DNA of 64,000 nt, taken from the NCBI RefSeq assembly GCF_014137995.1, contig NZ_JACGWV010000002.1, positions 1,240,001-1,304,000 of the forward strand, written 5' to 3'. The notes beneath the pieces are model-generated. The model was given only the letters and a program-made list of their open reading frames with translations, was not told the DNA's origin and made no database searches. Below, piece by piece: positions 1 through 64,000 of the stretch. The translations under genes and the position numbers were made by a program. Source of the stretch: Promicromonospora sukumoe. Its GTDB lineage: Bacteria > Actinomycetota > Actinomycetes > Actinomycetales > Cellulomonadaceae. Positions within the stretch are counted from its first letter, which is position 1; each line of letters begins with the position of its first letter.

Positions 1-1349
1 TCGAACCCGTTGGGCACGCCGGGGTGGTGCGCCAGCACGTGGTTGGCGAACGAGTAGCAGCCCATGAGGGCCTCGGGCCGGTCGGCGTTGGGGCCGATGA
101 CGGCCACACGGGCGGGCTTGTCGTGCCACGAGCCGAGCGGCAGCACGCCGTCGTTCGCGAGCAGGACCACCGACTCCTCGGCGAGGCGCCGGGCCACGTC
201 GCGGTGCGCGGGCGAGTCCAGGTCCACCACGGCGGGCGGCTCGTCCTCGAAGGCGCCGGGCTCCAGGAGCCCGAGCTCCTCCTTCTGCTTGAGCGCCCGC
301 AGCACCGCCCGGTCGACGACCTCGACGGGCACCTCGCCGTTCTTGACGAACTCCGCGAGCGGTTCGAGGTAGGCGTCACCGGACGGCAGCTCGATGTCGA
401 CGCCGGCCTCCAGGGCCGCGGCGGCGGCCGCGCCCCGGTCGGCGGCGATCGCGTGCATGACGCTCAGGAAGGCGACGCCGAAGTAGTCGGCGACCACGAC
501 GCCGTCGAACCCCCACTGCTCGCGCAGCAGACCGGTGAGGTACTCGCCCGAGGAGTGCATCGGCACGCCGTCGACATCGTTGTACGACGCCATGACGGAC
601 CGCACCTTGCCGTCGAGCACCGCCATCTCGAACGGCGGGAGGAAGACGTCGGCGATCTCGCGCGGGCCGGCGCTCACCGGGGCGTGGTTGCGCCCCGCCT
701 TGGAGCCGGAGTAGGCCACGAAGTGCTTGAGCGTGGCGTGGACGCCCGCGTCCTGCATGCCGCGGACGTACGACGTACCGACCGTGCCGACGAGGTACGG
801 GTCCTCGCCGATGCACTCGTCGACGCGGCCCCAGCGGGGGTCGCGGACGACGTCGAGCACCGGCGCCAGGCCCTGGTGGATGCCGAGCTCCCGCATGGAC
901 CTGCCGATGAGCCGACCCATCTCCTCGACGAGCTCTGGGTCGAACGACGCGCCCCACGCGAGCGGCGTCGGGAAGGTCGCCGCCTTCCAGGCCGCCAGGC
1001 CGGTGAGGCACTCCTCGTGGACCAGCGCGGGGATGCCGAGGCGCGTCTCGCGCTTCAGCCGCCGCTGCTCGGCCCAGAGCCACGCCGCGCGCTCGGCCGG
1101 GTCCACCGGCCGCGTGCCGTACACGCGGGTGTAGTGCCCCAGGCCGTGCCGGGTGATGTCGGGGAGCGCGGTACCGCCCTGGCCGCCCGCCATCTCGCCC
1201 TGCATCGGGGCCACGACGTTGCCGCCCTGGTCCAGCCAGTACCCGACGAGCTGGGCGAGCTTCTCCTCCAGGGTCATGCGGGCGTGCAGGTAGCGCACGC
1301 GCTCCGACACCTCGGGCATCGCCCGCAGTGCCACAGGGAGCTCCGTCAT
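1..1349 (-). CDS. Glycoside hydrolase family 3 enzyme (beta-glucosidase or beta-xylosidase), C-terminus cut by window edge
   Basis: A retaining exo-glycosidase that would remove terminal glucose or xylose from oligosaccharides. About 449 residues are visible from ATG at 1349, preceded by the Shine-Dalgarno run GAAAGGAAACG; no signal peptide is seen, so it is probably cytoplasmic. The N-terminal TIM barrel includes KHFVAYSG and VVADYFGV; the Asp near residue 288 in VADY is the expected nucleophile. The start of the alpha/beta sandwich domain (EESVVLLANDGVLPL) is present. It follows the sugar ABC permeases by 54 nt on the same strand, so it probably hydrolyses the imported oligosaccharide. The variant ADYF rather than SDW resembles beta-xylosidase-type members, but substrate cannot be fixed from sequence. 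Confidence 0.93.
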   Translation of the reverse strand, partial: MTELPVALRAMPEVSERVRYLHARMTLEEKLAQLVGYWLDQGGNVVAPMQGEMAGGQGGTALPDITRHGLGHYTRVYGTRPVDPAERAAWLWAEQRRLKRETRLGIPALVHEECLTGLAAWKAATFPTPLAWGASFDPELVEEMGRLIGRSMRELGIHQGLAPVLDVVRDPRWGRVDECIGEDPYLVGTVGTSYVRGMQDAGVHATLKHFVAYSGSKAGRNHAPVSAGPREIADVFLPPFEMAVLDGKVRSVMASYNDVDGVPMHSSGEYLTGLLREQWGFDGVVVADYFGVAFLSVMHAIAADRGAAAAAALEAGVDIELPSGDAYLEPLAEFVKNGEVPVEVVDRAVLRALKQKEELGLLEPGAFEDEPPAVVDLDSPAHRDVARRLAEESVVLLANDGVLPLGSWHDKPARVAVIGPNADRPEALMGCYSFANHVLAHHPGVPNGF

Positions 1350-1403
1350 CAATCGTTTCCTTTCGTCGTCAGGCAGGTCAGCGGCCAGGTCCCCGGCGGG
1401 GAC

Positions 1404-2303
1404 CTAGCCCTTGACCGCCCCCTGCAGCCCGTTCACGATGCGCTTCTGCATGGCGAGGAAGAACACCAGGGCGGGAATCATGGCGAGCGTGGTGAAGGCG
1501 AAGACGCCGGCCGTGTCGGCGGAGTGCTCGGAGGAGAAGTCGGCCACGCCGAGCGGCAGCGTCTTCATGTCCGACTGCAGCAGGAGCAGCGGCAGCAGGT
1601 AGGCGTTCCAGGAGCCCACGAACGCGAGCACGCCGACCGTGACCATGCCCGGCCCGGACAGCGGCAGCAGGATGCGCCAGAAGAACCCGATGCGGGACGT
1701 GCCGTCGAGCTGGGCCGCCTCCTCGAGCTCCTGCGGGATCGCGGCGAGGAACGGCCGCAGGATCACCACGGTCACCGGCAGCGCGAACGCGGCCTGGGGC
1801 AGCGCGACGCCGAGCCACGTGTTCCCGAGCTGCAGGTTCTGCGTGATGAGGATGAACAGGGGCACGATCGCCACGGTGGCCGGGAACAGCAGGCCGACGA
1901 CGAACACCATGAACAGCGCCTCACGCCCCTTGAACCGGTACCGGGCCAGGGGGTAGGCGGCCATCACGCCGAACACCACGGTGACCGCGGTGGTCAGCCC
2001 GGCGATGACGGCCGAGTTGAGCGCGTACTGCCAGAAGCTGGCGCTGGTCAGCACGCCCGTGTAGTTGTCGAGCACCCACGGGCTCGGCAGGCCCGACGGG
2101 TCCTGGGCGATCTGGGCGTTGGTCCGGAACCCGCCCAGCACGCCGTACAGCACGGGCCCGAGGGTCAGGGCCACGACGACCAGCGCGATGGCGTAGACCA
2201 GCGGCTGGCCGCCCCCGGCCCTCCGCCGTCGCCGGACCGGCTCGCGGCCGGCGTCCCGGGCGGTCGGGGCACTCATGAGCACGTTCGTGGTCGGTGCGCT
2301 CAC
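1404..2303 (-). CDS. Carbohydrate ABC transporter permease, MalG/CUT1 type
   Basis: Inner subunit of a sugar importer, 299 aa. The start is GTG at 2303, overlapping the upstream permease stop as GTGA; upstream in-frame sequence belongs to that permease. After an Arg-rich cytoplasmic N-terminus there are six predicted membrane segments, and the EAA loop is seen as EELEEAAQLDGTSRIGFFWRILLP, where the transport ATPase docks. The C-terminus (QKRIVNGLQGAVKG) is the standard CUT1 ending. No ATPase gene is in the cluster; CUT1 systems in actinobacteria commonly use a shared MsiK-type ATPase encoded elsewhere. Confidence 0.95.
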   Translation of the reverse strand: MSAPTTNVLMSAPTARDAGREPVRRRRRAGGGQPLVYAIALVVVALTLGPVLYGVLGGFRTNAQIAQDPSGLPSPWVLDNYTGVLTSASFWQYALNSAVIAGLTTAVTVVFGVMAAYPLARYRFKGREALFMVFVVGLLFPATVAIVPLFILITQNLQLGNTWLGVALPQAAFALPVTVVILRPFLAAIPQELEEAAQLDGTSRIGFFWRILLPLSGPGMVTVGVLAFVGSWNAYLLPLLLLQSDMKTLPLGVADFSSEHSADTAGVFAFTTLAMIPALVFFLAMQKRIVNGLQGAVKG

Positions 2304-3259
2304 CGGGTCACCTTCTTCCTGCTCCGCCTGACCGTCACGACGTCGGGACGCGTGTCCCGGCTCAGGACGAGCTGCTGGTAGAGCACCGCCATGACGAGCG
2401 CGATGACGAACAGGATCACCGAGGCCGCCCCGGCGATGCCGAAGTTCTGGCTGCGGGTGCCCTGGTTGATCAGGTAGGTCGCCATGGTGGTCGTGGAGTT
2501 GGCGGGCCCGCCGCCGGTCAGGATCCACACCATGTCGAAGAGCTGGAGCGAGCCGATCATCGACAGGAACGCCCAGGTGCGCATCGTCGGGCCGAGCAGG
2601 GGGACGCTGATCTTGCGCTGCGTCTGCCACCACGAGGCGCCGTCGAGCTGCGCCGCCTCGTACAGCTCCTCGGGCACGCCCTGCAGCCCCGCGAGGAAGA
2701 GGATCACGGCCAGGCCGAGGTACTTCCACGTCAGCACCACGAGCACGGTCAGCAGGGCGAGGTCCGGGTCACCCAGCCAGCCCTGCTCCGGCGCCTGGAG
2801 CCCGACGGCGCCGAGCAGCCCGTCGAGCACGCCGTACTCCGGCTGCAGGAGCTGGAACCAGACGACGCCCGCGATGACCTCGGCGAGCACGTACGGCACG
2901 AAGATGATCGTGCGCAGCAGCCCCTGGCCCCACATCCTGCGGTTCAGCAGCAGGGCGAGGGCCAGGCCCAGCGGGAGCTGGAGCGCGATGGACCCGCCGA
3001 CGATGATCAGGTTGTGGACGACGGAGTCGACGAAGACGTCGTCGCCGAGGACGGTCACGTAGTTGCGCAGGCCGACGAAGTCGGTCAGCGGCCCGAAGCC
3101 CTTCCAGCGGAACACCGAGAGCTGGACCGCGGTGACGATCGGCCAGACGACGAACAGTGCGAACAGCGCCAGGGCGGGCGTGACGAAGAATGCGATCTCG
3201 AGGCGCTTGCGCCACGCAGAGCTCACTCTGCCGCGCCCGCCCCGGGCTGGTGCCGTCAC
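2300..3259 (-). CDS. Carbohydrate ABC transporter permease, MalF/CUT1 type
   Basis: Partner permease of the sugar importer, 319 aa from GTG at 3259. Membrane segments begin at about residue 21 (FFVTPALALFALFVVWPIV). The EAA loop is present (ELYEAAQLDGASWWQTQRKISVPLL). It begins 4 nt after the stop of the binding-protein gene and ends inside the start codon of the next permease (GTGA), so the two permeases are translationally coupled. It is expected to form a heterodimeric channel with its neighbour. Confidence 0.95.
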   Translation of the reverse strand: MTAPARGGRGRVSSAWRKRLEIAFFVTPALALFALFVVWPIVTAVQLSVFRWKGFGPLTDFVGLRNYVTVLGDDVFVDSVVHNLIIVGGSIALQLPLGLALALLLNRRMWGQGLLRTIIFVPYVLAEVIAGVVWFQLLQPEYGVLDGLLGAVGLQAPEQGWLGDPDLALLTVLVVLTWKYLGLAVILFLAGLQGVPEELYEAAQLDGASWWQTQRKISVPLLGPTMRTWAFLSMIGSLQLFDMVWILTGGGPANSTTTMATYLINQGTRSQNFGIAGAASVILFVIALVMAVLYQQLVLSRDTRPDVVTVRRSRKKVTR

Positions 3260-3263
3260 GTGC

Positions 3264-4583
3264 TCACTGCTCCGCTTCGGCCGCGGTCTGGATGGCGTCG
3301 ACGACGTCCTGCGGGCCCGCCTCGCCGGCGAACATCAGGGCGATCTCGTCGTTCATGGCCCCGCCGACCGACTGGCCGAGGCGCGTGTCGAGGTAGAGCT
3401 GGGTCACGCCGCCGCCGTCGCGCACCGGGATGAGCTGCGCGAGCGTCTCGTTGGCGAGCGAACCGGTCGCCGTCGGGTTGGTCGGCAGACCCATGTCGCG
3501 CTCCGCGAAGCCCTGCTGGACCTCGTCGGAGAGCAGGTAGTTGGCGAAGTCGACCGCGGCGTCGGGCGCGGAGGCCGAGACGGACCACGCGTCACCGCCG
3601 CCCATCTGGTCGGCGGGGTCGCCGCCCTGACCGTCGAACGTCGGGAAGGCGAACCAGCCGAGGAAGCTCGGCACCTCGCCGTCCTCGGTCAGGCCGCCGG
3701 CCACGCCGGGCTCCCAGTGACCCGCGAGCTCCATCGCGACCTTGCCGGTGGCCAGCAGGCCGGAGGCCGACGTCGGACCCGACTGCGCCGGGGTGGTGAG
3801 GAAGCCGCGGTTGAAGGGCTCCTGGCCGATGATCTCCTCGGTGTGCTCGCCCGCCTTGATGAAGCACGGGTCGGAGTAGTCGGCGCTCTCGATCGCGGCC
3901 TCGACCACGTCGAACGGGCACTCGCGGACCACGCTGTAGTACCAGTAGTGCGCGGCCGGCCACTTGTCGCCGGCACCCACGGACAGCGGCGTGGTGTCCG
4001 CGTCCTTGAGCTTGTCGAGGTAGCCCTCGAACTCCTCGATCGTCGGGCTGGGCGACACGTCGCTGATGCCCGCGGCCTCGAAGAGGTCCTTGTTGTACCA
4101 GAAGCCGACCAGGCCGATGGAGTAGGGCAGGGCGTAGACCTTGTCGTCCACGGTGTACTGGTCGGTGAAGTTCGAGATGTTGCTGATGGTGTCGGCGGAG
4201 TCCGCGGTGAGGTCCCGGACCAGGCCGGCGTCGACCTCTGCGGCGAGCTCGCCACCGCCGCGGCTCATGTAGACGTCGGGGATCTGTGCGTCGTCCCCGG
4301 ACTGGAAGGCCGCCTGCAGCTTGGTCAGCATGTCCTCGTGCTGCATGGCCTGGACGTCGACCTTGACGCCCGTGTCCGCCTCGAAGTCCTTGGCGACCTG
4401 CTCGTAGTAGGCCTGGCCCTCGCCCTGGTTGGAGTTGTGCCACCAGCTGATCTCCTGGGCGTTTGCGTTCTGGCTGGTCTCCTCACCGCCCGAGCCGGAG
4501 CCGGCGCCGATGCAGCCGGACAGGATCAGGGCGACGGAGCCGCCGAGCGCGACCAGCGCCGCGCTGCGCGTTTTCCTCATCAT
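3264..4583 (-). CDS. Extracellular sugar-binding lipoprotein of ABC transporter
   Basis: Substrate-binding protein, 439 aa, first gene of the transporter operon. The N-terminus has MMRKTR charges, a hydrophobic segment and lipobox LSGC, giving a lipidated Cys near residue 23; a Gly/Ser linker follows. The mature part begins EISWWHNSNQGEG, a family 1 solute-binding protein pattern, and contains VYMSRGGGELA and YALPYSIGLVGFWYNKDLF. Two consecutive ATGs (4583 and 4580) are possible starts. Transcription must start in the divergent region with lacI, which carries two palindromes, so repression by the neighbouring LacI protein is the simplest model. The ligand is unknown; the adjacent GH3 gene suggests an oligosaccharide. 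Confidence 0.95.
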   Translation of the reverse strand: MMRKTRSAALVALGGSVALILSGCIGAGSGSGGEETSQNANAQEISWWHNSNQGEGQAYYEQVAKDFEADTGVKVDVQAMQHEDMLTKLQAAFQSGDDAQIPDVYMSRGGGELAAEVDAGLVRDLTADSADTISNISNFTDQYTVDDKVYALPYSIGLVGFWYNKDLFEAAGISDVSPSPTIEEFEGYLDKLKDADTTPLSVGAGDKWPAAHYWYYSVVRECPFDVVEAAIESADYSDPCFIKAGEHTEEIIGQEPFNRGFLTTPAQSGPTSASGLLATGKVAMELAGHWEPGVAGGLTEDGEVPSFLGWFAFPTFDGQGGDPADQMGGGDAWSVSASAPDAAVDFANYLLSDEVQQGFAERDMGLPTNPTATGSLANETLAQLIPVRDGGGVTQLYLDTRLGQSVGGAMNDEIALMFAGEAGPQDVVDAIQTAAEAEQ

Positions 4584-4632
4584 TGTGGAATCCCTCGTGA
4601 GTCGTCATCGACAGGCGGCAGGGGGCTGCCGG

Positions 4633-4655
4633 TTGACGGACGACAGGTCCGTCAA
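4633..4655. promoter_or_regulatory. Perfect inverted repeat in the lacI/sugar operon divergent region
   Basis: TTGACGGAC, five bases, then GTCCGTCAA: nine-base perfect arms, 50 nt upstream of the binding-protein start and within its probable 5' leader. It does not match the usual LacI-family CG-centred operator and could be a second regulator site or a small hairpin in the mRNA. Confidence 0.5.
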
Positions 4656-4691
4656 GCAGGAGACTGACAGTCGGGTCATGGTTTCGTCAAA

Positions 4692-4717
4692 CGGTTTCGA
4701 TATCGATTTCGAAACGG
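4692..4717. promoter_or_regulatory. Candidate LacI-family operator
   Basis: CGGTTTCGA, eight bases (TATCGATT), TCGAAACGG: nine-base arms with one mismatch, between the divergent sugar operon (start 4583) and lacI (start 4765). A further TTTCG half site lies just to the left at 4682. Similar TTTCGAAA-like sites are typical of LacI-family sugar regulators in actinobacteria. Assignment to the neighbouring LacI is inference from position and symmetry. Confidence 0.65.
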
Positions 4718-4764
4718 ATCGGCCCGTCGGACGGACTGCCTTGCCCGGATGTACTGTCTCTTCC

Positions 4765-5868
4765 GTGCACAGTGGGACAGACTCACCCGGGTCCACCGCC
4801 GGACCGGGTGGCGACACGACGGGCGCTCCGGGGTTCCCGGAACCGGCCGCCGACGAGCGCGCGACCGGCCGCGCCACCATCACCGACGTCGCGCGCGTCG
4901 CCGGAGTATCGGTCGCCACCGTGTCGAAGGTCGTCAACGGCCGGTACGGCGTGGCCGCCGCCACGGCCGAGCGCGTGCTCGGCGTCGTGGCCGACCTCGG
5001 GTACGAGTCGTCCCTGGTCGCACGCAGCCTGCGCCGCCGGCAGACCAACGTGATCGGCGTGCTCGTGGCCGAGTTCGAGCCGTTCAGCACCGAGCTCCTC
5101 AAGGGGATCTCCGCCGCGATCGCGGGCACGGGCTACGAGCTGCTCGCCTACTGCGGCGACGCCGGCCGCTCGGACCACGTGGGCTGGGAGCGGCGCTCCC
5201 TGTCGCGCCTCGCCGGCACGCTGATCGACGGCGTGGTCATCGTGACGCCGACGCTCGCCCTCCCGCAGCACGACGGCGTCCCGATCGTCGCCATCGACCC
5301 CCACACCGGGCCCACGGGTCCCGCGACCGTGGACTCCGACAACCTGGGCGGCGCCCGCACCGCCACCGAGCACCTCATCGGCCTGGGCCACACGCGCATC
5401 GGCTACCTGGGCGGACGCGCCGACCTGGAGTCGGCCCGCCTGCGCGAGCTCGGCTTCAAGGAGGCGATGGCGGCCGCCGGTCTGACGCCGGACCCCAGCC
5501 TGGTGCTGGAGGGCGGCTACCGCCCCGACCGGTCCGACCGCCCCACGCACGACCTGCTCGAACGCCCCGACCGGCCCACCGCGGTCTTCGCCGCGAACGA
5601 CCTGTCCGCGATCCACGTCATCCAGGTGGCCCAGGAGCTAGGCCTGCGCGTCCCGGAGGACCTGTCCGTCATCGGGTTCGACGATGTCCCCGAGGCCGCG
5701 GGGTGCACGCCGCCCCTGACGACGGTCGCGCAGTCGCTGCACGAGATGGGCGCCGAGGCGCTCCGCATGGTCATCGCGATGCTGGAGTCCGGGCCTTCGG
5801 CCGGCCACCACACCCGCCTGCCGACGCGGCTGGTGCAACGTTCGAGCACGGCGCCGCCGCCGTCGTAA
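4765..5868 (+). CDS. LacI-family transcriptional regulator of the sugar operon
   Basis: DNA-binding repressor, 367 aa from GTG at 4765; the -10-like TACTGT at 4752-4757 lies 7 nt upstream and no Shine-Dalgarno is present, so the message is probably leaderless. A 37-residue flexible N-terminal extension precedes the helix-turn-helix (TITDVARVAGVSVATVSKVV, about residues 39-58), followed by the LacI hinge and a periplasmic-binding-like effector domain (FAANDLSAIHVIQVAQELGL, PEDLSVIGFDDVPEA). It diverges from the sugar transporter and GH3 genes and most likely represses them until a sugar binds. Confidence 0.93.
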   Translation: MHSGTDSPGSTAGPGGDTTGAPGFPEPAADERATGRATITDVARVAGVSVATVSKVVNGRYGVAAATAERVLGVVADLGYESSLVARSLRRRQTNVIGVLVAEFEPFSTELLKGISAAIAGTGYELLAYCGDAGRSDHVGWERRSLSRLAGTLIDGVVIVTPTLALPQHDGVPIVAIDPHTGPTGPATVDSDNLGGARTATEHLIGLGHTRIGYLGGRADLESARLRELGFKEAMAAAGLTPDPSLVLEGGYRPDRSDRPTHDLLERPDRPTAVFAANDLSAIHVIQVAQELGLRVPEDLSVIGFDDVPEAAGCTPPLTTVAQSLHEMGAEALRMVIAMLESGPSAGHHTRLPTRLVQRSSTAPPPS

Positions 5869-5873
5869 CCCCC

Positions 5874-5921
5874 ACGTGTCAGACGCACAGGTCCCCCGGG
5901 TGACCTGTGCGTCTGACACGT
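5874..5921. terminator. Long perfect hairpin between convergent genes (hairpin family copy 1)
   Basis: Twenty-base perfect arms (ACGTGTCAGACGCACAGGTC and its complement) around an 8-base loop, in the 60-nt gap between the convergent lacI and tetR genes. It would terminate both strands although no T-run follows. Its core CAGGTC-CCCCGGGT-GACCTG recurs at 15392 and 23328. Confidence 0.75.
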
Positions 5922-5928
5922 CGGGCGG

Positions 5929-6513
5929 TCAGGTGGGCAGCAGCGCCGGCAGCACCGGGGCCACCAGGCGCTCCCCCAGCCCGGGCTCGTCCACGCGTCC
6001 GTCGCCCCAGAACGTCGCCAGGAACGCCTGGTACAGGGCCGCACCCACCAGCAGGCGCGCCACGGCCTCGACGTCGGCGTCCTCGCGCACGCGGCCCTTG
6101 TCACGTTCCGCCTCCAGGTAGGCCTCCAGCAGGAGCTGCGGCTTCTGCGGTCCCGCCCCCTTGGCCGCGATCGACTCTCGGTGGCGCGCCAGGAGCGTGC
6201 TGCTGGAGAAGATCGAGGCCGAGATCGGGAAGCTGCCCACGTAGAAGTCGAGCAGGCCCGAGACGAACCGCTCGAGGTTGGCCGCCACGGTCGCGCTGCC
6301 GACGGCGTCGTCGGGCAGGACGAACCGGGGCAGGCGCTCCTGCAGCACGGCCATGAACAGGCCCTGCTTGTCGTCGAAGTGGCGGTACAGGAGCGCCTCC
6401 GAACAGCCGGCCGCGCGCGCGATCTCCTTGGTCGTCGCGTGCGCCACACCCTGCTCGCGCATGACGAGCGCCGCCGCGTCGAGGATCCGCTCCCGTGTGC
6501 TCATGACAGACAT
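5929..6513 (-). CDS. TetR/AcrR-family transcriptional regulator
   Basis: Repressor of 194 aa from ATG at 6513 (a second ATG at 6504 would give 191 aa; the first has the purine-rich GGAGCGGGGGCGAG upstream). The N-terminal TetR helix-turn-helix is clear: TRERILDAAALVMREQGV, then TTKEIARAAGCSEALLYRHF. The C-terminal ligand domain is generic (TetR_C type). It diverges from the NAD(P)-binding gene over a palindromic operator at 6564-6579, so it probably controls itself and that gene. The inducer is unknown. Confidence 0.93.
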   Translation of the reverse strand: MSVMSTRERILDAAALVMREQGVAHATTKEIARAAGCSEALLYRHFDDKQGLFMAVLQERLPRFVLPDDAVGSATVAANLERFVSGLLDFYVGSFPISASIFSSSTLLARHRESIAAKGAGPQKPQLLLEAYLEAERDKGRVREDADVEAVARLLVGAALYQAFLATFWGDGRVDEPGLGERLVAPVLPALLPT

Positions 6514-6563
6514 TCTCGCCCCCGCTCCCTTGACCTGCGGTCCCACCCCGTGCCACGGTGTTA

Positions 6564-6579
6564 GTGAGTATTCACTCAC
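6564..6579. promoter_or_regulatory. TetR operator between divergent genes
   Basis: GTGAGT-ATTC-ACTCAC, a six-base-arm palindrome inside the longer near-symmetric block from 6558 to 6582, located 51 nt from the tetR start and 37 nt from the NAD(P)-binding gene. The TGAGTGAATACTCA type of site is common for small TetR repressors. Confidence 0.7.
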
Positions 6580-6615
6580 ACCTTGTCGAGCACCACCCCA
6601 GACCGAGGAGATGTC

Positions 6616-7257
6616 ATGCAGATCGCAGTCGTCGGAGCGAGCGGCCGTACCGGCCGCGAACTCGTCCGGGTTCTCGCGGCGGCGGGCCACGACGTCGTCG
6701 CCGTCGTCCGCGACCCGTCCCGGCTGGCCGGGCCGGCCGGCACGCCCGGGGAGCCCGGCGAGGTCAGGGTCGCCGAGGCCACCGACGTCGCGGCCCTCGC
6801 CGCCGCCTTCGAGGGGGTCGACGCCGTCGCGAGCTGCCTGGGCCCGGTGCCCGGCGAGTCGCCGCACGTCCTGCGGGACGGCATCACGGGGGTCATCGCC
6901 GCCATGGAACGGGCCGGCGTGCGCCGGCTGGTCGCGATCAGCGCGAGCGGCTGGCTGGTCGACGGCGACGACCCGCTCTCCCGCTACGTCGCCAAGCCGA
7001 TCCTCCGACGGGCGCTCGCCGCGGTGAACGCCGACCTGGAGGCCATGGAGCAGGTGATCCGGGCCAGCCACGTGGACTGGACGATCATGCGCCCGCCGCG
7101 CCTCCAGGACCGCCCGGGCACCGGCCGCTACCAGGCCCGGCGGGACGGCAACGTGCGCTGGGGCTACACGATCGCCCGCCCGGACCTCGCCCTCGCGATG
7201 CGGGACGCCCTGGCCGACCGGTCCGCCGTCGGGCAGGCCATCTCCGTCGCCGCCTGA
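6616..7257 (+). CDS. NAD(P)H-binding atypical SDR-type protein
   Basis: Rossmann-fold protein of 213 aa from ATG at 6616, chosen because GAGGAG lies 5-10 nt upstream. The dinucleotide-binding motif GASGRTG is at residues 8-14 (MQIAVVGASGRTGREL), with FEGVDAVASCLG and VRRLVAISASGW typical of the NAD_binding_10 (NmrA/SDR5-like) group. Such proteins act as flavin or quinone reductases or redox sensors; the exact reaction cannot be given. It is controlled in all likelihood by the divergent TetR protein. Confidence 0.88.
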   Translation: MQIAVVGASGRTGRELVRVLAAAGHDVVAVVRDPSRLAGPAGTPGEPGEVRVAEATDVAALAAAFEGVDAVASCLGPVPGESPHVLRDGITGVIAAMERAGVRRLVAISASGWLVDGDDPLSRYVAKPILRRALAAVNADLEAMEQVIRASHVDWTIMRPPRLQDRPGTGRYQARRDGNVRWGYTIARPDLALAMRDALADRSAVGQAISVAA

Positions 7258-7320
7258 CCGGAGCCCCGCACGCCGCGAAAATCTCTCGCCGCCCGACGGC
7301 GTGCGGGGCACCCTGGTCGT

Positions 7321-8457
7321 ATGACCTCCCCGACGGGCTACGCGCCAGAGCCGACGACGTGGCGCATCCTCGAGGTCGCGGCAGTGCCCGCGACCGACCA
7401 TCCCGACGCCTGGGCGTACCACGGCATCGCCGCCGTCGACCGCGCCGTCGAGACCGCGACCCTGGGGTACGACGACCTCGCGCGCACCGTGCAGACGCTC
7501 GTCAGCGGGATGCTGCACCAGGAGTACGCGGACAAGCGGCGGTTCGTCGCGGTCCTGGACCGGGCGGACGGCGAGGCGCCGACCGCCGACGACGTCGTCG
7601 GCTACGGGTTCCTCGCGCTGCCGCGGGACGACAACACCCACACCGCCGACGTCTACGTGGGCGTCCACCCCGACCACCGACGTCGGGGCATCGGCAGCGC
7701 CCTGGCCGAGCAGGCGGAGCGGGCGGCGGCCGACGCCGGCCGGACCACCTTCTTCGGCTGGTCGCTCTCGCCCCGCGAGGCCGCCCAGGACGAGGAGGCC
7801 CTGGTGCCGGCCACCGGCGCCGGACGACTGCCCGCCGACGCGGGCGGGGCGCGGTTCGCGCTCGGCCGCGGGTACACGCTGGAGCAGGTGGAGCGCATGT
7901 CGCGGCTCGACCTGCCGGTGGACGCCGACGCGCTGGCCACGTTCGAGGCGGAGGCCCGCGCGAAGGCCGGCGCCGACTACGTGACCCACACCTGGGAGGG
8001 CATCCCCGAGGAGTGGCACGAGGGATACGCCCGGCTCATGACGCGGATGTCGACGGACGTGCCGCAGGGCGAGCTCGACTTCGGCGAGGAGACCTGGGAC
8101 GCCGCGCGCGTGCGCACGTACCTCGCGTCCCGGGCCGACAGCGGCGAGCGCCTGCTGACCACCCTGGTGGTGCACGTCCCGTCGGGCGAGGTCGCGGGCG
8201 GCACGTCGTTCCTGCTGCAGGACGGCAAGCCGGCGTACGTCTTCCAGGAGGAGACGATCGCGCTCAAGGAGCACCGCGGGCACCGCCTCGGCATGCTGGT
8301 CAAGGCCGTGAACCTGCGCGAGCTCGCCGCCCGGTACCCGCGGACGGAGCGCGTCCACACGTTCAACGCCGAGGAGAACGCGCACATGCTGGGCATCAAC
8401 GTGGCCCTGGGCTTCCGCCCCTCGGGCGCGGAGGCCGCCCTCCAGAAGCGCCTCTGA
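7321..8457 (+). CDS. Double GNAT-domain N-acetyltransferase, paralogue A
   Basis: Acetyl-CoA dependent acyltransferase of 378 aa made of two GNAT modules. The first has the acetyl-CoA loop VHPDHRRRGIGSAL (about residues 117-130), the second a degenerate loop LKEHRGHRLGMLVKAVNL (about 318-335). It resembles the protein at 12655-13788 along its whole length (AWAYHGIA / AWAYQGIA, GMLVKAVNLRE, EENAHMLGIN / EENPHMLAIN). The start ATG has the hexamer CACCCT six nt upstream and no Shine-Dalgarno, pointing to a leaderless mRNA. The substrate is unknown; mycothiol synthase has the same two-module architecture, but this does not look like MshD. Confidence 0.88.
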   Translation: MTSPTGYAPEPTTWRILEVAAVPATDHPDAWAYHGIAAVDRAVETATLGYDDLARTVQTLVSGMLHQEYADKRRFVAVLDRADGEAPTADDVVGYGFLALPRDDNTHTADVYVGVHPDHRRRGIGSALAEQAERAAADAGRTTFFGWSLSPREAAQDEEALVPATGAGRLPADAGGARFALGRGYTLEQVERMSRLDLPVDADALATFEAEARAKAGADYVTHTWEGIPEEWHEGYARLMTRMSTDVPQGELDFGEETWDAARVRTYLASRADSGERLLTTLVVHVPSGEVAGGTSFLLQDGKPAYVFQEETIALKEHRGHRLGMLVKAVNLRELAARYPRTERVHTFNAEENAHMLGINVALGFRPSGAEAALQKRL

Positions 8458-8476
8458 CCCACCCGCCCCTGCCCGC

Positions 8477-8542
8477 TCGTTGAGTGCTGGGTTTTCGTCC
8501 TCTCGAAGCGTTTCGAGAGGACGAAAACCCAGCACTCAACGA
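8477..8542. repeat. Palindrome with 31-base perfect arms between convergent genes
   Basis: Left arm 8477-8507 and right arm 8512-8542 are perfect complements around the loop GCGT. The arms start TCGTTGAGTGCTGGG and end CCTCTCGAA. It lies between the convergent GNAT gene (ends 8457) and the ATPase gene (ends 8559). The length and perfection exceed a typical intrinsic terminator; it may terminate both genes or be a mobile palindromic repeat. No other copy was seen in the window. Confidence 0.85.
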
Positions 8543-8558
8543 CGCGTGTGGGGCTCGC

Positions 8559-9830
8559 TCAGGGGACGAGCAGGGCCGCGGGGATCACGGCGATGCCATC
8601 CCGACGGCGGTAGGCATCCGGTCCTGTGGAGATCACCGCGGCATCTACCAGGTCTTCGCCGATCTGTTCGCGAAGCCAGACGAGGTGCTTGACGTCGTCA
8701 TCCGTCACGGTGGCCGCAAGCTTGACCTCAAGAGCGAGGACTGCGCCGTCACGCTCGACGATCAGGTCGACCTCGTGCCTGCCGTCCTGCGTCCGCAGGT
8801 GGCCCGTTCTCGCCCGAGCAGCCTGCGCGTAGACCTGGACCGATGACGCGACGAGATGCTCGAACAGCGCGCCGAGAAGGGTGCCGTCTCGCGGCACGTC
8901 GGGACCAGTGGCACGCCCCGCGAGCAACCCCTTCTCACTGGCACCGAGCAGCCGCGCGGCCAGCGCGGGGTCCGCCAGGTAGTGCTTCGGTGTCTGCCCC
9001 AACCTCTTCAGGTGGTTCCGGGACGGCATCCACGGTTCGAGGGGATCGAGGAGAAAGGCCCGGGTCAGCACGTCTCGGTATACGAGAGTCGTCGAACGAG
9101 CAGGCTTGTCGGGAAGGCCGGGCGTGGCCGCGTCAAGGATCGTCGTGTACGTCGACGTCGTCGCGGTGGCCGCCGCGTAGGCAGCCATCCAGGCACGCAA
9201 AGTCGCCGGGCGGCGCACGGAGACACCCTGCTCCGCGAACTCCTGGCTCACCGTGGCATCGAGGTAGGCGTCGATCTGGTCCTGTCGCAAGTCCGCGGGT
9301 ATGCGCCGGATACCGGGGAATCCCGACGCGAGGATCTCTTGGGTGTAGGTACGCAGGTCCACACCGGTCGCTCCAGCGGCCGCAGGCTTCCCGCCGTCCA
9401 GGAGGTCGGCAAGGCTGACGCCGTCGACCGCCACCCCTCGTTCGTACAAGGACAACGGACGCATCCGTAGCGTCAAGATCCGACCAGCTCCGGAATGAAC
9501 GGTCGCACCAGGCGGTGTGGAGCTCCCGGCGATCAGGAACGAGCCCGGAGCAGCACCACGATCAACGGCACGCTTGACCTGGTCCCACGAGCCCGGCTCT
9601 CGCTGCCACTCGTCGATCAGCGTCGCCCCGTCCAAGCCCGCCAACGGATCTTGTGCAGCGCGGAACGCCTCACGGGCGAACTGATCCGACAGATCGATCG
9701 TGCGCTGCACGCGCTGCTGCGCCGTCGCCGTCTTGCCCACGCCCTTCGGACCCTGCAGTGCGACGGCGGGCAGCCCTTCGAGGTAGCGGTCGAGCAAACG
9801 GTCCACAACGCGCGTCGAGTAGGCCACCAT
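8559..9830 (-). CDS. AAA_14 / DUF4143 family ATPase
   Basis: Protein of 423 aa. The N-terminal AAA_14 ATPase has Walker A GPKGVGKTA (about residues 27-35) and Walker B-like ATLIDEWQ (about 89-96). The C-terminal DUF4143 domain carries a PD-(D/E)XK nuclease-like core (HEVDLIVERDGAVLALEVKL). This is a widespread family of unknown role, often near mobile elements. The start ATG at 9830 follows TAGCCT by 6 nt. Composition and codon use (more A/T at third positions) differ from the neighbours and strong palindromic DNA lies at its 3' end, suggesting horizontal acquisition. Confidence 0.9.
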   Translation of the reverse strand: MVAYSTRVVDRLLDRYLEGLPAVALQGPKGVGKTATAQQRVQRTIDLSDQFAREAFRAAQDPLAGLDGATLIDEWQREPGSWDQVKRAVDRGAAPGSFLIAGSSTPPGATVHSGAGRILTLRMRPLSLYERGVAVDGVSLADLLDGGKPAAAGATGVDLRTYTQEILASGFPGIRRIPADLRQDQIDAYLDATVSQEFAEQGVSVRRPATLRAWMAAYAAATATTSTYTTILDAATPGLPDKPARSTTLVYRDVLTRAFLLDPLEPWMPSRNHLKRLGQTPKHYLADPALAARLLGASEKGLLAGRATGPDVPRDGTLLGALFEHLVASSVQVYAQAARARTGHLRTQDGRHEVDLIVERDGAVLALEVKLAATVTDDDVKHLVWLREQIGEDLVDAAVISTGPDAYRRRDGIAVIPAALLVP

Positions 9831-9964
9831 CCCCCTAGGCTACAGATTTCGCACTTTCTACGCTCCATTTAGTACATGATCTACGCTTCAGATCTTGCAG
9901 CCTGGACGCTACACCTCATGCACCTCGTCAGCGAGCGCAGCGCACTCGATAGCGGGAGCAGCGC

Positions 9965-12532
9965 TCAACGCTTGCGGGGTGGACGGAGCCGGGGCGGCAA
10001 GGTCAGTAGTCTTCCCGCCGCACGGGAGAGCGGGCCGCCCGTGCCGTTCGCGACGTCGAGCAGGCGGCGGAGCCGCCTGTGGGTCACGCCCGAGCCCGGC
10101 TGGTACGGGAGGCGCTCCAGGGGCATCGCCCTGGTCATGATCATGACGTCGTCCGACAGGCCGGTCGCCTTGAGCAGCGCCGTGACCACCGGGCCGACGA
10201 CGGGGTGCGCCATCGCCTCGCCCACCGACGACTCCGGGGTGAGCGGCGCGGTGACGACGTCGCCCGCCACCTCGACCTCGGCGGTGACCCGGAGGTCGCG
10301 GCTCGACGCACCCACCTCGACCCGGTACGCGCCGCCCTCCACGTGCCAGCGACCGGCGCGGACGTCCCAGTACGCGAGGTCGTCGCGGTCCACGACCAGC
10401 TCGACCTCCCGCGACTCCCCCGGCGCCAGGTCGACGACGGCGAACGCCGCCAGCGCGCGGGGCGCCCGCGGGACGGTGGAGCCCGGCAGGGAGACGTAGC
10501 ACTGCACCACCTCGCGCCCGGCGGCGCCGCCGGTGTTGGTGACGGTCACCTGCACGGCCAGCCCGCCGACGGCGCCCGGGCCCGCCCCGCCCACCCCGCG
10601 GGTCGAGCCTGTCGAGACCACCAGCCCCGAGTACCCGAACGTCGTGTACGAGAGCCCGTGCCCGAACGGGTACTGCACGTCCATGTCCCGCGCGTCGTAC
10701 CAGCGGTAGCCCACGAAGATGCCCTCGCCGTAGGTGACGCGCAGCCCCGTCCCGGGAAAGCTGGTCCACGCGGGGGTGTCCTGGAGTCGCAGCGGAACGG
10801 TCTCGGCCAGCCGGCCCGACGGGTTGACCCGCCCGAAGAGCACATCGGCCATCGCCCCGCCGCCCGCCTGGCCCAGCAGCCAGCCCTCGACGATCGCGGG
10901 CACCCTGTCAGCGAAGCCGGACAGCCGTACCACCGAGCCGTTGGAGAGCACCACGACGACGCGCGGGTTGACCGCGAGCACCCGGTCCAGCAGGTCGAGC
11001 TGGTCATCCGGGAGGTCGATGTGCTCGCGGTCGCGGCCCTCGGCCTCGGCCGACTGCGGTAGGCCCGCGAAGAACAGGACGACGCCCGCGTCCCGGGCGG
11101 CGGCGACGGCCTCGTCGGCGAGCGCCCCGACGGCGCCGACCGAGCCCGTTCGGCCCACGCCTTTCCGACCCACCGCGCCCAGCACGCTCAGCACGCTCAG
11201 CGCGCTCCGCCGCCCGGTCGCGCCCGTTCGGCGCGCCGCGCCCGCCGCGTCCCGCCGCCCGCCCGACCCCAGCCCGTACCCCGCCGCGAACACCACGTCG
11301 GTCGCCGAGTCGCGGATCGCCGCCAGCGCGTCGTCGAGCCGCGTGGGCACGATCTGGGAGGAGCCCGAACCCTGGTACCGCGGCGTGCGGGCCAGCTCGC
11401 CGATCACCGCCAGCCGGGTCCGCGGGGCCAGCGGCAGCAGACCGCCGTCGTTCTTGAGCAGCACGATCGCGCGGCTCGCGACCTCGCGGGCCAGCGCGTG
11501 GTGCGCGGCGTCGTGCCAGGCCTCGGGATCGTCGCCCCGCTCCGCGAGCGAGGCCTCCGACGTCGACGGCCCCGACCCGAGCACCGCACCCGCCCCGGAC
11601 GCCGACGACGACGCCCCCTCAGCCCGCCGCTCCCGCGCTGCGAGCGCCAGCGCGACCACCCGCGCGGCCGAGCGGTCGACGTCGGCCACATCCAGATCGC
11701 CGGACCGGACGGCCGCGACGATCTCCCGGACCCGGAGCTCGCTGGCCCCGGGCATCTCCAGGTCGAGCCCCGCGCGGATGCCGGCAAGCCGGTCGTGGAC
11801 GGCGCCCCAGTCGGACATGACCAGGCCCTCGAACCCCCACTCGCCACGCAGCACGTGGGTGGCGAGGCGGCGGTCCTCGCCGGTGTGGGTGCCGTTGACC
11901 CGGTTGTACGAGGTCATGAGCGTGGCAGGCCGCGCCCGGGTCACGACGCGCTGGAAGGCGCGCAGGTAGATCTCGCGCAGGGTGCGCTCGTCGATGTCGG
12001 CGGAGACGCGCATGCGCTCGGTCTCCTGGTTGTTCGCGGCGAAGTGCTTGACGCTCGCCGCCACGCCCCCGCCCTGGAGTCCGGTGACGAGCGCGGCGCC
12101 GATCTCCCCGGCGAGCAGCGGGTCCTCCGCGACGTACTCGAAGTTGCGGCCGCACAGCGGGCTGCGCTTGATGTTGACGCCCGGCCCGAGCACGACGTCG
12201 ACGCCGCGCTCCCGGGCCTCCGCGGCGACGGCCGCGCCGACCCGGGCCACCAGGCCGACGTCGAAGGTGCTGCCCAGCGCGACCGCGGGCGGGAAGCAGG
12301 TGGCCGGGAGGGCACCCTCGATGTCGCCGACGTCGGGGGCGAGCCGGCGCACGCCGTGCGGGCCGTCGGCGAGGTAGACCGACGGGACGCCGGGGGCCTC
12401 GGCGGTGGACCAGAACGAGGCCCCGGACAGGAGCCGGGCCTTCTGCTCCAGGGTGAGCCGCCGGACGACCGCCGCGGGATCCGCCGGCGCCGCACCGGTC
12501 GCTCCGGACCTGGCACGCGACTGCTTCGTCAT
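9965..12532 (-). CDS. Glycoside hydrolase family 3 beta-glucosidase with fibronectin III-like C-terminus
   Basis: Exo-glycosidase of 855 aa without a signal peptide. The TIM barrel contains DGPHGVR, KHFAANNQE and MSDWGAVH; Asp near residue 241 in SDW is the nucleophile. The alpha/beta sandwich begins at about 350 (SRAIVLLKNDGGLLPL) and the fibronectin III-like domain lies at about 690-780 (CYVSLPGSTVPRAPRALAAF). Two low-complexity insertions are seen: a Ser/Ala/Gly stretch near 304-330 and a 50-residue Gly/Ala/Arg/Ser/Val stretch near 422-470 with repeated DNA words. TAGCGT lies 6 nt before the ATG, so the mRNA is probably leaderless. It is likely a monocistronic beta-glucosidase. Confidence 0.95.
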   Translation of the reverse strand: MTKQSRARSGATGAAPADPAAVVRRLTLEQKARLLSGASFWSTAEAPGVPSVYLADGPHGVRRLAPDVGDIEGALPATCFPPAVALGSTFDVGLVARVGAAVAAEARERGVDVVLGPGVNIKRSPLCGRNFEYVAEDPLLAGEIGAALVTGLQGGGVAASVKHFAANNQETERMRVSADIDERTLREIYLRAFQRVVTRARPATLMTSYNRVNGTHTGEDRRLATHVLRGEWGFEGLVMSDWGAVHDRLAGIRAGLDLEMPGASELRVREIVAAVRSGDLDVADVDRSAARVVALALAARERRAEGASSSASGAGAVLGSGPSTSEASLAERGDDPEAWHDAAHHALAREVASRAIVLLKNDGGLLPLAPRTRLAVIGELARTPRYQGSGSSQIVPTRLDDALAAIRDSATDVVFAAGYGLGSGGRRDAAGAARRTGATGRRSALSVLSVLGAVGRKGVGRTGSVGAVGALADEAVAAARDAGVVLFFAGLPQSAEAEGRDREHIDLPDDQLDLLDRVLAVNPRVVVVLSNGSVVRLSGFADRVPAIVEGWLLGQAGGGAMADVLFGRVNPSGRLAETVPLRLQDTPAWTSFPGTGLRVTYGEGIFVGYRWYDARDMDVQYPFGHGLSYTTFGYSGLVVSTGSTRGVGGAGPGAVGGLAVQVTVTNTGGAAGREVVQCYVSLPGSTVPRAPRALAAFAVVDLAPGESREVELVVDRDDLAYWDVRAGRWHVEGGAYRVEVGASSRDLRVTAEVEVAGDVVTAPLTPESSVGEAMAHPVVGPVVTALLKATGLSDDVMIMTRAMPLERLPYQPGSGVTHRRLRRLLDVANGTGGPLSRAAGRLLTLPPRLRPPRKR

Positions 12533-12654
12533 GCGGTCACGCTAGCGGCAGCGACACCGCCCGCGGCGGCGAGGGACAAGACCGCCCGCGGCGCCGAAGC
12601 TCGCCCCGCCGAAAAAGCCGTGCACCCGCGGACCGCCCGGAGCACGCTGGTCCC

Positions 12655-13788
12655 ATGAGCACATCCTCGGCAGCACCCGCCCCGGCGACGTCGGCGTGGC
12701 GGCTCGTGACCCCGCCGCACCCGGCGACGCTCGACGACCCTGAGGCCTGGGCCTACCAGGGCATCGCGGACGTGCACGCCGCGGCGGCGGTCGTGGACGT
12801 CGGCAACGCGGACGGCGCCCCGACGCCGATCGGCATCCTCGTGGGGATGAACAACCAGGCCTACCTGCGCAAGCTGCGGCAGGTCGCCGTGGTGGACACG
12901 CCCGACGGGCCGCGGGTCGTGGGCAGCGCCTTCATGTTCCTGCACGTGCGGTCCAACCCGGAGCTGGCGATCGCGTTCGTCGCGGTCCATCCGGAGCACC
13001 GGCGGCAGGGCATCGGCTCGGCCCTGGCGCGGTGGACGCAGGAGGCGGCCCGCTCGGAGGGCCGGACGACGCTCCTGGCCCCGGTCGACTTCGGCCCCCT
13101 GCGGGAGGGCCGGCACGACGTCGAGACGCTGGTCCCGGCGTCGGGCAGCGGCGAGGTGCCCGCGAACCTGCCGGGCGTCCGGCTCGCGCAGAAGCTGGGC
13201 CTGACGCTCCAGCTCGTCGAGCGCCGGTCCCGGGTCGACCTGCCCGTCCTGCCCGAGGCGGTCTCGCGCTTCGAGGCCGAGTCCCGGGCCGTCGCGGGCG
13301 ACGCGTACCGCGTCCACACCTGGACGGCCCCGATGCCGGAGGAGTGGATCGAGCAGTACGCCGCCCTGGAGCAGGCGCTGTCCGACGACGAGCCCCGCGG
13401 CGGGCTCGAGGTCGAGTCGGACGTCTGGGACGTGGAGCGGATCCGCGGCGAGGAGGCCGCGACCGCCGCGAAGGGCGACCAGTACGTGGTGACGGCGGCC
13501 GAGCACGTGGCGACCGGCAAGCTCGTCGCGATGACGATGCTGCAGTGGAACGACCTCAAGCCCGAGCACACCGACCAGCAGGCGACCGTGGTGCTCAAGA
13601 CGCACCGGGGCCACCGGCTGGGGATGCTCGTCAAGGCCGTGAACCTGCGCGAGCACGCCCGGCTGCGCCCCGCCGCCCAGCGCATCTACACCTGGAACAA
13701 CGAGGAGAACCCGCACATGCTCGCAATCAACATCGCGCTCGGGTTCGTCCCGGCGGGCGGCAGCGCGGACTTCCAGGGTCCGCTCTAG
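12655..13788 (+). CDS. Double GNAT-domain N-acetyltransferase, paralogue B
   Basis: Protein of 377 aa with two GNAT modules, a full-length paralogue of the gene at 7321. The first acetyl-CoA loop is VHPEHRRQGIGSAL; the second region reads LKTHRGHRLGMLVKAVNL and EENPHMLAINIALGF. ATG at 12655 follows CACGCT by 6 nt, and the stretch before the start (GCAC-CTGGTC) resembles that before paralogue A, so the promoter was probably duplicated with the gene. Substrate unknown. It diverges from the GH3 gene and converges on the M81 peptidase gene. Confidence 0.88.
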   Translation: MSTSSAAPAPATSAWRLVTPPHPATLDDPEAWAYQGIADVHAAAAVVDVGNADGAPTPIGILVGMNNQAYLRKLRQVAVVDTPDGPRVVGSAFMFLHVRSNPELAIAFVAVHPEHRRQGIGSALARWTQEAARSEGRTTLLAPVDFGPLREGRHDVETLVPASGSGEVPANLPGVRLAQKLGLTLQLVERRSRVDLPVLPEAVSRFEAESRAVAGDAYRVHTWTAPMPEEWIEQYAALEQALSDDEPRGGLEVESDVWDVERIRGEEAATAAKGDQYVVTAAEHVATGKLVAMTMLQWNDLKPEHTDQQATVVLKTHRGHRLGMLVKAVNLREHARLRPAAQRIYTWNNEENPHMLAINIALGFVPAGGSADFQGPL

Positions 13789-13793
13789 CCGGT

Positions 13794-13825
13794 CCGGGCC
13801 CGGCCCCGGTTCTGGCCGGGCCCGG
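13794..13825. terminator. GC-rich hairpin between convergent genes
   Basis: CCGGGCCCGGCC and its perfect complement around CCGGTTCT, located 6 nt after the GNAT stop and 24 nt before the end of the M81 gene. A likely bidirectional terminator without a T-run. Confidence 0.65.
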
Positions 13826-13848
13826 GGCCGGGGCCGGCGCCGGCCAGA

Positions 13849-15342
13849 TCAGAGCAGCTCCGGCGTGAGGTCGGGCCCGTCGCCGAACGCGGCGTCGTCG
13901 TCGAACGGGTGCACCGGGCCGCCCAGGTGGGCGTGGCGCAGCCGGGGCAGGTCCAGGTCCACGCCGCCCGGGGTGAGCATGAGCATCCAGTCCTCGGCCA
14001 TGTCGTGGAGCTCGGTCTCGAGGTTGCCGATCTTGACCACCACGACGTCGGTGCCGCGCGGGTCCAGGCCGATCGCCGTGAAGTCGGACTCCAGGTGGTA
14101 CGGCCGACGGCGCTCGGTGAGCACCACACGGAGCCCGCCCACGGCCACGACGCAGACGATCCCGGCGAGCGGGTCGTCCGGCCGCACGTGCTCGACGACG
14201 CCCCGCAGCGTGACCGGTCCGTGCGGACCGGCGTCGACCCGGGCCCCGGCCTCGACCTCGACGGTGGCGCCCACCCCGGCGTCGGCCACGGCGCGGGCGG
14301 CCGCGGCGTCGGGCAGGGCCGCGTAGATCGCGGTGCGGCCGCCCAGGGCAGGCTCGATCGTGAAGGCGGGCTCCGCCAGGAGCCGCGCCAGGGTCCAGGT
14401 GACGTCGCCCGCGCCGCCGGCCAGGGGGTTGTCGCCCGAGTCGGACAGGACGAACGGCCGCGCGTCGCTCGCCAGCACCGCCTTCAGGCACTCCTCATAG
14501 GTCCCGGCGGGCGCGACGAACCCGAACTCGTCGCGCGCGTCCCAGTACCGGCGGGCCAGGCGCTCGGCCTCGCGCGAGATGACGGCGTCGTCGTCGCCCA
14601 TGACGACGACGGCGGCCCGGCACCGGGGCTCGTCCGCCCACGCGTAGCCGACCCAGACCGAGGCGTCGAGCACGCCGTCCAGCGCCCCGACGCGGGCGAC
14701 GTCCTCGTAGATGCCCTTCGCCGGCTCCTGCCGGGTGCTCGCCCGCTCCCCCGGCAGCAGCACCGGGACCTGCACCCAGGCCTTGCGGGGCCGGCCCGCC
14801 CCGTCGATCCGCCCCAGCAGGCCGGTGGCCGCGCGCTCGCGCGACAAGTCCTCGTCCTCGTGCGGGGACGTGCGGTGGCAGGCGATGAGGTCGACGGTCG
14901 CGGCGAGCTCCCGCGACACGTTGCCGTGCAGGTCCATCGACGCCGAGACCAGGCAGTCCGGGCCGACGGCGGCACGCACCGCCCGCGCGAGGTCCGCCTC
15001 CGCGTCGGTGTACCCGAGCACGGACATCGCGCCGTGGATCTCCAGCAGCACGCCGTCGAACGGGCCCTGCGCCTCCAGCGCCAGGCCGATCTCGGTGCGG
15101 ACCGTCTCGTAGACGTCCGCGGGGACGGCGCCCCCGGGCAGCGCCCCGGCGCGCAGGATGCCCACCCACTCGGCCTCCCGGCGCAGCGCCGTGCCGTCCC
15201 GCAGGAACGGGTATCTCCGGACGAGCTCGTTGCCGCGCAGCAGGGTGAACGCATCCCAGCCCGAGCGGTGCGGGGAGAACGTGCTGGACTCGATGGCCAT
15301 GCCACAGATCGCGATCCGCGGTCGACGGTGGGTACGGGTCAC
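13849..15342 (-). CDS. M81 family metallopeptidase (MlrC-like)
   Basis: Protein of 497 aa from GTG at 15342; TACACT at 15349-15354 sits 6 nt upstream, supporting this start and a leaderless mRNA over the longer in-frame upstream extension. The N-terminus RIAICGMAIESSTFSPHRSG is the MlrC_N signature; HRTSPHEDE provides likely zinc ligands and SDSGDNPLAGGAGD marks the MlrC C-terminal domain. MlrC of microcystin degraders is a zinc peptidase, but most actinobacterial members have unknown substrates. No neighbour suggests a pathway. Confidence 0.9.
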   Translation of the reverse strand: MTRTHRRPRIAICGMAIESSTFSPHRSGWDAFTLLRGNELVRRYPFLRDGTALRREAEWVGILRAGALPGGAVPADVYETVRTEIGLALEAQGPFDGVLLEIHGAMSVLGYTDAEADLARAVRAAVGPDCLVSASMDLHGNVSRELAATVDLIACHRTSPHEDEDLSRERAATGLLGRIDGAGRPRKAWVQVPVLLPGERASTRQEPAKGIYEDVARVGALDGVLDASVWVGYAWADEPRCRAAVVVMGDDDAVISREAERLARRYWDARDEFGFVAPAGTYEECLKAVLASDARPFVLSDSGDNPLAGGAGDVTWTLARLLAEPAFTIEPALGGRTAIYAALPDAAAARAVADAGVGATVEVEAGARVDAGPHGPVTLRGVVEHVRPDDPLAGIVCVVAVGGLRVVLTERRRPYHLESDFTAIGLDPRGTDVVVVKIGNLETELHDMAEDWMLMLTPGGVDLDLPRLRHAHLGGPVHPFDDDAAFGDGPDLTPELL

Positions 15343-15391
15343 GCGCGCAGTGTAGGCGGGACGGGTTACGACTCGGCGCATGATGTCAGGA

Positions 15392-15438
15392 CATGTCAGA
15401 ACCCCAGGCCACCGGAGTGACCTGAGGTTCTCGACATG
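15392..15438. repeat. Hairpin family copy 2
   Basis: CATGTCAGAACCCCAGGCC pairs with GACCTGAGGTTCTCGACATG, with one bulge and one mismatch, around ACCGGAGT. The core CAGGCC-ACCGGAGT-GACCTG matches the hairpins at 5874 and 23328. Unlike those it lies between two same-strand genes, downstream of the repeat-protein gene. Confidence 0.6.
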
Positions 15439-15497
15439 GAGCCGGGCGCGGGCCCGGCGCGGGGCCCGCGCCCGGCGCGGGCGAGGAAGGGACGACG

Positions 15498-15941
15498 TCA
15501 GTCGTCGTCGCCGTCGTCGTCCTTGTCGTCCGGGGTGTTGTCGTTCGGGGTGTCGTCCGCCGCGGAGTCGTAGTTGGCGTCGTCGGGCGAGTCGGCCGAC
15601 TGGGCCGAGCCCGGGGTGTCGACCGCCGACTCGTTCGGCGAGTCCGCCGACTCCGGCGAGGGGTCGTAGTTCGCGTCGCCCGGCGAGTCGGCCGACTGCG
15701 CGGAGCCCGGGGTGTCGACCGCCGACTCGTTCGGCGAGTCCGCCGACTCCGGGGAGTCGTCGGTGGCCGCGGCGGTCTTCTCGCCGTCCGTCCCGGTGCC
15801 GCCGGAGAGCGCGACGGCGGCGGACGACTCGGTCCGCGGGGCGGGGTCGTTGAGCGCGGCGGCGGTGCTCGCACCGGCGATGCCGATGATCGCGGCCGTC
15901 CCGACGATGGCCCAGCGCTTCTTCATGGTCGAGGGGTTCAT
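15498..15941 (-). CDS. Small acidic exported protein with tandem 32-residue repeats
   Basis: Unrecognised protein of 147 aa. Residues 1-29 form a signal peptide or membrane anchor (KKRW then a hydrophobic segment ending ASTAAA). The rest is disordered, Asp/Ser/Pro-rich, with no Cys. Residues 63-94 and 95-125 are near-identical units (SPESADSPNESAVDTPGSAQ then SADSP and DANYD), and the tail is poly-Asp (DDKDDDGDDD). It is probably extracellular or wall-associated and could bind cations such as Ca2+ or Mg2+; that is inference. It lies 121 nt downstream of the response-regulator gene with its own upstream 11-bp direct repeats, so it is a probable direct target of that regulator. Start ATG 15941 or 15926 (MKKRW). 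Confidence 0.75.
   Translation of the reverse strand: MNPSTMKKRWAIVGTAAIIGIAGASTAAALNDPAPRTESSAAVALSGGTGTDGEKTAAATDDSPESADSPNESAVDTPGSAQSADSPGDANYDPSPESADSPNESAVDTPGSAQSADSPDDANYDSAADDTPNDNTPDDKDDDGDDD
15568..15759. repeat. Two tandem 96-bp repeats inside the acidic exported protein gene
   Basis: Copies at 15568-15663 and 15664-15759 differ at only a few positions, nearly all synonymous or conservative. They encode the two 32-residue units, consistent with a recent in-frame duplication. Confidence 0.9.
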
Positions 15942-16006
15942 GCGAGTGACCTCCCGGGTCTCCCGGCACCCCGGTCGGGTGCCTGCTGGGTATGAGTCTG
16001 CTGCGC

Positions 16007-16039
16007 CACGATGAGGCGACGAGGAGACGGCGATGAGAC
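16007..16039 (-). promoter_or_regulatory. Three contiguous 11-bp direct repeats, probable OmpR/PhoB-type operator
   Basis: Read on the minus strand the block is GTCTCATCGCC, GTCTCCTCGTC, GCCTCATCGTG without gaps. An 11-bp period is the hallmark of sites for winged-helix OmpR/PhoB regulators, and it lies 66 nt upstream of the acidic exported protein gene and just downstream of the response-regulator gene. An overlapping palindrome ATGAGA-CGGC-TCTCAT is at 16033-16048. Confidence 0.7.
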
Positions 16040-16062
16040 GGCTCTCATGTTGCGCACGCGCC

Positions 16063-16728
16063 TCATCCCCGGAACCGGTAGCCCGCGCCGCGCACGGTCT
16101 CGATGCTGTCGGCGCCGAGCTTCTTGCGCAGGTAGCGCACGTAGACGTCCACCACGTTCGAGCCGGGGTCGAAGTCGTACCCCCACACGCGCGACAGGAG
16201 CTGCTCCCGGGACATGACCTGCCCCGGGTGCTGGAGGAACACCTCCGCGAGCGCGAACTCCCGCGCGGACAGCTCCACCTCGCGGCCCCCCGCGGTCGCG
16301 GTGCGGGTGCGCAGGTCCAGCCCGACGCCGCCGTGCTCCAGCCGGTCCGACGGCGCGGCCTCCCCCGTCGCGCGGCGCAGCCGCAGCTTGATCCGCGCGA
16401 GCAGCTCGTCGAACCCGAAAGGCTTGGACATGTAGTCGTCCGCGCCGCCCTCCAGGCCGGCCACGCGGTCCGAGAGGGAGTCGCGCGCGGTGAGGATCAC
16501 GACGGGCAGCGTGGAGCCGACGTCGCGCAGCCGCTGGAGCACCGTGAACCCGTCCAGGACGGGCAGGCCGATGTCCAGCACCATCAGGTCGTAGCCGCCC
16601 GACATGGCGTGGCCGAGGGCCGCCGCGCCGTCGGACACGACGGTGGGCTGGAAGCCGTGCGCCTTGAGGCCCTTGCGGACGAACTGCGCGATGCGCTCCT
16701 CGTCCTCCGCGATCAGGATCTGGTTCAC
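16063..16728 (-). CDS. OmpR-family response regulator
   Basis: DNA-binding response regulator, 221 aa from GTG at 16728, which overlaps the histidine kinase stop (GTGA). The receiver domain has the acidic pocket EDEE at 8-11, phospho-acceptor Asp52 (VLDIGLPVLDG), Thr in ILTARD and Lys in YMSKPFG. The C-terminal winged helix (about residues 130-221) has VELSAREFALAEVFLQHPG and VDVYVRYLRKKLG. The best candidate operator is the 11-bp direct repeat block just beyond its 3' end. Confidence 0.96.
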   Translation of the reverse strand: MNQILIAEDEERIAQFVRKGLKAHGFQPTVVSDGAAALGHAMSGGYDLMVLDIGLPVLDGFTVLQRLRDVGSTLPVVILTARDSLSDRVAGLEGGADDYMSKPFGFDELLARIKLRLRRATGEAAPSDRLEHGGVGLDLRTRTATAGGREVELSAREFALAEVFLQHPGQVMSREQLLSRVWGYDFDPGSNVVDVYVRYLRKKLGADSIETVRGAGYRFRG

Positions 16729-18236
16729 GCCGCCTCCTCCGCCGCGGTCGTCGCGCCCCGGGTGTCGGCGGGGCCTCCGTGCTGTCCGGCGGAGCCGGCG
16801 CCTCCGGCCGAGCCGCCGCCGACGGGCCACGTCATCACGAAGCGCGCCCCGCCGCCGTCGGACCGCTCGACCACGACGTCGCCGCCGTGGCCCTGCGCGA
16901 TGGCGCGGACGATCGCGAGGCCCAGGCCGGAGCCGGGCACGCCGCCCGTCGTGCTGCCCCGGGCGAACCGGTCGAAGATGCGGTCCGCCTCCTCGGGCGG
17001 CACGCCCGGCCCGGTGTCCCGCACCCAGAGGCGGACCGTGCGGCCCGACGGGCCGTCGAACACCTGCGTGCCGATGCCCACCTGGTCGTCGGCGCCGGTG
17101 AACTTCACGGCGTTGTCCGCGAGCTGGAGCACCGCCTGGGTGAGCCGGTGCGCGTCGGCGGCCACCTCGACGTCGGCCCGCGCGTCCACCACCCAGCGGC
17201 GCGCGCCCAGCGCCCCCGCCTTGTCGTGCACGTCGTCCGTGAACCGGCCGAGGTCCACCGGGGCGAGGGTCACGAAGTCGGACCGCTCCGCCTTGGCGAG
17301 CAGCACGAGCTCCTCCACGATCTGCCCCATCCGGGAGGTCTCGTCCAGCAGCAGGTCCCGGGTCTCCCGGACGTCCGCCGGGTCGTCCGGGTCGAGCACC
17401 TCCAGGTGGCCGCGCAGCACCGTCAGGGGCGTGCGCAGCTCGTGCCCGGCGTCGTCCAGGAACCGGCGCTGCGTCTCGATGGCCGTGGACAGCCGGTCGA
17501 GCATGGTGTTGAAGGCGCCGGCGAGCTCGCCGAGGTCGTCGTCGGTCGCGACAGGCACCCGCTGGGACAGGTCGGTCTCGGTGACGCGCGTCGCGGTGGC
17601 GCTGAGCTGGCGGAGCGGGCGCAGCAGGCGGCTCACCACGAGCCAGGCGAAGAACCCGAGCAGCACCAGGGCCACGCAGCAGACGATCGCGTACGTGCGC
17701 ATGACGTCGTACTCGGCCGCGAGCGACTGGTCCAGCGCGGACGCCATGACGTACGCGCCCACCTCCTGCCGGTCCGGCACGGTCACCGGCACGACGACGA
17801 ACCACACCCGGCCGATCTCGGTCTCGATCTCGCGCTGGACGGTCGTGTCGGACTGCGGCGTCAGGCCGGCGACGACCTCCTGGACCACCGGGTCGTCCGC
17901 GATCACCCGGCTCAGCGCGGGCGGGTTGGACTGCTGGTGCACGCCGTCCAGGTAGCTCACGAACATCTCGTTGGTGCCCGGGACGTTGCGCTCCATGGCG
18001 ACGCTCATGAGCCGCCCGGCGCCGTGGAAGTCCTCGCCGGTCTCCGGGTCCACACCGTCGATCGCGAGCCGCTGCAGCTCGCCCATCTCCTGGTCGAAGT
18101 CCTCGGAGATGTCGTCCATGATCTGCTGGGACTGGATGGCGTGCGTCAGCAGGCCCGCCCCGAGCAGCCCGATGGCGGTCACCGCCACGACGACGGTCAC
18201 GACCTTGGCCCGGACCGAGGGCCGACGCAGGCTCAA
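16725..18236 (-). CDS. Sensor histidine kinase of the OmpR-type system
   Basis: Membrane sensor kinase, 503 aa from TTG at 18236, which overlaps the preceding gene's stop as TTGA. Two membrane segments (about residues 10-30 and 165-187) bracket an extracytoplasmic domain of about 135 residues, acidic near the first segment (DDISEDFDQEMGE). HAMP follows at about 188-240, then the H-box DDAGHELRTPLTVLRGHLEVL and the ATPase motifs DNAVKF, DTGPGVPPEE and GSGLGLAIV. The acidic sensor region would suit cation or cationic peptide sensing, as in PhoQ, but this is inference. Confidence 0.94.
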   Translation of the reverse strand: MSLRRPSVRAKVVTVVVAVTAIGLLGAGLLTHAIQSQQIMDDISEDFDQEMGELQRLAIDGVDPETGEDFHGAGRLMSVAMERNVPGTNEMFVSYLDGVHQQSNPPALSRVIADDPVVQEVVAGLTPQSDTTVQREIETEIGRVWFVVVPVTVPDRQEVGAYVMASALDQSLAAEYDVMRTYAIVCCVALVLLGFFAWLVVSRLLRPLRQLSATATRVTETDLSQRVPVATDDDLGELAGAFNTMLDRLSTAIETQRRFLDDAGHELRTPLTVLRGHLEVLDPDDPADVRETRDLLLDETSRMGQIVEELVLLAKAERSDFVTLAPVDLGRFTDDVHDKAGALGARRWVVDARADVEVAADAHRLTQAVLQLADNAVKFTGADDQVGIGTQVFDGPSGRTVRLWVRDTGPGVPPEEADRIFDRFARGSTTGGVPGSGLGLAIVRAIAQGHGGDVVVERSDGGGARFVMTWPVGGGSAGGAGSAGQHGGPADTRGATTAAEEAA

Positions 18237-19486
18237 CGGGCGCCCGCGCCGGCGGTCGCGAGGCGCGACCCGTCGAGCCAGGCCGCCACGACGTCGAGGC
18301 GGCGCGACGTCGCCGCCTGCCAGTTGCGCTCCTGGACCCGGTGCGGGCCCGTGGCCAGGGAGAGCAGCACGCCCGCGACCCGGGCCGCGAGGTCGCGCGG
18401 GTCGACGCCGCGGCCGCCGGGCTCGGTCACGAACCCGGTCGCGTAGTCCGCCGCGAGCCGGCGCATCCGGTTCGCGCGGGCCACGTGCCCGGCGTCGGAC
18501 CCGCCCACGAGGGACAGCACGTCCAGGTGCGCGACCAGGCACGCGAGGTCGTCGGCGCGGTGCCCCGGCCCCGCGGAGTCCACGTCGAGCAGACCGGTGA
18601 CCCGCCCGTCGGTGAGCATGATCTGGGCCTCGTACAGGTCGCCGTGCGTCGGGTCGGTCCCGGTGCCGCGCTCCGCGAGCCGCGCGGCGACGGCCGCGGC
18701 CAGGTCGTCCGCCCGGGCGGCCTCCGCGGGCAGCGCCGCCCCGATCACGCCCGCGTAGTGCTGCGCCGACTCGCTCCAGGCCGGGCGGCGCGGCAGGTCG
18801 CGCACCTCGGCGGGCAGCCGGTCGAGCAGGTCCAGGATCTCGGGCGGGGACGGGATGCGGGCCCCGTCGCGGACGGCGGTCCGCATCTCGGTGCCGTGCA
18901 GCGGCGACAGGACCAGCAGGCCGTCGTCGGACCAGCCGAGGGGGCGCGGCACGGGCAGCCCGGCCCGGGACAGCAGCGCGTGCCGCTGGTGCAGGTCCGC
19001 GACCTTGCGCGGGCGCAGCACCTTGAGGAACACCCGGGCCGACGCCGCCGTCGCCTCCAGCACCGCACGCCGCGTGGGCCGGTAGGCGCGGACCTTCAGC
19101 TCGGGGTGCGCACGCTCGCGCGGGCCGACGCCGAGCCCCGCCAGCAGCTCCTCGACCGCGGCGGGGTCGAAGGCGCGCGGCAGGGCGGGCAGCGCCGGGT
19201 CGCCGGGGAAGCGCCACACGGCGACCGTGGCGTCGCCGTCGGACAGCGTGACCACGCCGGGCTTGCGGCCGTCGCGCGCCCGGCCGACGCTCGCGCCGAG
19301 CGTCTCGGAGCGTTCGACGCCGTTCCACCGCACCGTCGCGCGGTAGGACACCGTGGTCGTCGAGCCCGGCCGGTGGTCCACCTGGCGCACCCGCCAGTCG
19401 ACGAGCTCACCACCCGCCGTCGCCACGGCGGCGTCGAGGAGCCCCGCGGCGGACTCGCCGGTCAGCAGATCGAGGTGGGTGTTCAC
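18233..19486 (-). CDS. Aminoglycoside phosphotransferase-fold (APH) kinase
   Basis: Protein of 417 aa from GTG at 19486, GAGGAT 6 nt upstream (probably leaderless). The kinase core has ARVFLKVLRP (nucleotide-binding Lys), the Brenner-like loop DPTHGDLYEAQIML (Asp in HGD) and the metal-binding segment LLDVDSAGPGHRADDLA. Members phosphorylate small molecules such as choline, maltose or antibiotics; the substrate here is not evident. The N-terminal 130 residues precede the fold and look like the region seen in maltokinase-like proteins. It is the first gene of a three-gene unit with the histidine kinase and response regulator (TTGA and GTGA overlaps), an unusual linkage. Confidence 0.88.
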   Translation of the reverse strand: MNTHLDLLTGESAAGLLDAAVATAGGELVDWRVRQVDHRPGSTTTVSYRATVRWNGVERSETLGASVGRARDGRKPGVVTLSDGDATVAVWRFPGDPALPALPRAFDPAAVEELLAGLGVGPRERAHPELKVRAYRPTRRAVLEATAASARVFLKVLRPRKVADLHQRHALLSRAGLPVPRPLGWSDDGLLVLSPLHGTEMRTAVRDGARIPSPPEILDLLDRLPAEVRDLPRRPAWSESAQHYAGVIGAALPAEAARADDLAAAVAARLAERGTGTDPTHGDLYEAQIMLTDGRVTGLLDVDSAGPGHRADDLACLVAHLDVLSLVGGSDAGHVARANRMRRLAADYATGFVTEPGGRGVDPRDLAARVAGVLLSLATGPHRVQERNWQAATSRRLDVVAAWLDGSRLATAGAGAR

Positions 19487-19546
19487 CGTGCCATCCTCGC
19501 AGCCGGGCGGGGCAGAAGCGCCCCGATCCGGATGAGAATCCTCTAA

Positions 19547-19570
19547 CCCGGGCGCCTCGCGGCGCCCGGG
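19547..19570 (-). terminator. Hairpin terminator downstream of pgi
   Basis: CCCGGGCGCC-TCGC-GGCGCCCGGG, ten-base perfect arms beginning 12 nt after the pgi stop, followed on the minus strand by TTAGAGG. It separates cutC-pgi from the APH/two-component operon. Confidence 0.75.
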
Positions 19571-19582
19571 CCGAGGTCTGCG

Positions 19583-21298
19583 TCAGGCGCGCAGCTCGCG
19601 GTACCTCGCGATCAGCGCCGCCGTCGACGGGTCCTGCGCGGCCAGGGCGGCCTCGTCGCCCGCGACCGCGGGGGCGATCTCCAGCGCGAGCTTCTTGCCG
19701 AGCTCGACGCCCCACTGGTCGAACGAGTCGATGCCCCACACGACGCCCTGGACGAACGTGATGTGCTCGTACAGCGCCACGAGCTGCCCCAGCACGGCGG
19801 GGGTCAGCGCGGGGGCGAGGATCGACGTCGTCGGCCGGTTGCCGCTGAACACCTTGGCCGAGACCAGGTCCTCGGCGACGCCCTCGGCCCGCACCTCGTC
19901 GGCCGTCTTGCCGAACGCGAGCGCCTTGGTCTGCGCGAAGAAGTTCGCGAGGAACAGGCCGTGCACGTCGGCGCCGGCCTCGACCGCTCCGCCGTCGCCC
20001 ACTGCGTCCGCCAGCGGGTAGGCGGGGTTGGCCACGGCGATGAAGTCGGCCGGGATCAGCCGCGTGCCCTGGTGGATGAGCTGGTAGAACGCGTGCTGGC
20101 CGTTGGTGCCGGGCTCGCCCCAGAAGACCTCGCCGGTCTCGGTCGTGACGGGCGTGCCGTCCCAGCGCACCGACTTGCCGTTGGACTCCATCGTGAGCTG
20201 CTGCAGGTACGCCGGGAACCGGTGGAGCTGCTGCGCGTACGGGAGCACGGCGTGCGTGTGCGCGTCGCGGAAGTTCACGTACCAGACGTTGAGCAGGCCC
20301 ATCAGCGCGGGCACGTTGCGCTCGAACGGCTCGGTGCGGAAGTGCTCGTCCATCGCGTGGAAGCCGCCGAGGAAGTCGGCGAACGCGTCGGGGCCGATGG
20401 CGACGGCGAGCGAGGTGCCGATGGCCGAGTCGACGGAGTAGCGGCCGCCCACCCAGTCCCAGAACCCGAACGCGTTGGCGGGGTCGATGCCGAAGGCCTC
20501 GACCTTGTCCAGGGCGGTGGACACGGCGACGAAGTGCTTGGCGACGGCGTCGGCGCGGCCCTCCTCGGAGTCCTCGATGGCGCCGGCGGCGACCAGCGAG
20601 CGCCACAGCCAGTCGCGGGCGAGCCGCGCGTTGGTGAGGGTCTCCAGCGTGCCGAAGGTCTTGGAGGCGACGATGAACAGGGTGGTCGTCGGGTCCAGGT
20701 CGGCGGTCTTCTGCGCGACGTCGGTCGGGTCGATGTTGGAGACGAACCGGACCTCCAGGCCGTCCTGCACGTAGGGCTCCAGGGCCTCGTACGCCATGAC
20801 GGGGCCCAGGTCGGAGCCGCCGATCCCGATGTTCACGATGGTTCGCACGGGCTCGTCGGTGACGCCCGTCCACTCGCCGGAGCGGACCTTCTCGGCGAAC
20901 GCGTAGACCTTGGCGATCTCGTCGGCCACGTCGGCGGTGACGTCCTGGCCGTCGACGGTCAGGGGCTCGTCCGACGGGCGGCGCAGCGCGGTGTGCAGCA
21001 CGGCGCGGTCCTCGGTGACGTTGATGTGCTCGCCGGCGAACATCGCGTCACGGCGCTCCGCGAGGCCCACCTCGTCGGCCAGGGCGAGGAGCGCCGCGAG
21101 CACGTCGTCCGTGACCAGGTTCTTCGACAGGTCGACGTGCAGGTCGGCGGCCTGGTGGCTGAGGCGGCCGGCGCGGGCCGGGTCCTCGGCGAACCAGCCG
21201 CGCAGGTCGGGCCGGAGGTTCTTGGAGAGCTCGGTGAGCGAGCCCCAGGCGTGGGTGGTGGTGGCGTCGACAGGCACACGTGCCGGCTCTGAGGTCAT
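19583..21298 (-). CDS. pgi: Glucose-6-phosphate isomerase
   Basis: Cytoplasmic enzyme interconverting glucose 6-phosphate and fructose 6-phosphate in glycolysis and gluconeogenesis, 571 aa, a normal length for the E. coli-like family. Signatures include [12 protein letters not shown] (about residue 153), [36 protein letters not shown] with the catalytic Glu/His region, and [17 protein letters not shown] with the catalytic Lys. ATG at 21298 overlaps the stop of cutC (ATGA), so the two genes are co-translated. Confidence 0.98.
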
Positions 21299-22059
21299 GA
21301 CTCAACCGTAGTGCGGAGAGCCCTGGCCGCAGCCTCGGCCAGTGTCTGATCCGTCACCTCGTAGCCGGCGTCGCCGCCGCCCCCGGGGCCGCCCGCGTCC
21401 TTCACGGTCCGCTTGGCCGACAGGTGCACGGCGTCGACGCCCACGGCGAGCAGCGCGGGGATGTCCGCGGCGGTCACGCCGCCGCCCGCCATGATCTCGA
21501 TGCCGAGCTCCGCGCTGCGCTCCACGAGGGCGCCGAGGCGGTCCAGGCCCTCGGCCGCGCGGGCCGCGCCGCCCGAGGTCAGCACGCGCGCCACGCCCAG
21601 CTCGGCCAGCGCGTCGAGCGCCGCGACCGGGTCCGCGACCACGTCGAGCGCCCGGTGGAACGTCACCTCGGCGTCGTCGGCGGCGTCGACCAGGGCGCGC
21701 GTGCGCGCGACGTCCACGGTGCCCGACGGCGTCAGTGCGCCCACGACGACGCCGTCCGCGCCGGCGTCGACCGACAGGATCACCTCGCGGAGCATCAGGT
21801 CGTGCTCGGCCGGCGAGTACACGAACCCGCCGGGCCGGGGGCGGATCAGCACGTGGACCTCGAGGATCGGCGCGCTGTCCGACGTCGGGACCACCGCCGC
21901 GGCGTCAATCACCGCCTCGATCAGCGCGGCGCTGGGCGTGATGCCGCCGGTGGCGCCGAGCGCGGAGCAGAGCTCGACGCGCCGGGCACCGACGTCGGCA
22001 GCGATCACCGCCCCGGCCGGGTCCTGGACAGCGAGCTCGAGAGCGACACGTGGGGGCAC
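21295..22059 (-). CDS. cutC: CutC family protein (copper homeostasis protein)
   Basis: TIM-barrel protein of 254 aa from GTG at 22059. Motifs include [45 protein letters not shown] and [14 protein letters not shown], all diagnostic of CutC. The family was named for copper tolerance in E. coli, though its biochemical function remains poorly defined. TACGCT lies 6 nt upstream of the GTG, so the transcript is probably leaderless. It precedes and overlaps pgi; a metabolic reason for the pairing is not obvious. Confidence 0.93.
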
Positions 22060-22133
22060 GTGCGAAGCGTAGCCGGGCGCGGCGCGGCCGTTCGCCCGCC
22101 GTGACGGGTACCGAGTCGGTAGGGTCCCATGGC

Positions 22134-23318
22134 ATGGCCATCGATCCCAGTGCGATCCTCCAGGGTCGCGCCCCCGGGCGTGCCCCTGTCGGAGTGATCG
22201 TCGGGATCGTCTTCGCGTCCGTCTGCCTGCTGGTCATCCTCGCGTTCGACGCGGTGACGGGCGGCGCATCCTTCGTCGTCGGGCTGCTGCTGGCGCTGCT
22301 CCCCGTCGCAGTGTGGCTGCCCCTGGTGCTCGCGCTGGACCGCCTGGAGCCCGAGCCGCCGAACGCCCTGATCTTCGCGTTCCTGTGGGGCGCGGGCGTG
22401 GCGGCGCTGTTCGCCAGCATCCTGAACACGCTCGGGCTGTCGCTGCTCACCGAGACCGAGCTCACGGGCGAGGAGGAGGGCTGGTACCTCGTCGCGACGT
22501 TCGGCGCGCCCGTGGTCGAGGAGGTGCTGAAGGCCGCCGTGCTCTTCAGCATGCTGTGGTGGCGCCGGCAGGAGCTGAACGGGCCCACGGACGGCGTCAT
22601 CTACGCCGCGATGGTGGGGCTCGGCTTCGCCGCGACGGAGAACGTTCAGTACTTCGTCGACGCCCTGGCGACGGACCAGCTCGGCTACGTGTTCGTGCTG
22701 CGCGCGATCGTCTCGCCGCTGCTGCACCCGCTGTGCACGGCCATGACGGGGATCGGCGTCGCGGTCGCGGCCCTGGCGGGGCCGGGCCGGGTGCGGCGGA
22801 CGGCGCCCCTGTACGGGCTGCTCGGCGCGATCGCCCTCCACAGCCTGTGGAACGGCTCCACGAAGTTCGGCCTGGTCGGCCTCGCGGGCGCCTACCTGGT
22901 GGGCTTCGTGGTGCTGGTCGTCATGATCGTCGTCCTGGCCCGCGACCGGCGCCGGATCGTCCAGCTCATCGAGCACTACCTGCCGCTGTACGGGCCGGTC
23001 GGCATCGTCACCCACGACGACCTGCGCATGCTGTCCAGCCTGCCCGCCCGGCGGGCGGCCCGGCGCTGGGCCCGGTCGGCGGGCGGCCGGCAGGCCGAGC
23101 GCGCCATGACCGACTACCAGCAGGCCGCCACCGAGCTCGCGCTGCTGCACCAGCGGGCCGGCGCCCAGCGTGACCTCGACCCGCACGGCCTGGAGCAGCA
23201 GCGGCAGTACCTGGTGTGGGTCATGCAGCAGGCGCGGGCCCTGTTCGTCGCCCGCCTCCCGCACCCCCCGACGTCCCCCTGGGGCGCCACAGGCTTCAGC
23301 CCACCCCCCAGACGCTGA
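22134..23318 (+). CDS. PrsW family intramembrane metalloprotease
   Basis: Multi-spanning membrane protease of 394 aa from ATG at 22134; TAGGGT at 22120-22125 lies 8 nt upstream with no Shine-Dalgarno. The PrsW motifs are present: EEVLKA (Glu129-Glu130-Lys133), FAATENVQYF, HPLCTAMTGIG and LHSLWNG. About eight membrane segments are followed by a cytoplasmic C-terminal region of about 110 residues rich in Gln and Arg. B. subtilis PrsW cleaves the anti-sigma factor RsiW; no anti-sigma gene is nearby, so the target is unknown. Confidence 0.92.
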   Translation: MAIDPSAILQGRAPGRAPVGVIVGIVFASVCLLVILAFDAVTGGASFVVGLLLALLPVAVWLPLVLALDRLEPEPPNALIFAFLWGAGVAALFASILNTLGLSLLTETELTGEEEGWYLVATFGAPVVEEVLKAAVLFSMLWWRRQELNGPTDGVIYAAMVGLGFAATENVQYFVDALATDQLGYVFVLRAIVSPLLHPLCTAMTGIGVAVAALAGPGRVRRTAPLYGLLGAIALHSLWNGSTKFGLVGLAGAYLVGFVVLVVMIVVLARDRRRIVQLIEHYLPLYGPVGIVTHDDLRMLSSLPARRAARRWARSAGGRQAERAMTDYQQAATELALLHQRAGAQRDLDPHGLEQQRQYLVWVMQQARALFVARLPHPPTSPWGATGFSPPPRR

Positions 23319-23327
23319 AGGCGGCGA

Positions 23328-23373
23328 CGTGTCAGACGTACAGGTCCCTCGGGTGACCTGGAGGTCTGACACG
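23328..23373. terminator. Hairpin family copy 3 between convergent genes
   Basis: CGTGTCAGAC-GTA-CAGGTC pairs with GACCTG-GAG-GTCTGACACG around CCTCGGGT; only the middle three bases are unpaired. It fills the gap between the convergent prsW-like and M20 genes and shares its core with 5874-5921. Confidence 0.75.
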
Positions 23374-23377
23374 GGGG

Positions 23378-24484
23378 TCAGGCGTGCGCCAGGTCCACGA
23401 CCAGCGCGCGGAGCAGCGCCGTCCGGTCCGCGATCCGGTCCACCAGCACGTGCTCGTGGTCCGCGTGCGCGCCGCCGCCCACCGCGCCGAGGCCGTCGAG
23501 CGTGGGGGTGCCGACGCCCGCGGTGAAGTTGCCGTCGGACGCCCCGCCCACGGCCACGCCGGTCAGCGCGGGCAGCCCGGCCTCCGCGGCGAGACGCGTG
23601 GCGCGCTCGAACAGGTCGGCGGACAGCGCGCGCTCCAGCGGCGGCCGGTTGATGCCGCCCTCGATCTCGAGCGCCGCGCCGGGCAGCACGGGCGCCAGCG
23701 CCCGCAGGGCGACGTCGACCCGCTCCTGCTCGGCGACCGAGCGCGCGCGGACGTCCACGGCGACCGACGCCTCGGCCGGGACGGTGTTACGCGTGGTGCC
23801 CGCGGCGGCGACCGTCGGCACCACGGTGGTGCCGAGCGCCGGGTCGCCCAGGGCCTGGATCGCGAGCACCTGGTGCGCCAGCTCGACCGACGCGTTGACG
23901 CCCTTCTCGGGCTCCAGGCCCGCGTGCGCGGCGCGCCCCTTGACCAGCACCCGGTAGATCGACGTGCCCTTGCGCTCCAGCTTGAGCGCGCCGTCGTCGG
24001 CGGAGGCCTCCAGGACCAGCGCGGCGCGCGCCCCGCGCGCCTCGTCCTCGATCAGTGCCTGGGACGACGGCGAGCCGAGCTCCTCGTCGCCCGTCACCAG
24101 GAGGGTCACCCCGGTGCGGTCGGCCAGGGACCCGAGCACGTGCAACGCCATCGCGAGGCCGGTCTTCATGTCAAAGCAGCCGGGCCCCCGCAGCACGCCG
24201 TCGGTGATGCCGAACGGGTGCGTGCGCAGCGAGCCGAGCGGCCACACCGTGTCGTGGTGCGCGAGCACCAGCACGCGCGTCGGGCCCCCGAGCCGCCACC
24301 GCAGGTGCGTGCCGAGCCGCTCGGGCTCGATGCCCAGGTGCGCCGTGCCGAGCCGGGCCACCAGGTCGGCGGACCGGGCCAGCGCGGCCGGGTCCTCCGA
24401 CGGCGACTCGCACTCGACCAGCGTCCGCAGGTCCTCGATCAGCGCGTTCGTGTCCGGCAGGGCGGGAGTCTCGTGGAAGGGCAT
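23378..24484 (-). CDS. M20 family metallopeptidase (carboxypeptidase G2-like)
   Basis: Cytoplasmic zinc exopeptidase or amidohydrolase, 368 aa from ATG at 24484 with TACCGT 6 nt upstream. Metal and catalytic motifs: LAHHDTVWPLG, GPGCFDMKTGLA, VTGDEELGSPSS (catalytic Glu and metal Glu), LEASADDGALKLERKGT and a late HADHEHV. The dimerisation domain lies at about 175-285 (YRVLVKGRAAHAGLEPEKGVNA). Family members release C-terminal Glu or deacylate amino acids; the substrate is not certain. Confidence 0.92.
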   Translation of the reverse strand: MPFHETPALPDTNALIEDLRTLVECESPSEDPAALARSADLVARLGTAHLGIEPERLGTHLRWRLGGPTRVLVLAHHDTVWPLGSLRTHPFGITDGVLRGPGCFDMKTGLAMALHVLGSLADRTGVTLLVTGDEELGSPSSQALIEDEARGARAALVLEASADDGALKLERKGTSIYRVLVKGRAAHAGLEPEKGVNASVELAHQVLAIQALGDPALGTTVVPTVAAAGTTRNTVPAEASVAVDVRARSVAEQERVDVALRALAPVLPGAALEIEGGINRPPLERALSADLFERATRLAAEAGLPALTGVAVGGASDGNFTAGVGTPTLDGLGAVGGGAHADHEHVLVDRIADRTALLRALVVDLAHA

Positions 24485-24543
24485 GCGTGCACGGTAACCG
24501 CCCGGCCGCGCCCGCCCCGGACGGGCCGGCGCGGCCCGACCGG

Positions 24544-24897
24544 TCAGAGCGAGAGCAGCCGCAGCGTCAGGGCCGCCGCCGAGAACACCATGAGCAGGCC
24601 GGTCGGGACAACGCCCGCCCAGTCCTTCGCCCGGACGTGCGTGATGACGGCGCCCAGGAAGTAGACGACGAAGCAGCCCGTGGCCGCGATGCCGATCGGC
24701 GCCCACCAGATCCCGGCCACGGTGCCGACGGCGCCCGCGAGCAGGAGGGCGCCGAGCACGGGGATGAACCGCCGGGGCACCCCAAGCTTGGTGGTGAGCG
24801 GCTCGACGACCTGCGGGTTTCCCGTCAGCTTGCCGTACCCGCTGAACGCGGTGGCCAGGGCGAGCAGGGCGGAGACGATGACAGCGGCGACGAACAC
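24544..24897 (-). CDS. DoxX family membrane protein
   Basis: Integral membrane protein of 117 aa with four predicted membrane segments, from GTG at 24897. The pattern FSGYGKLTGNP near residue 18 and the four-helix layout match DoxX-like proteins. It diverges from the HxlR regulator gene, whose operator lies in the shared region at 25006-25022. DoxX proteins next to HxlR regulators are usually induced by quinones or electrophiles and thought to act in redox defence; this role is inferred. Confidence 0.85.
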   Translation of the reverse strand: MFVAAVIVSALLALATAFSGYGKLTGNPQVVEPLTTKLGVPRRFIPVLGALLLAGAVGTVAGIWWAPIGIAATGCFVVYFLGAVITHVRAKDWAGVVPTGLLMVFSAAALTLRLLSL

Positions 24898-25005
24898 GGG
24901 TCCTCCAGGGACGACGACCGGGCAGGCCCGGCAAGGGCGGCGCCCGTACGGGCGCCCGGAGCATCGTGCGCCCCGCGGCGCGGGTTGCCAAGTGCCGGGT
25001 TAGCA

Positions 25006-25022
25006 ACTTACTTTTTGTAAGT
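25006..25022. promoter_or_regulatory. HxlR operator overlapping the regulator's -10 and start codon
   Basis: ACTTAC-TTTTT-GTAAGT, six-base perfect arms, a classic HxlR-family site. It covers the -10-like TACTTT (25009-25014) and the first two bases of the GTG start at 25021, so a bound HxlR would block its own transcription start directly. Confidence 0.85.
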
Positions 25023-25413
25023 GACCTCCGAGCCGACGACGAACCCCACCCCCGCGGCGTCAGCGCCGCCGTCCCAGCCGCCGTCCCCGGACGAGTGCGG
25101 GGTGTTCCAGCGCACCCTCGAACAGGCGGGACGCCGCTGGTCCGGCGCGATCCTCTACGCCGGGGTCGCCGGCGCCCGGCGCTTCGTCGAGTACCGCCGG
25201 TACGTCCGCGGCATCTCCGACCGGGTGCTGACCCAGCGCCTGCGCGACCTGGAGCGGCAGGGGTTCATCGCGCGCGAGGTGGTGCCGACCATGCCGGTGC
25301 AGATCCTGTACACCCCCACCCAGGCCGGCGCCGAGCTCGTCGCCGCGCTGCGGCCGCTGGCCGAGTGGGGCTCCCGGCACCTGGACGTCCTGGACCGCGA
25401 GGACGACCACTAG
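25021..25413 (+). CDS. HxlR family winged-helix regulator
   Basis: Transcription factor of 130 aa from GTG at 25021. A Pro/Ser/Ala-rich leader of 25 residues precedes the HxlR domain: CGVFQRTLEQAGRRWSGAIL, FVEYRRYVRGISDRVLTQRLRDLE and YTPTQAGAELVAAL. A single Cys near residue 26 at the usual HxlR sensing position (just before the first helix) could sense electrophiles or quinones, as in YodB/HypR; this is inference. It controls itself and probably the divergent DoxX gene. Confidence 0.93.
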   Translation: MTSEPTTNPTPAASAPPSQPPSPDECGVFQRTLEQAGRRWSGAILYAGVAGARRFVEYRRYVRGISDRVLTQRLRDLERQGFIAREVVPTMPVQILYTPTQAGAELVAALRPLAEWGSRHLDVLDREDDH

Positions 25414-25841
25414 GCAGGCACGGCGGGCACGGCCGGCGCCGTCGCCCTCCGCCCGGCGCGGCGCAGGCCCACGGCGATGACGGCGCCCACCACGACGTGC
25501 TCGGCCACCAGGAGGGCGACCGACGCCGGCGTCGTGCCGGAGGCCGCGCCCAGCAGCGAGACCAGCAGGGCCACGCCGCAGAGCACGCGCCACGCCACCT
25601 CGCCGCCGCCCTTCGCGAGGCGGGCGAGCACGGCCCGCGCGCCCCAGCCGGCGAGGCCGGCCACGAGGGCGGCGACCGCCGCCGCGACGACGGTCACGGG
25701 CTGGGTGGCGGCGCCGGTCCGGGCCTCCGGGTCGACGCCGAGCGCCGTGCCGATCAGCCACACGACGACGGCGGCCGCTGCGGCGGCGAACGGCACCGTC
25801 CACGCGGGCCAGGGGCTACGGGTCACCAGGTTCTGTGCCAT
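25410..25841 (-). CDS. DUF6069-like four-helix membrane protein
   Basis: Protein of 143 aa with four hydrophobic segments (about residues 15-32, 48-66, 85-103 and 108-127) and an Ala/Pro/Val-rich C-terminus. The pattern fits the actinobacterial DUF6069 family, of unknown function. Its stop codon overlaps that of the hxlR gene in convergent orientation (shared CTAG). It diverges from the NarL-type two-component genes at 26009. Confidence 0.7.
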   Translation of the reverse strand: MAQNLVTRSPWPAWTVPFAAAAAAVVVWLIGTALGVDPEARTGAATQPVTVVAAAVAALVAGLAGWGARAVLARLAKGGGEVAWRVLCGVALLVSLLGAASGTTPASVALLVAEHVVVGAVIAVGLRRAGRRATAPAVPAVPA

Positions 25842-26008
25842 GACGTCTCCTCACTCCTCGGCACGTCCGTCGTGCCTGGTCACAGCCTCCTGGAGCGCGG
25901 CAGGCGCGACATCCGCCCGTGGTACCGCGCCGTGTCACCCTTCGGTAGCGGCAACCCCCGACCTTGGTCGGTGTCGCCGCCCCGGACGGCGTGCCTAGAG
26001 TCACCGGC

Positions 26009-27160
26009 ATGACCTCCGACGAACCGCGGGACTGCCCGCCCGACCAGGCCGTACGCCCCCGGCGCCGCGCGATCGTGGTGGCCATGGTGCTGCTCGGGGT
26101 CCTGACGCTCTCGACGGTGCTGAGCCGCCAGGCGAGCGGGTCCGCGGCACTGCCCCTGGAGCTCGTGGACCTGGCGGCCGCGGTGGTCTCGCTGGCGCTG
26201 CTGCCCCTGATGTGGGCCCGCCGGTCGGTCCCCCTGGCCCTCGTGCTGGCGGCGCTGGCCGCGGTCTCACCGGGGGCGACGCCCGCCGCGACGTCGGCGG
26301 TGCTGCAGATCGCCCGGTGGTCGCCGCTGCGCACGGCGGTACTCGTGGCGGCCGCGAGCACGGCCGCGCACGCGGTGCAGGGGCTGTGGCGCCCGCCGTC
26401 GTTCCCCCTGGGCTGGTGGCTCCTGTGCGACGTCGCCGTGCACGCCGCGCTCCTCGGCTGGGGCGCCTACCTGCAGGCCCGCGCCCAGCTCCTTGCCGAC
26501 CTGCGGGCCCGCGCCCGCCGGGCCGAGGCCGACCGCGAGCAGGCCCTGGAGGCCGCCCGGTCCGGGGAGCGCAACCGGATCGCGGCCGAGATGCACGACG
26601 CGCTGGGGCACCGCCTGTCCCTGCTGGCCGCCACGGCGGGCGCCGTCGAGTACCGGCCGGACGCGCCCCCGGATCAGCTCGCCGTCGCGGCCGGGCGGGT
26701 GCGCACCGGCGCGGCGGAGGCCCTGGAGGACCTGCGCCAGCTCGTGCGGCTCCTGCGCGGCGGGTCGGACCGGCTCGCGCCGCCGCCCACGCTCCGCGAC
26801 ATCCCCGGGCTGGTGGACGCGGCCCGGTCCGTGGGCACCCCCGTGACGCTCGACCGGACCGGCGACCACGACCCCGAGCCCTCACCTCCGGTCGCGGCCG
26901 CCGCATACCGCGTGGTGCAGGAGGGCCTCACCAACGCCCGCCGGCACGCGCCGGGCGCCTCGGTGCGGGTCACGGTGACGACGAGCCCCGACGAGGTCCG
27001 GGTGGTCGTGGCCGACGACGGCCCCGCGCGGTCCGCCGACGGCGAGCCCGGCACCGGCCTGGTCGGCCTGCGCGAGCGGGTGGAGCTGCTGGACGGCACG
27101 CTCGACGCAGGCCGCTCACCTGCCGGTTTCACGCTGGAGGCACGGATACCGTGGGCCTGA
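26009..27160 (+). CDS. NarL/DesK-type sensor histidine kinase
   Basis: Sensor kinase of 383 aa from ATG at 26009 with TAGAGT 7 nt upstream (leaderless). The N-terminal half has about five or six membrane segments and no large external domain, so the signal is probably membrane-borne. The HisKA_3 motif ERNRIAAEMHDALGHRLSLL carries the phospho-accepting His, followed by a HATPase_c domain (YRVVQEGLTNARRHAPGA, VVADDGPARS, GTGLVGLRERVELL). It overlaps the response regulator gene by one base (TGATG). Confidence 0.94.
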   Translation: MTSDEPRDCPPDQAVRPRRRAIVVAMVLLGVLTLSTVLSRQASGSAALPLELVDLAAAVVSLALLPLMWARRSVPLALVLAALAAVSPGATPAATSAVLQIARWSPLRTAVLVAAASTAAHAVQGLWRPPSFPLGWWLLCDVAVHAALLGWGAYLQARAQLLADLRARARRAEADREQALEAARSGERNRIAAEMHDALGHRLSLLAATAGAVEYRPDAPPDQLAVAAGRVRTGAAEALEDLRQLVRLLRGGSDRLAPPPTLRDIPGLVDAARSVGTPVTLDRTGDHDPEPSPPVAAAAYRVVQEGLTNARRHAPGASVRVTVTTSPDEVRVVVADDGPARSADGEPGTGLVGLRERVELLDGTLDAGRSPAGFTLEARIPWA

Positions 27161-27807
27161 TGGAGACCCGCCTCGTGATCGTCGACGACGACGCCCTGGT
27201 CCGCGCGGGCCTGCGCCTCATGCTCGACGGTGCCGAGGGCATCCGCGTGGTCGGCGAGGCCGCCGACGGCGGGGAGGTGGCGGGCGTGCTCGACGCCCAC
27301 CCCGCCGACGTCGTGCTGATGGACCTGCGCATGCCCGGCGTCGACGGCATCGAGGCCACCCGCCGGGTCCGGGCGCGGCCGTCGCCGCCCGCCGTCGTCG
27401 TGCTGACGACCTTCGACACCGACGCCGAGGTGGTGGGCGCCCTGCGGTCCGGGGCCGCCGGCTACCTGCTCAAGGACATGCCGCCGGCGCGGATCGCCGC
27501 GGCGGTCCGCGCCGCCGCGAGCGGCGAGCCGGTGCTCGCGCCCGACATCGCGCGCCGCCTGATGGACACGGTCGCCGCCGGGGGCGGCGAGGTGCGGGAG
27601 GCCCGGGCCGCCCTCGGCCGGCTCACGGGCCGCGAGCGCGACGTCGCGCTGGAGATCGGGCGCGGCTCGTCCAACGCGGAGATCGGACGGCGCCTGTACC
27701 TGAGCGTCCCGACCGTGAAGGCGCACGTCTCCAGCGTGCTGGTGAAGCTCGGCGTGGAGAACCGCACCCAGGTGGCGCTGCTGGTGCAGCAGGCGGGCGC
27801 GGACTAG
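27160..27807 (+). CDS. NarL/LuxR-type response regulator
   Basis: Response regulator of 215 aa, start ATG 27160 overlapping the kinase stop (an in-frame GTG at 27151 is an alternative). The receiver has IVDDDALVRAG, phospho-acceptor Asp55 (VLMDLRMPGVDG) and LLKDMPP. The C-terminal LuxR helix-turn-helix is LTGRERDVALEIGRGSSNAEIGRRLYLSVPTVKAH and so on. Targets are unknown. Its stop overlaps the end of the convergent ABC ATPase gene in one CTAG. Confidence 0.95.
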   Translation: METRLVIVDDDALVRAGLRLMLDGAEGIRVVGEAADGGEVAGVLDAHPADVVLMDLRMPGVDGIEATRRVRARPSPPAVVVLTTFDTDAEVVGALRSGAAGYLLKDMPPARIAAAVRAAASGEPVLAPDIARRLMDTVAAGGGEVREARAALGRLTGRERDVALEIGRGSSNAEIGRRLYLSVPTVKAHVSSVLVKLGVENRTQVALLVQQAGAD

Positions 27808-28532
27808 GCGCGCAGCCCCAGGAACTCAGCCACCCGGTCCGACGCCGGCGCCGTGCGCAGCTCCTCCGGCGCGGCCACCTGGAGCAGCCGCCCCCGGTCC
27901 ATGACGCCGACCCGGTCGGCCACGGCGGACGCCTCGGCGTGGTCGTGCGTCACGAACACGGTGGTGGTGCCGGTCTCGACGAGCGCGGCCCGCACCTCGC
28001 CCGCGAGCCGTTCGCGGAGCTGCCGGTCGAGCGCGGACAGCGGCTCGTCGAGCAGCAGCAGACGGGGCCGCGGGGCCAGGGCGCGTGCGAGGGCGACCCG
28101 CTGCTGCTCGCCGCCCGACAGCGTGGGCACGGCCCGCTGCTCGTACCCGGCGAGCCCCACGAGGTCGAGCAGGCCCGCGACCCGCTCGTCGCGCTCCTGG
28201 CGGGTGAGCGGCAGGGTCTCCAGGCCGTAGGCCACGTTGCGCCGGACGTCGCGGTGCGGGAAGAGCTGGCCGTCCTGGAACATCAGCCCGAACCGGCGCT
28301 TGTGCACGGGCAGCCCGGCGAGGTCGGCGCCGTCGTACCGCACCTGCCCGCCCGCCAGGGGCTCCAGACCGGCCACGGCGCGCAGCAGGGAGGACTTGCC
28401 GCACCCGCTCGGCCCGAGCAGCGCCAGGACCTCTCCGGGCGCGACCGTCAGCGACACGTCGTCCACCGCCGTCACGCCGGCCACACCGGCCCCGTACCGG
28501 ACCGAGACGTCCCGGACCTCCAGTCCTGCCAT
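27804..28532 (-). CDS. thiQ: ABC transporter ATP-binding protein, probable thiamine importer
   Basis: ATPase of 242 aa: Walker A GPSGCGKSS (about residues 39-47), Q-loop MFQDGQLFPHRDV, signature LSGGEQQR, Walker B LLLLDEPLSALD and switch His in FVTHDHAEA. ATG at 28532 overlaps the permease stop (TGATG). The TPP riboswitch two genes upstream identifies thiamine or its phosphates as the likely substrate; by sequence alone it could also be an iron or sulfate-type ATPase. Confidence 0.9.
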   Translation of the reverse strand: MAGLEVRDVSVRYGAGVAGVTAVDDVSLTVAPGEVLALLGPSGCGKSSLLRAVAGLEPLAGGQVRYDGADLAGLPVHKRRFGLMFQDGQLFPHRDVRRNVAYGLETLPLTRQERDERVAGLLDLVGLAGYEQRAVPTLSGGEQQRVALARALAPRPRLLLLDEPLSALDRQLRERLAGEVRAALVETGTTTVFVTHDHAEASAVADRVGVMDRGRLLQVAAPEELRTAPASDRVAEFLGLRA

Positions 28533-30220
28533 CAGAACTCCCCTCCGGCGCGGTCGTCGCGCAGTAGCTCCGCCACCATCATCACCGTCGCGGTCAGCGC
28601 GGCGAGCACCACCGACGCCGCGAGCGCCATCCCGTAGTTCTCCGCCCCGGGCCGCCCGATGAGGCGGTAGATCACGACCGGCAGGGTGGCGCCGTCGGGC
28701 CGCGCGAGGAACGACGTGGCGCCGAACTCGCCGAGCGACACCGCGAACGCGAAGCCGGTGGCCAGGCCGAGCGACCGCAGGGCGATCGGCAGGTCCACGG
28801 TACGCAGCACGCGCCCCGGGCCGGAGCCGAGCACCGCGGCGACCTCCCGCAGGCGGGGGTCGATCGCCCGGAGCACCGGCAGCACGGTGCGCACGACGAG
28901 CGGCACGGCGACGACGGCCTGGGCCACGGGCACGAGCAGCCCCGAGGTGCGCAGGTCCAGGCCGAGCACGGGCTGGTCCATGGTGATGAGGAACCCGAAG
29001 CCGACGGTCACCGCGGACACGCCCAGCGGCAGCATGAACAGGCCGTCGAGCGTCCCGATGGCGCGGCGGGTGCCCGCGGACCGGGGACGCCGGGACACGA
29101 CGAGCGCGACGAGGCCGCCCACGACCAGCGAGATCAGCGTGGCGGCGAGCGCGATCCGCAGCGAGGTCGCCGTCGCCTCCCAGACCGTGACGACCAGCGC
29201 GTTCCGCTCGCCGGTGGTCCCCAGCGCGACGTAGTTGCCCGGGCCCCAGGACCCGTCCGGCTCACGGAACGAGCGGGCGACCAGCCCGGCCAGCGGCAGC
29301 ACGATGAGCCCGGCGACGATCGCGACGCCCGCGAGCGACGCGGCGACGTCGGCGGGCGAGCGCCAGGACAGGGGCCGCGCGGTGCGGCGCGCGGAGACGA
29401 GGTGCAGCGCGGCCTCGCGCCGCCGTCGGGCCCGCGCGGACACCGCCAGGGCCGCGGAGATGACGACGAGCTGCAGGATCGACAGCACGGAGGCCGAGCG
29501 CAGGTCCAGGAACTGGGTGGTGCGGGTCCAGATCTCGGTCTCGATGGTCCCGTAGCGCACGCCGCCGAGCACGAGCACCACCCCGAACGCCGTGGCGCAG
29601 AACAGGAAGACAACGGACGCCGCCGAGGTGATCGCGGGCGCGAGCGACGGCAGCGTGACGGTCCGGAACACCCGGGCCGGCGCCGCGCCCAGCGAGGCCG
29701 CGGCCTCCTCCGCGCGGGGGTCGAGCCGTTCCCACAGCCCGCCGACGGTACGCACCACCACGGACACGTTGAAGAACACGAGCGCGACGACGATCCCGGC
29801 GAGCGACTCCTCCAGCCCGAGGAACCCGAGCGTGCCGCCCGGCGCGAAGAGGGCCCGGAACGCGACGCCCACCACCACGGCGGGCAGGACGAACGGCACG
29901 GTCACGAGCCCGCGCGCCAGGCTGCGCCCGGGGAACGACCGCCGGTACAGCAGGTACGCGAGCGGCAGGCCGAGCAGCACCGAGAACGCGGTGCCGAGCA
30001 CGGCCTGCGTGAGCGTGAGGCCTACGAGGCGCCACGTGCGCGGACGCGACAGCACCTCGGCGAAGCCGGTGAGGTCGAGCGCGCCGTCGGGCACGAAGCC
30101 GCGGACCACGAGCGCGGCCACCGGCCACGCGAAGAAGACGGCGAGGAAGCCGAGCGGGACCGCGACCGCCACCCCCCACAGGAGGGGCGCCGGCCGCAGC
30201 CCGTGCCTCAGAAGGCTCAA
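28532..30220 (-). CDS. thiP: ABC transporter permease, fused double permease of the thiamine importer
   Basis: Membrane protein of 562 aa with two homologous halves of about six membrane segments each, the ThiP/FbpB arrangement. EAA-like loops are seen at EEAAASLGAAPARVFRTVTLP and LREVAAVLGSGPGRVLRTVDLP. The best start is TTG at 30220 (LSLLRHGLRPAP), 7-8 nt after AAAGGCAG; there is no in-frame ATG or GTG between it and the binding-protein gene, which ends 86 nt upstream. It is expected to work with the binding protein and ATPase on either side. Confidence 0.88.
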   Translation of the reverse strand: MSLLRHGLRPAPLLWGVAVAVPLGFLAVFFAWPVAALVVRGFVPDGALDLTGFAEVLSRPRTWRLVGLTLTQAVLGTAFSVLLGLPLAYLLYRRSFPGRSLARGLVTVPFVLPAVVVGVAFRALFAPGGTLGFLGLEESLAGIVVALVFFNVSVVVRTVGGLWERLDPRAEEAAASLGAAPARVFRTVTLPSLAPAITSAASVVFLFCATAFGVVLVLGGVRYGTIETEIWTRTTQFLDLRSASVLSILQLVVISAALAVSARARRRREAALHLVSARRTARPLSWRSPADVAASLAGVAIVAGLIVLPLAGLVARSFREPDGSWGPGNYVALGTTGERNALVVTVWEATATSLRIALAATLISLVVGGLVALVVSRRPRSAGTRRAIGTLDGLFMLPLGVSAVTVGFGFLITMDQPVLGLDLRTSGLLVPVAQAVVAVPLVVRTVLPVLRAIDPRLREVAAVLGSGPGRVLRTVDLPIALRSLGLATGFAFAVSLGEFGATSFLARPDGATLPVVIYRLIGRPGAENYGMALAASVVLAALTATVMMVAELLRDDRAGGEF

Positions 30221-30232
30221 GCTCTGCCTTTG

Positions 30233-30315
30233 GTGGGCTGAGCCTGCGGCTCCGCTCCGGGCGGGTGCCTCGTTCCTCGGCCCCCACCCTGCGCTACGCC
30301 TCCGGCTCAGCCCAC
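30233..30315. repeat. Long hairpin between the binding-protein and permease genes
   Basis: GTGGGCTGAGCC at 30233-30244 is the perfect complement of GGCTCAGCCCAC at 30304-30315, with further self-complementary GC-rich sequence between. It overlaps the stop of the binding-protein gene and occupies the 86-nt gap before the permease. A stem here could protect the upstream mRNA and lower permease expression, as REP elements do between binding-protein and permease genes. Confidence 0.6.
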
Positions 30316-31374
30316 GACCGTCTCGGTCCACCGTTCGATCCACTCGTCGCGGTGCTCGCTCACGTCCGCGGGGTCCACCTGGAACGGGGCCTCCGCCTGC
30401 GGCGCGAACTGCTGCCAGTCGGCGGGCAGCTCCACGGCCGGGTCGGCCGGGTACATGTACATCGACTCGGGCAGCGCGGCCTGCACGTCGTTCGTGAGCA
30501 GGAAGTCGACCAGCGCCTTGGCGCCCTCGGGGTTGTCGGACCCGGCGAGCACGCCCGCGTACTCGACCTGCCGGAAGCAGGTCTCCAGCAGCGCGCTCGT
30601 GGTCGACGCCGACCCGTCCTCCGTCACCGTGAACGCCGGCGACGTCGCGTACGACAGCGCGAGCGGACGCTCGCCGCCCTCGCCCGCACCCGAGAAGTCC
30701 ACGTAGTAGGCGTCCTCCCAGGAGTCCGCGACCTTGACGCCGTTGTCCACGAGCGAAGTCCAGTAGTCCTCGAACCCGTCCTCGCCGAACGCCCCGATCG
30801 TCGCCAGCAGGAACGCGAGCCCCGGGGACGACGTCGCCGGGTTGGACACCACGAGCAGGTCCTTGTACTGCGGGTCGGCGAGGTCCTCCAGGGTCGTCGG
30901 CACCTCCAGGCCGGACTCCTCGAACCACGCCTCGTCGGCGTTGACGCAGACGTCGCCCTGGTCGACGGGCGTGAGCGCGCCGCCGAGCTGCTCAGCGCCC
31001 TCGGGCAGGTCGGCGGGGGTGTACTCCTCGACCACGCCGGCCTCCAGCGCCCGGGACGCGAAGGTGTTGTCGATGCCGAAGACGGCGTCGCCGAGCGGGG
31101 CGTCCTTGGTCAGCACGAGCTGGTTCACCAGGGTCCCGGCGTCGCCGGCGGCGCTGACCTCGACCGTGGTGCCGGACTCCTGCTCGAACTGGTCGATCAG
31201 CTTCTCGTCGAGCGCCCAGGAGTCGTGGGTCACCAGGGTGACGGTGTCGCCCGCGGCGGACGAGTCGTCGCCCGAGCCGGACCCGCCGGAGCACCCGGCG
31301 AGCAGCAGGGCCACGGACAGCGCGGCCGCAGCAGTAGGGATGGTGCCCCCGTGGGCACCGGAAAGACGCAACAT
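30307..31374 (-). CDS. thiB: Thiamine-binding lipoprotein of ABC transporter
   Basis: Substrate-binding protein of 355 aa. Lipobox LLAGC gives a lipidated Cys near residue 27, then a Gly/Ser/Asp linker. The mature part (TVTLVTHDSWALDEKLIDQF, GDAVFGIDNTFASRALEAG, DQGDVCVNADEAWF, SNPATSSPGLAFLLATI) is the TbpA/ThiB pattern for thiamine-binding proteins. ATG at 31374 lies directly downstream of a TPP riboswitch, whose terminal GGAGGAAGTCGGAGG includes the ribosome-binding site. Expression should fall when thiamine diphosphate is abundant. Confidence 0.95.
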   Translation of the reverse strand: MLRLSGAHGGTIPTAAAALSVALLLAGCSGGSGSGDDSSAAGDTVTLVTHDSWALDEKLIDQFEQESGTTVEVSAAGDAGTLVNQLVLTKDAPLGDAVFGIDNTFASRALEAGVVEEYTPADLPEGAEQLGGALTPVDQGDVCVNADEAWFEESGLEVPTTLEDLADPQYKDLLVVSNPATSSPGLAFLLATIGAFGEDGFEDYWTSLVDNGVKVADSWEDAYYVDFSGAGEGGERPLALSYATSPAFTVTEDGSASTTSALLETCFRQVEYAGVLAGSDNPEGAKALVDFLLTNDVQAALPESMYMYPADPAVELPADWQQFAPQAEAPFQVDPADVSEHRDEWIERWTETVVG

Positions 31375-31377
31375 CGT

Positions 31378-31470
31378 GCCTCCGACTTCCTCCGCCGGTG
31401 TCAACCGGATCAGGTTCAAGGGTCTGCGGTGATCCGCACTCTCAGCGCCGTCGGGGCGCTCCCCTGTCGT
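31378..31470 (-). promoter_or_regulatory. TPP riboswitch (THI element)
   Basis: On the minus strand, GGGGAGC, then GCTGAGAGTGCGG, ACCGCAGACCCTTGAACCTG and ATCCGGTTGACACCGGC give the complete conserved TPP aptamer, ending at GGAGGAAG just before the thiB start. Since the ribosome-binding site directly follows the last stem, control is probably at translation initiation. Confidence 0.97.
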
Positions 31471-31512
31471 TTCCATGCAGCCTAGTCGGCCGTCGAGGAC
31501 TACGGTGTGGAG

Positions 31513-31794
31513 ATGGCCCAGATTGAGACGGAACAGACACTCGGCGAGAAGGTCGGCACCCTCGCTCTGACGATCGCGGCCGGCTGGGTCGCCCAGAAGG
31601 CTGTCAGCATGATCTGGAAGGGCGTGACCGGAAACGACGCGCCCAACAAGCCGGACGACCCGGAGCTGGACCTGCTGCAGGCGACCGTGTTCGCGGCCGT
31701 CGCGGCCGGAACCGCGGTGTTCGCCAAGCGGATCGCCGCAAAGGGTGCGCACCGTGCGGCCCTGCGGATCGCCGCGCGCCGCACCGCTGTCTGA
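31513..31794 (+). CDS. DUF4235 family small membrane-associated protein
   Basis: Protein of 93 aa from ATG at 31513. TACGGT at 31501-31506 is 6 nt upstream, favouring this start as leaderless over GTG at 31507. It has two hydrophobic segments (about residues 15-32 and 56-73), a Pro/Asp-rich connector (KPDDPELDLLQA) and a basic C-terminus (AALRIAARRTAV). This is the DUF4235 layout found across actinobacteria; function unknown. Confidence 0.85.
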   Translation: MAQIETEQTLGEKVGTLALTIAAGWVAQKAVSMIWKGVTGNDAPNKPDDPELDLLQATVFAAVAAGTAVFAKRIAAKGAHRAALRIAARRTAV

Positions 31795-31884
31795 GACGAG
31801 AACCTACCGGGCGGCCGTGCCGCCCGGTGCTCGTGCTGCCCTGTGCTCGTGCTGCCCGGTGACCGGACGTGACACCCTGGTGCC

Positions 31885-32355
31885 GTGAGCTTCACGCACC
31901 TCGATGACCGCGGCCAGGCCCGGATGGTCGACGTCACCGCCAAGCAGCCGACCATCCGCTCCGCGACGGCCTCCGGCCTGGTCCGGTGCGGCCCCGACGT
32001 CGTCCGGGCGCTGCGCGACGGCGCCGTCCCCAAGGGGGACGTGCTCGCCGTGGCGCGCATCGCGGGCATCGCAGGCGCCAAGAAGACGCCGGACCTCCTG
32101 CCGCTGGCGCACGTGATCGGCGTGCACGGCGCGGCGGTGGACCTCGAGGTGACCGACGACGGCGTCGCCGTCACCGCGACCGTCCGCACCGCCGACCGCA
32201 CGGGCGTCGAGATGGAGGCGCTGACGGCCGTCGCGGTCGCCGGCCTCGCCGTCATCGACATGGTCAAGGGGCTCGACAAGTCCGTCTCGCTCGCGGACGT
32301 GCGCCTGGAGCGCAAGACCGGCGGCAAGTCGGGCGACTGGGTGCGTGCCGAGTGA
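31885..32355 (+). CDS. moaC: Cyclic pyranopterin monophosphate synthase
   Basis: Second enzyme of molybdenum cofactor biosynthesis, converting the MoaA product to cyclic pyranopterin monophosphate. 156 aa from GTG at 31885, with CACCCT 6 nt upstream. Typical motifs: MVDVTAKQPTIRSATASG, AGIAGAKKTPDLLPLAH, RTGVEMEALTAV and IDMVKGLDKS with the catalytic Lys and Asp. It overlaps moaD by GTGA. No moaA is in the window. Confidence 0.97.
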   Translation: MSFTHLDDRGQARMVDVTAKQPTIRSATASGLVRCGPDVVRALRDGAVPKGDVLAVARIAGIAGAKKTPDLLPLAHVIGVHGAAVDLEVTDDGVAVTATVRTADRTGVEMEALTAVAVAGLAVIDMVKGLDKSVSLADVRLERKTGGKSGDWVRAE

Positions 32356-32591
32356 TCACGGTCCGCTACTTCGCGGGCGCCCGGGAGGCGGCAGGCCGCG
32401 CCACCGAACAGCTCGACGGCCCGACGTCGGTCGGCGCCCTCCGCGGTGCCCTCACCGCGGCCCACCCGGCCCTGGAAGCGGTGCTGCCGAAGTGCGCCCT
32501 GCTCGTCGCGGGCGCCCGCACGACGGCGGACGAGACGCCCGTCCCGGACGGCGTCACGGTCGACGTGCTCCCGCCCTTCGCGGGCGGCTGA
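32352..32591 (+). CDS. moaD: MoaD/ThiS family sulfur carrier (molybdopterin synthase small subunit)
   Basis: Beta-grasp protein of 79 aa from GTG at 32352, overlapping moaC. It ends in FAGG; the terminal Gly-Gly is the site of thiocarboxylation that donates sulfur to the pterin. The N-terminus ITVRYFAGAREAAGR is standard MoaD. Placement with moaC favours molybdopterin synthesis over thiamine. Confidence 0.95.
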   Translation: MITVRYFAGAREAAGRATEQLDGPTSVGALRGALTAAHPALEAVLPKCALLVAGARTTADETPVPDGVTVDVLPPFAGG

Positions 32592-32636
32592 CCCGCAGGG
32601 CTGACCCGCGCGGCTGACGCGTCCGGCCGGGCCAGG

Positions 32637-32662
32637 CCGGCGCCGGGCTAAGCCGGCGCCGG
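32637..32662. terminator. GC-rich hairpin between moaD and the convergent mog gene
   Basis: CCGGCGCCGG-GCTAAG-CCGGCGCCGG, ten-base perfect arms, spanning the stop codon of the mog gene. A likely bidirectional terminator. Confidence 0.6.
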
Positions 32663-33163
32663 GGCGGGGTGGTCGCCGCCGTCGAGCTGCGACCGGACGT
32701 GCGGCCAGAGGCCGAGCACGACGTCGAGTCCGTCCTTCACGCCCCCGGACGAGCCGGGCAGGTTCACCACGAGCGCGCGTGTCCCGTCGGCGCCGCGGGC
32801 CACGCCCACCAGCCCGCGCGAGAGCGCGGCGGTCGGGATCCCCGCGGCGGTGCCGCGCTGGCGAACGGCGTCGGCGACGCCCGGGACCTCGTAGTCCAGC
32901 ACCTCGCGCGTGCCCTCGGGCGTCAGGTCCCGGGGCGTGATGCCCGTGCCGCCCGTGGTGAGCACCAGACGAGCGCCGGCGTCGAGCGCGGTCCGCAGCA
33001 CGTCACGGACCGGCTCGACGCCGTCGGGTACCAGATGGGTGACCAGGTCGGTGAACCCCGCCTGCCGGAGGATCCGCGCCGCCGTGGGACCGGACCGGTC
33101 CTCGGCCTCGCCACGGGCACAGCGGTCGGAGACGGTGATCACCGCTACCTGGTCGGACGTCAT
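32648..33163 (-). CDS. MogA/MoaB family molybdopterin adenylyltransferase
   Basis: Protein of 171 aa. It adenylates molybdopterin before metal insertion. Motifs: VAVITVSDRCARGEAEDRSGP, LVLTTGGTGITPRDLTPEGT and NLPGSSGGVKDGLDVVL, which bind pterin and nucleotide. ATG at 33163 overlaps the stop of the TSUP gene (ATGA), so the two are translated together. It converges on moaCD, forming a small cofactor cluster. Confidence 0.95.
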   Translation of the reverse strand: MTSDQVAVITVSDRCARGEAEDRSGPTAARILRQAGFTDLVTHLVPDGVEPVRDVLRTALDAGARLVLTTGGTGITPRDLTPEGTREVLDYEVPGVADAVRQRGTAAGIPTAALSRGLVGVARGADGTRALVVNLPGSSGGVKDGLDVVLGLWPHVRSQLDGGDHPAPAPA

Positions 33164-34074
33164 GCCGACACGCTATCGGCCTCCGGCTTCTCGCTCACGG
33201 CGTCCTCCTCGGCCTTGGCCTTGCGGTGCGCCCGCACGGACCAGAAGACGGCGCCAGCCCACGCGAGCCAGATGAACACGTAGATCGGCGTCTTCACGGC
33301 GTCGGAGGCCGCGATCCAGTCGCTGTTGAGCAGCGTGCGCGAGTTGGTGAGCACGATGACGCCACCCACGAGCGAGCCCAGGATGCGCGGAGGCACCAGG
33401 CGAACCAGCCAGGCCGCGATCGGCGCCGCGATCAGACCACCGATGAGCAGGGCGAGCACCCAGGTGTAGTCGATGCCCTCGCCGGACAGGCCGACGAAGA
33501 AGCCGATGCTGGCGGCGACGGCCACCAGGAACTCGCTGGTGTCGATCGAGCCGATCACCTTGCGCGGCTCCAGGCGGCCGCTCGCGAGGATCGCGGGCGT
33601 GCCGACCGGGCCCCAGCCGCCGCCACCGGTGGCGTCGAAGAAGCCGGCCACGAGGCCGAGCGGGGCGAGGAACCGCTTGCGCAGCGGCTTGTCCGAGCGA
33701 GTGGGCAGGCCCTGCACCGTGAAGCGCAGCAGCACGTAGAGGCCGAGCACGAGCAGGATGATCGACATGACCGGTCCCGCGATCTCCGTCGACAGCGACG
33801 AGAGGAACGTGGCGCCGGCGAAGGCGCCGATGGCACCCGGGATGCCGATCTTGGCGACGACCTTCCAGTCGACGTTGCCGAAGCGCCAGTGGGAGGCGCC
33901 GGAGGCGAGGGTGGTGCCGATCTCGGCGAGGTGCACGGTGGCCGACGCGGCGGCCGGGTTGGTGCCGATGGCCAGCAGCAGCGTGGTGGAGGTGACGCCA
34001 TAGGCCATGCCCAGACTTCCGTCCACCAGCTGGGCGCCGAGGCCTACGAGCGCCAGCAGGATCAGGGTTCTCAT
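33160..34074 (-). CDS. TSUP (TauE/SafE) family sulfur-compound exporter
   Basis: Membrane protein of 304 aa with about eight membrane segments from the N-terminal RTLILLALVGLGAQLVDGSLGMAYG, the classic TauE/SafE start; GFFDATGGGGWGP is the second repeat. The C-terminal tail is charged. These proteins move sulfite, thiosulfate or sulfonates. It has a good Shine-Dalgarno (GGAAGG). An Rrf2 regulator gene lies upstream on the same strand and the molybdopterin gene is co-translated downstream, hinting at a link with sulfite oxidation or sulfur assimilation. Confidence 0.9.
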   Translation of the reverse strand: MRTLILLALVGLGAQLVDGSLGMAYGVTSTTLLLAIGTNPAAASATVHLAEIGTTLASGASHWRFGNVDWKVVAKIGIPGAIGAFAGATFLSSLSTEIAGPVMSIILLVLGLYVLLRFTVQGLPTRSDKPLRKRFLAPLGLVAGFFDATGGGGWGPVGTPAILASGRLEPRKVIGSIDTSEFLVAVAASIGFFVGLSGEGIDYTWVLALLIGGLIAAPIAAWLVRLVPPRILGSLVGGVIVLTNSRTLLNSDWIAASDAVKTPIYVFIWLAWAGAVFWSVRAHRKAKAEEDAVSEKPEADSVSA

Positions 34075-34262
34075 GGTCGTGACCTTCCAGGTCCGGGGGG
34101 ATACGACGCGAGGCCATGCAAAATCAGGCCCGCGTCAAGGTAACCACCTAACCCGGTCGGAAACAACTATCATCTCAGAGGTCGGATAAGTACGCACGAG
34201 AAAGCGGGGTGAAAGCCCTTGGTCCGCTCGGAGTTAGGCCGCTCCCCGACCACACTGTGAAA

Positions 34263-34721
34263 TCAGGAGTTGGACCAGGCCGACTCGCCTTCGGTCAGCT
34301 CGCGCACCTCGTCCGGCAGCGTCCCGCTCACGAGGTCGGCGAGGGAGACCGCCTCCAGCACCGCGCGCACGTTCGCGCGCAGCGCCACCCACACGTGCAG
34401 CAGGGGCGCGGCCACACCCTGGAACTCCAGGTCCGACGGACGGTTGCCCCGCACGAAGACGAGCGGCCCGTCCACGGCGCGCACCACGTCGGCGATGGTG
34501 ATCGAGTCGGCGGGCCGCGCCAGGCGGTACCCGCCGCCGGCGCCGCGGTGGCTGGTGACGAGGCCGTCGCGACGCAGGTCGCTCAGGATGCCCTCGAGAA
34601 AGCGGTGCGGGATGTCCTGCGCCCGGGCCAGGGCCTCGGCGCGGACAGGTCCGTCGTGGTCGGCAGCCGCCAGCTCGGCGGCTGCCCGGACGGCGTAGTC
34701 GGCTCGTGCGGAGATCCTCAT
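34263..34721 (-). CDS. Rrf2 family transcriptional regulator without cysteines
   Basis: Regulator of 152 aa from ATG at 34721, with GAGAAT 6 nt upstream. The winged helix reads MRISARADYAVRAAAELA, IPHRFLEGILSDLRRDGLVTSHRGAGGGYRLAR. There is no Cys at all, so it cannot hold the 2Fe-2S cluster of IscR or NsrR; it is more like CymR, the cysteine metabolism repressor. Its position upstream of the TSUP gene suggests control of sulfur genes. The 188-nt gap to TSUP has two TCCGACC words 24 nt apart on the minus strand that may be operator halves. Confidence 0.9.
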   Translation of the reverse strand: MRISARADYAVRAAAELAAADHDGPVRAEALARAQDIPHRFLEGILSDLRRDGLVTSHRGAGGGYRLARPADSITIADVVRAVDGPLVFVRGNRPSDLEFQGVAAPLLHVWVALRANVRAVLEAVSLADLVSGTLPDEVRELTEGESAWSNS

Positions 34722-34822
34722 GGGTCCATTCTCTCCCGGGCGCCGTATGCGGACACCAAGATTCCGCAGATTCGGGTCATGTGCCTTTATCAAGTCGTGA
34801 AAGCGGTGCTACCGTCCCATCC

Positions 34823-35233
34823 GTGCCGCACATGAGGATTCGCGACGCTGCCGCCTATCTCGGCGTCAGCGACGACACGGTGCGTCGCTGGATCGACCGC
34901 GGGCTGCTCGGCGCCCGCACGGACGAGTCCGGGCGCAAGGTCGTCGACGGCTACGAGGTCGCGATGGTGGCACGGGACCACGCGTCCCCGCCGCGGCTAC
35001 CGCCGGGGCTGCGCAGCTCGGCGCGCAACCGCTTCGTCGGCCTCGTCACCGAGATCCGGTCCGACGCCGTGATGTCGCAGGTGGAGCTGCAGTGCGGCCC
35101 GTTCCGGGTGGTGTCGCTGATGAGCAGCGAGGCCGTGCGCGACCTCGGGCTGGAGCCAGGGTCGGTGGCGGTGGCAGTGATCAAGTCGACGAACGTCGTG
35201 ATCGAGACCGAGGACCAGAGGGGTTCCGCATGA
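34823..35233 (+). CDS. HTH-TOBE molybdate-responsive regulator
   Basis: Small regulator of 136 aa from GTG at 34823 (TACCGT 7 nt upstream; an ATG at 34832 is also possible). The N-terminus MRIRDAAAYLGVSDDTVRRWIDRGLL is an excisionase/MerR-type helix-turn-helix; residues about 68-132 form one TOBE/Mop domain (SARNRFVGLVTEI, VELQCGPFRVVSLMSSEAV, VAVIKSTNVVI) expected to bind molybdate or tungstate. It is co-translated with modA (ATGA) and probably controls modABC in place of a classical ModE. Confidence 0.9.
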   Translation: MPHMRIRDAAAYLGVSDDTVRRWIDRGLLGARTDESGRKVVDGYEVAMVARDHASPPRLPPGLRSSARNRFVGLVTEIRSDAVMSQVELQCGPFRVVSLMSSEAVRDLGLEPGSVAVAVIKSTNVVIETEDQRGSA

Positions 35234-36033
35234 ACAGGAAGACAGGGCTGAGGACTCTCGTGCCGGCCGTGGCCGCAGGGCTGCTCGTGGCAGGCACGCT
35301 GACGGCGTGCGGAGGTTCGGCCGGGGCCGGGTCGGAGGCGACCGGGGACGGGGACGCCGCGCCGGAGACGCTCACCGTCTTCGCCGCCGCGTCGCTGACC
35401 AGCACGTTCGAGCAGATCGCCGAGGACTTCGAGGCGGCGCACGAGGGGGTCGAGGTGGAACTGTCGTTCGCCGGGTCCTCCGACCTGGTCGCCCAGATCC
35501 AGCAGGGCGCCCCGGCGGACGTGTTCGCCTCGGCCGACACGGCGAACATGGACAAGCTCGTCACGGACGACCTGCTCGCGGGCGCCCCGACCGACTTCGC
35601 GTCGAACACCCTGATGATCGCGGTCCCGCCGGGCAACCCGGCGGGCGTCGCCTCGCTCGCCGACCTGGCCGGCGACCTGAACCTGGTGGTCTGCGCGCCC
35701 GAGGTGCCGTGCGGGGCGGCGACCGAGCGCGTCGAGACGGCCGCCGACCTCAGCTTCTCCCCCGTGAGCGAGGAGCAGAGCGTCACCGACGTGCTGAACA
35801 AGGTGATCACCGGCGAGGCGGACGCGGGCCTGGTCTACGTCACCGACGTCCGCGGTGCGGGTGACGACGTCGAGGGCATCGAGTTCCCCGAGTCGCAGGA
35901 CGCCGTCAACGTGTATCCCATCGCCTCCCTCGGCGAGAGCGAGCACCCCGAGCTCGCGCAGGAGTTCGTCGACGCCGTGCTCGGCGCGGACGGGCAGGCC
36001 GTGCTGGCCGACGCGGGCTTCGCGGCCCCGTGA
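35230..36033 (+). CDS. modA: Molybdate-binding lipoprotein ModA
   Basis: Periplasmic-type binding protein of 267 aa, lipidated at the Cys of lipobox LTAC (about residue 26). [40 protein letters not shown] and [11 protein letters not shown] are ModA signatures, with the Ser/Ala residues of the oxyanion pocket in the first two. ATG at 35230 overlaps the regulator's stop. It captures molybdate for the ModB/ModC importer. Confidence 0.96.
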
Positions 36034-36797
36034 TCCCCCGCTGGGTCGCCGTCGTCGCGGCGGTGGGCGCACTCCTGGTGGTGCTCCCCCTCGCGGCGAT
36101 GGCGGCCCGCGTGGACTGGGCCAACTTCTGGACCCTGATCACGAGCGAGTCGTCGGTCGCGGCCCTGCTCCTGAGCCTGCGGACCTCCACGGTGAGCACC
36201 CTGCTGTGCCTGGTGCTGGGCGTGCCGCTGGCGCTCGTGCTGGCGCGCGCCCGCTTCGTGGGGCGCGACCTGCTGCGGTCGCTGGTCCTGATCCCCCTGG
36301 TCCTGCCGCCCGTCGTCGGCGGCATCGCGCTGCTGTACACGTTCGGCCGGCGCGGGCTCCTCGGCGAGTCGCTCGAGGTGGCCGGCATCCAGATCGCCTT
36401 CTCCACCACCGCCGTCGTGCTGGCGCAGACCTTCGTGGCCCTGCCGTTCCTCGTGATCAGCCTGGAGGGCGCCGTCCGCACGGCCGGTACCCGGTACGAC
36501 GTTGTCGCGGCGACGCTCGGCGCCCGGCCCACCACGGTCCTGTTCCGGGTGACCCTGCCGCTGGTCTGGCCGGGCCTGCTGTCCGGCACCGTCCTGTCCT
36601 TCGCCCGGTGCCTGGGCGAGTTCGGCGCGACCATCACGTTCGCGGGGAGCCTGCAGGGCGTCACGCGCACGCTGCCGCTGGAGATCTACCTGCAGCGCGA
36701 GACCGACCCCGACGCCGCCGTCGCGCTGTCGTTCGTGCTGGTCGCGGTGGCGGTGCTCGTGATCGGCCTGACGCGACGCAGCCGGAGCGCCCTGTGA
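36030..36797 (+). CDS. modB: Molybdate ABC transporter permease ModB
   Basis: Membrane protein of 255 aa with five or six segments. Start GTG at 36030 overlaps the modA stop (GTGA). The EAA loop is [27 protein letters not shown], and [17 protein letters not shown] is the ModB hallmark. Its stop overlaps modC, again as GTGA. Confidence 0.97.
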
Positions 36798-37876
36798 GCC
36801 TCTCCCTCTCCGCGCACCTGCCCGAGCGCGACGTCCGGATCGACCTGGAGGTCGCCGACGGCGAGACGGTCGCCCTGCTCGGCCCGAACGGCGCCGGGAA
36901 GTCCACGCTGCTGGCCGTCGCGGCGGGCCTGCTGCGCCCGCGCGACGGCCGGGTGACCCTCGACGACCGCACGCTCACCCACGTCGAGGCGGGCAGGACC
37001 CGGACCTGGGTGCCGCCGCACGCCCGGCAGGTGGCCCTGCTCGCGCAGGACCCGCTGCTCTTCCCGCACCTCTCGGTGCGGCACAACATCGCGTTCGGCC
37101 CTCGCTCCCGCGGCGTCCCGCAGCGGACGGCGGCCGCGGAGGCGGACCGCTGGCTCGACCGGATCGGCCTGCCCGACCTCGGCGGGCGTCGCCCCGCGGC
37201 CGTCTCGGGCGGGCAGGCCCAGCGGGTCGCGGTCGCCCGCGCGCTCGCCGCGGAGCCGCGACTGCTGCTGCTCGACGAGCCCATGGCCGCGCTCGACGTC
37301 GACGTCACGCCCGCCCTGCGGCACCTGCTGCGCGAGGTCCTCGCCGAGCGGACCGTCGTCATCGCCACGCACGACGTGCTGGACGCGCTCCTGCTCGCCG
37401 ACCGCGTCGTCGTGCTCGACGGCGGCCGCGTCGTCGAGCAGGGCCCGACGCGCGAGGTGCTGTCCCGGCCCAGGAGCGCCTTCGCGGCCAGGATCGCGGG
37501 CCTGAACATCGCGTCGGGCACCTGGTCCGCCGACGACGACGCCGTCCGCACCACCGCAGGCGACCTGGTCCACGGCCGCCTGCACGACGACGGCGGGGGC
37601 GCCGACCGCGTGGTGCCCACGACCGGGACCCCGATGGTCGCCGCGTTCCGGCCGTCGGCGGTCTCGGTGTTCCCCGCGCGCGCCACGGGCTCCCCGCGCA
37701 ACTCGTGGCCGGTGACGGTCACGGCGCTCGAACCCCAGGGCGACCTCGTCCGGGTGCGGGCCGGCCGCCTGAGCGCGGACATCACGCCCCAGGCCGCCGC
37801 CGACCTCGCGATCACGCCGGGTGACCCGGTGTGGTTCACCGTCAAGGCGACCGAGGTCGACCTGTACCCGGCGTGA
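36794..37876 (+). CDS. modC: Molybdate ABC transporter ATP-binding protein ModC
   Basis: ATPase of 360 aa from GTG at 36794. Walker [11 protein letters not shown]-loop [14 protein letters not shown], signature VSGGQAQR, Walker [13 protein letters not shown] and switch [15 protein letters not shown] are in order. The C-terminal 100 residues hold a TOBE domain ([25 protein letters not shown]) that senses molybdate. It completes the modABC operon with the HTH-TOBE regulator. Confidence 0.97.
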
Positions 37877-37907
37877 TCCTCGTGGCGGCGGCGGGCCGGG
37901 CCCACCG

Positions 37908-39164
37908 TCAGGCCAGGATCTGCCCCACGTGCCGGGCCGACGCCGCGAACGAGCCCGTGAGCGGGAGCTCCGGCAGGATCACGGCCTGTGCCGCGTGGTA
38001 GACGTCGGGCTTGCCGACCCAGGTGACCCCGGACGGGCGGTTCTCGGTGTCGAGCTCGTGGTGCCACGAGCCGTGCTCGGTGTCGACCAGGTTCTCGCGG
38101 ATCCAGGCCCACCACTCGCGCTCGAGCTCGACGTAGCGGAGGTCCCCGGTGGCACGGGCCAGCACGTTGGCCGTGGCCACGCCCTCGGCGGCGACCCAGT
38201 GGAACCGGCGGGGTTCGACCGGCGTGCCGGACCAGTCCGTCGTGTAGACGAAGCCACCGCCGTCGGTGTCCCAGCCGTCGGCGACAGCGCTGTCGAAGAG
38301 CGCGGCGGCAGCCGCGGTCCGCTGACCTGGCGTACCCGCCTCGGCGTCGATCTGCAGCAGCAGCCGGGCCCACTCCAGCCCGTGGCCGGGCGTGGCGCCG
38401 TACGGCTTGAACTGGTCGCGCGGGCGGTCCGCGTTGTACTCGAGCTGCGGCTCCCAGCTCGCGTCGAAGTGCTCGGGAATCCGCCACTCGTTGGCTTCGG
38501 CCCATGCCACGACCTGGTCGCCGATCGCCGAGGCGCGCTCCAGCCACTTCGGGTCCCCGGTCGCGGCGTGTGCGGCGAGCAGTGCCTCGACGGAGTGCAT
38601 GTTCGCGTTCACGCCCCGGTAGTCCGACGTCGACGACCAGTCGCGCGACCGCTCGTCGAGGTGCAGGTTCCGCTCCGGCTCCCAGAAACGCGCGTCGAGC
38701 ACGTCGAGCGCCTCCGTGAGCAGCTCGGCCGCGCCGGCGATCCCGGCCACCTTGCCGGTCGAGCTCGCGAGCACCACGAACGCGTGCGCGTAAGCCTCCT
38801 TGGTCCCCACCAGCTCGTCGCCCTCACCCCGGGCGGCCAGCCAGCCGCCGAACTCCGCGTCGGCCAGCACCTCGCGGAGCCCCGTGATCGCGCGCTCGGC
38901 GTACTCCCCGGCTCCGCTCACCCCGAGCAGGTGCCCGACGGCGAAGGTGTGCGCCATCCGCGCCGTGATCCAGGTCTCCACCGGGTGCGAGGTGTCCGGG
39001 TGGCCCTCGTCGTCGAGCCACTGGGCGGCGCCGTCGGTACGAATCGAGGCCTCGGCGAAACGCAGCAGCGACACGAAATGTTCGCGACGCCATGCCGCGT
39101 CGGCGCTGCTTGCGGGCTGGGTGCTGGTGGAGCCCGCGGCAGTGCGGGTGGTGTCTGCGTTCAC
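37908..39164 (-). CDS. AGE-family epimerase/isomerase
   Basis: Protein of 418 aa from GTG at 39164 with TATCGT 6 nt upstream. An (alpha/alpha)6 barrel is suggested by repeated motifs such as KEAYAHAFVVLASS, YRGVNANMHSVEALLAAH, ATPGHGLEWARLLLQI and WVAAEGVATANVLARAT. The conserved His residues in NMHS, PGHGLEW and HWVAAEG are those used for proton transfer in mannose isomerase, YihS and N-acylglucosamine 2-epimerase. An aldose-ketose isomerase acting on mannose or a related sugar is the likely role. It lies just downstream of the rrn operon terminator. Confidence 0.9.
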   Translation of the reverse strand: MNADTTRTAAGSTSTQPASSADAAWRREHFVSLLRFAEASIRTDGAAQWLDDEGHPDTSHPVETWITARMAHTFAVGHLLGVSGAGEYAERAITGLREVLADAEFGGWLAARGEGDELVGTKEAYAHAFVVLASSTGKVAGIAGAAELLTEALDVLDARFWEPERNLHLDERSRDWSSTSDYRGVNANMHSVEALLAAHAATGDPKWLERASAIGDQVVAWAEANEWRIPEHFDASWEPQLEYNADRPRDQFKPYGATPGHGLEWARLLLQIDAEAGTPGQRTAAAAALFDSAVADGWDTDGGGFVYTTDWSGTPVEPRRFHWVAAEGVATANVLARATGDLRYVELEREWWAWIRENLVDTEHGSWHHELDTENRPSGVTWVGKPDVYHAAQAVILPELPLTGSFAASARHVGQILA

Positions 39165-39312
39165 ACCGCCACGATAGCCGCGGGCGCTGTGCGGCCGGCA
39201 ACTTGCCTGAGGGCCGGACGGGGTACGTCGCGGCCGCGAACCCGGCGGGGCGGCGCAGGGCTTTCGGGCATGCAGGGTCTTCAGGCGTGCAGAGCGTTCT
39301 TGGGTATGCAGA

Positions 39313-39360
39313 AGGGGGTGGGGTGTCTCCGACCATTTCTGGTCGGGCACCCCACCCCCT
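39313..39360 (-). terminator. rrn operon terminator
   Basis: AGGGGGTGGGGTG pairs with CACCCCACCCCCT, and an inner stem CCGACC/GGTCGG forms around ATTTCT. It starts about 12 nt after the 5S 3' end on the minus strand. Confidence 0.85.
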
Positions 39361-39372
39361 GCTGGGAATGGT

Positions 39373-39490
39373 TGTCCGGCGGCGTCCTACTCTCCCACCC
39401 CGTCACCAGGGCAGTACCATCGGCGCTGTAGGGCTAAGCTTCCGGGTTCGGAATGGGACCGGGCGTTTCCCCCACGCTATGACCACCGTA
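39373..39490 (-). rRNA. rrf: 5S ribosomal RNA
   Basis: Minus-strand sequence contains GGTCATAGCGTGGGGGAAAC, CCCGGTCCCATTCCGAACCC and GGTACTGCCC, the conserved 5S helices, ending near GAGAGTAGGACGCCGCCGG. Ends are approximate to a few bases. It is the last gene of the 16S-23S-5S operon. Confidence 0.95.
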
Positions 39491-39585
39491 ACTCTATCGA
39501 GAACCAGGCAACCCCTGCCTCAAGCCACCCGCCGGCGATGAAGCCAGTAGTGGTTGAGGGGGTTGGTGCCCGTGACTCGGGAACC

Positions 39586-39600
39586 GCATAGTGGACGCGA
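39586..39600 (-). other. Right half of the 23S processing stem
   Basis: GCATAGTGGACGCGA here is the perfect complement of TCGCGTCCACTATGC at 42886-42900 on the other side of the 23S gene. Pairing extends with a mismatch to about 21 bp, the expected RNase III substrate around pre-23S. Confidence 0.8.
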
Positions 39601-39639
39601 CACGCAATGAACTTAATTTTTAGCTCGTGTGAGTGTGGT

Positions 39640-44820
<5,181 letters not shown>

Positions 44821-44988
44821 AGAGAAACATCCACACCCACCAGGTGGGTGCGAACAATGATACTGGCCAGACCAAAACCAAACTGGTTTCAATCCGATCC
44901 AAAAAACGACCCCCACCATCCCCGCCCATCACCGAATGGTGATGCGACCTGAAACGCTGAGAGTCAAATGATTGGCATTGACTATCAA

Positions 44989-45013
44989 GCACACTGTTGA
45001 GTTCTCAAACAAC
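44989..45013 (-). promoter_or_regulatory. rrn leader boxA-type element
   Basis: GTTGTTTGAGAACTCAACAG followed by TGTGC on the minus strand, about 170 nt before the 16S 5' end. It contains the boxA-like TTTGAGAACT and a short stem (TTGAG/CTCAA), as in actinobacterial rrn leaders. Confidence 0.7.
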
Positions 45014-45485
45014 CGACGCACACCGTCAGAGTCACGATTCCTACTGTTTCGCTTCCCTGTCCGGGGCAGTGACTTAAACTTACCAGGCCCTTTCGGACTT
45101 TTCCAAATCCCCGCCGGCCGCAGTGGCCGAGAGAATTCTTCGAGCAACCGAAGGAATTCTGATCCCATTTTTCGCCGACCATTCAAAGTCAGAAACCTTG
45201 ATGATCTGCAGAGGAAGGGAACCATCCGAAGTGGACCGCAGTGCGAACCGCGTCATCCTCGTTCGGAGGCAACCTCTGTAACTTACCCTACCACGCTCCC
45301 CGGCGCAAGCATCCTGGTCAGAAACGATCAGAACCGAAGCAACGGGGCGCCTGTCCGGCAAGCCCCACCCAGATCCGAAGCGCACGAAGCCACCTACAAG
45401 ATCTGGAGTGGTTTCCGCCCCGGGACCGGCCAGTCACGCCCTAAGCGCTTCCTGTCCGTGTCTCCCTGTCGGGCGAACAACGAGA

Positions 45486-45514
45486 ACATTACGTCAGCCT
45501 GCAGGACCCGTCAA
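45486..45514 (-). promoter_or_regulatory. Canonical rrn promoter
   Basis: On the minus strand TTGACG (45509-45514), a 17-nt spacer, then TAATGT (45486-45491). It lies about 670 nt upstream of 16S and is the best sigma-70-type promoter in the window. Confidence 0.8.
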
Positions 45515-45777
45515 AGCCACGGCGAGTGACGGCCGACACAGAAGCGCTGTTCACCGGGTGTTTTTCCAAGAGGGCATCAGGTCCGCACGCGCCGGAGCCA
45601 TGTCAGACAGGCTCAGCGGCCCCCGTCCGGGGCTCGTAGCCCGGGCGTAGACCAAGAACCCTCCCGGTCAGCCATGTCTACGTAATCTTTGGTTCAGATT
45701 TCGCCATCCACCCACGGGAGGATGCGGGGCGCCCGGCGCGGCCGAGCCGCGCCGCGGGAATCCGCGGGCGCCGGCCC

Positions 45778-46458
45778 CTAGCCCAGGCGGAGCCCGAGCA
45801 GTTCCTCGAGCTCCCCGTGCGTGATCCCGTACGTCTCGACGACCCGTGCGTCCCCGCCGCCCGGCACTCCGGGCCCGACGTCGATCACCGCGACGTCGCT
45901 GTAGATCCGGGACACGCAGCCCACCCCGGTGAGCGGCAGTGTGCACTCGGGCACCAGCTTGGGCCGGCCGTCCTTGGTCAGGAGCGTCATCATGACGACG
46001 CTGCGCCGCGCGCCCACCGCCAGGTCCATCGCCCCGCCCACCGCGGGCACCGCTCCGGGTCGGCCGGTGGACCAGTTGGCCAGGTCCCCCGCCGTCGACA
46101 CCTGGAACGCCCCCAGCACGCAGACGTCGATGTGACCGCCGCGCATCATGGCGAACGAGTCGGCCTGGTGGAAGTACGACGCACCGGGCAGCTCGGTCAC
46201 CGGGATCTTGCCCGCGTTGATGAGCTCGGGGTCGGCGTCGGCCGGCTCGGGCGACGGGCCCATCCCGAGCAGCCCGTTCTCCGTGTGCAGCGTGATGCCC
46301 GAGTCACCGGGCAGGTGGTCGGCCACGAGCGTCGGCAGACCTATGCCCAGGTTCACGTAGGAGCCCGGCTCGATGTCGGCGGCAACGCGCGCCGCGAGCT
46401 CCGCCTTGGACAGGGGGGACCCGCTCCGCGGCCCGGACGGGATCGTCTCGGCGCTCAT
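45778..46458 (-). CDS. CoA-transferase subunit B (3-oxoadipate/3-oxoacid type)
   Basis: Beta subunit, 226 aa. The active-site Glu is Glu60 in [10 protein letters not shown], which forms the glutamyl-CoA thioester. Other motifs: [24 protein letters not shown] and [11 protein letters not shown] at 46458 overlaps the stop of subunit A (ATGA). With thiolase and IclR upstream it resembles pcaIJF of the beta-ketoadipate pathway, transferring CoA from succinyl-CoA to 3-oxoadipate; acetoacetate is the other possible acceptor. Confidence 0.93.
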
Positions 46459-47168
46459 GCGTCCGCACCCCGGGCTCCGGACGGCGCTCCGGCCAACGTG
46501 GTCACGCTGTCGAGCGCCACGACGGCGTCGACATATATACCGGGGGTGACCACGGTCTCGGGATCGATCGACCCGGTCGGCACGACCTCACTTACCTGCG
46601 CCACCGTCCGGCGCGCCGCCGTGGCCATCACGGGGCCGAAGTTCCGGGCAGTCCTGCGATAGACGAGGTTGCCGGCGCCGTCGGCCCGGAAGGCCTTGAC
46701 CAGGGCGACGTCGGCGCGCAGCGGCGACTCCAGGACCATCGGGACGCCGTCGACCACGCGGGTCTCCTTGCCCTCGGCGAGGGGTGTGCCGAAGCCGGTC
46801 GGTGTGAAGAAGCCGCCCAGGCCGGCCCCGGCGGCACGGATGCGCTCGGCCAGGTTGCCCTGCGGCACCAGCTCGAGCTCGATCTCGCCCGCGCGGTACG
46901 CGGCGTCGAAGTGCCACGAGTCCACCTGACGGGGGAACGAGCACACGATCTTCCGTACGCGGCGTTCGAGGATCAGCCGGGCGAGCGCGTCCTCGCCGTT
47001 GCCCGCGTTGTTGGAGACGACGACGAGGTCGCCGGCGCCCTGCTCCAGGAGCGCCTCGATCAGTTCGACGGGCTGACCCGCCGGACCGAAGCCGCCGATC
47101 ATCACCGTGGCGCCGTCGGCGATGTCGCCCACCGCCTCCCGCGCGGTCCGCGCGACCTGGACGCTCAT
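46455..47168 (-). CDS. CoA-transferase subunit A (3-oxoadipate/3-oxoacid type)
   Basis: Alpha subunit, 237 aa from ATG at 47168, overlapping the thiolase stop (ATGA). Motifs include [66 protein letters not shown]. Together with subunit B it forms the heterotetramer. Operon order is thiolase, A, B. Confidence 0.94.
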
Positions 47169-48358
47169 GCGGCAGCCCGCACGTTCTCCAGGACGACGGC
47201 CACACCCTGACCGACGCCGATGCAGATCGCGGCCACCCCCCAGCGCTGCCGCTCGGCGACCAGCCGGCGGGCGAGCGTGCCGAGGATGCGCGTGCCCGAG
47301 GCGCCGAGCGGGTGCCCGAGCGCCGTCGCGCCGCCCCACGCATTCACGATCTCCGGGTCGACGTCCCACGCGTCGACACAGACGAGCGACTGCGCCGCGA
47401 ACGCCTCGTTGAGCTCGACGGCGCCGACGTCGGACCAGCCGATGCCGCTCTTCGCCAGCGCGCGCTCGACGGCCTCGACCGGTGCGTAGCCGAAGTACTG
47501 CGGCTCGTTCGCGACCGACGCGCGGCCCGCGATCCGGGCGAGGGGCTCCAGGCCGGTGAAGTCCGCCGCGGACTCCGACCCGATCAGCGCGGCGCTGGCG
47601 CCGTCCGTCAGCGGGGAGGCGTTGCCCGCGGTGATGGTGCCGCCGTCCGTCCGGAACGAGGGCTTCAGCGCGGCCAGCTTGTCCAGCGTGCCGTCGGGGC
47701 GCACGGGCTCGTCGCGGAACAGGTCGGCGTCCGGGTACGCGGTGACCAGGTCGTCGTAGCGGCCGGCCTCCCACGCTTCGTGGGCGAGCCGGTGGCTGCG
47801 CAGCGCGAACTCGTCCTGGCGTTCGCGCGTGACGCCGTACTTCTCGCGCAACCGCTCGGTCGCCTCGCCGAGGGAGACCGTCCAGTCCGGCCGCATCCGC
47901 TTGTTCACCAGGCGCCAGCCCAGGGTGGTGGAGACCAGCTCGGCGCCACCCGCGGGGTAGGCGCGCTCGGGCTTGGGCAGCACCCACGGCGCACGGCTCA
48001 TGGACTCGACGCCGCCCGCGACGACGACGTCGGCGTCGCCGGTCTCCACCGCCCGGGCCGCCTGCACGACGGCGTCCAGCGACGACCCGCACAACCGGTT
48101 CACCGTCACCCCCGGGACGGAGAGCGGCAGGCCGGCCAGCAGCACCGCCATCCGGGCCACGTTCCGGTTCTCCTCGCCGGCGCCGTTCGCGTTGCCGAGG
48201 ATCACGTCGTCGACCCGGGCCGGGTCCAGCGCGGGCGCTCGACGCACCTGCTCACCGACGACGAAGGCCGCCAGGTCGTCCGGCCGCACCCCGGCGAGCG
48301 CGCCGCCGTAGCGTCCGAACGGTGTTCGCACGGCGTCGTAGACGAATGCCTGTCCCAT
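47165..48358 (-). CDS. Thiolase (acetyl-CoA C-acyltransferase, possibly 3-oxoadipyl-CoA thiolase)
   Basis: Enzyme of 397 aa from ATG at 48358 with AGAGGTG 9 nt upstream. Nucleophile Cys90 in VNRLCGSSLDAV, then ELNEAFAAQ, GGATALGHPLGASGTRI (His) and CIGVGQGVA (second Cys). It cleaves or condenses 3-oxoacyl-CoA. GENRNVARMAVLLAGLP and the operon with CoA-transferase and IclR favour 3-oxoadipyl-CoA thiolase (PcaF), but substrate specificity is not certain. Confidence 0.94.
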   Translation of the reverse strand: MGQAFVYDAVRTPFGRYGGALAGVRPDDLAAFVVGEQVRRAPALDPARVDDVILGNANGAGEENRNVARMAVLLAGLPLSVPGVTVNRLCGSSLDAVVQAARAVETGDADVVVAGGVESMSRAPWVLPKPERAYPAGGAELVSTTLGWRLVNKRMRPDWTVSLGEATERLREKYGVTRERQDEFALRSHRLAHEAWEAGRYDDLVTAYPDADLFRDEPVRPDGTLDKLAALKPSFRTDGGTITAGNASPLTDGASAALIGSESAADFTGLEPLARIAGRASVANEPQYFGYAPVEAVERALAKSGIGWSDVGAVELNEAFAAQSLVCVDAWDVDPEIVNAWGGATALGHPLGASGTRILGTLARRLVAERQRWGVAAICIGVGQGVAVVLENVRAAA

Positions 48359-48430
48359 CGATCCACACCTCTGCCCGTTCGCAGTGCGCACACAAGTTCC
48401 GTATGCGTACGCTCACGGTAACAGCCGGGC

Positions 48431-49225
48431 TCAGGCGCGGGTACGGGCCAGGTCCGCCTCGATGTCGCCGGCCGCGCGCAGCAGCGCAGGGAGGAACTCG
48501 GCCACCAGGTCGTCGACCGCCCCGCGGCGCACCGGAGCGGAGACGTTGACCGCGCCCACGACGCGACCCGTCCGGTCGCGCAGGGGTGCCGCGAGGGAAC
48601 GGAGGCCCTCCTCCAGCTCCTGGTCGACGAGCGCCCAGCCCTGGCCCTGCACCCGGACCAGCTCCGCACGGAGCAGGTCGCGGTCGACGATGGTGTGCGG
48701 GGTGAGCGGCTCCAGGGCCACGGCGCCCAGGAAGTCGTCGCGGTCCCCGTGGGGCAGGTGGGCCAGGACGGCGCGGCCCATCGAGGTGGCCCACGCCGGG
48801 AACCGCGTGCCCACCTGGATCGCCGCCGACATGATCCGGTGCGTCGCGACCCGGGCCACGTAGACGATCTCGGCGCCGTCGAGCACCGCGACGGACGACG
48901 ACTCGCCGACGTCCTCGGCGAGCCGCTCCAGGTGGGGCTGCGCCACCTCCGGCAGCGAGAGGCTGGACAGGTAGGCATACCCGAGCTCGAGCACCTGGGG
49001 ACGCAGCGCGAACACGCGTCCGTCAGTCACGACGTAGCCGAGCTCGACCAGGGTGTGCAGGAAGCGTCGGGCCGACGCGCGGCTCAGCCCGGCCTCGCGC
49101 GCGACCTCGCTCAGGGCCATCCGGGCCCGGTCCGGGCCGAACGCCCGGATCACCGCCAGCCCTCGCTCCAGGGACTGCACGAACTCACCCGACCGGGTGC
49201 CGGCGTCCTGCACGGTCTCGCTCAT
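48431..49225 (-). CDS. IclR-family transcriptional regulator (PcaR-like)
   Basis: Regulator of 264 aa from ATG at 49225, with AAGGGAA about 7 nt upstream. The N-terminal winged helix: VQSLERGLAVIRAFGPDRARMALSEVAREAGLSRASARRFLHTLVELGYV. The C-terminal effector domain ends near ADLARTRA (SMGRAVLAHLP, GVNVS-like VGAVNVSAPV). It lies 72 nt upstream of the thiolase gene on the same strand and probably controls the thiolase/CoA-transferase operon in response to an aromatic pathway intermediate. Confidence 0.92.
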   Translation of the reverse strand: MSETVQDAGTRSGEFVQSLERGLAVIRAFGPDRARMALSEVAREAGLSRASARRFLHTLVELGYVVTDGRVFALRPQVLELGYAYLSSLSLPEVAQPHLERLAEDVGESSSVAVLDGAEIVYVARVATHRIMSAAIQVGTRFPAWATSMGRAVLAHLPHGDRDDFLGAVALEPLTPHTIVDRDLLRAELVRVQGQGWALVDQELEEGLRSLAAPLRDRTGRVVGAVNVSAPVRRGAVDDLVAEFLPALLRAAGDIEADLARTRA

Positions 49226-49538
49226 CGGGGTTCCCTTCGTGCCGTCAGCGCGTCCCTGTCGCATCCTGGCGGAGCATCCGGTCGACCGCACCAGCACCAG
49301 CACCCACCCCAGCGACCGCAAGCCGCACCTTTGGCAGCACGCCCGCCCGGGCCTTCCCTGGTCCGACGACGGAGCGCTCCGTTGAGCCCCGGCGCCCGCG
49401 GCCCTGGTCGTTCTCCGAACGGGTGTGCCGCGAGTGAAGGTAGCGACGTGCCGGAGGCCGGGTCAATGGTTCGGTGGCACCGGTCTCAACCGTGACCGGA
49501 TCGCGATGTGCTCCGGCACGCGACGAACGCCGGAAACG
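49226..49538. other. Intergenic region upstream of iclR
   Basis: About 310 nt with no credible gene. It holds two palindromes: ACGGAGCGCTCCGT at 49369-49382 and CGTTC-TCC-GAACG at 49409-49421. Both are possible IclR binding sites upstream of the iclR promoter. Confidence 0.5.
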
Positions 49539-49578
49539 ACGAGGCCCCGGTCAGCGTTTCCGCTGACCGGGGCCTCGT
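49539..49578 (-). terminator. tRNA-Arg terminator
   Basis: ACGAGGCCCCGGTCAGC and its perfect complement around GTTTCC, 17-base arms, starting 8 nt after the tRNA-Arg 3' end on the minus strand. Confidence 0.85.
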
Positions 49579-49586
49579 TCCTGCTG

Positions 49587-49659
49587 TGCGCCCGAAGGGA
49601 TTCGAACCCCCAACCTTCTGATCCGTAGTCAGATGCTCTATCCGTTGAGCTACGGGCGC
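49587..49659 (-). tRNA. tRNA-Arg(ACG)
   Basis: Cloverleaf with acceptor stem GCGCCCG/CGGGCGC, anticodon stem TCTGA/TCAGA and loop CTACGGA giving anticodon ACG (inosine expected at position 34), and T-loop GGTTCGAATCC. No encoded CCA. Discriminator A. Confidence 0.96.
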
Positions 49660-49867
49660 CTGCCGTACAACCTGTTGTCCGTCTGCCGTTCACACGGCCG
49701 ACCGACGAGAACATTACCGCCTGTTCGGCGCGGGCCCAAACTCAAATCCGCGCTTCCCGGAGAGAACTCCGTCACAGCCCTGCCGAAGGTTCGATCCCGC
49801 GCTGAACCCGTGTGCCGAAGCCTCTCACAGAAAAGGCCCCGGGCGTCACGCGCGGCCGGGACCTTCC

Positions 49868-49959
49868 TGGCGGAGACGGAGGGATTTGAACCCTCGAACG
49901 GGTTGCCCCGTTACCACCTTAGCAGGGTGGCGCACTAGACCTGACTATGCGACGTCTCC
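49868..49959 (-). tRNA. tRNA-Ser(GCT), CCA encoded
   Basis: Acceptor GGAGACG/CGTCTCC, anticodon loop CTGCTAA (anticodon GCT), a long variable arm AACGGGGCAACCCGTT, T-loop GGTTCAAATCC and an encoded CCA at 49868-49870. An imperfect GC-rich hairpin with a T-run (TTTTCT) follows it near 49817-49862. Confidence 0.96.
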
Positions 49960-50188
49960 TCGCGACAGGCTCTACCCAGGCAGGGCGATGCCGCGCGGCC
50001 CAGGCTACCTGGCCCAGGGCGAACTGAGCAAAGCGGGGCCTCCGGACCGCTCGCCAGCCCCGTCTTTCCGCCGTTTTTCCGCCCTCACCAGGGACGGTCG
50101 TGGAGCCGGCCGGGACACCCGCGGCCACCGCCGGCGGCATCCGGGCAGCGTATTTCACACAGCGTCAATAAGAGGTACATTCGCGACC

Positions 50189-51910
50189 ATGGACTACGAC
50201 GTCTTGGTGATCGGCTCAGGCTTCGGCGGCAGCGTGGCCGCCCTCCGGCTCACGGAGAAGGGCTACAGGGTGGGCGTCCTCGAGGCGGGCCGCCGGTTCG
50301 CCGACGACGAGTTCGCCAAGAACTCGTGGCACCTGAGGCAGTTCCTCTGGGCGCCGGCGCTGGGGTGCTACGGGATCCAGCGGGTGCGCTTGCTGCGCAA
50401 CGTCCTGTGCCTGACAGGCGCGGGCGTCGGCGGCGGCTCGCTGGTGTACGCGAACACCCTCTACCGACCCCTGGACCCGTTCTACGCCGACCCCGCCTGG
50501 TCGCACATCGCCGACTGGAAGTCCGAACTGGCGCCGTACTACGACCAGGCGGAACGCATGCTCGGCGTCGTCCGGTACCACGGCCGCTCCCCCGCGGACG
50601 ACGTCATCCGGTCCGTCGCGGACGACATGGGCGTCGGCGACACGTTCCGTCCCACCCGGGTGGGCGTGTACTTCGGGCCGGGCGGCGCGGAGGCGCCGAC
50701 GCCGGGCCGGACGGATGCGGACCCCTTCTTCGGCGGGGCGGGGCCGGAGCGGACGGGCTGCGTCGAATGCGGCGAGTGCATGACCGGCTGCCGGCACGGC
50801 GCCAAGAACACCCTGGTCAAGAACTACCTCTACCTCGCGGAGCGCGCGGGTGCCGTGGTGCACCCGCTCACCACGGCCGACGTCGTGCGGCCGCTGCCCG
50901 ACGCGCGCGGCGGCGGCTACGAGATCCGCGCACACCGCACCGGCAGGAGGTGGGCCGGCCGGCGCACGTTCACGGCCCGGCAGGTGGTGTTCGCGGCCGG
51001 CACGCTCGGCACGCAGCGCCTGCTGCACGCGATGAAGGACGCCGGAACGCTGCCGGGGCTGTCGGGCCGGCTCGGCCACCTCACCCGCACCAACTCCGAG
51101 GCGCTGCTCGGCGCGATGACGCACAAGGTGGGCTCGACGGACTACTCGCGCGGGCTCGCGATCACGTCGTCGTTCTACCCGAATGAGAGCACCCACATCG
51201 AGCCGGTGAGGTACGGCCACGGCTCCAACGTCATGGCGGCGCTCCAGCACATCCTCGTCGACGGCGGGCCGCGCCGGTTCCTGCGCTGGTTCGGCGAGAT
51301 GCGCAAGAACCTCAGGTGGCTGCCGGTGCTGATGGACTGGCGCCGCTGGTCCGAGCGGACGGTCATCGCCCTGGTCATGCAGGCGCACGACAACTCGCTG
51401 ACGACGCTGACGAGGCGTTCGCCGTTCGGCCGGTACATGACGTCCCGGCAGGGCACCGGGGCGCCCAACCCGAGCTGGATCCCCGAGGGCCACGAGGCGG
51501 TACGCCGCATGGCCGACACGATGGGCGACGACGGCGTCGAGGGGATCGCCGGGGGCACCATCGGCGACCCCTTCAACATCCCGCTGACCGCGCACATCCT
51601 CGGGGGCTGTGCCATCGGGTCCGACGCCGGGAACGGCGTCGTCGACCCCTACCTGCGGATGTACGGGCACGAGGGCCTGCACGTGATGGACGGCTCCGCC
51701 GTGACCGCGAACCTCGGGGTGAACCCGTCGCTGACCATCACGGCGCAGGCCGAGCGGGCGTGCGCGCTGTGGCCCAACGCCGGCGAGCAGGACGCCCGGC
51801 CCGCGCTCGGGTCGGCCTACCGGCGGGTCGGGGCCGTACGCCCCGTGGCACCGGTCGTGCCCGAGGCGGCCCCGGCGGCGCTCCGCCTGCCCATCGTGGG
51901 GATCAGCTAG
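50189..51910 (+). CDS. GMC-family oxidoreductase, cholesterol oxidase-like (ChoD)
   Basis: FAD enzyme of 573 aa from ATG at 50189; TACATT at 50176-50181 is 7 nt upstream. The FAD-binding motif VIGSGFGGSVAAL is near residue 6, GAGVGGGSLVYANT matches the cholesterol oxidase group, and the C-terminal HILGGCAIGSDAGNGVVDPYLR and VNPSLTITAQAE are GMC_oxred_C motifs. A Cys cluster CVECGECMTGCRHGAKNT at about residues 190-207 is typical of ChoD-type proteins and could hold an iron-sulfur centre. No Tat signal is seen. It sits between two serine tRNA genes. Confidence 0.92.
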   Translation: MDYDVLVIGSGFGGSVAALRLTEKGYRVGVLEAGRRFADDEFAKNSWHLRQFLWAPALGCYGIQRVRLLRNVLCLTGAGVGGGSLVYANTLYRPLDPFYADPAWSHIADWKSELAPYYDQAERMLGVVRYHGRSPADDVIRSVADDMGVGDTFRPTRVGVYFGPGGAEAPTPGRTDADPFFGGAGPERTGCVECGECMTGCRHGAKNTLVKNYLYLAERAGAVVHPLTTADVVRPLPDARGGGYEIRAHRTGRRWAGRRTFTARQVVFAAGTLGTQRLLHAMKDAGTLPGLSGRLGHLTRTNSEALLGAMTHKVGSTDYSRGLAITSSFYPNESTHIEPVRYGHGSNVMAALQHILVDGGPRRFLRWFGEMRKNLRWLPVLMDWRRWSERTVIALVMQAHDNSLTTLTRRSPFGRYMTSRQGTGAPNPSWIPEGHEAVRRMADTMGDDGVEGIAGGTIGDPFNIPLTAHILGGCAIGSDAGNGVVDPYLRMYGHEGLHVMDGSAVTANLGVNPSLTITAQAERACALWPNAGEQDARPALGSAYRRVGAVRPVAPVVPEAAPAALRLPIVGIS

Positions 51911-51934
51911 TTCTCACCCGTCTCGGGAACAGAG

Positions 51935-51971
51935 CGACGGCCGGGACCCCACGTGGGGGTCCCGGCCGTCG
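51935..51971. terminator. Bidirectional terminator between GMC oxidoreductase and tRNA-Ser
   Basis: CGACGGCCGGGACCCC and its perfect complement around ACGTG. It lies 24 nt after the oxidoreductase stop and 9 nt after the tRNA-Ser 3' end on the other strand. Confidence 0.85.
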
Positions 51972-51979
51972 TCCGTCGG

Positions 51980-52064
51980 CGGAGGGCGAGGGATTCGAAC
52001 CCCCGGTGCGTTGCCGCACAACGGTTTTCAAGACCGTCACATTAGGCCGCTCTGTCAGCCCTCC
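51980..52064 (-). tRNA. tRNA-Ser(TGA)
   Basis: Acceptor GGAGGGC/GCCCTCC, anticodon stem ACGGT/ACCGT with loop CTTGAAA (anticodon TGA), long variable arm TGTGCGGCAACGCA and T-loop GGTTCGAATCC. No CCA encoded. Confidence 0.96.
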
Positions 52065-52183
52065 TCGCGCCCGACGCCCCTGCGCGGCACGACGACGCGG
52101 CCACACAGTCTAGCGTCCGGCGGAACAGCGACGGCGGGCCGCCCTCAGGGTGGCCCGCCGTCCGCGAGATGCTGGAGAGCGGC

Positions 52184-53014
52184 TCAGCCCTGCGCCTGCG
52201 CGCCGGAGCGAAGCTGGCGCATCGCGAGCTGGACCAGCGCGATCAGCGTCTGCTTGGTCGCCGCACGCGAGCGTGCGTCGGTGTAGAGCATCGGCACGTG
52301 CGAGGGGATCTGCAGTGCCTCGCGCACGTCCTCGAGCCGGTGCTTGGCCACGCCGTCGAAGCAGTTGACGCCCACGACGAACGGGATGTTGCGCGACTCG
52401 AAGTAGTCGATCGCCGGGAAGCACTGCTCCAAGCGGTCCGTGTCGACCAGCACGACGGCACCGATCGCACCGCGCACCAGGTCGTCCCACATGAAGAGGA
52501 AGCGGTCCTGGCCCGGGGTACCGAACAGGTACAGCCACAGGTTGCCCGGCAGCTCCACGCGGCCGAAGTCCATGGCCACCGTGGTGGTGGTCTTGCGGTC
52601 GGTGACGCCACCGGCGTCGTCCACGCCGACCGAGTGCTCCGTCATGGCAGCCTCGGTGTTGAGCGGCTCGACGTCGGAGATCGAGCCGATGAACGTCGTC
52701 TTGCCCACCGCGAAGCCACCGGCCACGACGATCTTGACGACGGTCGGCGCGGTGCGCTCGCCCGCGGGCTGCGCGCCCGGGGCGGACTGCGCCCCGGCGT
52801 TGCTCGCAGGAGCCTGCTGCATCACCGGCGGCGCGGGCTGAGCCTGCGCCGGACGGGACGCCTGGGCGGTGGGCGACGAGGCACCGCCGCCACCACCCAG
52901 CACACTCTGGCGCGCGGGCGCGTTCGAGGAAGCGGTCGCAGTGCCGGCGTTACCCGACACCGGGGCCCAGTTGGGACCGCTGCGGGCCCCGCCGTCAGAG
53001 GGCGGAAATGCCAT
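52184..53014 (-). CDS. cvnD: Conservon GTP-binding protein CvnD
   Basis: Small GTPase-like protein of 276 aa. A disordered Ala/Gln/Pro/Ser-rich extension of about 90 residues precedes the G domain: P-loop GGFAVGKTT (about residues 99-107), G3 LFGTPGQDRF and a G4 variant VNCFDG in place of NKxD. CvnD proteins (DUF/ATP_bind_1 type) work with a sensor kinase, a roadblock protein and a DUF742 protein in a membrane switch resembling eukaryotic G-protein signalling. Its start overlaps the end of cvnC by 20 nt. Confidence 0.95.
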   Translation of the reverse strand: MAFPPSDGGARSGPNWAPVSGNAGTATASSNAPARQSVLGGGGGASSPTAQASRPAQAQPAPPVMQQAPASNAGAQSAPGAQPAGERTAPTVVKIVVAGGFAVGKTTFIGSISDVEPLNTEAAMTEHSVGVDDAGGVTDRKTTTTVAMDFGRVELPGNLWLYLFGTPGQDRFLFMWDDLVRGAIGAVVLVDTDRLEQCFPAIDYFESRNIPFVVGVNCFDGVAKHRLEDVREALQIPSHVPMLYTDARSRAATKQTLIALVQLAMRQLRSGAQAQG

Positions 53015-53405
53015 TCAGAACACTCTCCAAGACGCTCAGCGACAGGCCCGAGTTCGAGCTGCCGTGGCCTGTGTGGACGTTAACCGGTGTCGAGGTGTGC
53101 ACGGTGACGTGCCCTTCCTCCTGCATGTCCGCCACAAGAATCCGGACGACACCCAGGGGCAGCCGCAGAAGGGCCGAGAGCTCGGCGATCGACACGTACG
53201 TGTGCGCGGCGTGCTGGAGGATCGCGCGCTTCTCCGGAGGCAGCCCGAAACTGCTGACTGCCCCGGGAAGAACCTCCACGAGGGCCTCGAGCGGCAGGTC
53301 GGACAGCTCCGACCGCACCCGGCCTCCGGTGACCGCGTAGGGGCGCACGGTGGACGTCTCACGGACGTCCCCCTGCCCCTGGGAACCGAAAGGTGCGTAC
53401 GTCAT
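52995..53405 (-). CDS. cvnC: DUF742 family protein CvnC
   Basis: Protein of 136 aa from ATG at 53405 (GAGG about 9 nt upstream; an in-frame ATG at 53447 would overlap cvnB). The DUF742 pattern is VRPYAVTGGRVRSEL at about 22-36, then a winged-helix-like part SIAELSALLRLPLGVVRILVADM. A His/Ser-rich insertion near 105-120 precedes the C-terminus. It is the third gene of the conservon, presumably linking the GTPase to gene regulation or to the kinase. Confidence 0.93.
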   Translation of the reverse strand: MTYAPFGSQGQGDVRETSTVRPYAVTGGRVRSELSDLPLEALVEVLPGAVSSFGLPPEKRAILQHAAHTYVSIAELSALLRLPLGVVRILVADMQEEGHVTVHTSTPVNVHTGHGSSNSGLSLSVLESVLNGISAL

Positions 53406-53415
53406 GGTCGAGTCC

Positions 53416-53865
53416 TCATCCCACGCTGGCGGCTCGGGTCTGCCCATCGACCGGGAGGCTGCCCCGCATCTCCGAGATCAGCTGCGGCGTGAGGGTGGCC
53501 TCCGTGCGGGACACCAGGAGGGCCATCTCGTAGCCGATGAGGCCGATGTCGCACGTGGCCTCCGCGACGACGCCGAGAACGGACCCGTTCGAGACGTTCA
53601 TCAGGAAGAGGAAGCCGTTGTCCATCTCGATGATCGCCTGACGGACGTTACCGCCGTTGAGCTGCCGGGAAGCTCCACGCGTGAGGCTTGACATACCGGA
53701 GACGATCGCCGCCAGCTGGTCGCCGCTCGTGCGGTCGAGCTGGTCGGACATCGCCATGAGCAGGCCGTCTGCCGACACGACGAGCGTGTGCCGACTGCCG
53801 GGAACGGTACGCACGAAGTTGTCGAGCAGCCAACCGAAATTGGTTGCTTCGGTGCTGAGGGTCAC
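53416..53865 (-). CDS. cvnB: Roadblock/LC7 domain protein CvnB
   Basis: Protein of 149 aa from GTG at 53865 with a strong AGGAGGAA 6 nt upstream. Roadblock/LC7 fold: NFGWLLDNFVRTVPGSRHTLVVSADGLLMAMSDQLDR, SLTRGASRQLNGG and VGYEMALL-like GLIGYEMALLVSRTEA. In conservons the roadblock protein acts as a GTPase partner, possibly an activating protein, for CvnD. It lies 36 nt after cvnA. Confidence 0.95.
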   Translation of the reverse strand: MTLSTEATNFGWLLDNFVRTVPGSRHTLVVSADGLLMAMSDQLDRTSGDQLAAIVSGMSSLTRGASRQLNGGNVRQAIIEMDNGFLFLMNVSNGSVLGVVAEATCDIGLIGYEMALLVSRTEATLTPQLISEMRGSLPVDGQTRAASVG

Positions 53866-53901
53866 TCTGTTCCTCCTAGTCAGAATCCACAGACGCGCTT
53901 G

Positions 53902-56900
53902 TCACCGCGACTGCGGCGCTGAGTCAGGGACATGATTCACGGTCGAGGGTGCCCACGTCGAGTCCCCACCGCCGTTCTTGCCGTTCTCGTGCTCCGAATT
54001 GCCCTCGTCCACGGACTCCGACCGGCCACGCGCGGTGGCCGACTGGAACGCCGAGAGACGCGAGCGAAGCTGCTCGGGATCACGGTCGATGCGAGCCGAG
54101 AGACGCTCGACGGCCGGGTCCGCACCGGTGCCGGAGGCACCACGGGTACGGCGGGTCAGCCCACCATTGGCAACCTCGGTACTGACGGCTGCCGGACGGT
54201 ACGAGTCGTTCTCTTTCACATCGTCTTCCTGATAAGCCCCCCGACGGAGAAGGCTCGTCATCTCCTCGTAGAGCACTGCCGAGGCGGTCCATTCCGACCG
54301 TGCCTCCACCGAGTCACGCACGTACTCGGGGTCTAGTGGGTCCTTCCCGTCGCCGTCGGTCCCGGCGGCTCGCTTGGCGAGCGGGGCCGGCGAGGCGTAC
54401 GACGGGTCGTACACGGCACCCGTCGGGTACGGCTCGCTGAACTCGCGGACGGGCGGCTCGAAGGCCTGCTGCACGTCCGCCACGGGCACGGCCTGGGTGG
54501 CCGGTGCCGAGGCGAACGAGGTGGGTACGCGCTCACGGGCCGGAGCCGGGGCGGGAGCCGCCGGAGCCGGTGCCGCGGCCGCACGGGGCGCCGCGTCCAC
54601 GAACGGGTTGCTGGCGGGAGCGGGGGCCGGTGCCGACACCTGTGCGACGGGCACGGGGACCGTGCCGCCCGCGGGGGCGTTCGGGACCGCCGGCACCGCC
54701 GACGTCAGCGACTCCTGGATCGCCTTCTGGTAGCCCTCCTGGTAACCCCGCTCGTACGTGGGGTCCGCGGCGGGCGCGGCAGGTGCCTGGGCCGGGAAGG
54801 CGCCCGTCAGCGGGGCGGGGCTGCCCTGGGGCGGACCGCTCGGTGCCTGGAAGTTCTGCACCGGCAGGTTCTGCGTCGGGAGGCTCTGCGCCTGGAAGGG
54901 CTGGGCCTGGAAGGGCTGGGCGGGGAAGCCCTGCGTCTCGACGTTCGGCGCGGGGACGATCGGGGCGCCGAAGGTCGGCGGACCGGCCACAGGGCTCGCG
55001 ACGGTCTGGATCGGACGCGAGGCCGGACGCTGCTCCTGCGGCTGGTACGCCCGGAGCTCACCGGTGGCCGGCTGGCCCGGGCGGCGGCCGAACAGGCCCC
55101 GCTTCTGGACCGGCTTGCCGCTCGGCTGGGCGCCCGAGCCGGTCGAACGGCGGCTCGGAAGGTCCGCCATGAGCTCCTCGAACGCGGGCAGCGCCTCGAA
55201 CGACGAGTCGGGGCCCTCCGGGGGCTCCGAGCCGAAGCCCTGGCTCTGCGCGCTGTCATCCTGGTAGCCACCGAACTGCTCCGGCTGCGTACCGAAGCTC
55301 TGCGCCGGGGCCGGGGCAGCGGGCGGCCTGCCGCCACCTGCCGCCGGGAACCGCATCACGTCGGTGTCGGACATGCCGGGGAGTGCGGCCGGGTCCTGGG
55401 TGATCGGGTCGAGCTGCAGCGACTGCGTGCTGCCCTCGACGGGGTCGATCGTGTTCAGGGAGCGGAAGCTCGAGAACAGCGCGCTGCGCTGGTCCACGTC
55501 GACCGCGGCCGGCGTGGTGTCCTCGAACACCGGGGCCACCGGCTCGGGCGGCTGCGGTGCGCGCTGACGGCTCGGGAGCGAGCTGCCCTCGGACACGTTC
55601 GACGGCGGGGCCCAGGCGTTGTCGTCACCCTGGTACTCCTGCGGGAGCGACGGCGTCTGGATCTCCGGCAGCACGATCGAGCCGGTCGGCGTCGTCTCGG
55701 CCACCGGCTGCGCGGCGGTCGAGCTGCGACGCCGGGCCAGGCCGAGCGCCGTCGTGCCGTCCGTGAGCGAGTTGAGGTCGACCGGCTGGGCGACGGGCGC
55801 CGGCTGCGCCGCGAAGGCGGCAGCGGCGATCTGCGACGTGCCGGTCGGGACCGGCAGGCCACCCTGCTGCGGCACGGACGTCGTGGCCGGCGAGGCCGCC
55901 GTCACGGCCGGTGCGCCGAAGCCGCTGGTGGGTGCACCCGCGCTCCGCATCGCACCGGTGCCCGGGCCGGTGGCCACGCCGCCGTTGAACTGCGAGGCGG
56001 CCGCCTGCGTGTTGGCCTCCAGCGGGTCCGTCGGCATCGGCAGCGGCATCGCGTTGTCCGGCATGAACAGCACGGCCGGGAAGCGGACCGTCACCTCGGT
56101 GCCGGTGCCACCCTCGCCCGGGCCGAACGCCACCTGGGCGCCGAGGCGGTCCGACAGGCGGCCGACCACGTAGAGGCCGAGGCGCTGGGCGCCGACGGCG
56201 TCGGACGCGGCGTGGCTGGCGACCTTGCGGTTCGCCTCCGCGACCTCCTCGGGGTTCATCCCGAGACCGTGGTCGCGGACGACGACGGTGATGAACTGCT
56301 CGTCGCGGGCCGTGGTGACCTCGACCGGCGTGTGGGGCTCGGAGAACATCGTCGCGTTCTCGAGGAGCTCGGCCAGCAGGTGCGCGGCGTTCAGCGCGTT
56401 GTGGCCCAGCATCATCGGGTCGACGACGAGGTTCAGGCGGACCCGGTCGTACAGCTCGATCTCGGACGACGCGGTACGGATGACGTCGGAGACCGGCATC
56501 GGCTGACGCACGCGACGACCGGAGTCGATGCCCGCGAGGACGAGCAGGGACTCGGCGTTACGGCGCATCCGGGTCGCGAGGTGGTCGAGGCGGAACAGGT
56601 TCGACAGCGTCGACGGGTCCTCCTCGGACCGCTCGAGGTCGTCGAGGAACGCGAGCTGCCGGTTCAGGAGCACCTGGTCGCGGCGGGCCACGTTGACGAA
56701 CATCTCGGCGATCGAGCCACGGAGGGCCGCCTGTTCTCGGGCGACGTCGATCGTGGTTCTGTTGACGTCGTTGAACGCTGCGGCCAGCTGGCCGATCTCG
56801 TCCGACGACTCGACGCTGATCGGGTCGAGGTCGATGCTCGGGCCCTGGCCCGGCACGGACACCTGCTCCACCAGCGTGGGGAGGCGGTCACGGACCACGC

Positions 56901-58026
56901 CGGCGGCCTGGGTGAGGCGGCGCAGCGGGGAGACGAGACGGCGGGCGATGACGAGCGCGGTGATGATCGAGAAGCCGAGGGCCGCGATCGCGACGCCACC
57001 GGTGAGGTAGGCGCGGTTCGCCGCGATGTCGGCCTGCTCCTGCGCGTACCCGGAGGAGTCCATGCGGACCGCGTCGCGGACGATGCGCCCCTCCTCGACC
57101 CAGGCGGCGGACTCGTCCGTGAACACCTCGGCCTGGGCCGGCTGGATGGAGTTCAGGTCGCCTCGCGCCACGTAGCCGCGGACGGTGCCGTAGACGCCGT
57201 CCATGCCCGGCACCTGGTACTCGCCGGGGATGCGGTCGAAGAGGTCCTGCGTGGCGTCCCACTCGCGGTCGGCCAGGTTCACCAGGTCGGCGGAGCGCAG
57301 CGCCATCGTGCGGGCGGCGTCGGGGTCCGGGTGGGTCGCCGCGATGCGGAGCGTCATGGCGACGACCGGACGCTCGTAGGTGTTGGTGAGCATCAGCTCG
57401 TCCATCTGGAAGTACGCCTCGAGGCGGGTACCCAGCTCGCGGTCCTCCGAGGTGTCGGCGATCGCGTCCATCACCTCGAGCGCGCCGTCGATGTACGTGC
57501 CGTAGGCCTCGGTGGCCACCTGCTCGGTGAGCCGGCCGGCGGCGACCTTCTTCTGCACCTCGGTGATGGCGGCGCGGTCCTCGATCGTCTGCGCGACGGC
57601 GTCCTTGACGCGCTGGTCGAGCATCGAGATGTCGATGTCCAGGAGCGCCTCGTCGCGCTGGTCGAGGGCGGTGATCGTCTGCGCCTGGGCCGCCGGGGCG
57701 GCCCACACGGGGTTGCCGTCGTCGTCCATGACCGGCTTGCCCGCTTCGTCCAGCTCAGGCGTGCCCTGGAGCAGGGCCCGGCGCGCAGCGGTGCCGTAGT
57801 CGCCGTCGTCGATCATCGCGACGATGTTGAGCGACCGCTCCTGCGCGAAGGTCGTTCCTGCCGCGTCCTGGTACTCGAGCGCGGCGACGAGATCGCTCGT
57901 CTGCTGAGCGCGCATCGCGTCGACCACGGAGAGGCCGATGATGTATGCCGCCGCGATGACCAGGACGATGGCAGGCGTGACCAGTGTCGCAAGAACTTTC
58001 CCGCGCACTCCCAACCTGCGGAACAT
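53902..58026 (-). CDS. cvnA: Conservon sensor histidine kinase CvnA with nitrate-sensor-like domain and very long disordered tail
   Basis: Membrane kinase of 1374 aa from ATG at 58026 with GAGAGG upstream. Membrane segment at about 13-34, a helical extracytoplasmic NIT-like domain at about 40-335 (FAQERSLNIVAMID), a second segment near 342-365, HAMP near 366-430, and a HATPase_c domain near 500-660 (HLLAELLENATMFSEP, VVRDHGLGMNPEE). There is no canonical phospho-accepting His box. Residues 670-1374 are low-complexity, rich in Pro/Gln/Ala with FQAQ and FPAQ repeats and short acidic segments. Typical CvnA proteins are shorter; the tail may recruit the partner proteins or the cell wall or division machinery. 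Confidence 0.93.
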   Translation of the reverse strand: MFRRLGVRGKVLATLVTPAIVLVIAAAYIIGLSVVDAMRAQQTSDLVAALEYQDAAGTTFAQERSLNIVAMIDDGDYGTAARRALLQGTPELDEAGKPVMDDDGNPVWAAPAAQAQTITALDQRDEALLDIDISMLDQRVKDAVAQTIEDRAAITEVQKKVAAGRLTEQVATEAYGTYIDGALEVMDAIADTSEDRELGTRLEAYFQMDELMLTNTYERPVVAMTLRIAATHPDPDAARTMALRSADLVNLADREWDATQDLFDRIPGEYQVPGMDGVYGTVRGYVARGDLNSIQPAQAEVFTDESAAWVEEGRIVRDAVRMDSSGYAQEQADIAANRAYLTGGVAIAALGFSIITALVIARRLVSPLRRLTQAAGVVRDRLPTLVEQVSVPGQGPSIDLDPISVESSDEIGQLAAAFNDVNRTTIDVAREQAALRGSIAEMFVNVARRDQVLLNRQLAFLDDLERSEEDPSTLSNLFRLDHLATRMRRNAESLLVLAGIDSGRRVRQPMPVSDVIRTASSEIELYDRVRLNLVVDPMMLGHNALNAAHLLAELLENATMFSEPHTPVEVTTARDEQFITVVVRDHGLGMNPEEVAEANRKVASHAASDAVGAQRLGLYVVGRLSDRLGAQVAFGPGEGGTGTEVTVRFPAVLFMPDNAMPLPMPTDPLEANTQAAASQFNGGVATGPGTGAMRSAGAPTSGFGAPAVTAASPATTSVPQQGGLPVPTGTSQIAAAAFAAQPAPVAQPVDLNSLTDGTTALGLARRRSSTAAQPVAETTPTGSIVLPEIQTPSLPQEYQGDDNAWAPPSNVSEGSSLPSRQRAPQPPEPVAPVFEDTTPAAVDVDQRSALFSSFRSLNTIDPVEGSTQSLQLDPITQDPAALPGMSDTDVMRFPAAGGGRPPAAPAPAQSFGTQPEQFGGYQDDSAQSQGFGSEPPEGPDSSFEALPAFEELMADLPSRRSTGSGAQPSGKPVQKRGLFGRRPGQPATGELRAYQPQEQRPASRPIQTVASPVAGPPTFGAPIVPAPNVETQGFPAQPFQAQPFQAQSLPTQNLPVQNFQAPSGPPQGSPAPLTGAFPAQAPAAPAADPTYERGYQEGYQKAIQESLTSAVPAVPNAPAGGTVPVPVAQVSAPAPAPASNPFVDAAPRAAAAPAPAAPAPAPARERVPTSFASAPATQAVPVADVQQAFEPPVREFSEPYPTGAVYDPSYASPAPLAKRAAGTDGDGKDPLDPEYVRDSVEARSEWTASAVLYEEMTSLLRRGAYQEDDVKENDSYRPAAVSTEVANGGLTRRTRGASGTGADPAVERLSARIDRDPEQLRSRLSAFQSATARGRSESVDEGNSEHENGKNGGGDSTWAPSTVNHVPDSAPQSR

Positions 58027-58167
58027 GCGTACCTCTCTCCATCACTGATCCGGAAGGGGTGGCGTGCGTGGTGCCCGCCGAACACCCTCGGTGCTGCGTA
58101 CAAGTTACCGGCACCCTGTTTCCGGTGGCGACCCTCGTGAGGCCACACGGAAGTAGGCTTCATCGAT

Positions 58168-59145
58168 GTGCGAGCCGTCACGATATCCGGACCGGGCCCT
58201 TCAGGGAAACTCTCTATTTCATCCCTGAATCACCCGAATGCTGGCCAAAGCGACGTGGTGATCACTGTCGCTGCCGCCGGAGTGAACCGTGCTGACCTGC
58301 TCCAACGGGCCGGATACTACCCCCCTCCGGCGAATGCCCCGGACTGGCCAGGTCTTGAGATATCAGGAACTGTGAAACGTGTCGGACACGGCGTGTCGCG
58401 CTGGCGCGCCGGTGACCGCGTCGTCGCGCTGCTCGAGGGCGGCGGCTACGCGGAGGAGGTGGCGGTCCGCGAGACCCAGGTGATGCCCGTGCCCGACGGC
58501 ATGGACCTGGTCGACGCGGCGGCCCTTCCCGAGGCCGCGTGCACGGTCTGGAACAACCTCGTGGACGTCGGCCGGTTGCGTCCCGGCGAGTGGGTCCTGG
58601 TGCACGGCGGGTCCGGCGGCATCGGCAGCATCGCGATCCAGGTCGCCAAGGCGCTGGGCGCACACGTCGCCACCACGGCGGGCGGCCCGGAGCGCGCCGC
58701 GCGGTGCGCCGGGCTCGGCGCGGACCTCGTCGTCGACCACCGGCGGCAGGACTTCGTCGAGGAGGTCCGGGACGCGACCGGGGGCAACGGGGCCGACGTC
58801 GTGCTCGACCTGCTCGGCGGGGGCGCCCTGGGCGACAACGTCCGTGTCCTGGCCCGTGGCGGGCGCCTGGTCGTCATCGGGATGCAGCAGGGCCGGCGCG
58901 GCGAGCTGGACCTCAGCGCGCTCCTCTCCCGGCTCGGCACGATCTCCGGGACGATGCTCCGGTCGCGCCCTCCCGAGGAGAAGGCGCGCATCGTCGCCGA
59001 CACCGAACAACACCTCTGGCCACTGTTCGCCTCAGGTGAAGTTCACCCGGTGATCCACTCCCGAATCCCGTTCTCGGAAGCACAGTCGGCACACGACCTG
59101 CTCGAGTCGGGAGAGGTCTTCGGCAAAGTGCTCCTGGTCCCCTGA
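58168..59145 (+). CDS. NAD(P)H quinone oxidoreductase, zinc-binding dehydrogenase superfamily (PIG3-like)
   Basis: MDR-family reductase of 325 aa from GTG at 58168; TAGGCT at 58154-58159 is 8 nt upstream, so the mRNA is probably leaderless. GroES-like N-terminus (VNRADLLQRAGYYPPP, PGLEISGTV), nucleotide-binding GGSGGIGSIAIQVAKALGA and the C-terminal GEVHPVIHSRIPFSEAQSAHDLLESGEVFGKVLL. It lacks zinc ligands and is likely to reduce quinones with NADPH. It diverges from cvnA. Confidence 0.94.
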   Translation: MRAVTISGPGPSGKLSISSLNHPNAGQSDVVITVAAAGVNRADLLQRAGYYPPPANAPDWPGLEISGTVKRVGHGVSRWRAGDRVVALLEGGGYAEEVAVRETQVMPVPDGMDLVDAAALPEAACTVWNNLVDVGRLRPGEWVLVHGGSGGIGSIAIQVAKALGAHVATTAGGPERAARCAGLGADLVVDHRRQDFVEEVRDATGGNGADVVLDLLGGGALGDNVRVLARGGRLVVIGMQQGRRGELDLSALLSRLGTISGTMLRSRPPEEKARIVADTEQHLWPLFASGEVHPVIHSRIPFSEAQSAHDLLESGEVFGKVLLVP

Positions 59146-59153
59146 TCAACCCG

Positions 59154-59169
59154 TGCCTATATATAGGCA
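59154..59169. promoter_or_regulatory. Perfect 16-bp palindrome TGCCTATATATAGGCA
   Basis: It lies 9 nt after the oxidoreductase stop and 70 nt before the bpa start, in otherwise GC-rich DNA. The palindrome looks like a GntR-type or other dimeric repressor site, or a promoter element overlapped by one. Its regulator is unknown. Confidence 0.55.
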
Positions 59170-59239
59170 TGGCCGACAATTTCGTTCCCCATCCAAGAAT
59201 GCAATGCCGGTGACCGGGGATTCGGGCAAGACTGGACCC

Positions 59240-59869
59240 ATGAACGACGAGCGAGCCAACCCCCAGTCCGCCGACCGGCCCGACGACCGCCACGACCAGG
59301 GGCCGTCCGTGCACCCCCAGGTGGTGACGCCCGACGGCGCCGCCGTACCCCCGGAGCACGAGCCCGAGAGCGCCGACGAGCGCGAGGCCGACGAGGCCGA
59401 GTCCGTCGTGGGCCAGGTCGAGGAGCCCGCCAAGGTCATGCGCATCGGCGGCATGATCAAGCGGCTGCTCGACGAGGTGCGGGACGCCCCGCTCGACGAG
59501 GCCGCCCGGTCCCGCCTCGCCGAGATCCACGAGCGCTCGATCCACGAGCTCGAGGACGGCCTCTCCCCTGACCTGGTCGACGAGCTGCACCGCATCACGC
59601 TGCCGTTCACGGACGACTCGGCGCCGTCCGACGCCGAGCTCCGCGTGGCGCAGGCCCAGCTCGTGGGCTGGCTGGAAGGGCTGTTCCACGGCATCCAGAC
59701 GGCGCTCGTGGCGCAGCAGATGGCGGCCCAGGCGCAGCTCTCGCAGATGCGACGCGCCCTGCCGCCCGGAACCGGCGCATTCGGCCCGGCCGGCCCCGGT
59801 GGACCAACGCTGCCCGGCGGCTCGGAGGAGGAGCAGGGCGAGCGCCGGACCCCCGGCCAGTACCTCTGA
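59240..59869 (+). CDS. bpa: Bacterial proteasome activator Bpa (DUF2587)
   Basis: ATP-independent ring activator of the 20S proteasome, 209 aa from ATG at 59240 (AAGACT 6 nt upstream). A disordered acidic N-terminus of about 60 residues precedes a helical core (KVMRIGGMIKRLLDEVRDAPLDEAARSRLAEIHERSI, ELRVAQAQLVGWLEGLFHGIQ). The C-terminus is GQYL, the known motif that docks into the proteasome alpha ring and opens its gate. It implies that the organism has a 20S proteasome encoded elsewhere. Confidence 0.95.
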   Translation: MNDERANPQSADRPDDRHDQGPSVHPQVVTPDGAAVPPEHEPESADEREADEAESVVGQVEEPAKVMRIGGMIKRLLDEVRDAPLDEAARSRLAEIHERSIHELEDGLSPDLVDELHRITLPFTDDSAPSDAELRVAQAQLVGWLEGLFHGIQTALVAQQMAAQAQLSQMRRALPPGTGAFGPAGPGGPTLPGGSEEEQGERRTPGQYL

Positions 59870-59888
59870 CCAGGCCGTCGCTCTCCGG

Positions 59889-59932
59889 GTCGCTCTCCGG
59901 ATCCGGGCCCCGGACTCGGACCGGAGAGCGAC
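59889..59932. terminator. Hairpin downstream of bpa
   Basis: GTCGCTCTCCGG at 59889-59900 pairs with CCGGAGAGCGAC at 59921-59932; the left arm is also directly repeated just upstream at about 59877-59888. It lies between bpa and the convergent unknown gene. Confidence 0.6.
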
Positions 59933-59955
59933 AAAACGGGTAAAGCGCCGGGCTT

Positions 59956-61074
59956 CTACAGGTCGGCGGGGTCTACCAGAAAGCCGTCCTCGTCGGCGAC
60001 CTCGCCTCCGGCGGCGTCGTGGAGCGCGCTCGCGAGCCGGGCCACCAGCTCGGCGGCGCGCTTGCGCGCGATCCGCAGCTCCATGTTGGGGACCTCCCGC
60101 TGCGACTCCACGAGGTCCTGCGGCTCCCAGTGCACCCAGTAGCAGACCGCTCCCTGCTCGGCCCAGGGCAGGCCGCGCAGCAGCCGCGGCAGCTTCTCCT
60201 CGCCGCTGATCTCGACCGAGACGATGCCGTCGACGCCGAGCTCCACGACCAGGCCGTAGCCGTCCAGCACCCGCGGGCCGGTGAGCGCCTTGATGTCGTG
60301 CTCGTCCGCGGCCGCGTGGATCTTCTTGCGCAGCTCGGGGTCCATCTTCTCGCCCCGGTACAGCGGCTTGTCCGCGATGCCCTCGGGCGGCCCGCCCCAC
60401 TCCTTGCCGTCCATGTGCAGCCGGGCGCGCGGGTGCACCTTCTGCAGGATGCTGTGCGCGGCCTGCGGGTCGAGCCAGACGTCGGAGTACACGGTCATGT
60501 CGATGGCCGCCCCGGCGTCCGGGGTGAGCACGACGCCGGCGCCCGGCCGCGTCGCCGGGTCCGCCGCGGTCTCCCACAGCCCGCCGACGTCGAGACGGAG
60601 GGAACCGCCCAGGCGCCGCGCGACGGCGACGAGCCACTCGACCAGGCGGCGCTCCTCGCGCTCGGGCATGCCCGCCGCGAACGCCCGCCCGATGCCGTCG
60701 CGGTCACCCGCGGGGAACGGCGGCTCGCCGCGCTCCCGGTGGCAGACGATGTCGAAGGCCATCTCCGCGCCCGGCGGGACGCCGAGGTCGAAGCCGTCGC
60801 CCGCGGGCTGGTACGGCCCGTTCATCACCGCGTGCCGCGAGACCCGCAGCACGCCCGGCTCGCGGCCCTGGGCGCGGCGGCCCTGCGGGGCGCCCGCCAC
60901 GTTGCCCGGGAGGATGCCGGCGGGGACCACGTCCCAGCGGGTCGCGGAGAACCGGGAGAGCGCGAGGACCTCGATCTCGTCCAGCTCCACGTCACCGGGC
61001 ACGGTCAGCACGTGCCGTGCCTGGTGCGCCTGCGCAACCGTGCGCGGCAGGAGCGGAAGCTGGGGAGTGGCCAT
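59956..61074 (-). CDS. Conserved hypothetical protein, 372 aa
   Basis: I do not recognise this protein with certainty. It is soluble, with a good Shine-Dalgarno (GAAGGGA) before ATG at 61074. Segments MAFDIVCHRERGEPPFPAGD, REERRLVEWLVAVARRLGGSL and DMTVYSDVWLDPQAAHSILQKVHPRA look like an actinobacterial family of unknown function; the C-terminal half has helical KHIHAAADEH-like KKIHAAADEHDIKALTG. It has one or two Cys and no obvious catalytic motif or membrane segment. Neighbours bpa and dcd do not fix a role. Confidence 0.75.
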   Translation of the reverse strand: MATPQLPLLPRTVAQAHQARHVLTVPGDVELDEIEVLALSRFSATRWDVVPAGILPGNVAGAPQGRRAQGREPGVLRVSRHAVMNGPYQPAGDGFDLGVPPGAEMAFDIVCHRERGEPPFPAGDRDGIGRAFAAGMPEREERRLVEWLVAVARRLGGSLRLDVGGLWETAADPATRPGAGVVLTPDAGAAIDMTVYSDVWLDPQAAHSILQKVHPRARLHMDGKEWGGPPEGIADKPLYRGEKMDPELRKKIHAAADEHDIKALTGPRVLDGYGLVVELGVDGIVSVEISGEEKLPRLLRGLPWAEQGAVCYWVHWEPQDLVESQREVPNMELRIARKRAAELVARLASALHDAAGGEVADEDGFLVDPADL

Positions 61075-61191
61075 CGGGGTCCCTTCTCGGTCCGGGTGCC
61101 CGGTCCTCGCCGGGCACCCGGAGCCTACCTGCGGCTGGACCCCCGCCCGTGTCGCCGTCGGCTCCCGGGCGACCCCGTGGTCACAGCGTCG

Positions 61192-61767
61192 TCACACCGT
61201 CGTGCGGTGGAAGTTCTTCGAGGAGCGGGACGCCGTCGGGCCGCGCTGGCCCTGGTACCGGGACCCGTACAGGTCCGACCCGTACGGGTGCTCGGACGCC
61301 GACGAGAGCCGGAAGAAGCAGAGCTGGCCGATCTTCATCCCGGGCCACAGCTTGATCGGCAGCGTCGCGACGTTGCTCAGCTCCAGCGTCACGTGGCCGC
61401 TGAAACCCGGGTCGATGAAGCCGGCCGTCGAGTGCGTGAGCAGGCCGAGGCGGCCCAGGGAGGACTTGCCCTCGAGACGGGCCGCGACGTCGTCGGGCAG
61501 CGTGACCGACTCGAAGGTGCTGCCGAGCACGAACTCGCCCGGGTGCAGGACGAACGCCTCGCCGTTGTCGGCCTCCACGAGACGGGTCAGCTCCGGCTGG
61601 TCCGTCGCGGGGTCGATGAAGGGGTACTTGTGGTTGTCGAACAGCCGGAAGAACTTGTCGAGGCGCACGTCGATGCTCGACGGCTGCAGCATCGACGGGT
61701 CGTACGGGTCGAGGACGACCCGGTCGGCCTCGAGCTCGGCACGGATATCGCGGTCGGAGAGGAGCAC
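61192..61767 (-). CDS. dcd: dCTP deaminase (probably bifunctional dCTP deaminase/dUTPase)
   Basis: Nucleotide enzyme of 191 aa from GTG at 61767 with TACCGT 6 nt upstream. Motifs [30 protein letters not shown] (with catalytic Glu in a beta hairpin), [21 protein letters not shown] and KIGQLCFF are the Dcd/dUTPase family motifs. In actinobacteria the HSTAGF form makes dUMP from dCTP directly. It supplies dUMP for thymidylate synthesis and limits dUTP. Confidence 0.97.
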
Positions 61768-61861
61768 CCGGATACGGTACTTGCCGCCGTGGGCGGGCGC
61801 CGCCCCGCTCGGGGACGGCGCCGCCCTCGCCGGACGGCGCCGCGCCGTCAGCGGACGGAGG

Positions 61862-62305
61862 TCACCACTGCAGCGGACGGTGCTTCGCGTCCACCGACCA
61901 GTAGCCCTTGCGCATCACGAGGTACAGGATGCCCTCGATCGCGCCCCAGATCGCCGGCACGAACCACGCCTGCCCCAGGGACACCGCCGTGAGGAGCAGC
62001 ATGATCCAGCCCAGGCCCTTGTAGCCCAGGTAGAACCGGTGCGCGCCCACCACGCCCAGCAGGATGCCGAGCAGGCCCGCGGTGATGCGGGACTTGCGGC
62101 CCGGGACGTGCGCCGTCGGCGGGGTGGGCCGGTCGTAGTCGTACTGCTGCTGGTAGTTGGCCGGGCCCGCCTTCGGCGTGGCGCCGGGCTTCTGCAGGGC
62201 GCGGGTCTCGCGCTCGGACTGCGGGGGCTGCGGCGGCCGCGGAGGAAGGGGCTTCGTCTCCTTGTAGATCGGCTCGGTCGGCTTCTCGCTGGGATGCTCG
62301 CTCAC
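61862..62305 (-). CDS. TM2 domain-containing membrane protein
   Basis: Protein of 147 aa from GTG at 62305 with GGAG upstream. The N-terminal 75 residues are cytoplasmic and Pro/Gln/Lys-rich; the C-terminal TM2 domain has two membrane helices with the signature [13 protein letters not shown] at about 91-103. TM2 proteins are of unclear function. It ends 95 nt before the dcd start on the same strand and lies upstream of dcd. Confidence 0.9.
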
Positions 62306-62459
62306 TGCTGCTCCGGCTGCTCGGCGACACTCGCACGGATCTGGTTCGGGCATCCGGGCGAGTTTGGGTATGATCGGGTCGCGCGCCAGGTTCAGGGGCG
62401 CTGTTGCGGAACCCTAGCGGGATTCCGGAACAGCAGATACCCGGTCAGAACCGGACGAT

Positions 62460-62533
62460 GCGGGTGTAGTTCAATGGTAGAACTTCAGCTTCCCAAGCTG
62501 ATAGCGCGGGTTCGATTCCCGTCACCCGCTCCA
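62460..62533 (+). tRNA. tRNA-Gly(CCC), CCA encoded
   Basis: Acceptor GCGGGTG/CACCCGC, anticodon stem TCAGC/GCTGA with loop TTCCCAA (anticodon CCC), T-loop GGTTCGATTCC, discriminator T, encoded CCA at 62531-62533. It is followed by a strong terminator and an integrase, and is the probable attachment site of an integrated element. Confidence 0.97.
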
Positions 62534-62534
62534 C
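62507..62534. other. Probable attL core at the tRNA-Gly 3' end
   Basis: Tyrosine integrases next to a tRNA commonly recombine within the T-arm and 3' end of the gene, here CGGGTTCGATTCCCGTCACC and onward. The paired attR copy would lie beyond the right edge of this window, so the core cannot be delimited. Confidence 0.45.
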
Positions 62535-62537
62535 AGG

Positions 62538-62579
62538 CTCCGCCCCAGGTCAGAGGATGTTTCTCGACCTGGGGCGGAG
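62538..62579 (+). terminator. tRNA-Gly terminator
   Basis: CTCCGCCCCAGGTC and its perfect complement around 14 unpaired bases, followed by TCGTTTCC, beginning 5 nt after the tRNA CCA. Confidence 0.85.
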
Positions 62580-62634
62580 TCGTTTCCTGCCCCTCAATGA
62601 GGCGTCCGTGCCATTGACGTGCCACTACATGGCG

Positions 62635-63825
62635 TTACGCGGCTCCGATCGGGGCCTCACCACCCTCGCCCGTCTCGACTGTCGAGACGTCCGGCTTGGG
62701 CGTCAGAGCCGTCCGCATCGCTGCCCCGAGGTGGTCCGCAATCCTCCGGTCAGCCTCCTTGTTCACGTGCAGGTAGATCATCGCTGCCGCCATCGACTCA
62801 TGGCCCATGCGCGCCATCAGATCCTTGACCGTCGCGCCCGACGAGGCCGCCAGCATGTTGCCAGTGTGCCGCAGGTCGTGGAAGTGCAGACCCTTGTGAC
62901 CGGCTGCCTCCACCCGCTGCTTCCAGCCGGTGAGCTTCTGAAAGCCCCCGCGCCGGATCGGCCGGCCGTAGGGTGTTGTGAACAGCAGCGCCTCACTCTC
63001 CTCGCCCTTGACGTACGTGGCGATGTGCTCGACCAGCAGAGCAATGAACTCACGCGGTACGGCGACGGTTCGGGGGCCAGCAGCGGACTTCTTGACCGGC
63101 CCCGTCACGAGGCCCTGGCCGGTGACCTCCAGGAACTGGCGCTCTACTCGGATCGTCCCGGCGCTCACGTCGATGTCTCGTCGCTGGAGTGCCGTCACCT
63201 CACCAAACCGCAGCGAGGCCATAGCCGCCGTGAGCACCAACATCTGGTAGCGCGGAGCGAAGCGGTCACGCAGAGCGAGCACCTGGTCAAGCGTGAGGTG
63301 AGGGCGCTCCCCAGCGTGCTCCTGATCCGCGCCCGGGATGCGGCACGGGTTCTTCCTCAGCAGCTCGTCTTCCCGAACAGCGGTCCAGAACACCGCGCGC
63401 AGAAGTCGGTATGCCTTTGCGACCATGCCCGAACTCACGCCGTCGCTCGCGAGCTGGACTCGCCACCGACGAATCATCGGCGTCGTCACCTTCCCGATGG
63501 TCACGTCGCCCAGGTACGGAACGACGTGCTTGGCCAGAGTCCACCGGTAGAGCTGGAGTGTCCGGGGCCGCAGGTTGGGGCGCTCCTCAATCCACCGCTC
63601 TGCGTAGTCACGCACCGTGATTGCCACCTGCTCAGGGTCGATCCACTCACCCCGCACCATCTCCGCCTCAGCGAGGGTGAGATAGCGCTCTGCATCGCGC
63701 TTGCGCTCCCATGTCTCCGGTGCCGGGCGGAGCCGTCCGTCAGGCCCGGGGTAACGGGCCTGATAACGGCCAGAGGGCAGCTTCCGCACGGTGCCCCAGC
63801 GTCGGCGGTCGGTCTTGTTCGCCAT
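62635..63825 (-). CDS. int: Tyrosine recombinase, phage or ICE-type integrase
   Basis: Integrase of 396 aa. An Arg-rich N-terminal arm-binding segment (MANKTDRRRWGTVRKLPSGRY) precedes the SAM-like domain (about 60-160, ITVRDYAERWIEERPNLRPRTLQLYRW). The catalytic domain has Arg in SLRFGEVTALQ, HxxR in HFHDLRHTGNML and the tyrosine nucleophile in MGHESMAAAMIYLH. Its GC content and codon use are lower than the host-type genes. It reads toward tRNA-Gly, the usual orientation for integration at a tRNA gene. An excisionase gene precedes it by 2 nt. Confidence 0.96.
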   Translation of the reverse strand: MANKTDRRRWGTVRKLPSGRYQARYPGPDGRLRPAPETWERKRDAERYLTLAEAEMVRGEWIDPEQVAITVRDYAERWIEERPNLRPRTLQLYRWTLAKHVVPYLGDVTIGKVTTPMIRRWRVQLASDGVSSGMVAKAYRLLRAVFWTAVREDELLRKNPCRIPGADQEHAGERPHLTLDQVLALRDRFAPRYQMLVLTAAMASLRFGEVTALQRRDIDVSAGTIRVERQFLEVTGQGLVTGPVKKSAAGPRTVAVPREFIALLVEHIATYVKGEESEALLFTTPYGRPIRRGGFQKLTGWKQRVEAAGHKGLHFHDLRHTGNMLAASSGATVKDLMARMGHESMAAAMIYLHVNKEADRRIADHLGAAMRTALTPKPDVSTVETGEGGEAPIGAA

Positions 63826-63827
63826 GT

Positions 63828-64000
63828 TCAGCTCACCTCTCGCAGGTCGCGCCAGACACCAGACGCCGTGATCGGCACGACGCGTGACGCCTCGATGTAC
63901 TCGTTCAGGTCTTCCAGGGAGAACCGCACGCGGGTACCAAACCGGCGAAATGCGATCCGCCGCTCGGCTACGAGACGGCGTACATGCCGCGCGCTCAGAG
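63828..64000 (-). CDS. Excisionase-like helix-turn-helix protein, N-terminus outside the window
   Basis: The last 57 codons are visible. They read LSARHVRRLVAERRIAFRRF, then GTRVRFSLEDLNEYIEASRV, a MerR/excisionase-type winged helix of the AlpA or HTH_17 group. It ends 2 nt before the integrase start and would regulate excision of the element. The start lies beyond position 64000. Confidence 0.85.
   Translation of the reverse strand, partial: LSARHVRRLVAERRIAFRRFGTRVRFSLEDLNEYIEASRVVPITASGVWRDLREVS

Follow-up and report, generated by a model that had tools for sequence, protein, structure and literature searches.

The 64-kb stretch of DNA analysed here (the window), from the soil actinobacterium Promicromonospora sukumoe, carries four genes, all on the minus strand, encoding an APH-fold kinase (APH), a sensor histidine kinase (HK), an OmpR/PhoB-type response regulator (RR) and a predicted exported protein (SP). 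The start of HK overlaps the stop of APH by TTGA, and the start of RR overlaps the stop of HK by GTGA. A previous sequence-only reading had described these genes and overlaps, and all were found where it placed them. The genes and their promoter features are listed below in the direction of transcription.

19531..19546, minus strand: partial candidate operator 5′ of the APH-HK-RR operon, TTAGAGGATTCTCATC, from an alignment of the window with 12 Promicromonospora/Myceligenerans loci
19493..19498, minus strand: predicted -10 of the APH-HK-RR operon, GAGGAT, near the GTG start, placed by its spacing
18233..19486, minus strand: APH-fold kinase APH, 417 aa, GTG start; PF01636 (1.5e-11)
16725..18236, minus strand: sensor histidine kinase HK, 503 aa, TTG start; HAMP, HisKA and HATPase_c
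16063..16728, minus strand: OmpR/PhoB-type response regulator RR, 221 aa, GTG start; Response_reg and Trans_reg_C
16009..16047, minus strand: very probable operator of the SP gene, TGAGAGCCGTCTCATC and further CTC repeats, with most of the 11-bp repeats (16007-16039) inside it
15995..16000, minus strand: predicted -10 of the SP gene, CAGACT (nAnnnT), at a constant distance from the operator
15498..15941, minus strand: SP, predicted exported disordered Asp/Ser/Pro/Ala-rich protein, 147 aa, ATG start

SP contains two 32-residue repeats identical at 30/32 positions (repeat text SPESADSPNES) and ends in the tail DDKDDDGDDD; the earlier description of two such repeats and a poly-Asp tail was thus accurate. 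Without its first 30 residues, a signal segment estimated from the sequence rather than by a predictor, SP has 117 aa with 26 D, 18 S and 13 P and a net charge of -29, and from this composition we read it as an exported, disordered protein. No Pfam family matched SP at E 1 and no NCBIfam model at E 0.01, and only one (P0016) of the 102 SP-related proteins found carried a precomputed Pfam domain.

Linkage of the four genes across actinobacteria

An SP-motif search matched 96 stretches, of which 24 were confirmed relatives from seven actinobacterial groups. At these confirmed loci APH was adjacent in 24/24, HK in 21/24 and RR in 20/24, and three (L116, L120 and L121) had no HK/RR in the fetched stretch. 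In Prauserella, APH adjoins SP without HK/RR within the 20-kb locus. That APH adjoins SP in every case, even there, is consistent with a kinase whose partner is SP itself. Searching 296 class genomes with APH gave 28 matches, 19 of them with HK and RR within about 5 kb (window included); five were cut by contig ends, with SP seen in four of these, and the other four (L122, L140, L141 and L142) lacked HK/RR within the stretch fetched. Apart from L120, none of these four loci and the three named above had a 10-bit operator match. With RR as the query, 121/200 family genomes matched, and an APH homologue lay nearby in 15 of the 20 loci fetched, which were mostly high-scoring and outside Promicromonospora and Myceligenerans.

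An SP profile search of the 296 class genomes found only two matches, because few candidates per genome were scored for this low-complexity query, so the count does not indicate absence. Of 396 phylum genomes, 56 matched a degenerate DNA pattern for SPESADSP, which was set aside as too permissive, and one SP search match (L015 in G053) was dropped as an unrelated membrane protein.

The linkage of the four genes was kept despite changed gene order: we found APH-HK-RR-SP, SP-APH-HK-RR, HK-RR followed by convergent SP and APH, and APH-SP divergent from HK-RR. As a control, we used six genomes selected from those in which the unit had already been found. The unit's APH had a PF00486 gene within 5 kb in 6/6, versus 3/144 for the other PF01636 rows. 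Some PF01636 rows represent pieces of a single gene or kinases of another kind, and many weak PF00486 rows fall in long frames that do not encode response regulators. This comparison covered all 150 APH rows and 192/200 PF00486 rows (seven in G341 and one in G000 left out); a smaller version with 129/150 and 135/200 rows gave 6/6 versus 1/123. The distance matrices calculated for APH, HK and RR at 38 loci correlated at 0.85-0.94, as plain vertical descent also predicts. On the counts of 24/24, 19/28 and 6/6 versus 3/144, chance co-location was rejected. The linkage was recovered from SP, RR and APH as starting points, and the four-gene unit seen in the window recurs, in reshuffled orders, in distant actinobacteria.

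The promoter element and its regulator

The sequence-only reading had noted three abutting 11-bp repeats at 16007-16039 and taken them as an operator before SP. The repeats are real (GTCTCATCGCC / GTCTCCTCGTC / GCCTCATCGTG on the minus strand, 25/33 pairwise matches). Their score was reached by 10 of 63,968 33-base windows, seven at the array itself (starts 16005-16011) and three elsewhere (15439, 61171 and 61172), and by a mean of 0.5 in Markov shuffles (n=20). Judged within one window, the repeats are only moderately rare; their significance comes from being kept in 13/13 same-genus genomes searched and in other genera.

We found that the repeats are part of a longer element, in which TGAGAGnnCTCTCAT is followed by further CTC repeats every 11 bp; a weak nAnnnT -10 stands at fixed spacing, about 9 bp downstream of the last repeat. 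A scan for sigma-70 promoters predicted none at SP. The earlier reading did not include the TGAGAG half upstream of the repeats (from 16047), nor the -10 (15995-16000) or the partial site upstream of APH (19531-19546). The operator claim stands as very probable from the sequence, but in amended form: beyond the three 11-mers, the element is a palindrome plus repeats, and it also precedes APH and other genes.

In the window's own genome the operator of the SP gene is a perfect match. A matrix built from 15 Promicromonospora/Myceligenerans sites was tested on 57 held-out loci from other genera, and 62 operator matches were found in 36/57 loci versus 2.2 expected. Columns outside the scoring matrix (TGAGA, A41 and T45) were 95-98% conserved in these sites, the A and T of the -10 being kept in 96% and 95% of the 62. 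No element of at least 10 bits was present in 21/57 held-out loci, both Acidimicrobiia included. Sixteen of the 62 matches lay beyond the range of any gene called by the script; on reading the loci, at least eight of these were explained by SP genes missed by the composition filter or distance limit (L110, L128, L137, L146 and L049) or by poly-Asp genes (L131, L133 and L137). Moreover, a 19-base element gave 29 matches in ten genomes versus 0 for the reversed control, and 22 of the 29 preceded SP (12), APH (4) or poly-Asp exported proteins (6), the last being separate proteins that belong to the same predicted regulon in other families. An unlinked membrane-protein gene (G000, C3:211044-211793) is also a predicted target.

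Upstream of APH, the operator is partial in the window and full in other families. The window's APH promoter holds the palindromic half alone, with the -10 lying 1 bp further off; in the 13-locus alignment the partial site reads TCTCAT in 11/13 loci and TCTAAT in L103 and L106, and the -10 is kept with small changes. Together, these results demonstrate that the four genes, the element and the promoter geometry are conserved with one another.

RR scored above cut-off for PF00072 and PF00486, and, as for OmpR/PhoB regulators, 11-bp tandem repeats lie upstream of the -10 in the window, in the same genus and in held-out genera. Its DNA-binding helix is VDVYVRYLR in 49 of the 56 relatives listed, and the six loci with another helix had no element of at least 10 bits. 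The element is very probably, on sequence grounds, the operator of the unit's own regulator. The closest known sites are PHO boxes, 11-bp direct repeats of 7 conserved and 4 less conserved positions (PMC4415409, in the part available), which share the regulator's domain pair and the position close upstream of the -10; the unit differs from them in its heptamer (TCTCATC / TCTCCTC), in the TGAGAG half added in inverted orientation and in its target genes. The heavy-metal subfamily CopR/SilR/CztR (TIGR01387) was rejected for RR (206.5 vs 279.2-bit cut-off), as was the CopS sensor (TIGR01386) for HK (177.3 vs 292.55 bits); the MtrA, CseB and PhoB equivalogs also fell below curated cut-offs (174.2/300, 188.5/350 and 185.5/296.2).

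Based on these results, we consider it probable that the locus is one regulatory unit, an autoregulated envelope two-component system (TCS) that makes an exported disordered protein plus a dedicated APH-fold kinase. Membrane-bound HK, with its extracellular domain, would pass an envelope or extracellular signal to RR; phosphorylated RR would bind TGAGAGnnCTCTCAT and the CTC repeats every 11 bp, and we infer that it would activate rather than repress the SP gene, in the fashion of PhoB, and its own APH-HK-RR operon through the partial site. It appears to be a genuine response system of the cell surface that has not been characterised before. The literature searched gave no description of a TCS with an APH-fold kinase and a secreted disordered protein, in line with the sequence-only reading, which knew of none; PMC12419801, in the part available, proved unrelated. 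Scattered annotations of 'hypothetical', 'phosphotransferase' and 'sensor kinase' become one testable unit, whose predicted regulon can be read off from one DNA element and which extends from Promicromonospora as far as the Acidimicrobiia, there as genes only.

The sensor and the exported protein

The structural model predicts the HK sensor to be an extracellular domain of Cache type; WalK, TlpB, CusS and PhoQ are among the solved folds nearest to it. The proximity to WalK, CusS and PhoQ, the charge and poly-Asp tail of SP, and the separate poly-Asp proteins of the regulon would all suit the earlier proposal that the system senses cations or wall stress and that SP binds ions outside the cell. 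However, SP is hardly acidic and instead Ser/Pro/Ala-rich in family f38 and several other genera of the window's family, so acidity is not its conserved property; cation sensing and ion binding, derived solely from that acidity, are not supported, and we regard the proposal as improbable. Serine richness in every family is itself partly built in, since the SP composition filter demands 12% Ser.

SP might also be an accessory sensor, which after export would attach to the sensor domain of HK and exert feedback on signalling, as in HbpS/SenS-SenR or CpxP/CpxA. An exported protein under control of a neighbouring TCS would fit this role, and accessory proteins of this kind have precedents (available parts of PMC4991794 and PMC4160245). 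In Streptomyces HbpS, as in SP, a secreted protein belongs with a TCS, but HbpS is an octameric iron/haem protein (PMC3754957, in the part available), whereas SP is low-complexity, has no recognisable domain and shares its unit with an APH-fold kinase. Moreover, SP length and repeat content differ greatly between families while the HK sensor stays alignable, and several genomes hold two SP copies, which makes an accessory sensor unlikely.

The APH-fold kinase and its substrate

APH scored 44.9 against the 23.2-bit PF01636 gathering cut-off, and its AF2 model had a pLDDT of 88.5. Residues K155, H281-G282-D283, Q288, D301 and D303 were kept in 93% or more of the 51 sequences aligned and were invariant in 19. 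After HGD the usual residue is Asn, in place of which APH has Gln. A sequence search of the PDB with APH alone gave no match and a profile search gave weak APH(3') matches; structural matches barely covered the N-terminal ~95 residues.

Among the structural matches were LxmK, of comparable fold, and TvaE of the thioviridamide pathway. LanK enzymes (CaoK, LxmK) likewise pair an APH fold with a gene-encoded Ser-containing polypeptide (PMC9486802). SP could be conceived as a modified-peptide precursor in the style of class V lanthipeptides or thioamitides, with APH as its LanK-type kinase. This is very improbable: the HopA1-type lyase partner (PF17914) was not found in the window's genome and occurred in 1/7 genomes searched (G390), at C1:345 kb with the unit at C1:685-690 kb; and SP, on reading its sequence, has no Cys and carries a signal-like segment in place of a leader peptide. 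APH also differs from LanK in the Gln after HGD and in the ~95-residue N-terminal region.

The sequence-only reading had called APH a small-molecule kinase, which is one possible reading among others. Here APH would phosphorylate a sugar, amino alcohol or antibiotic, with SP as a separate output, the two being unrelated effectors of an envelope or antibiotic stress regulon. APH has the fold and catalytic motif positions of aminoglycoside/macrolide phosphotransferases and 5-methylthioribose kinase, with 10-21% of residues identical where they align, but unlike the resistance enzymes it lies far below the curated cut-offs of resistance models, the APH(3') type being rejected at 23 vs 205 bits. 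The constant adjacency to SP, Prauserella included, also argues against this alternative, which we hold to be possible but short of probable.

Under our preferred reading of one regulatory unit, APH would be a dedicated partner of SP, and its most economical role would be to modify SP or something delivered with it. More tentatively, and less likely than not, APH may be a protein kinase dedicated to SP, phosphorylating the serines of this disordered protein in the cytoplasm before export. An acidic residue follows within three positions at 13/18 serines of mature SP, weak evidence in so acidic a protein. If so, the TCS would control the output of a casein-like surface protein that is secreted and phosphorylated at multiple sites; to our knowledge, no such arrangement is described from any bacterium. 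Any action of APH on SP would provide a new bacterial route to modified surface proteins with a TCS switch attached; either way, the promoter element offers a ready reporter for finding the signal.

The unit and its linkage across genomes

The four genes described here form a real, ancient and uncharacterised regulatory unit. Its kind is known, a two-component system whose operator is defined and whose target is exported; for its fixed partnership with both an APH-fold kinase and a disordered Ser-rich exported protein, no description was found in the literature searched, in line with the sequence-only reading, which knew of no described system with this composition. The genes in the window, whose domains were assigned alike by that reading and by the domain search, are as follows.

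18233-19486, minus strand, APH, the APH-fold kinase (PF01636)
16725-18236, minus strand, HK, the sensor histidine kinase
16063-16728, minus strand, RR, the OmpR/PhoB-type response regulator
15498-15941, minus strand, SP, the predicted exported Ser/Asp-rich protein

The TTGA and GTGA stop/start overlaps reported earlier are present in the APH-HK-RR run, and 121 bases separate RR from SP. SP has a positively charged N-terminus (MKKRW) followed by a hydrophobic stretch with ASTAAA at its end. Its two 32-residue repeats, as first described, are 30/32 identical, and its acidic tail is likewise present; searches of Pfam and NCBIfam with SP gave no match.

SP lies directly after RR in 13/13 Promicromonospora genomes searched. 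A search of ~85,000 species with the SP motif SPESADSP[NAD] matched 96 stretches, and 24 loci were confirmed (Promicromonospora 10, Myceligenerans 2, Isoptericola 4, Blastococcus 3, Acidimicrobiia 2, Prauserella 2, one Pseudonocardiales MAG). In all 24, SP adjoined a homologue of APH (40-95% identity), with HK in-locus for 21 and RR for 20; the exceptions were L114, a contig end with no RR, L120, L121 and L116, a Prauserella locus with APH-SP and neither HK nor RR. When APH was searched in 296 genomes of the class, 28 matches were found in 27 genomes. HK and RR were close to APH in 19 of them (the window counted), one of which, L143, carried a different exported protein at the place of SP. Five matches were on contigs ending there, SP being visible in four, and the remaining four (L122, L140, L141 and L142) had no HK/RR, and no SP by filter or by reading. 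RR gave matches in 121/200 genomes of the family; among 20 fetched loci, mostly high-scoring and outside Promicromonospora and Myceligenerans, an APH homologue was within the fetched stretch in 15, one of which, L053, at a contig edge, matched only partly.

As a control, all 150 PF01636 rows of six genomes were compared with 192 of their 200 PF00486 rows. The unit's APH was at most 5 kb from a PF00486 row in 6/6 cases vs 3/144 for the other PF01636 rows, a comparison that gauges the rarity of the linkage and not the frequency of the unit, as the genomes were picked as carriers. The sequence-only reading had taken the genes to be linked, and both this control and the constant adjacency of APH and SP indicate that their association across actinobacterial genomes is not random.

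Gene order varied: APH-HK-RR-SP in Promicromonospora and Myceligenerans, and SP (1-2 copies)-APH-HK-RR in Isoptericola. Family f38, like further genera in the family of the window, has HK-RR facing convergent SP and APH. In Acidimicrobiia APH-SP points away from HK-RR, and in Blastococcus it faces RR-HK. Linkage kept despite this reshuffling speaks for a function common to the genes. Distance matrices from 38 loci were correlated (APH-RR 0.85, APH-HK 0.94, RR-HK 0.93), as co-inheritance predicts, a result equally expected from plain vertical descent.

The probable operator and its predicted promoter geometry

The RR-SP gap aligned across 13 genomes reads ATGAGAGnCGTCTCATC-n4-TCTCCTC-n4-CCTCATC, plus a conserved AGACT; the repeats earlier taken for the RR operator are kept in this alignment, and in other genera as well. 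Sites from Promicromonospora/Myceligenerans, 15 in all, were used to build a 31-position matrix, which at a threshold of at least 10 bits gave 62 matches in a scan of 57 loci from other genera (704 kb), vs 2.2 expected from Markov shuffles. These fell in 36 loci, at SP (26), APH (15), HK (5) and no script-called gene (16); the other 21, including both Acidimicrobiia, held no match at this threshold.

Columns beyond the matrix were also conserved across the 62 sites, namely TGAGA at -7 to -3 (96-98%), A41 (96%) and T45 (95%), and A41/T45 are predicted to be an nAnnnT -10 at fixed spacing from the operator. A PhoB-type activator site substitutes for the -35, and the spacing between operator and putative -10 is the geometry of such a site in that place. 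The DNA-reading helix of RR is VDVYVRYLR in 49/56 relatives, one further relative being cut short; the six with another helix (L052, L113, L115, L123, L147 and L148) had no element of at least 10 bits. The 11-bp repeat structure of a PhoB-type site is described in PMC4415409.

One partial site accompanies the window's APH and is conserved in 13 aligned loci, TCTAAT replacing TCTCAT in two.

19531-19546, minus strand, partial operator site TTAGAGGATTCTCATC, upstream of APH

Other genes preceded by the operator

Of the loci read, six from f38 and one from Blastococcus have an extra operator site directly upstream of a poly-Asp-tailed exported protein of 96-164 residues, which is followed by HK. 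A separate protein is therefore a counterpart there to the acidic tail of SP in the window. Such operator-preceded proteins were noted at L125:3007-3387, L127, L128, L131, L133, L137, L117 and L180, with HK next in the first seven.

In the window's own 6.5 Mb genome, the first operator pattern gave three matches (control 0). The second, with 1 mismatch, is 54 bp before the gene of a 250-residue membrane protein with a DDxxxLHE motif (contig C3:211044-211793; L154, L156), which is found in 9/13 same-genus genomes, with the element upstream in 9/9. A 245-residue membrane protein directly after APH-SP in Prauserella (L116:10395-11132) has a DDxxxLHER stretch in common with it, a weak similarity (E 0.006 or 0.074 by direction in a two-sequence comparison). 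A weaker operator-like site with 3 mismatches (C3:556858-556894; L155) stands before a gene that weakly matches DUF1611; the next gene has a weak match to an ABC-transporter membrane region.

Across ten genomes (~53 Mb), a 19-base version of the element gave 29 matches and its reversed control 0. These lay upstream of SP (12), the poly-Asp protein (6), APH (4), the membrane protein (1), a further exported protein of low complexity (1), a GT2-like glycosyltransferase (2), a GH127-like hydrolase at a distance of several hundred bp (2) and a small basic protein (1), the GT2 and GH127 labels being our own, from sequence. The glycosyltransferase cases were in two genomes (L193 in G351, L194 in G277), as were those of the GH127-like protein, which is Tat-type exported (L183 in G277, L176 in G390). 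L196 (G351 C1:5806000-5825900) holds a second, scattered set, made up of a regulator with 58% identity and of SP-like genes and poly-Asp genes that have operators of their own; the set had no match to the window's APH, and a PF01636 row begins ~5 kb from the regulator. In Isoptericola (L185, G146 C1:3499949), a perfect 19-base element precedes the gene of a very small protein that is extremely rich in Arg, and this gene adjoins an ABC-transporter-like gene.
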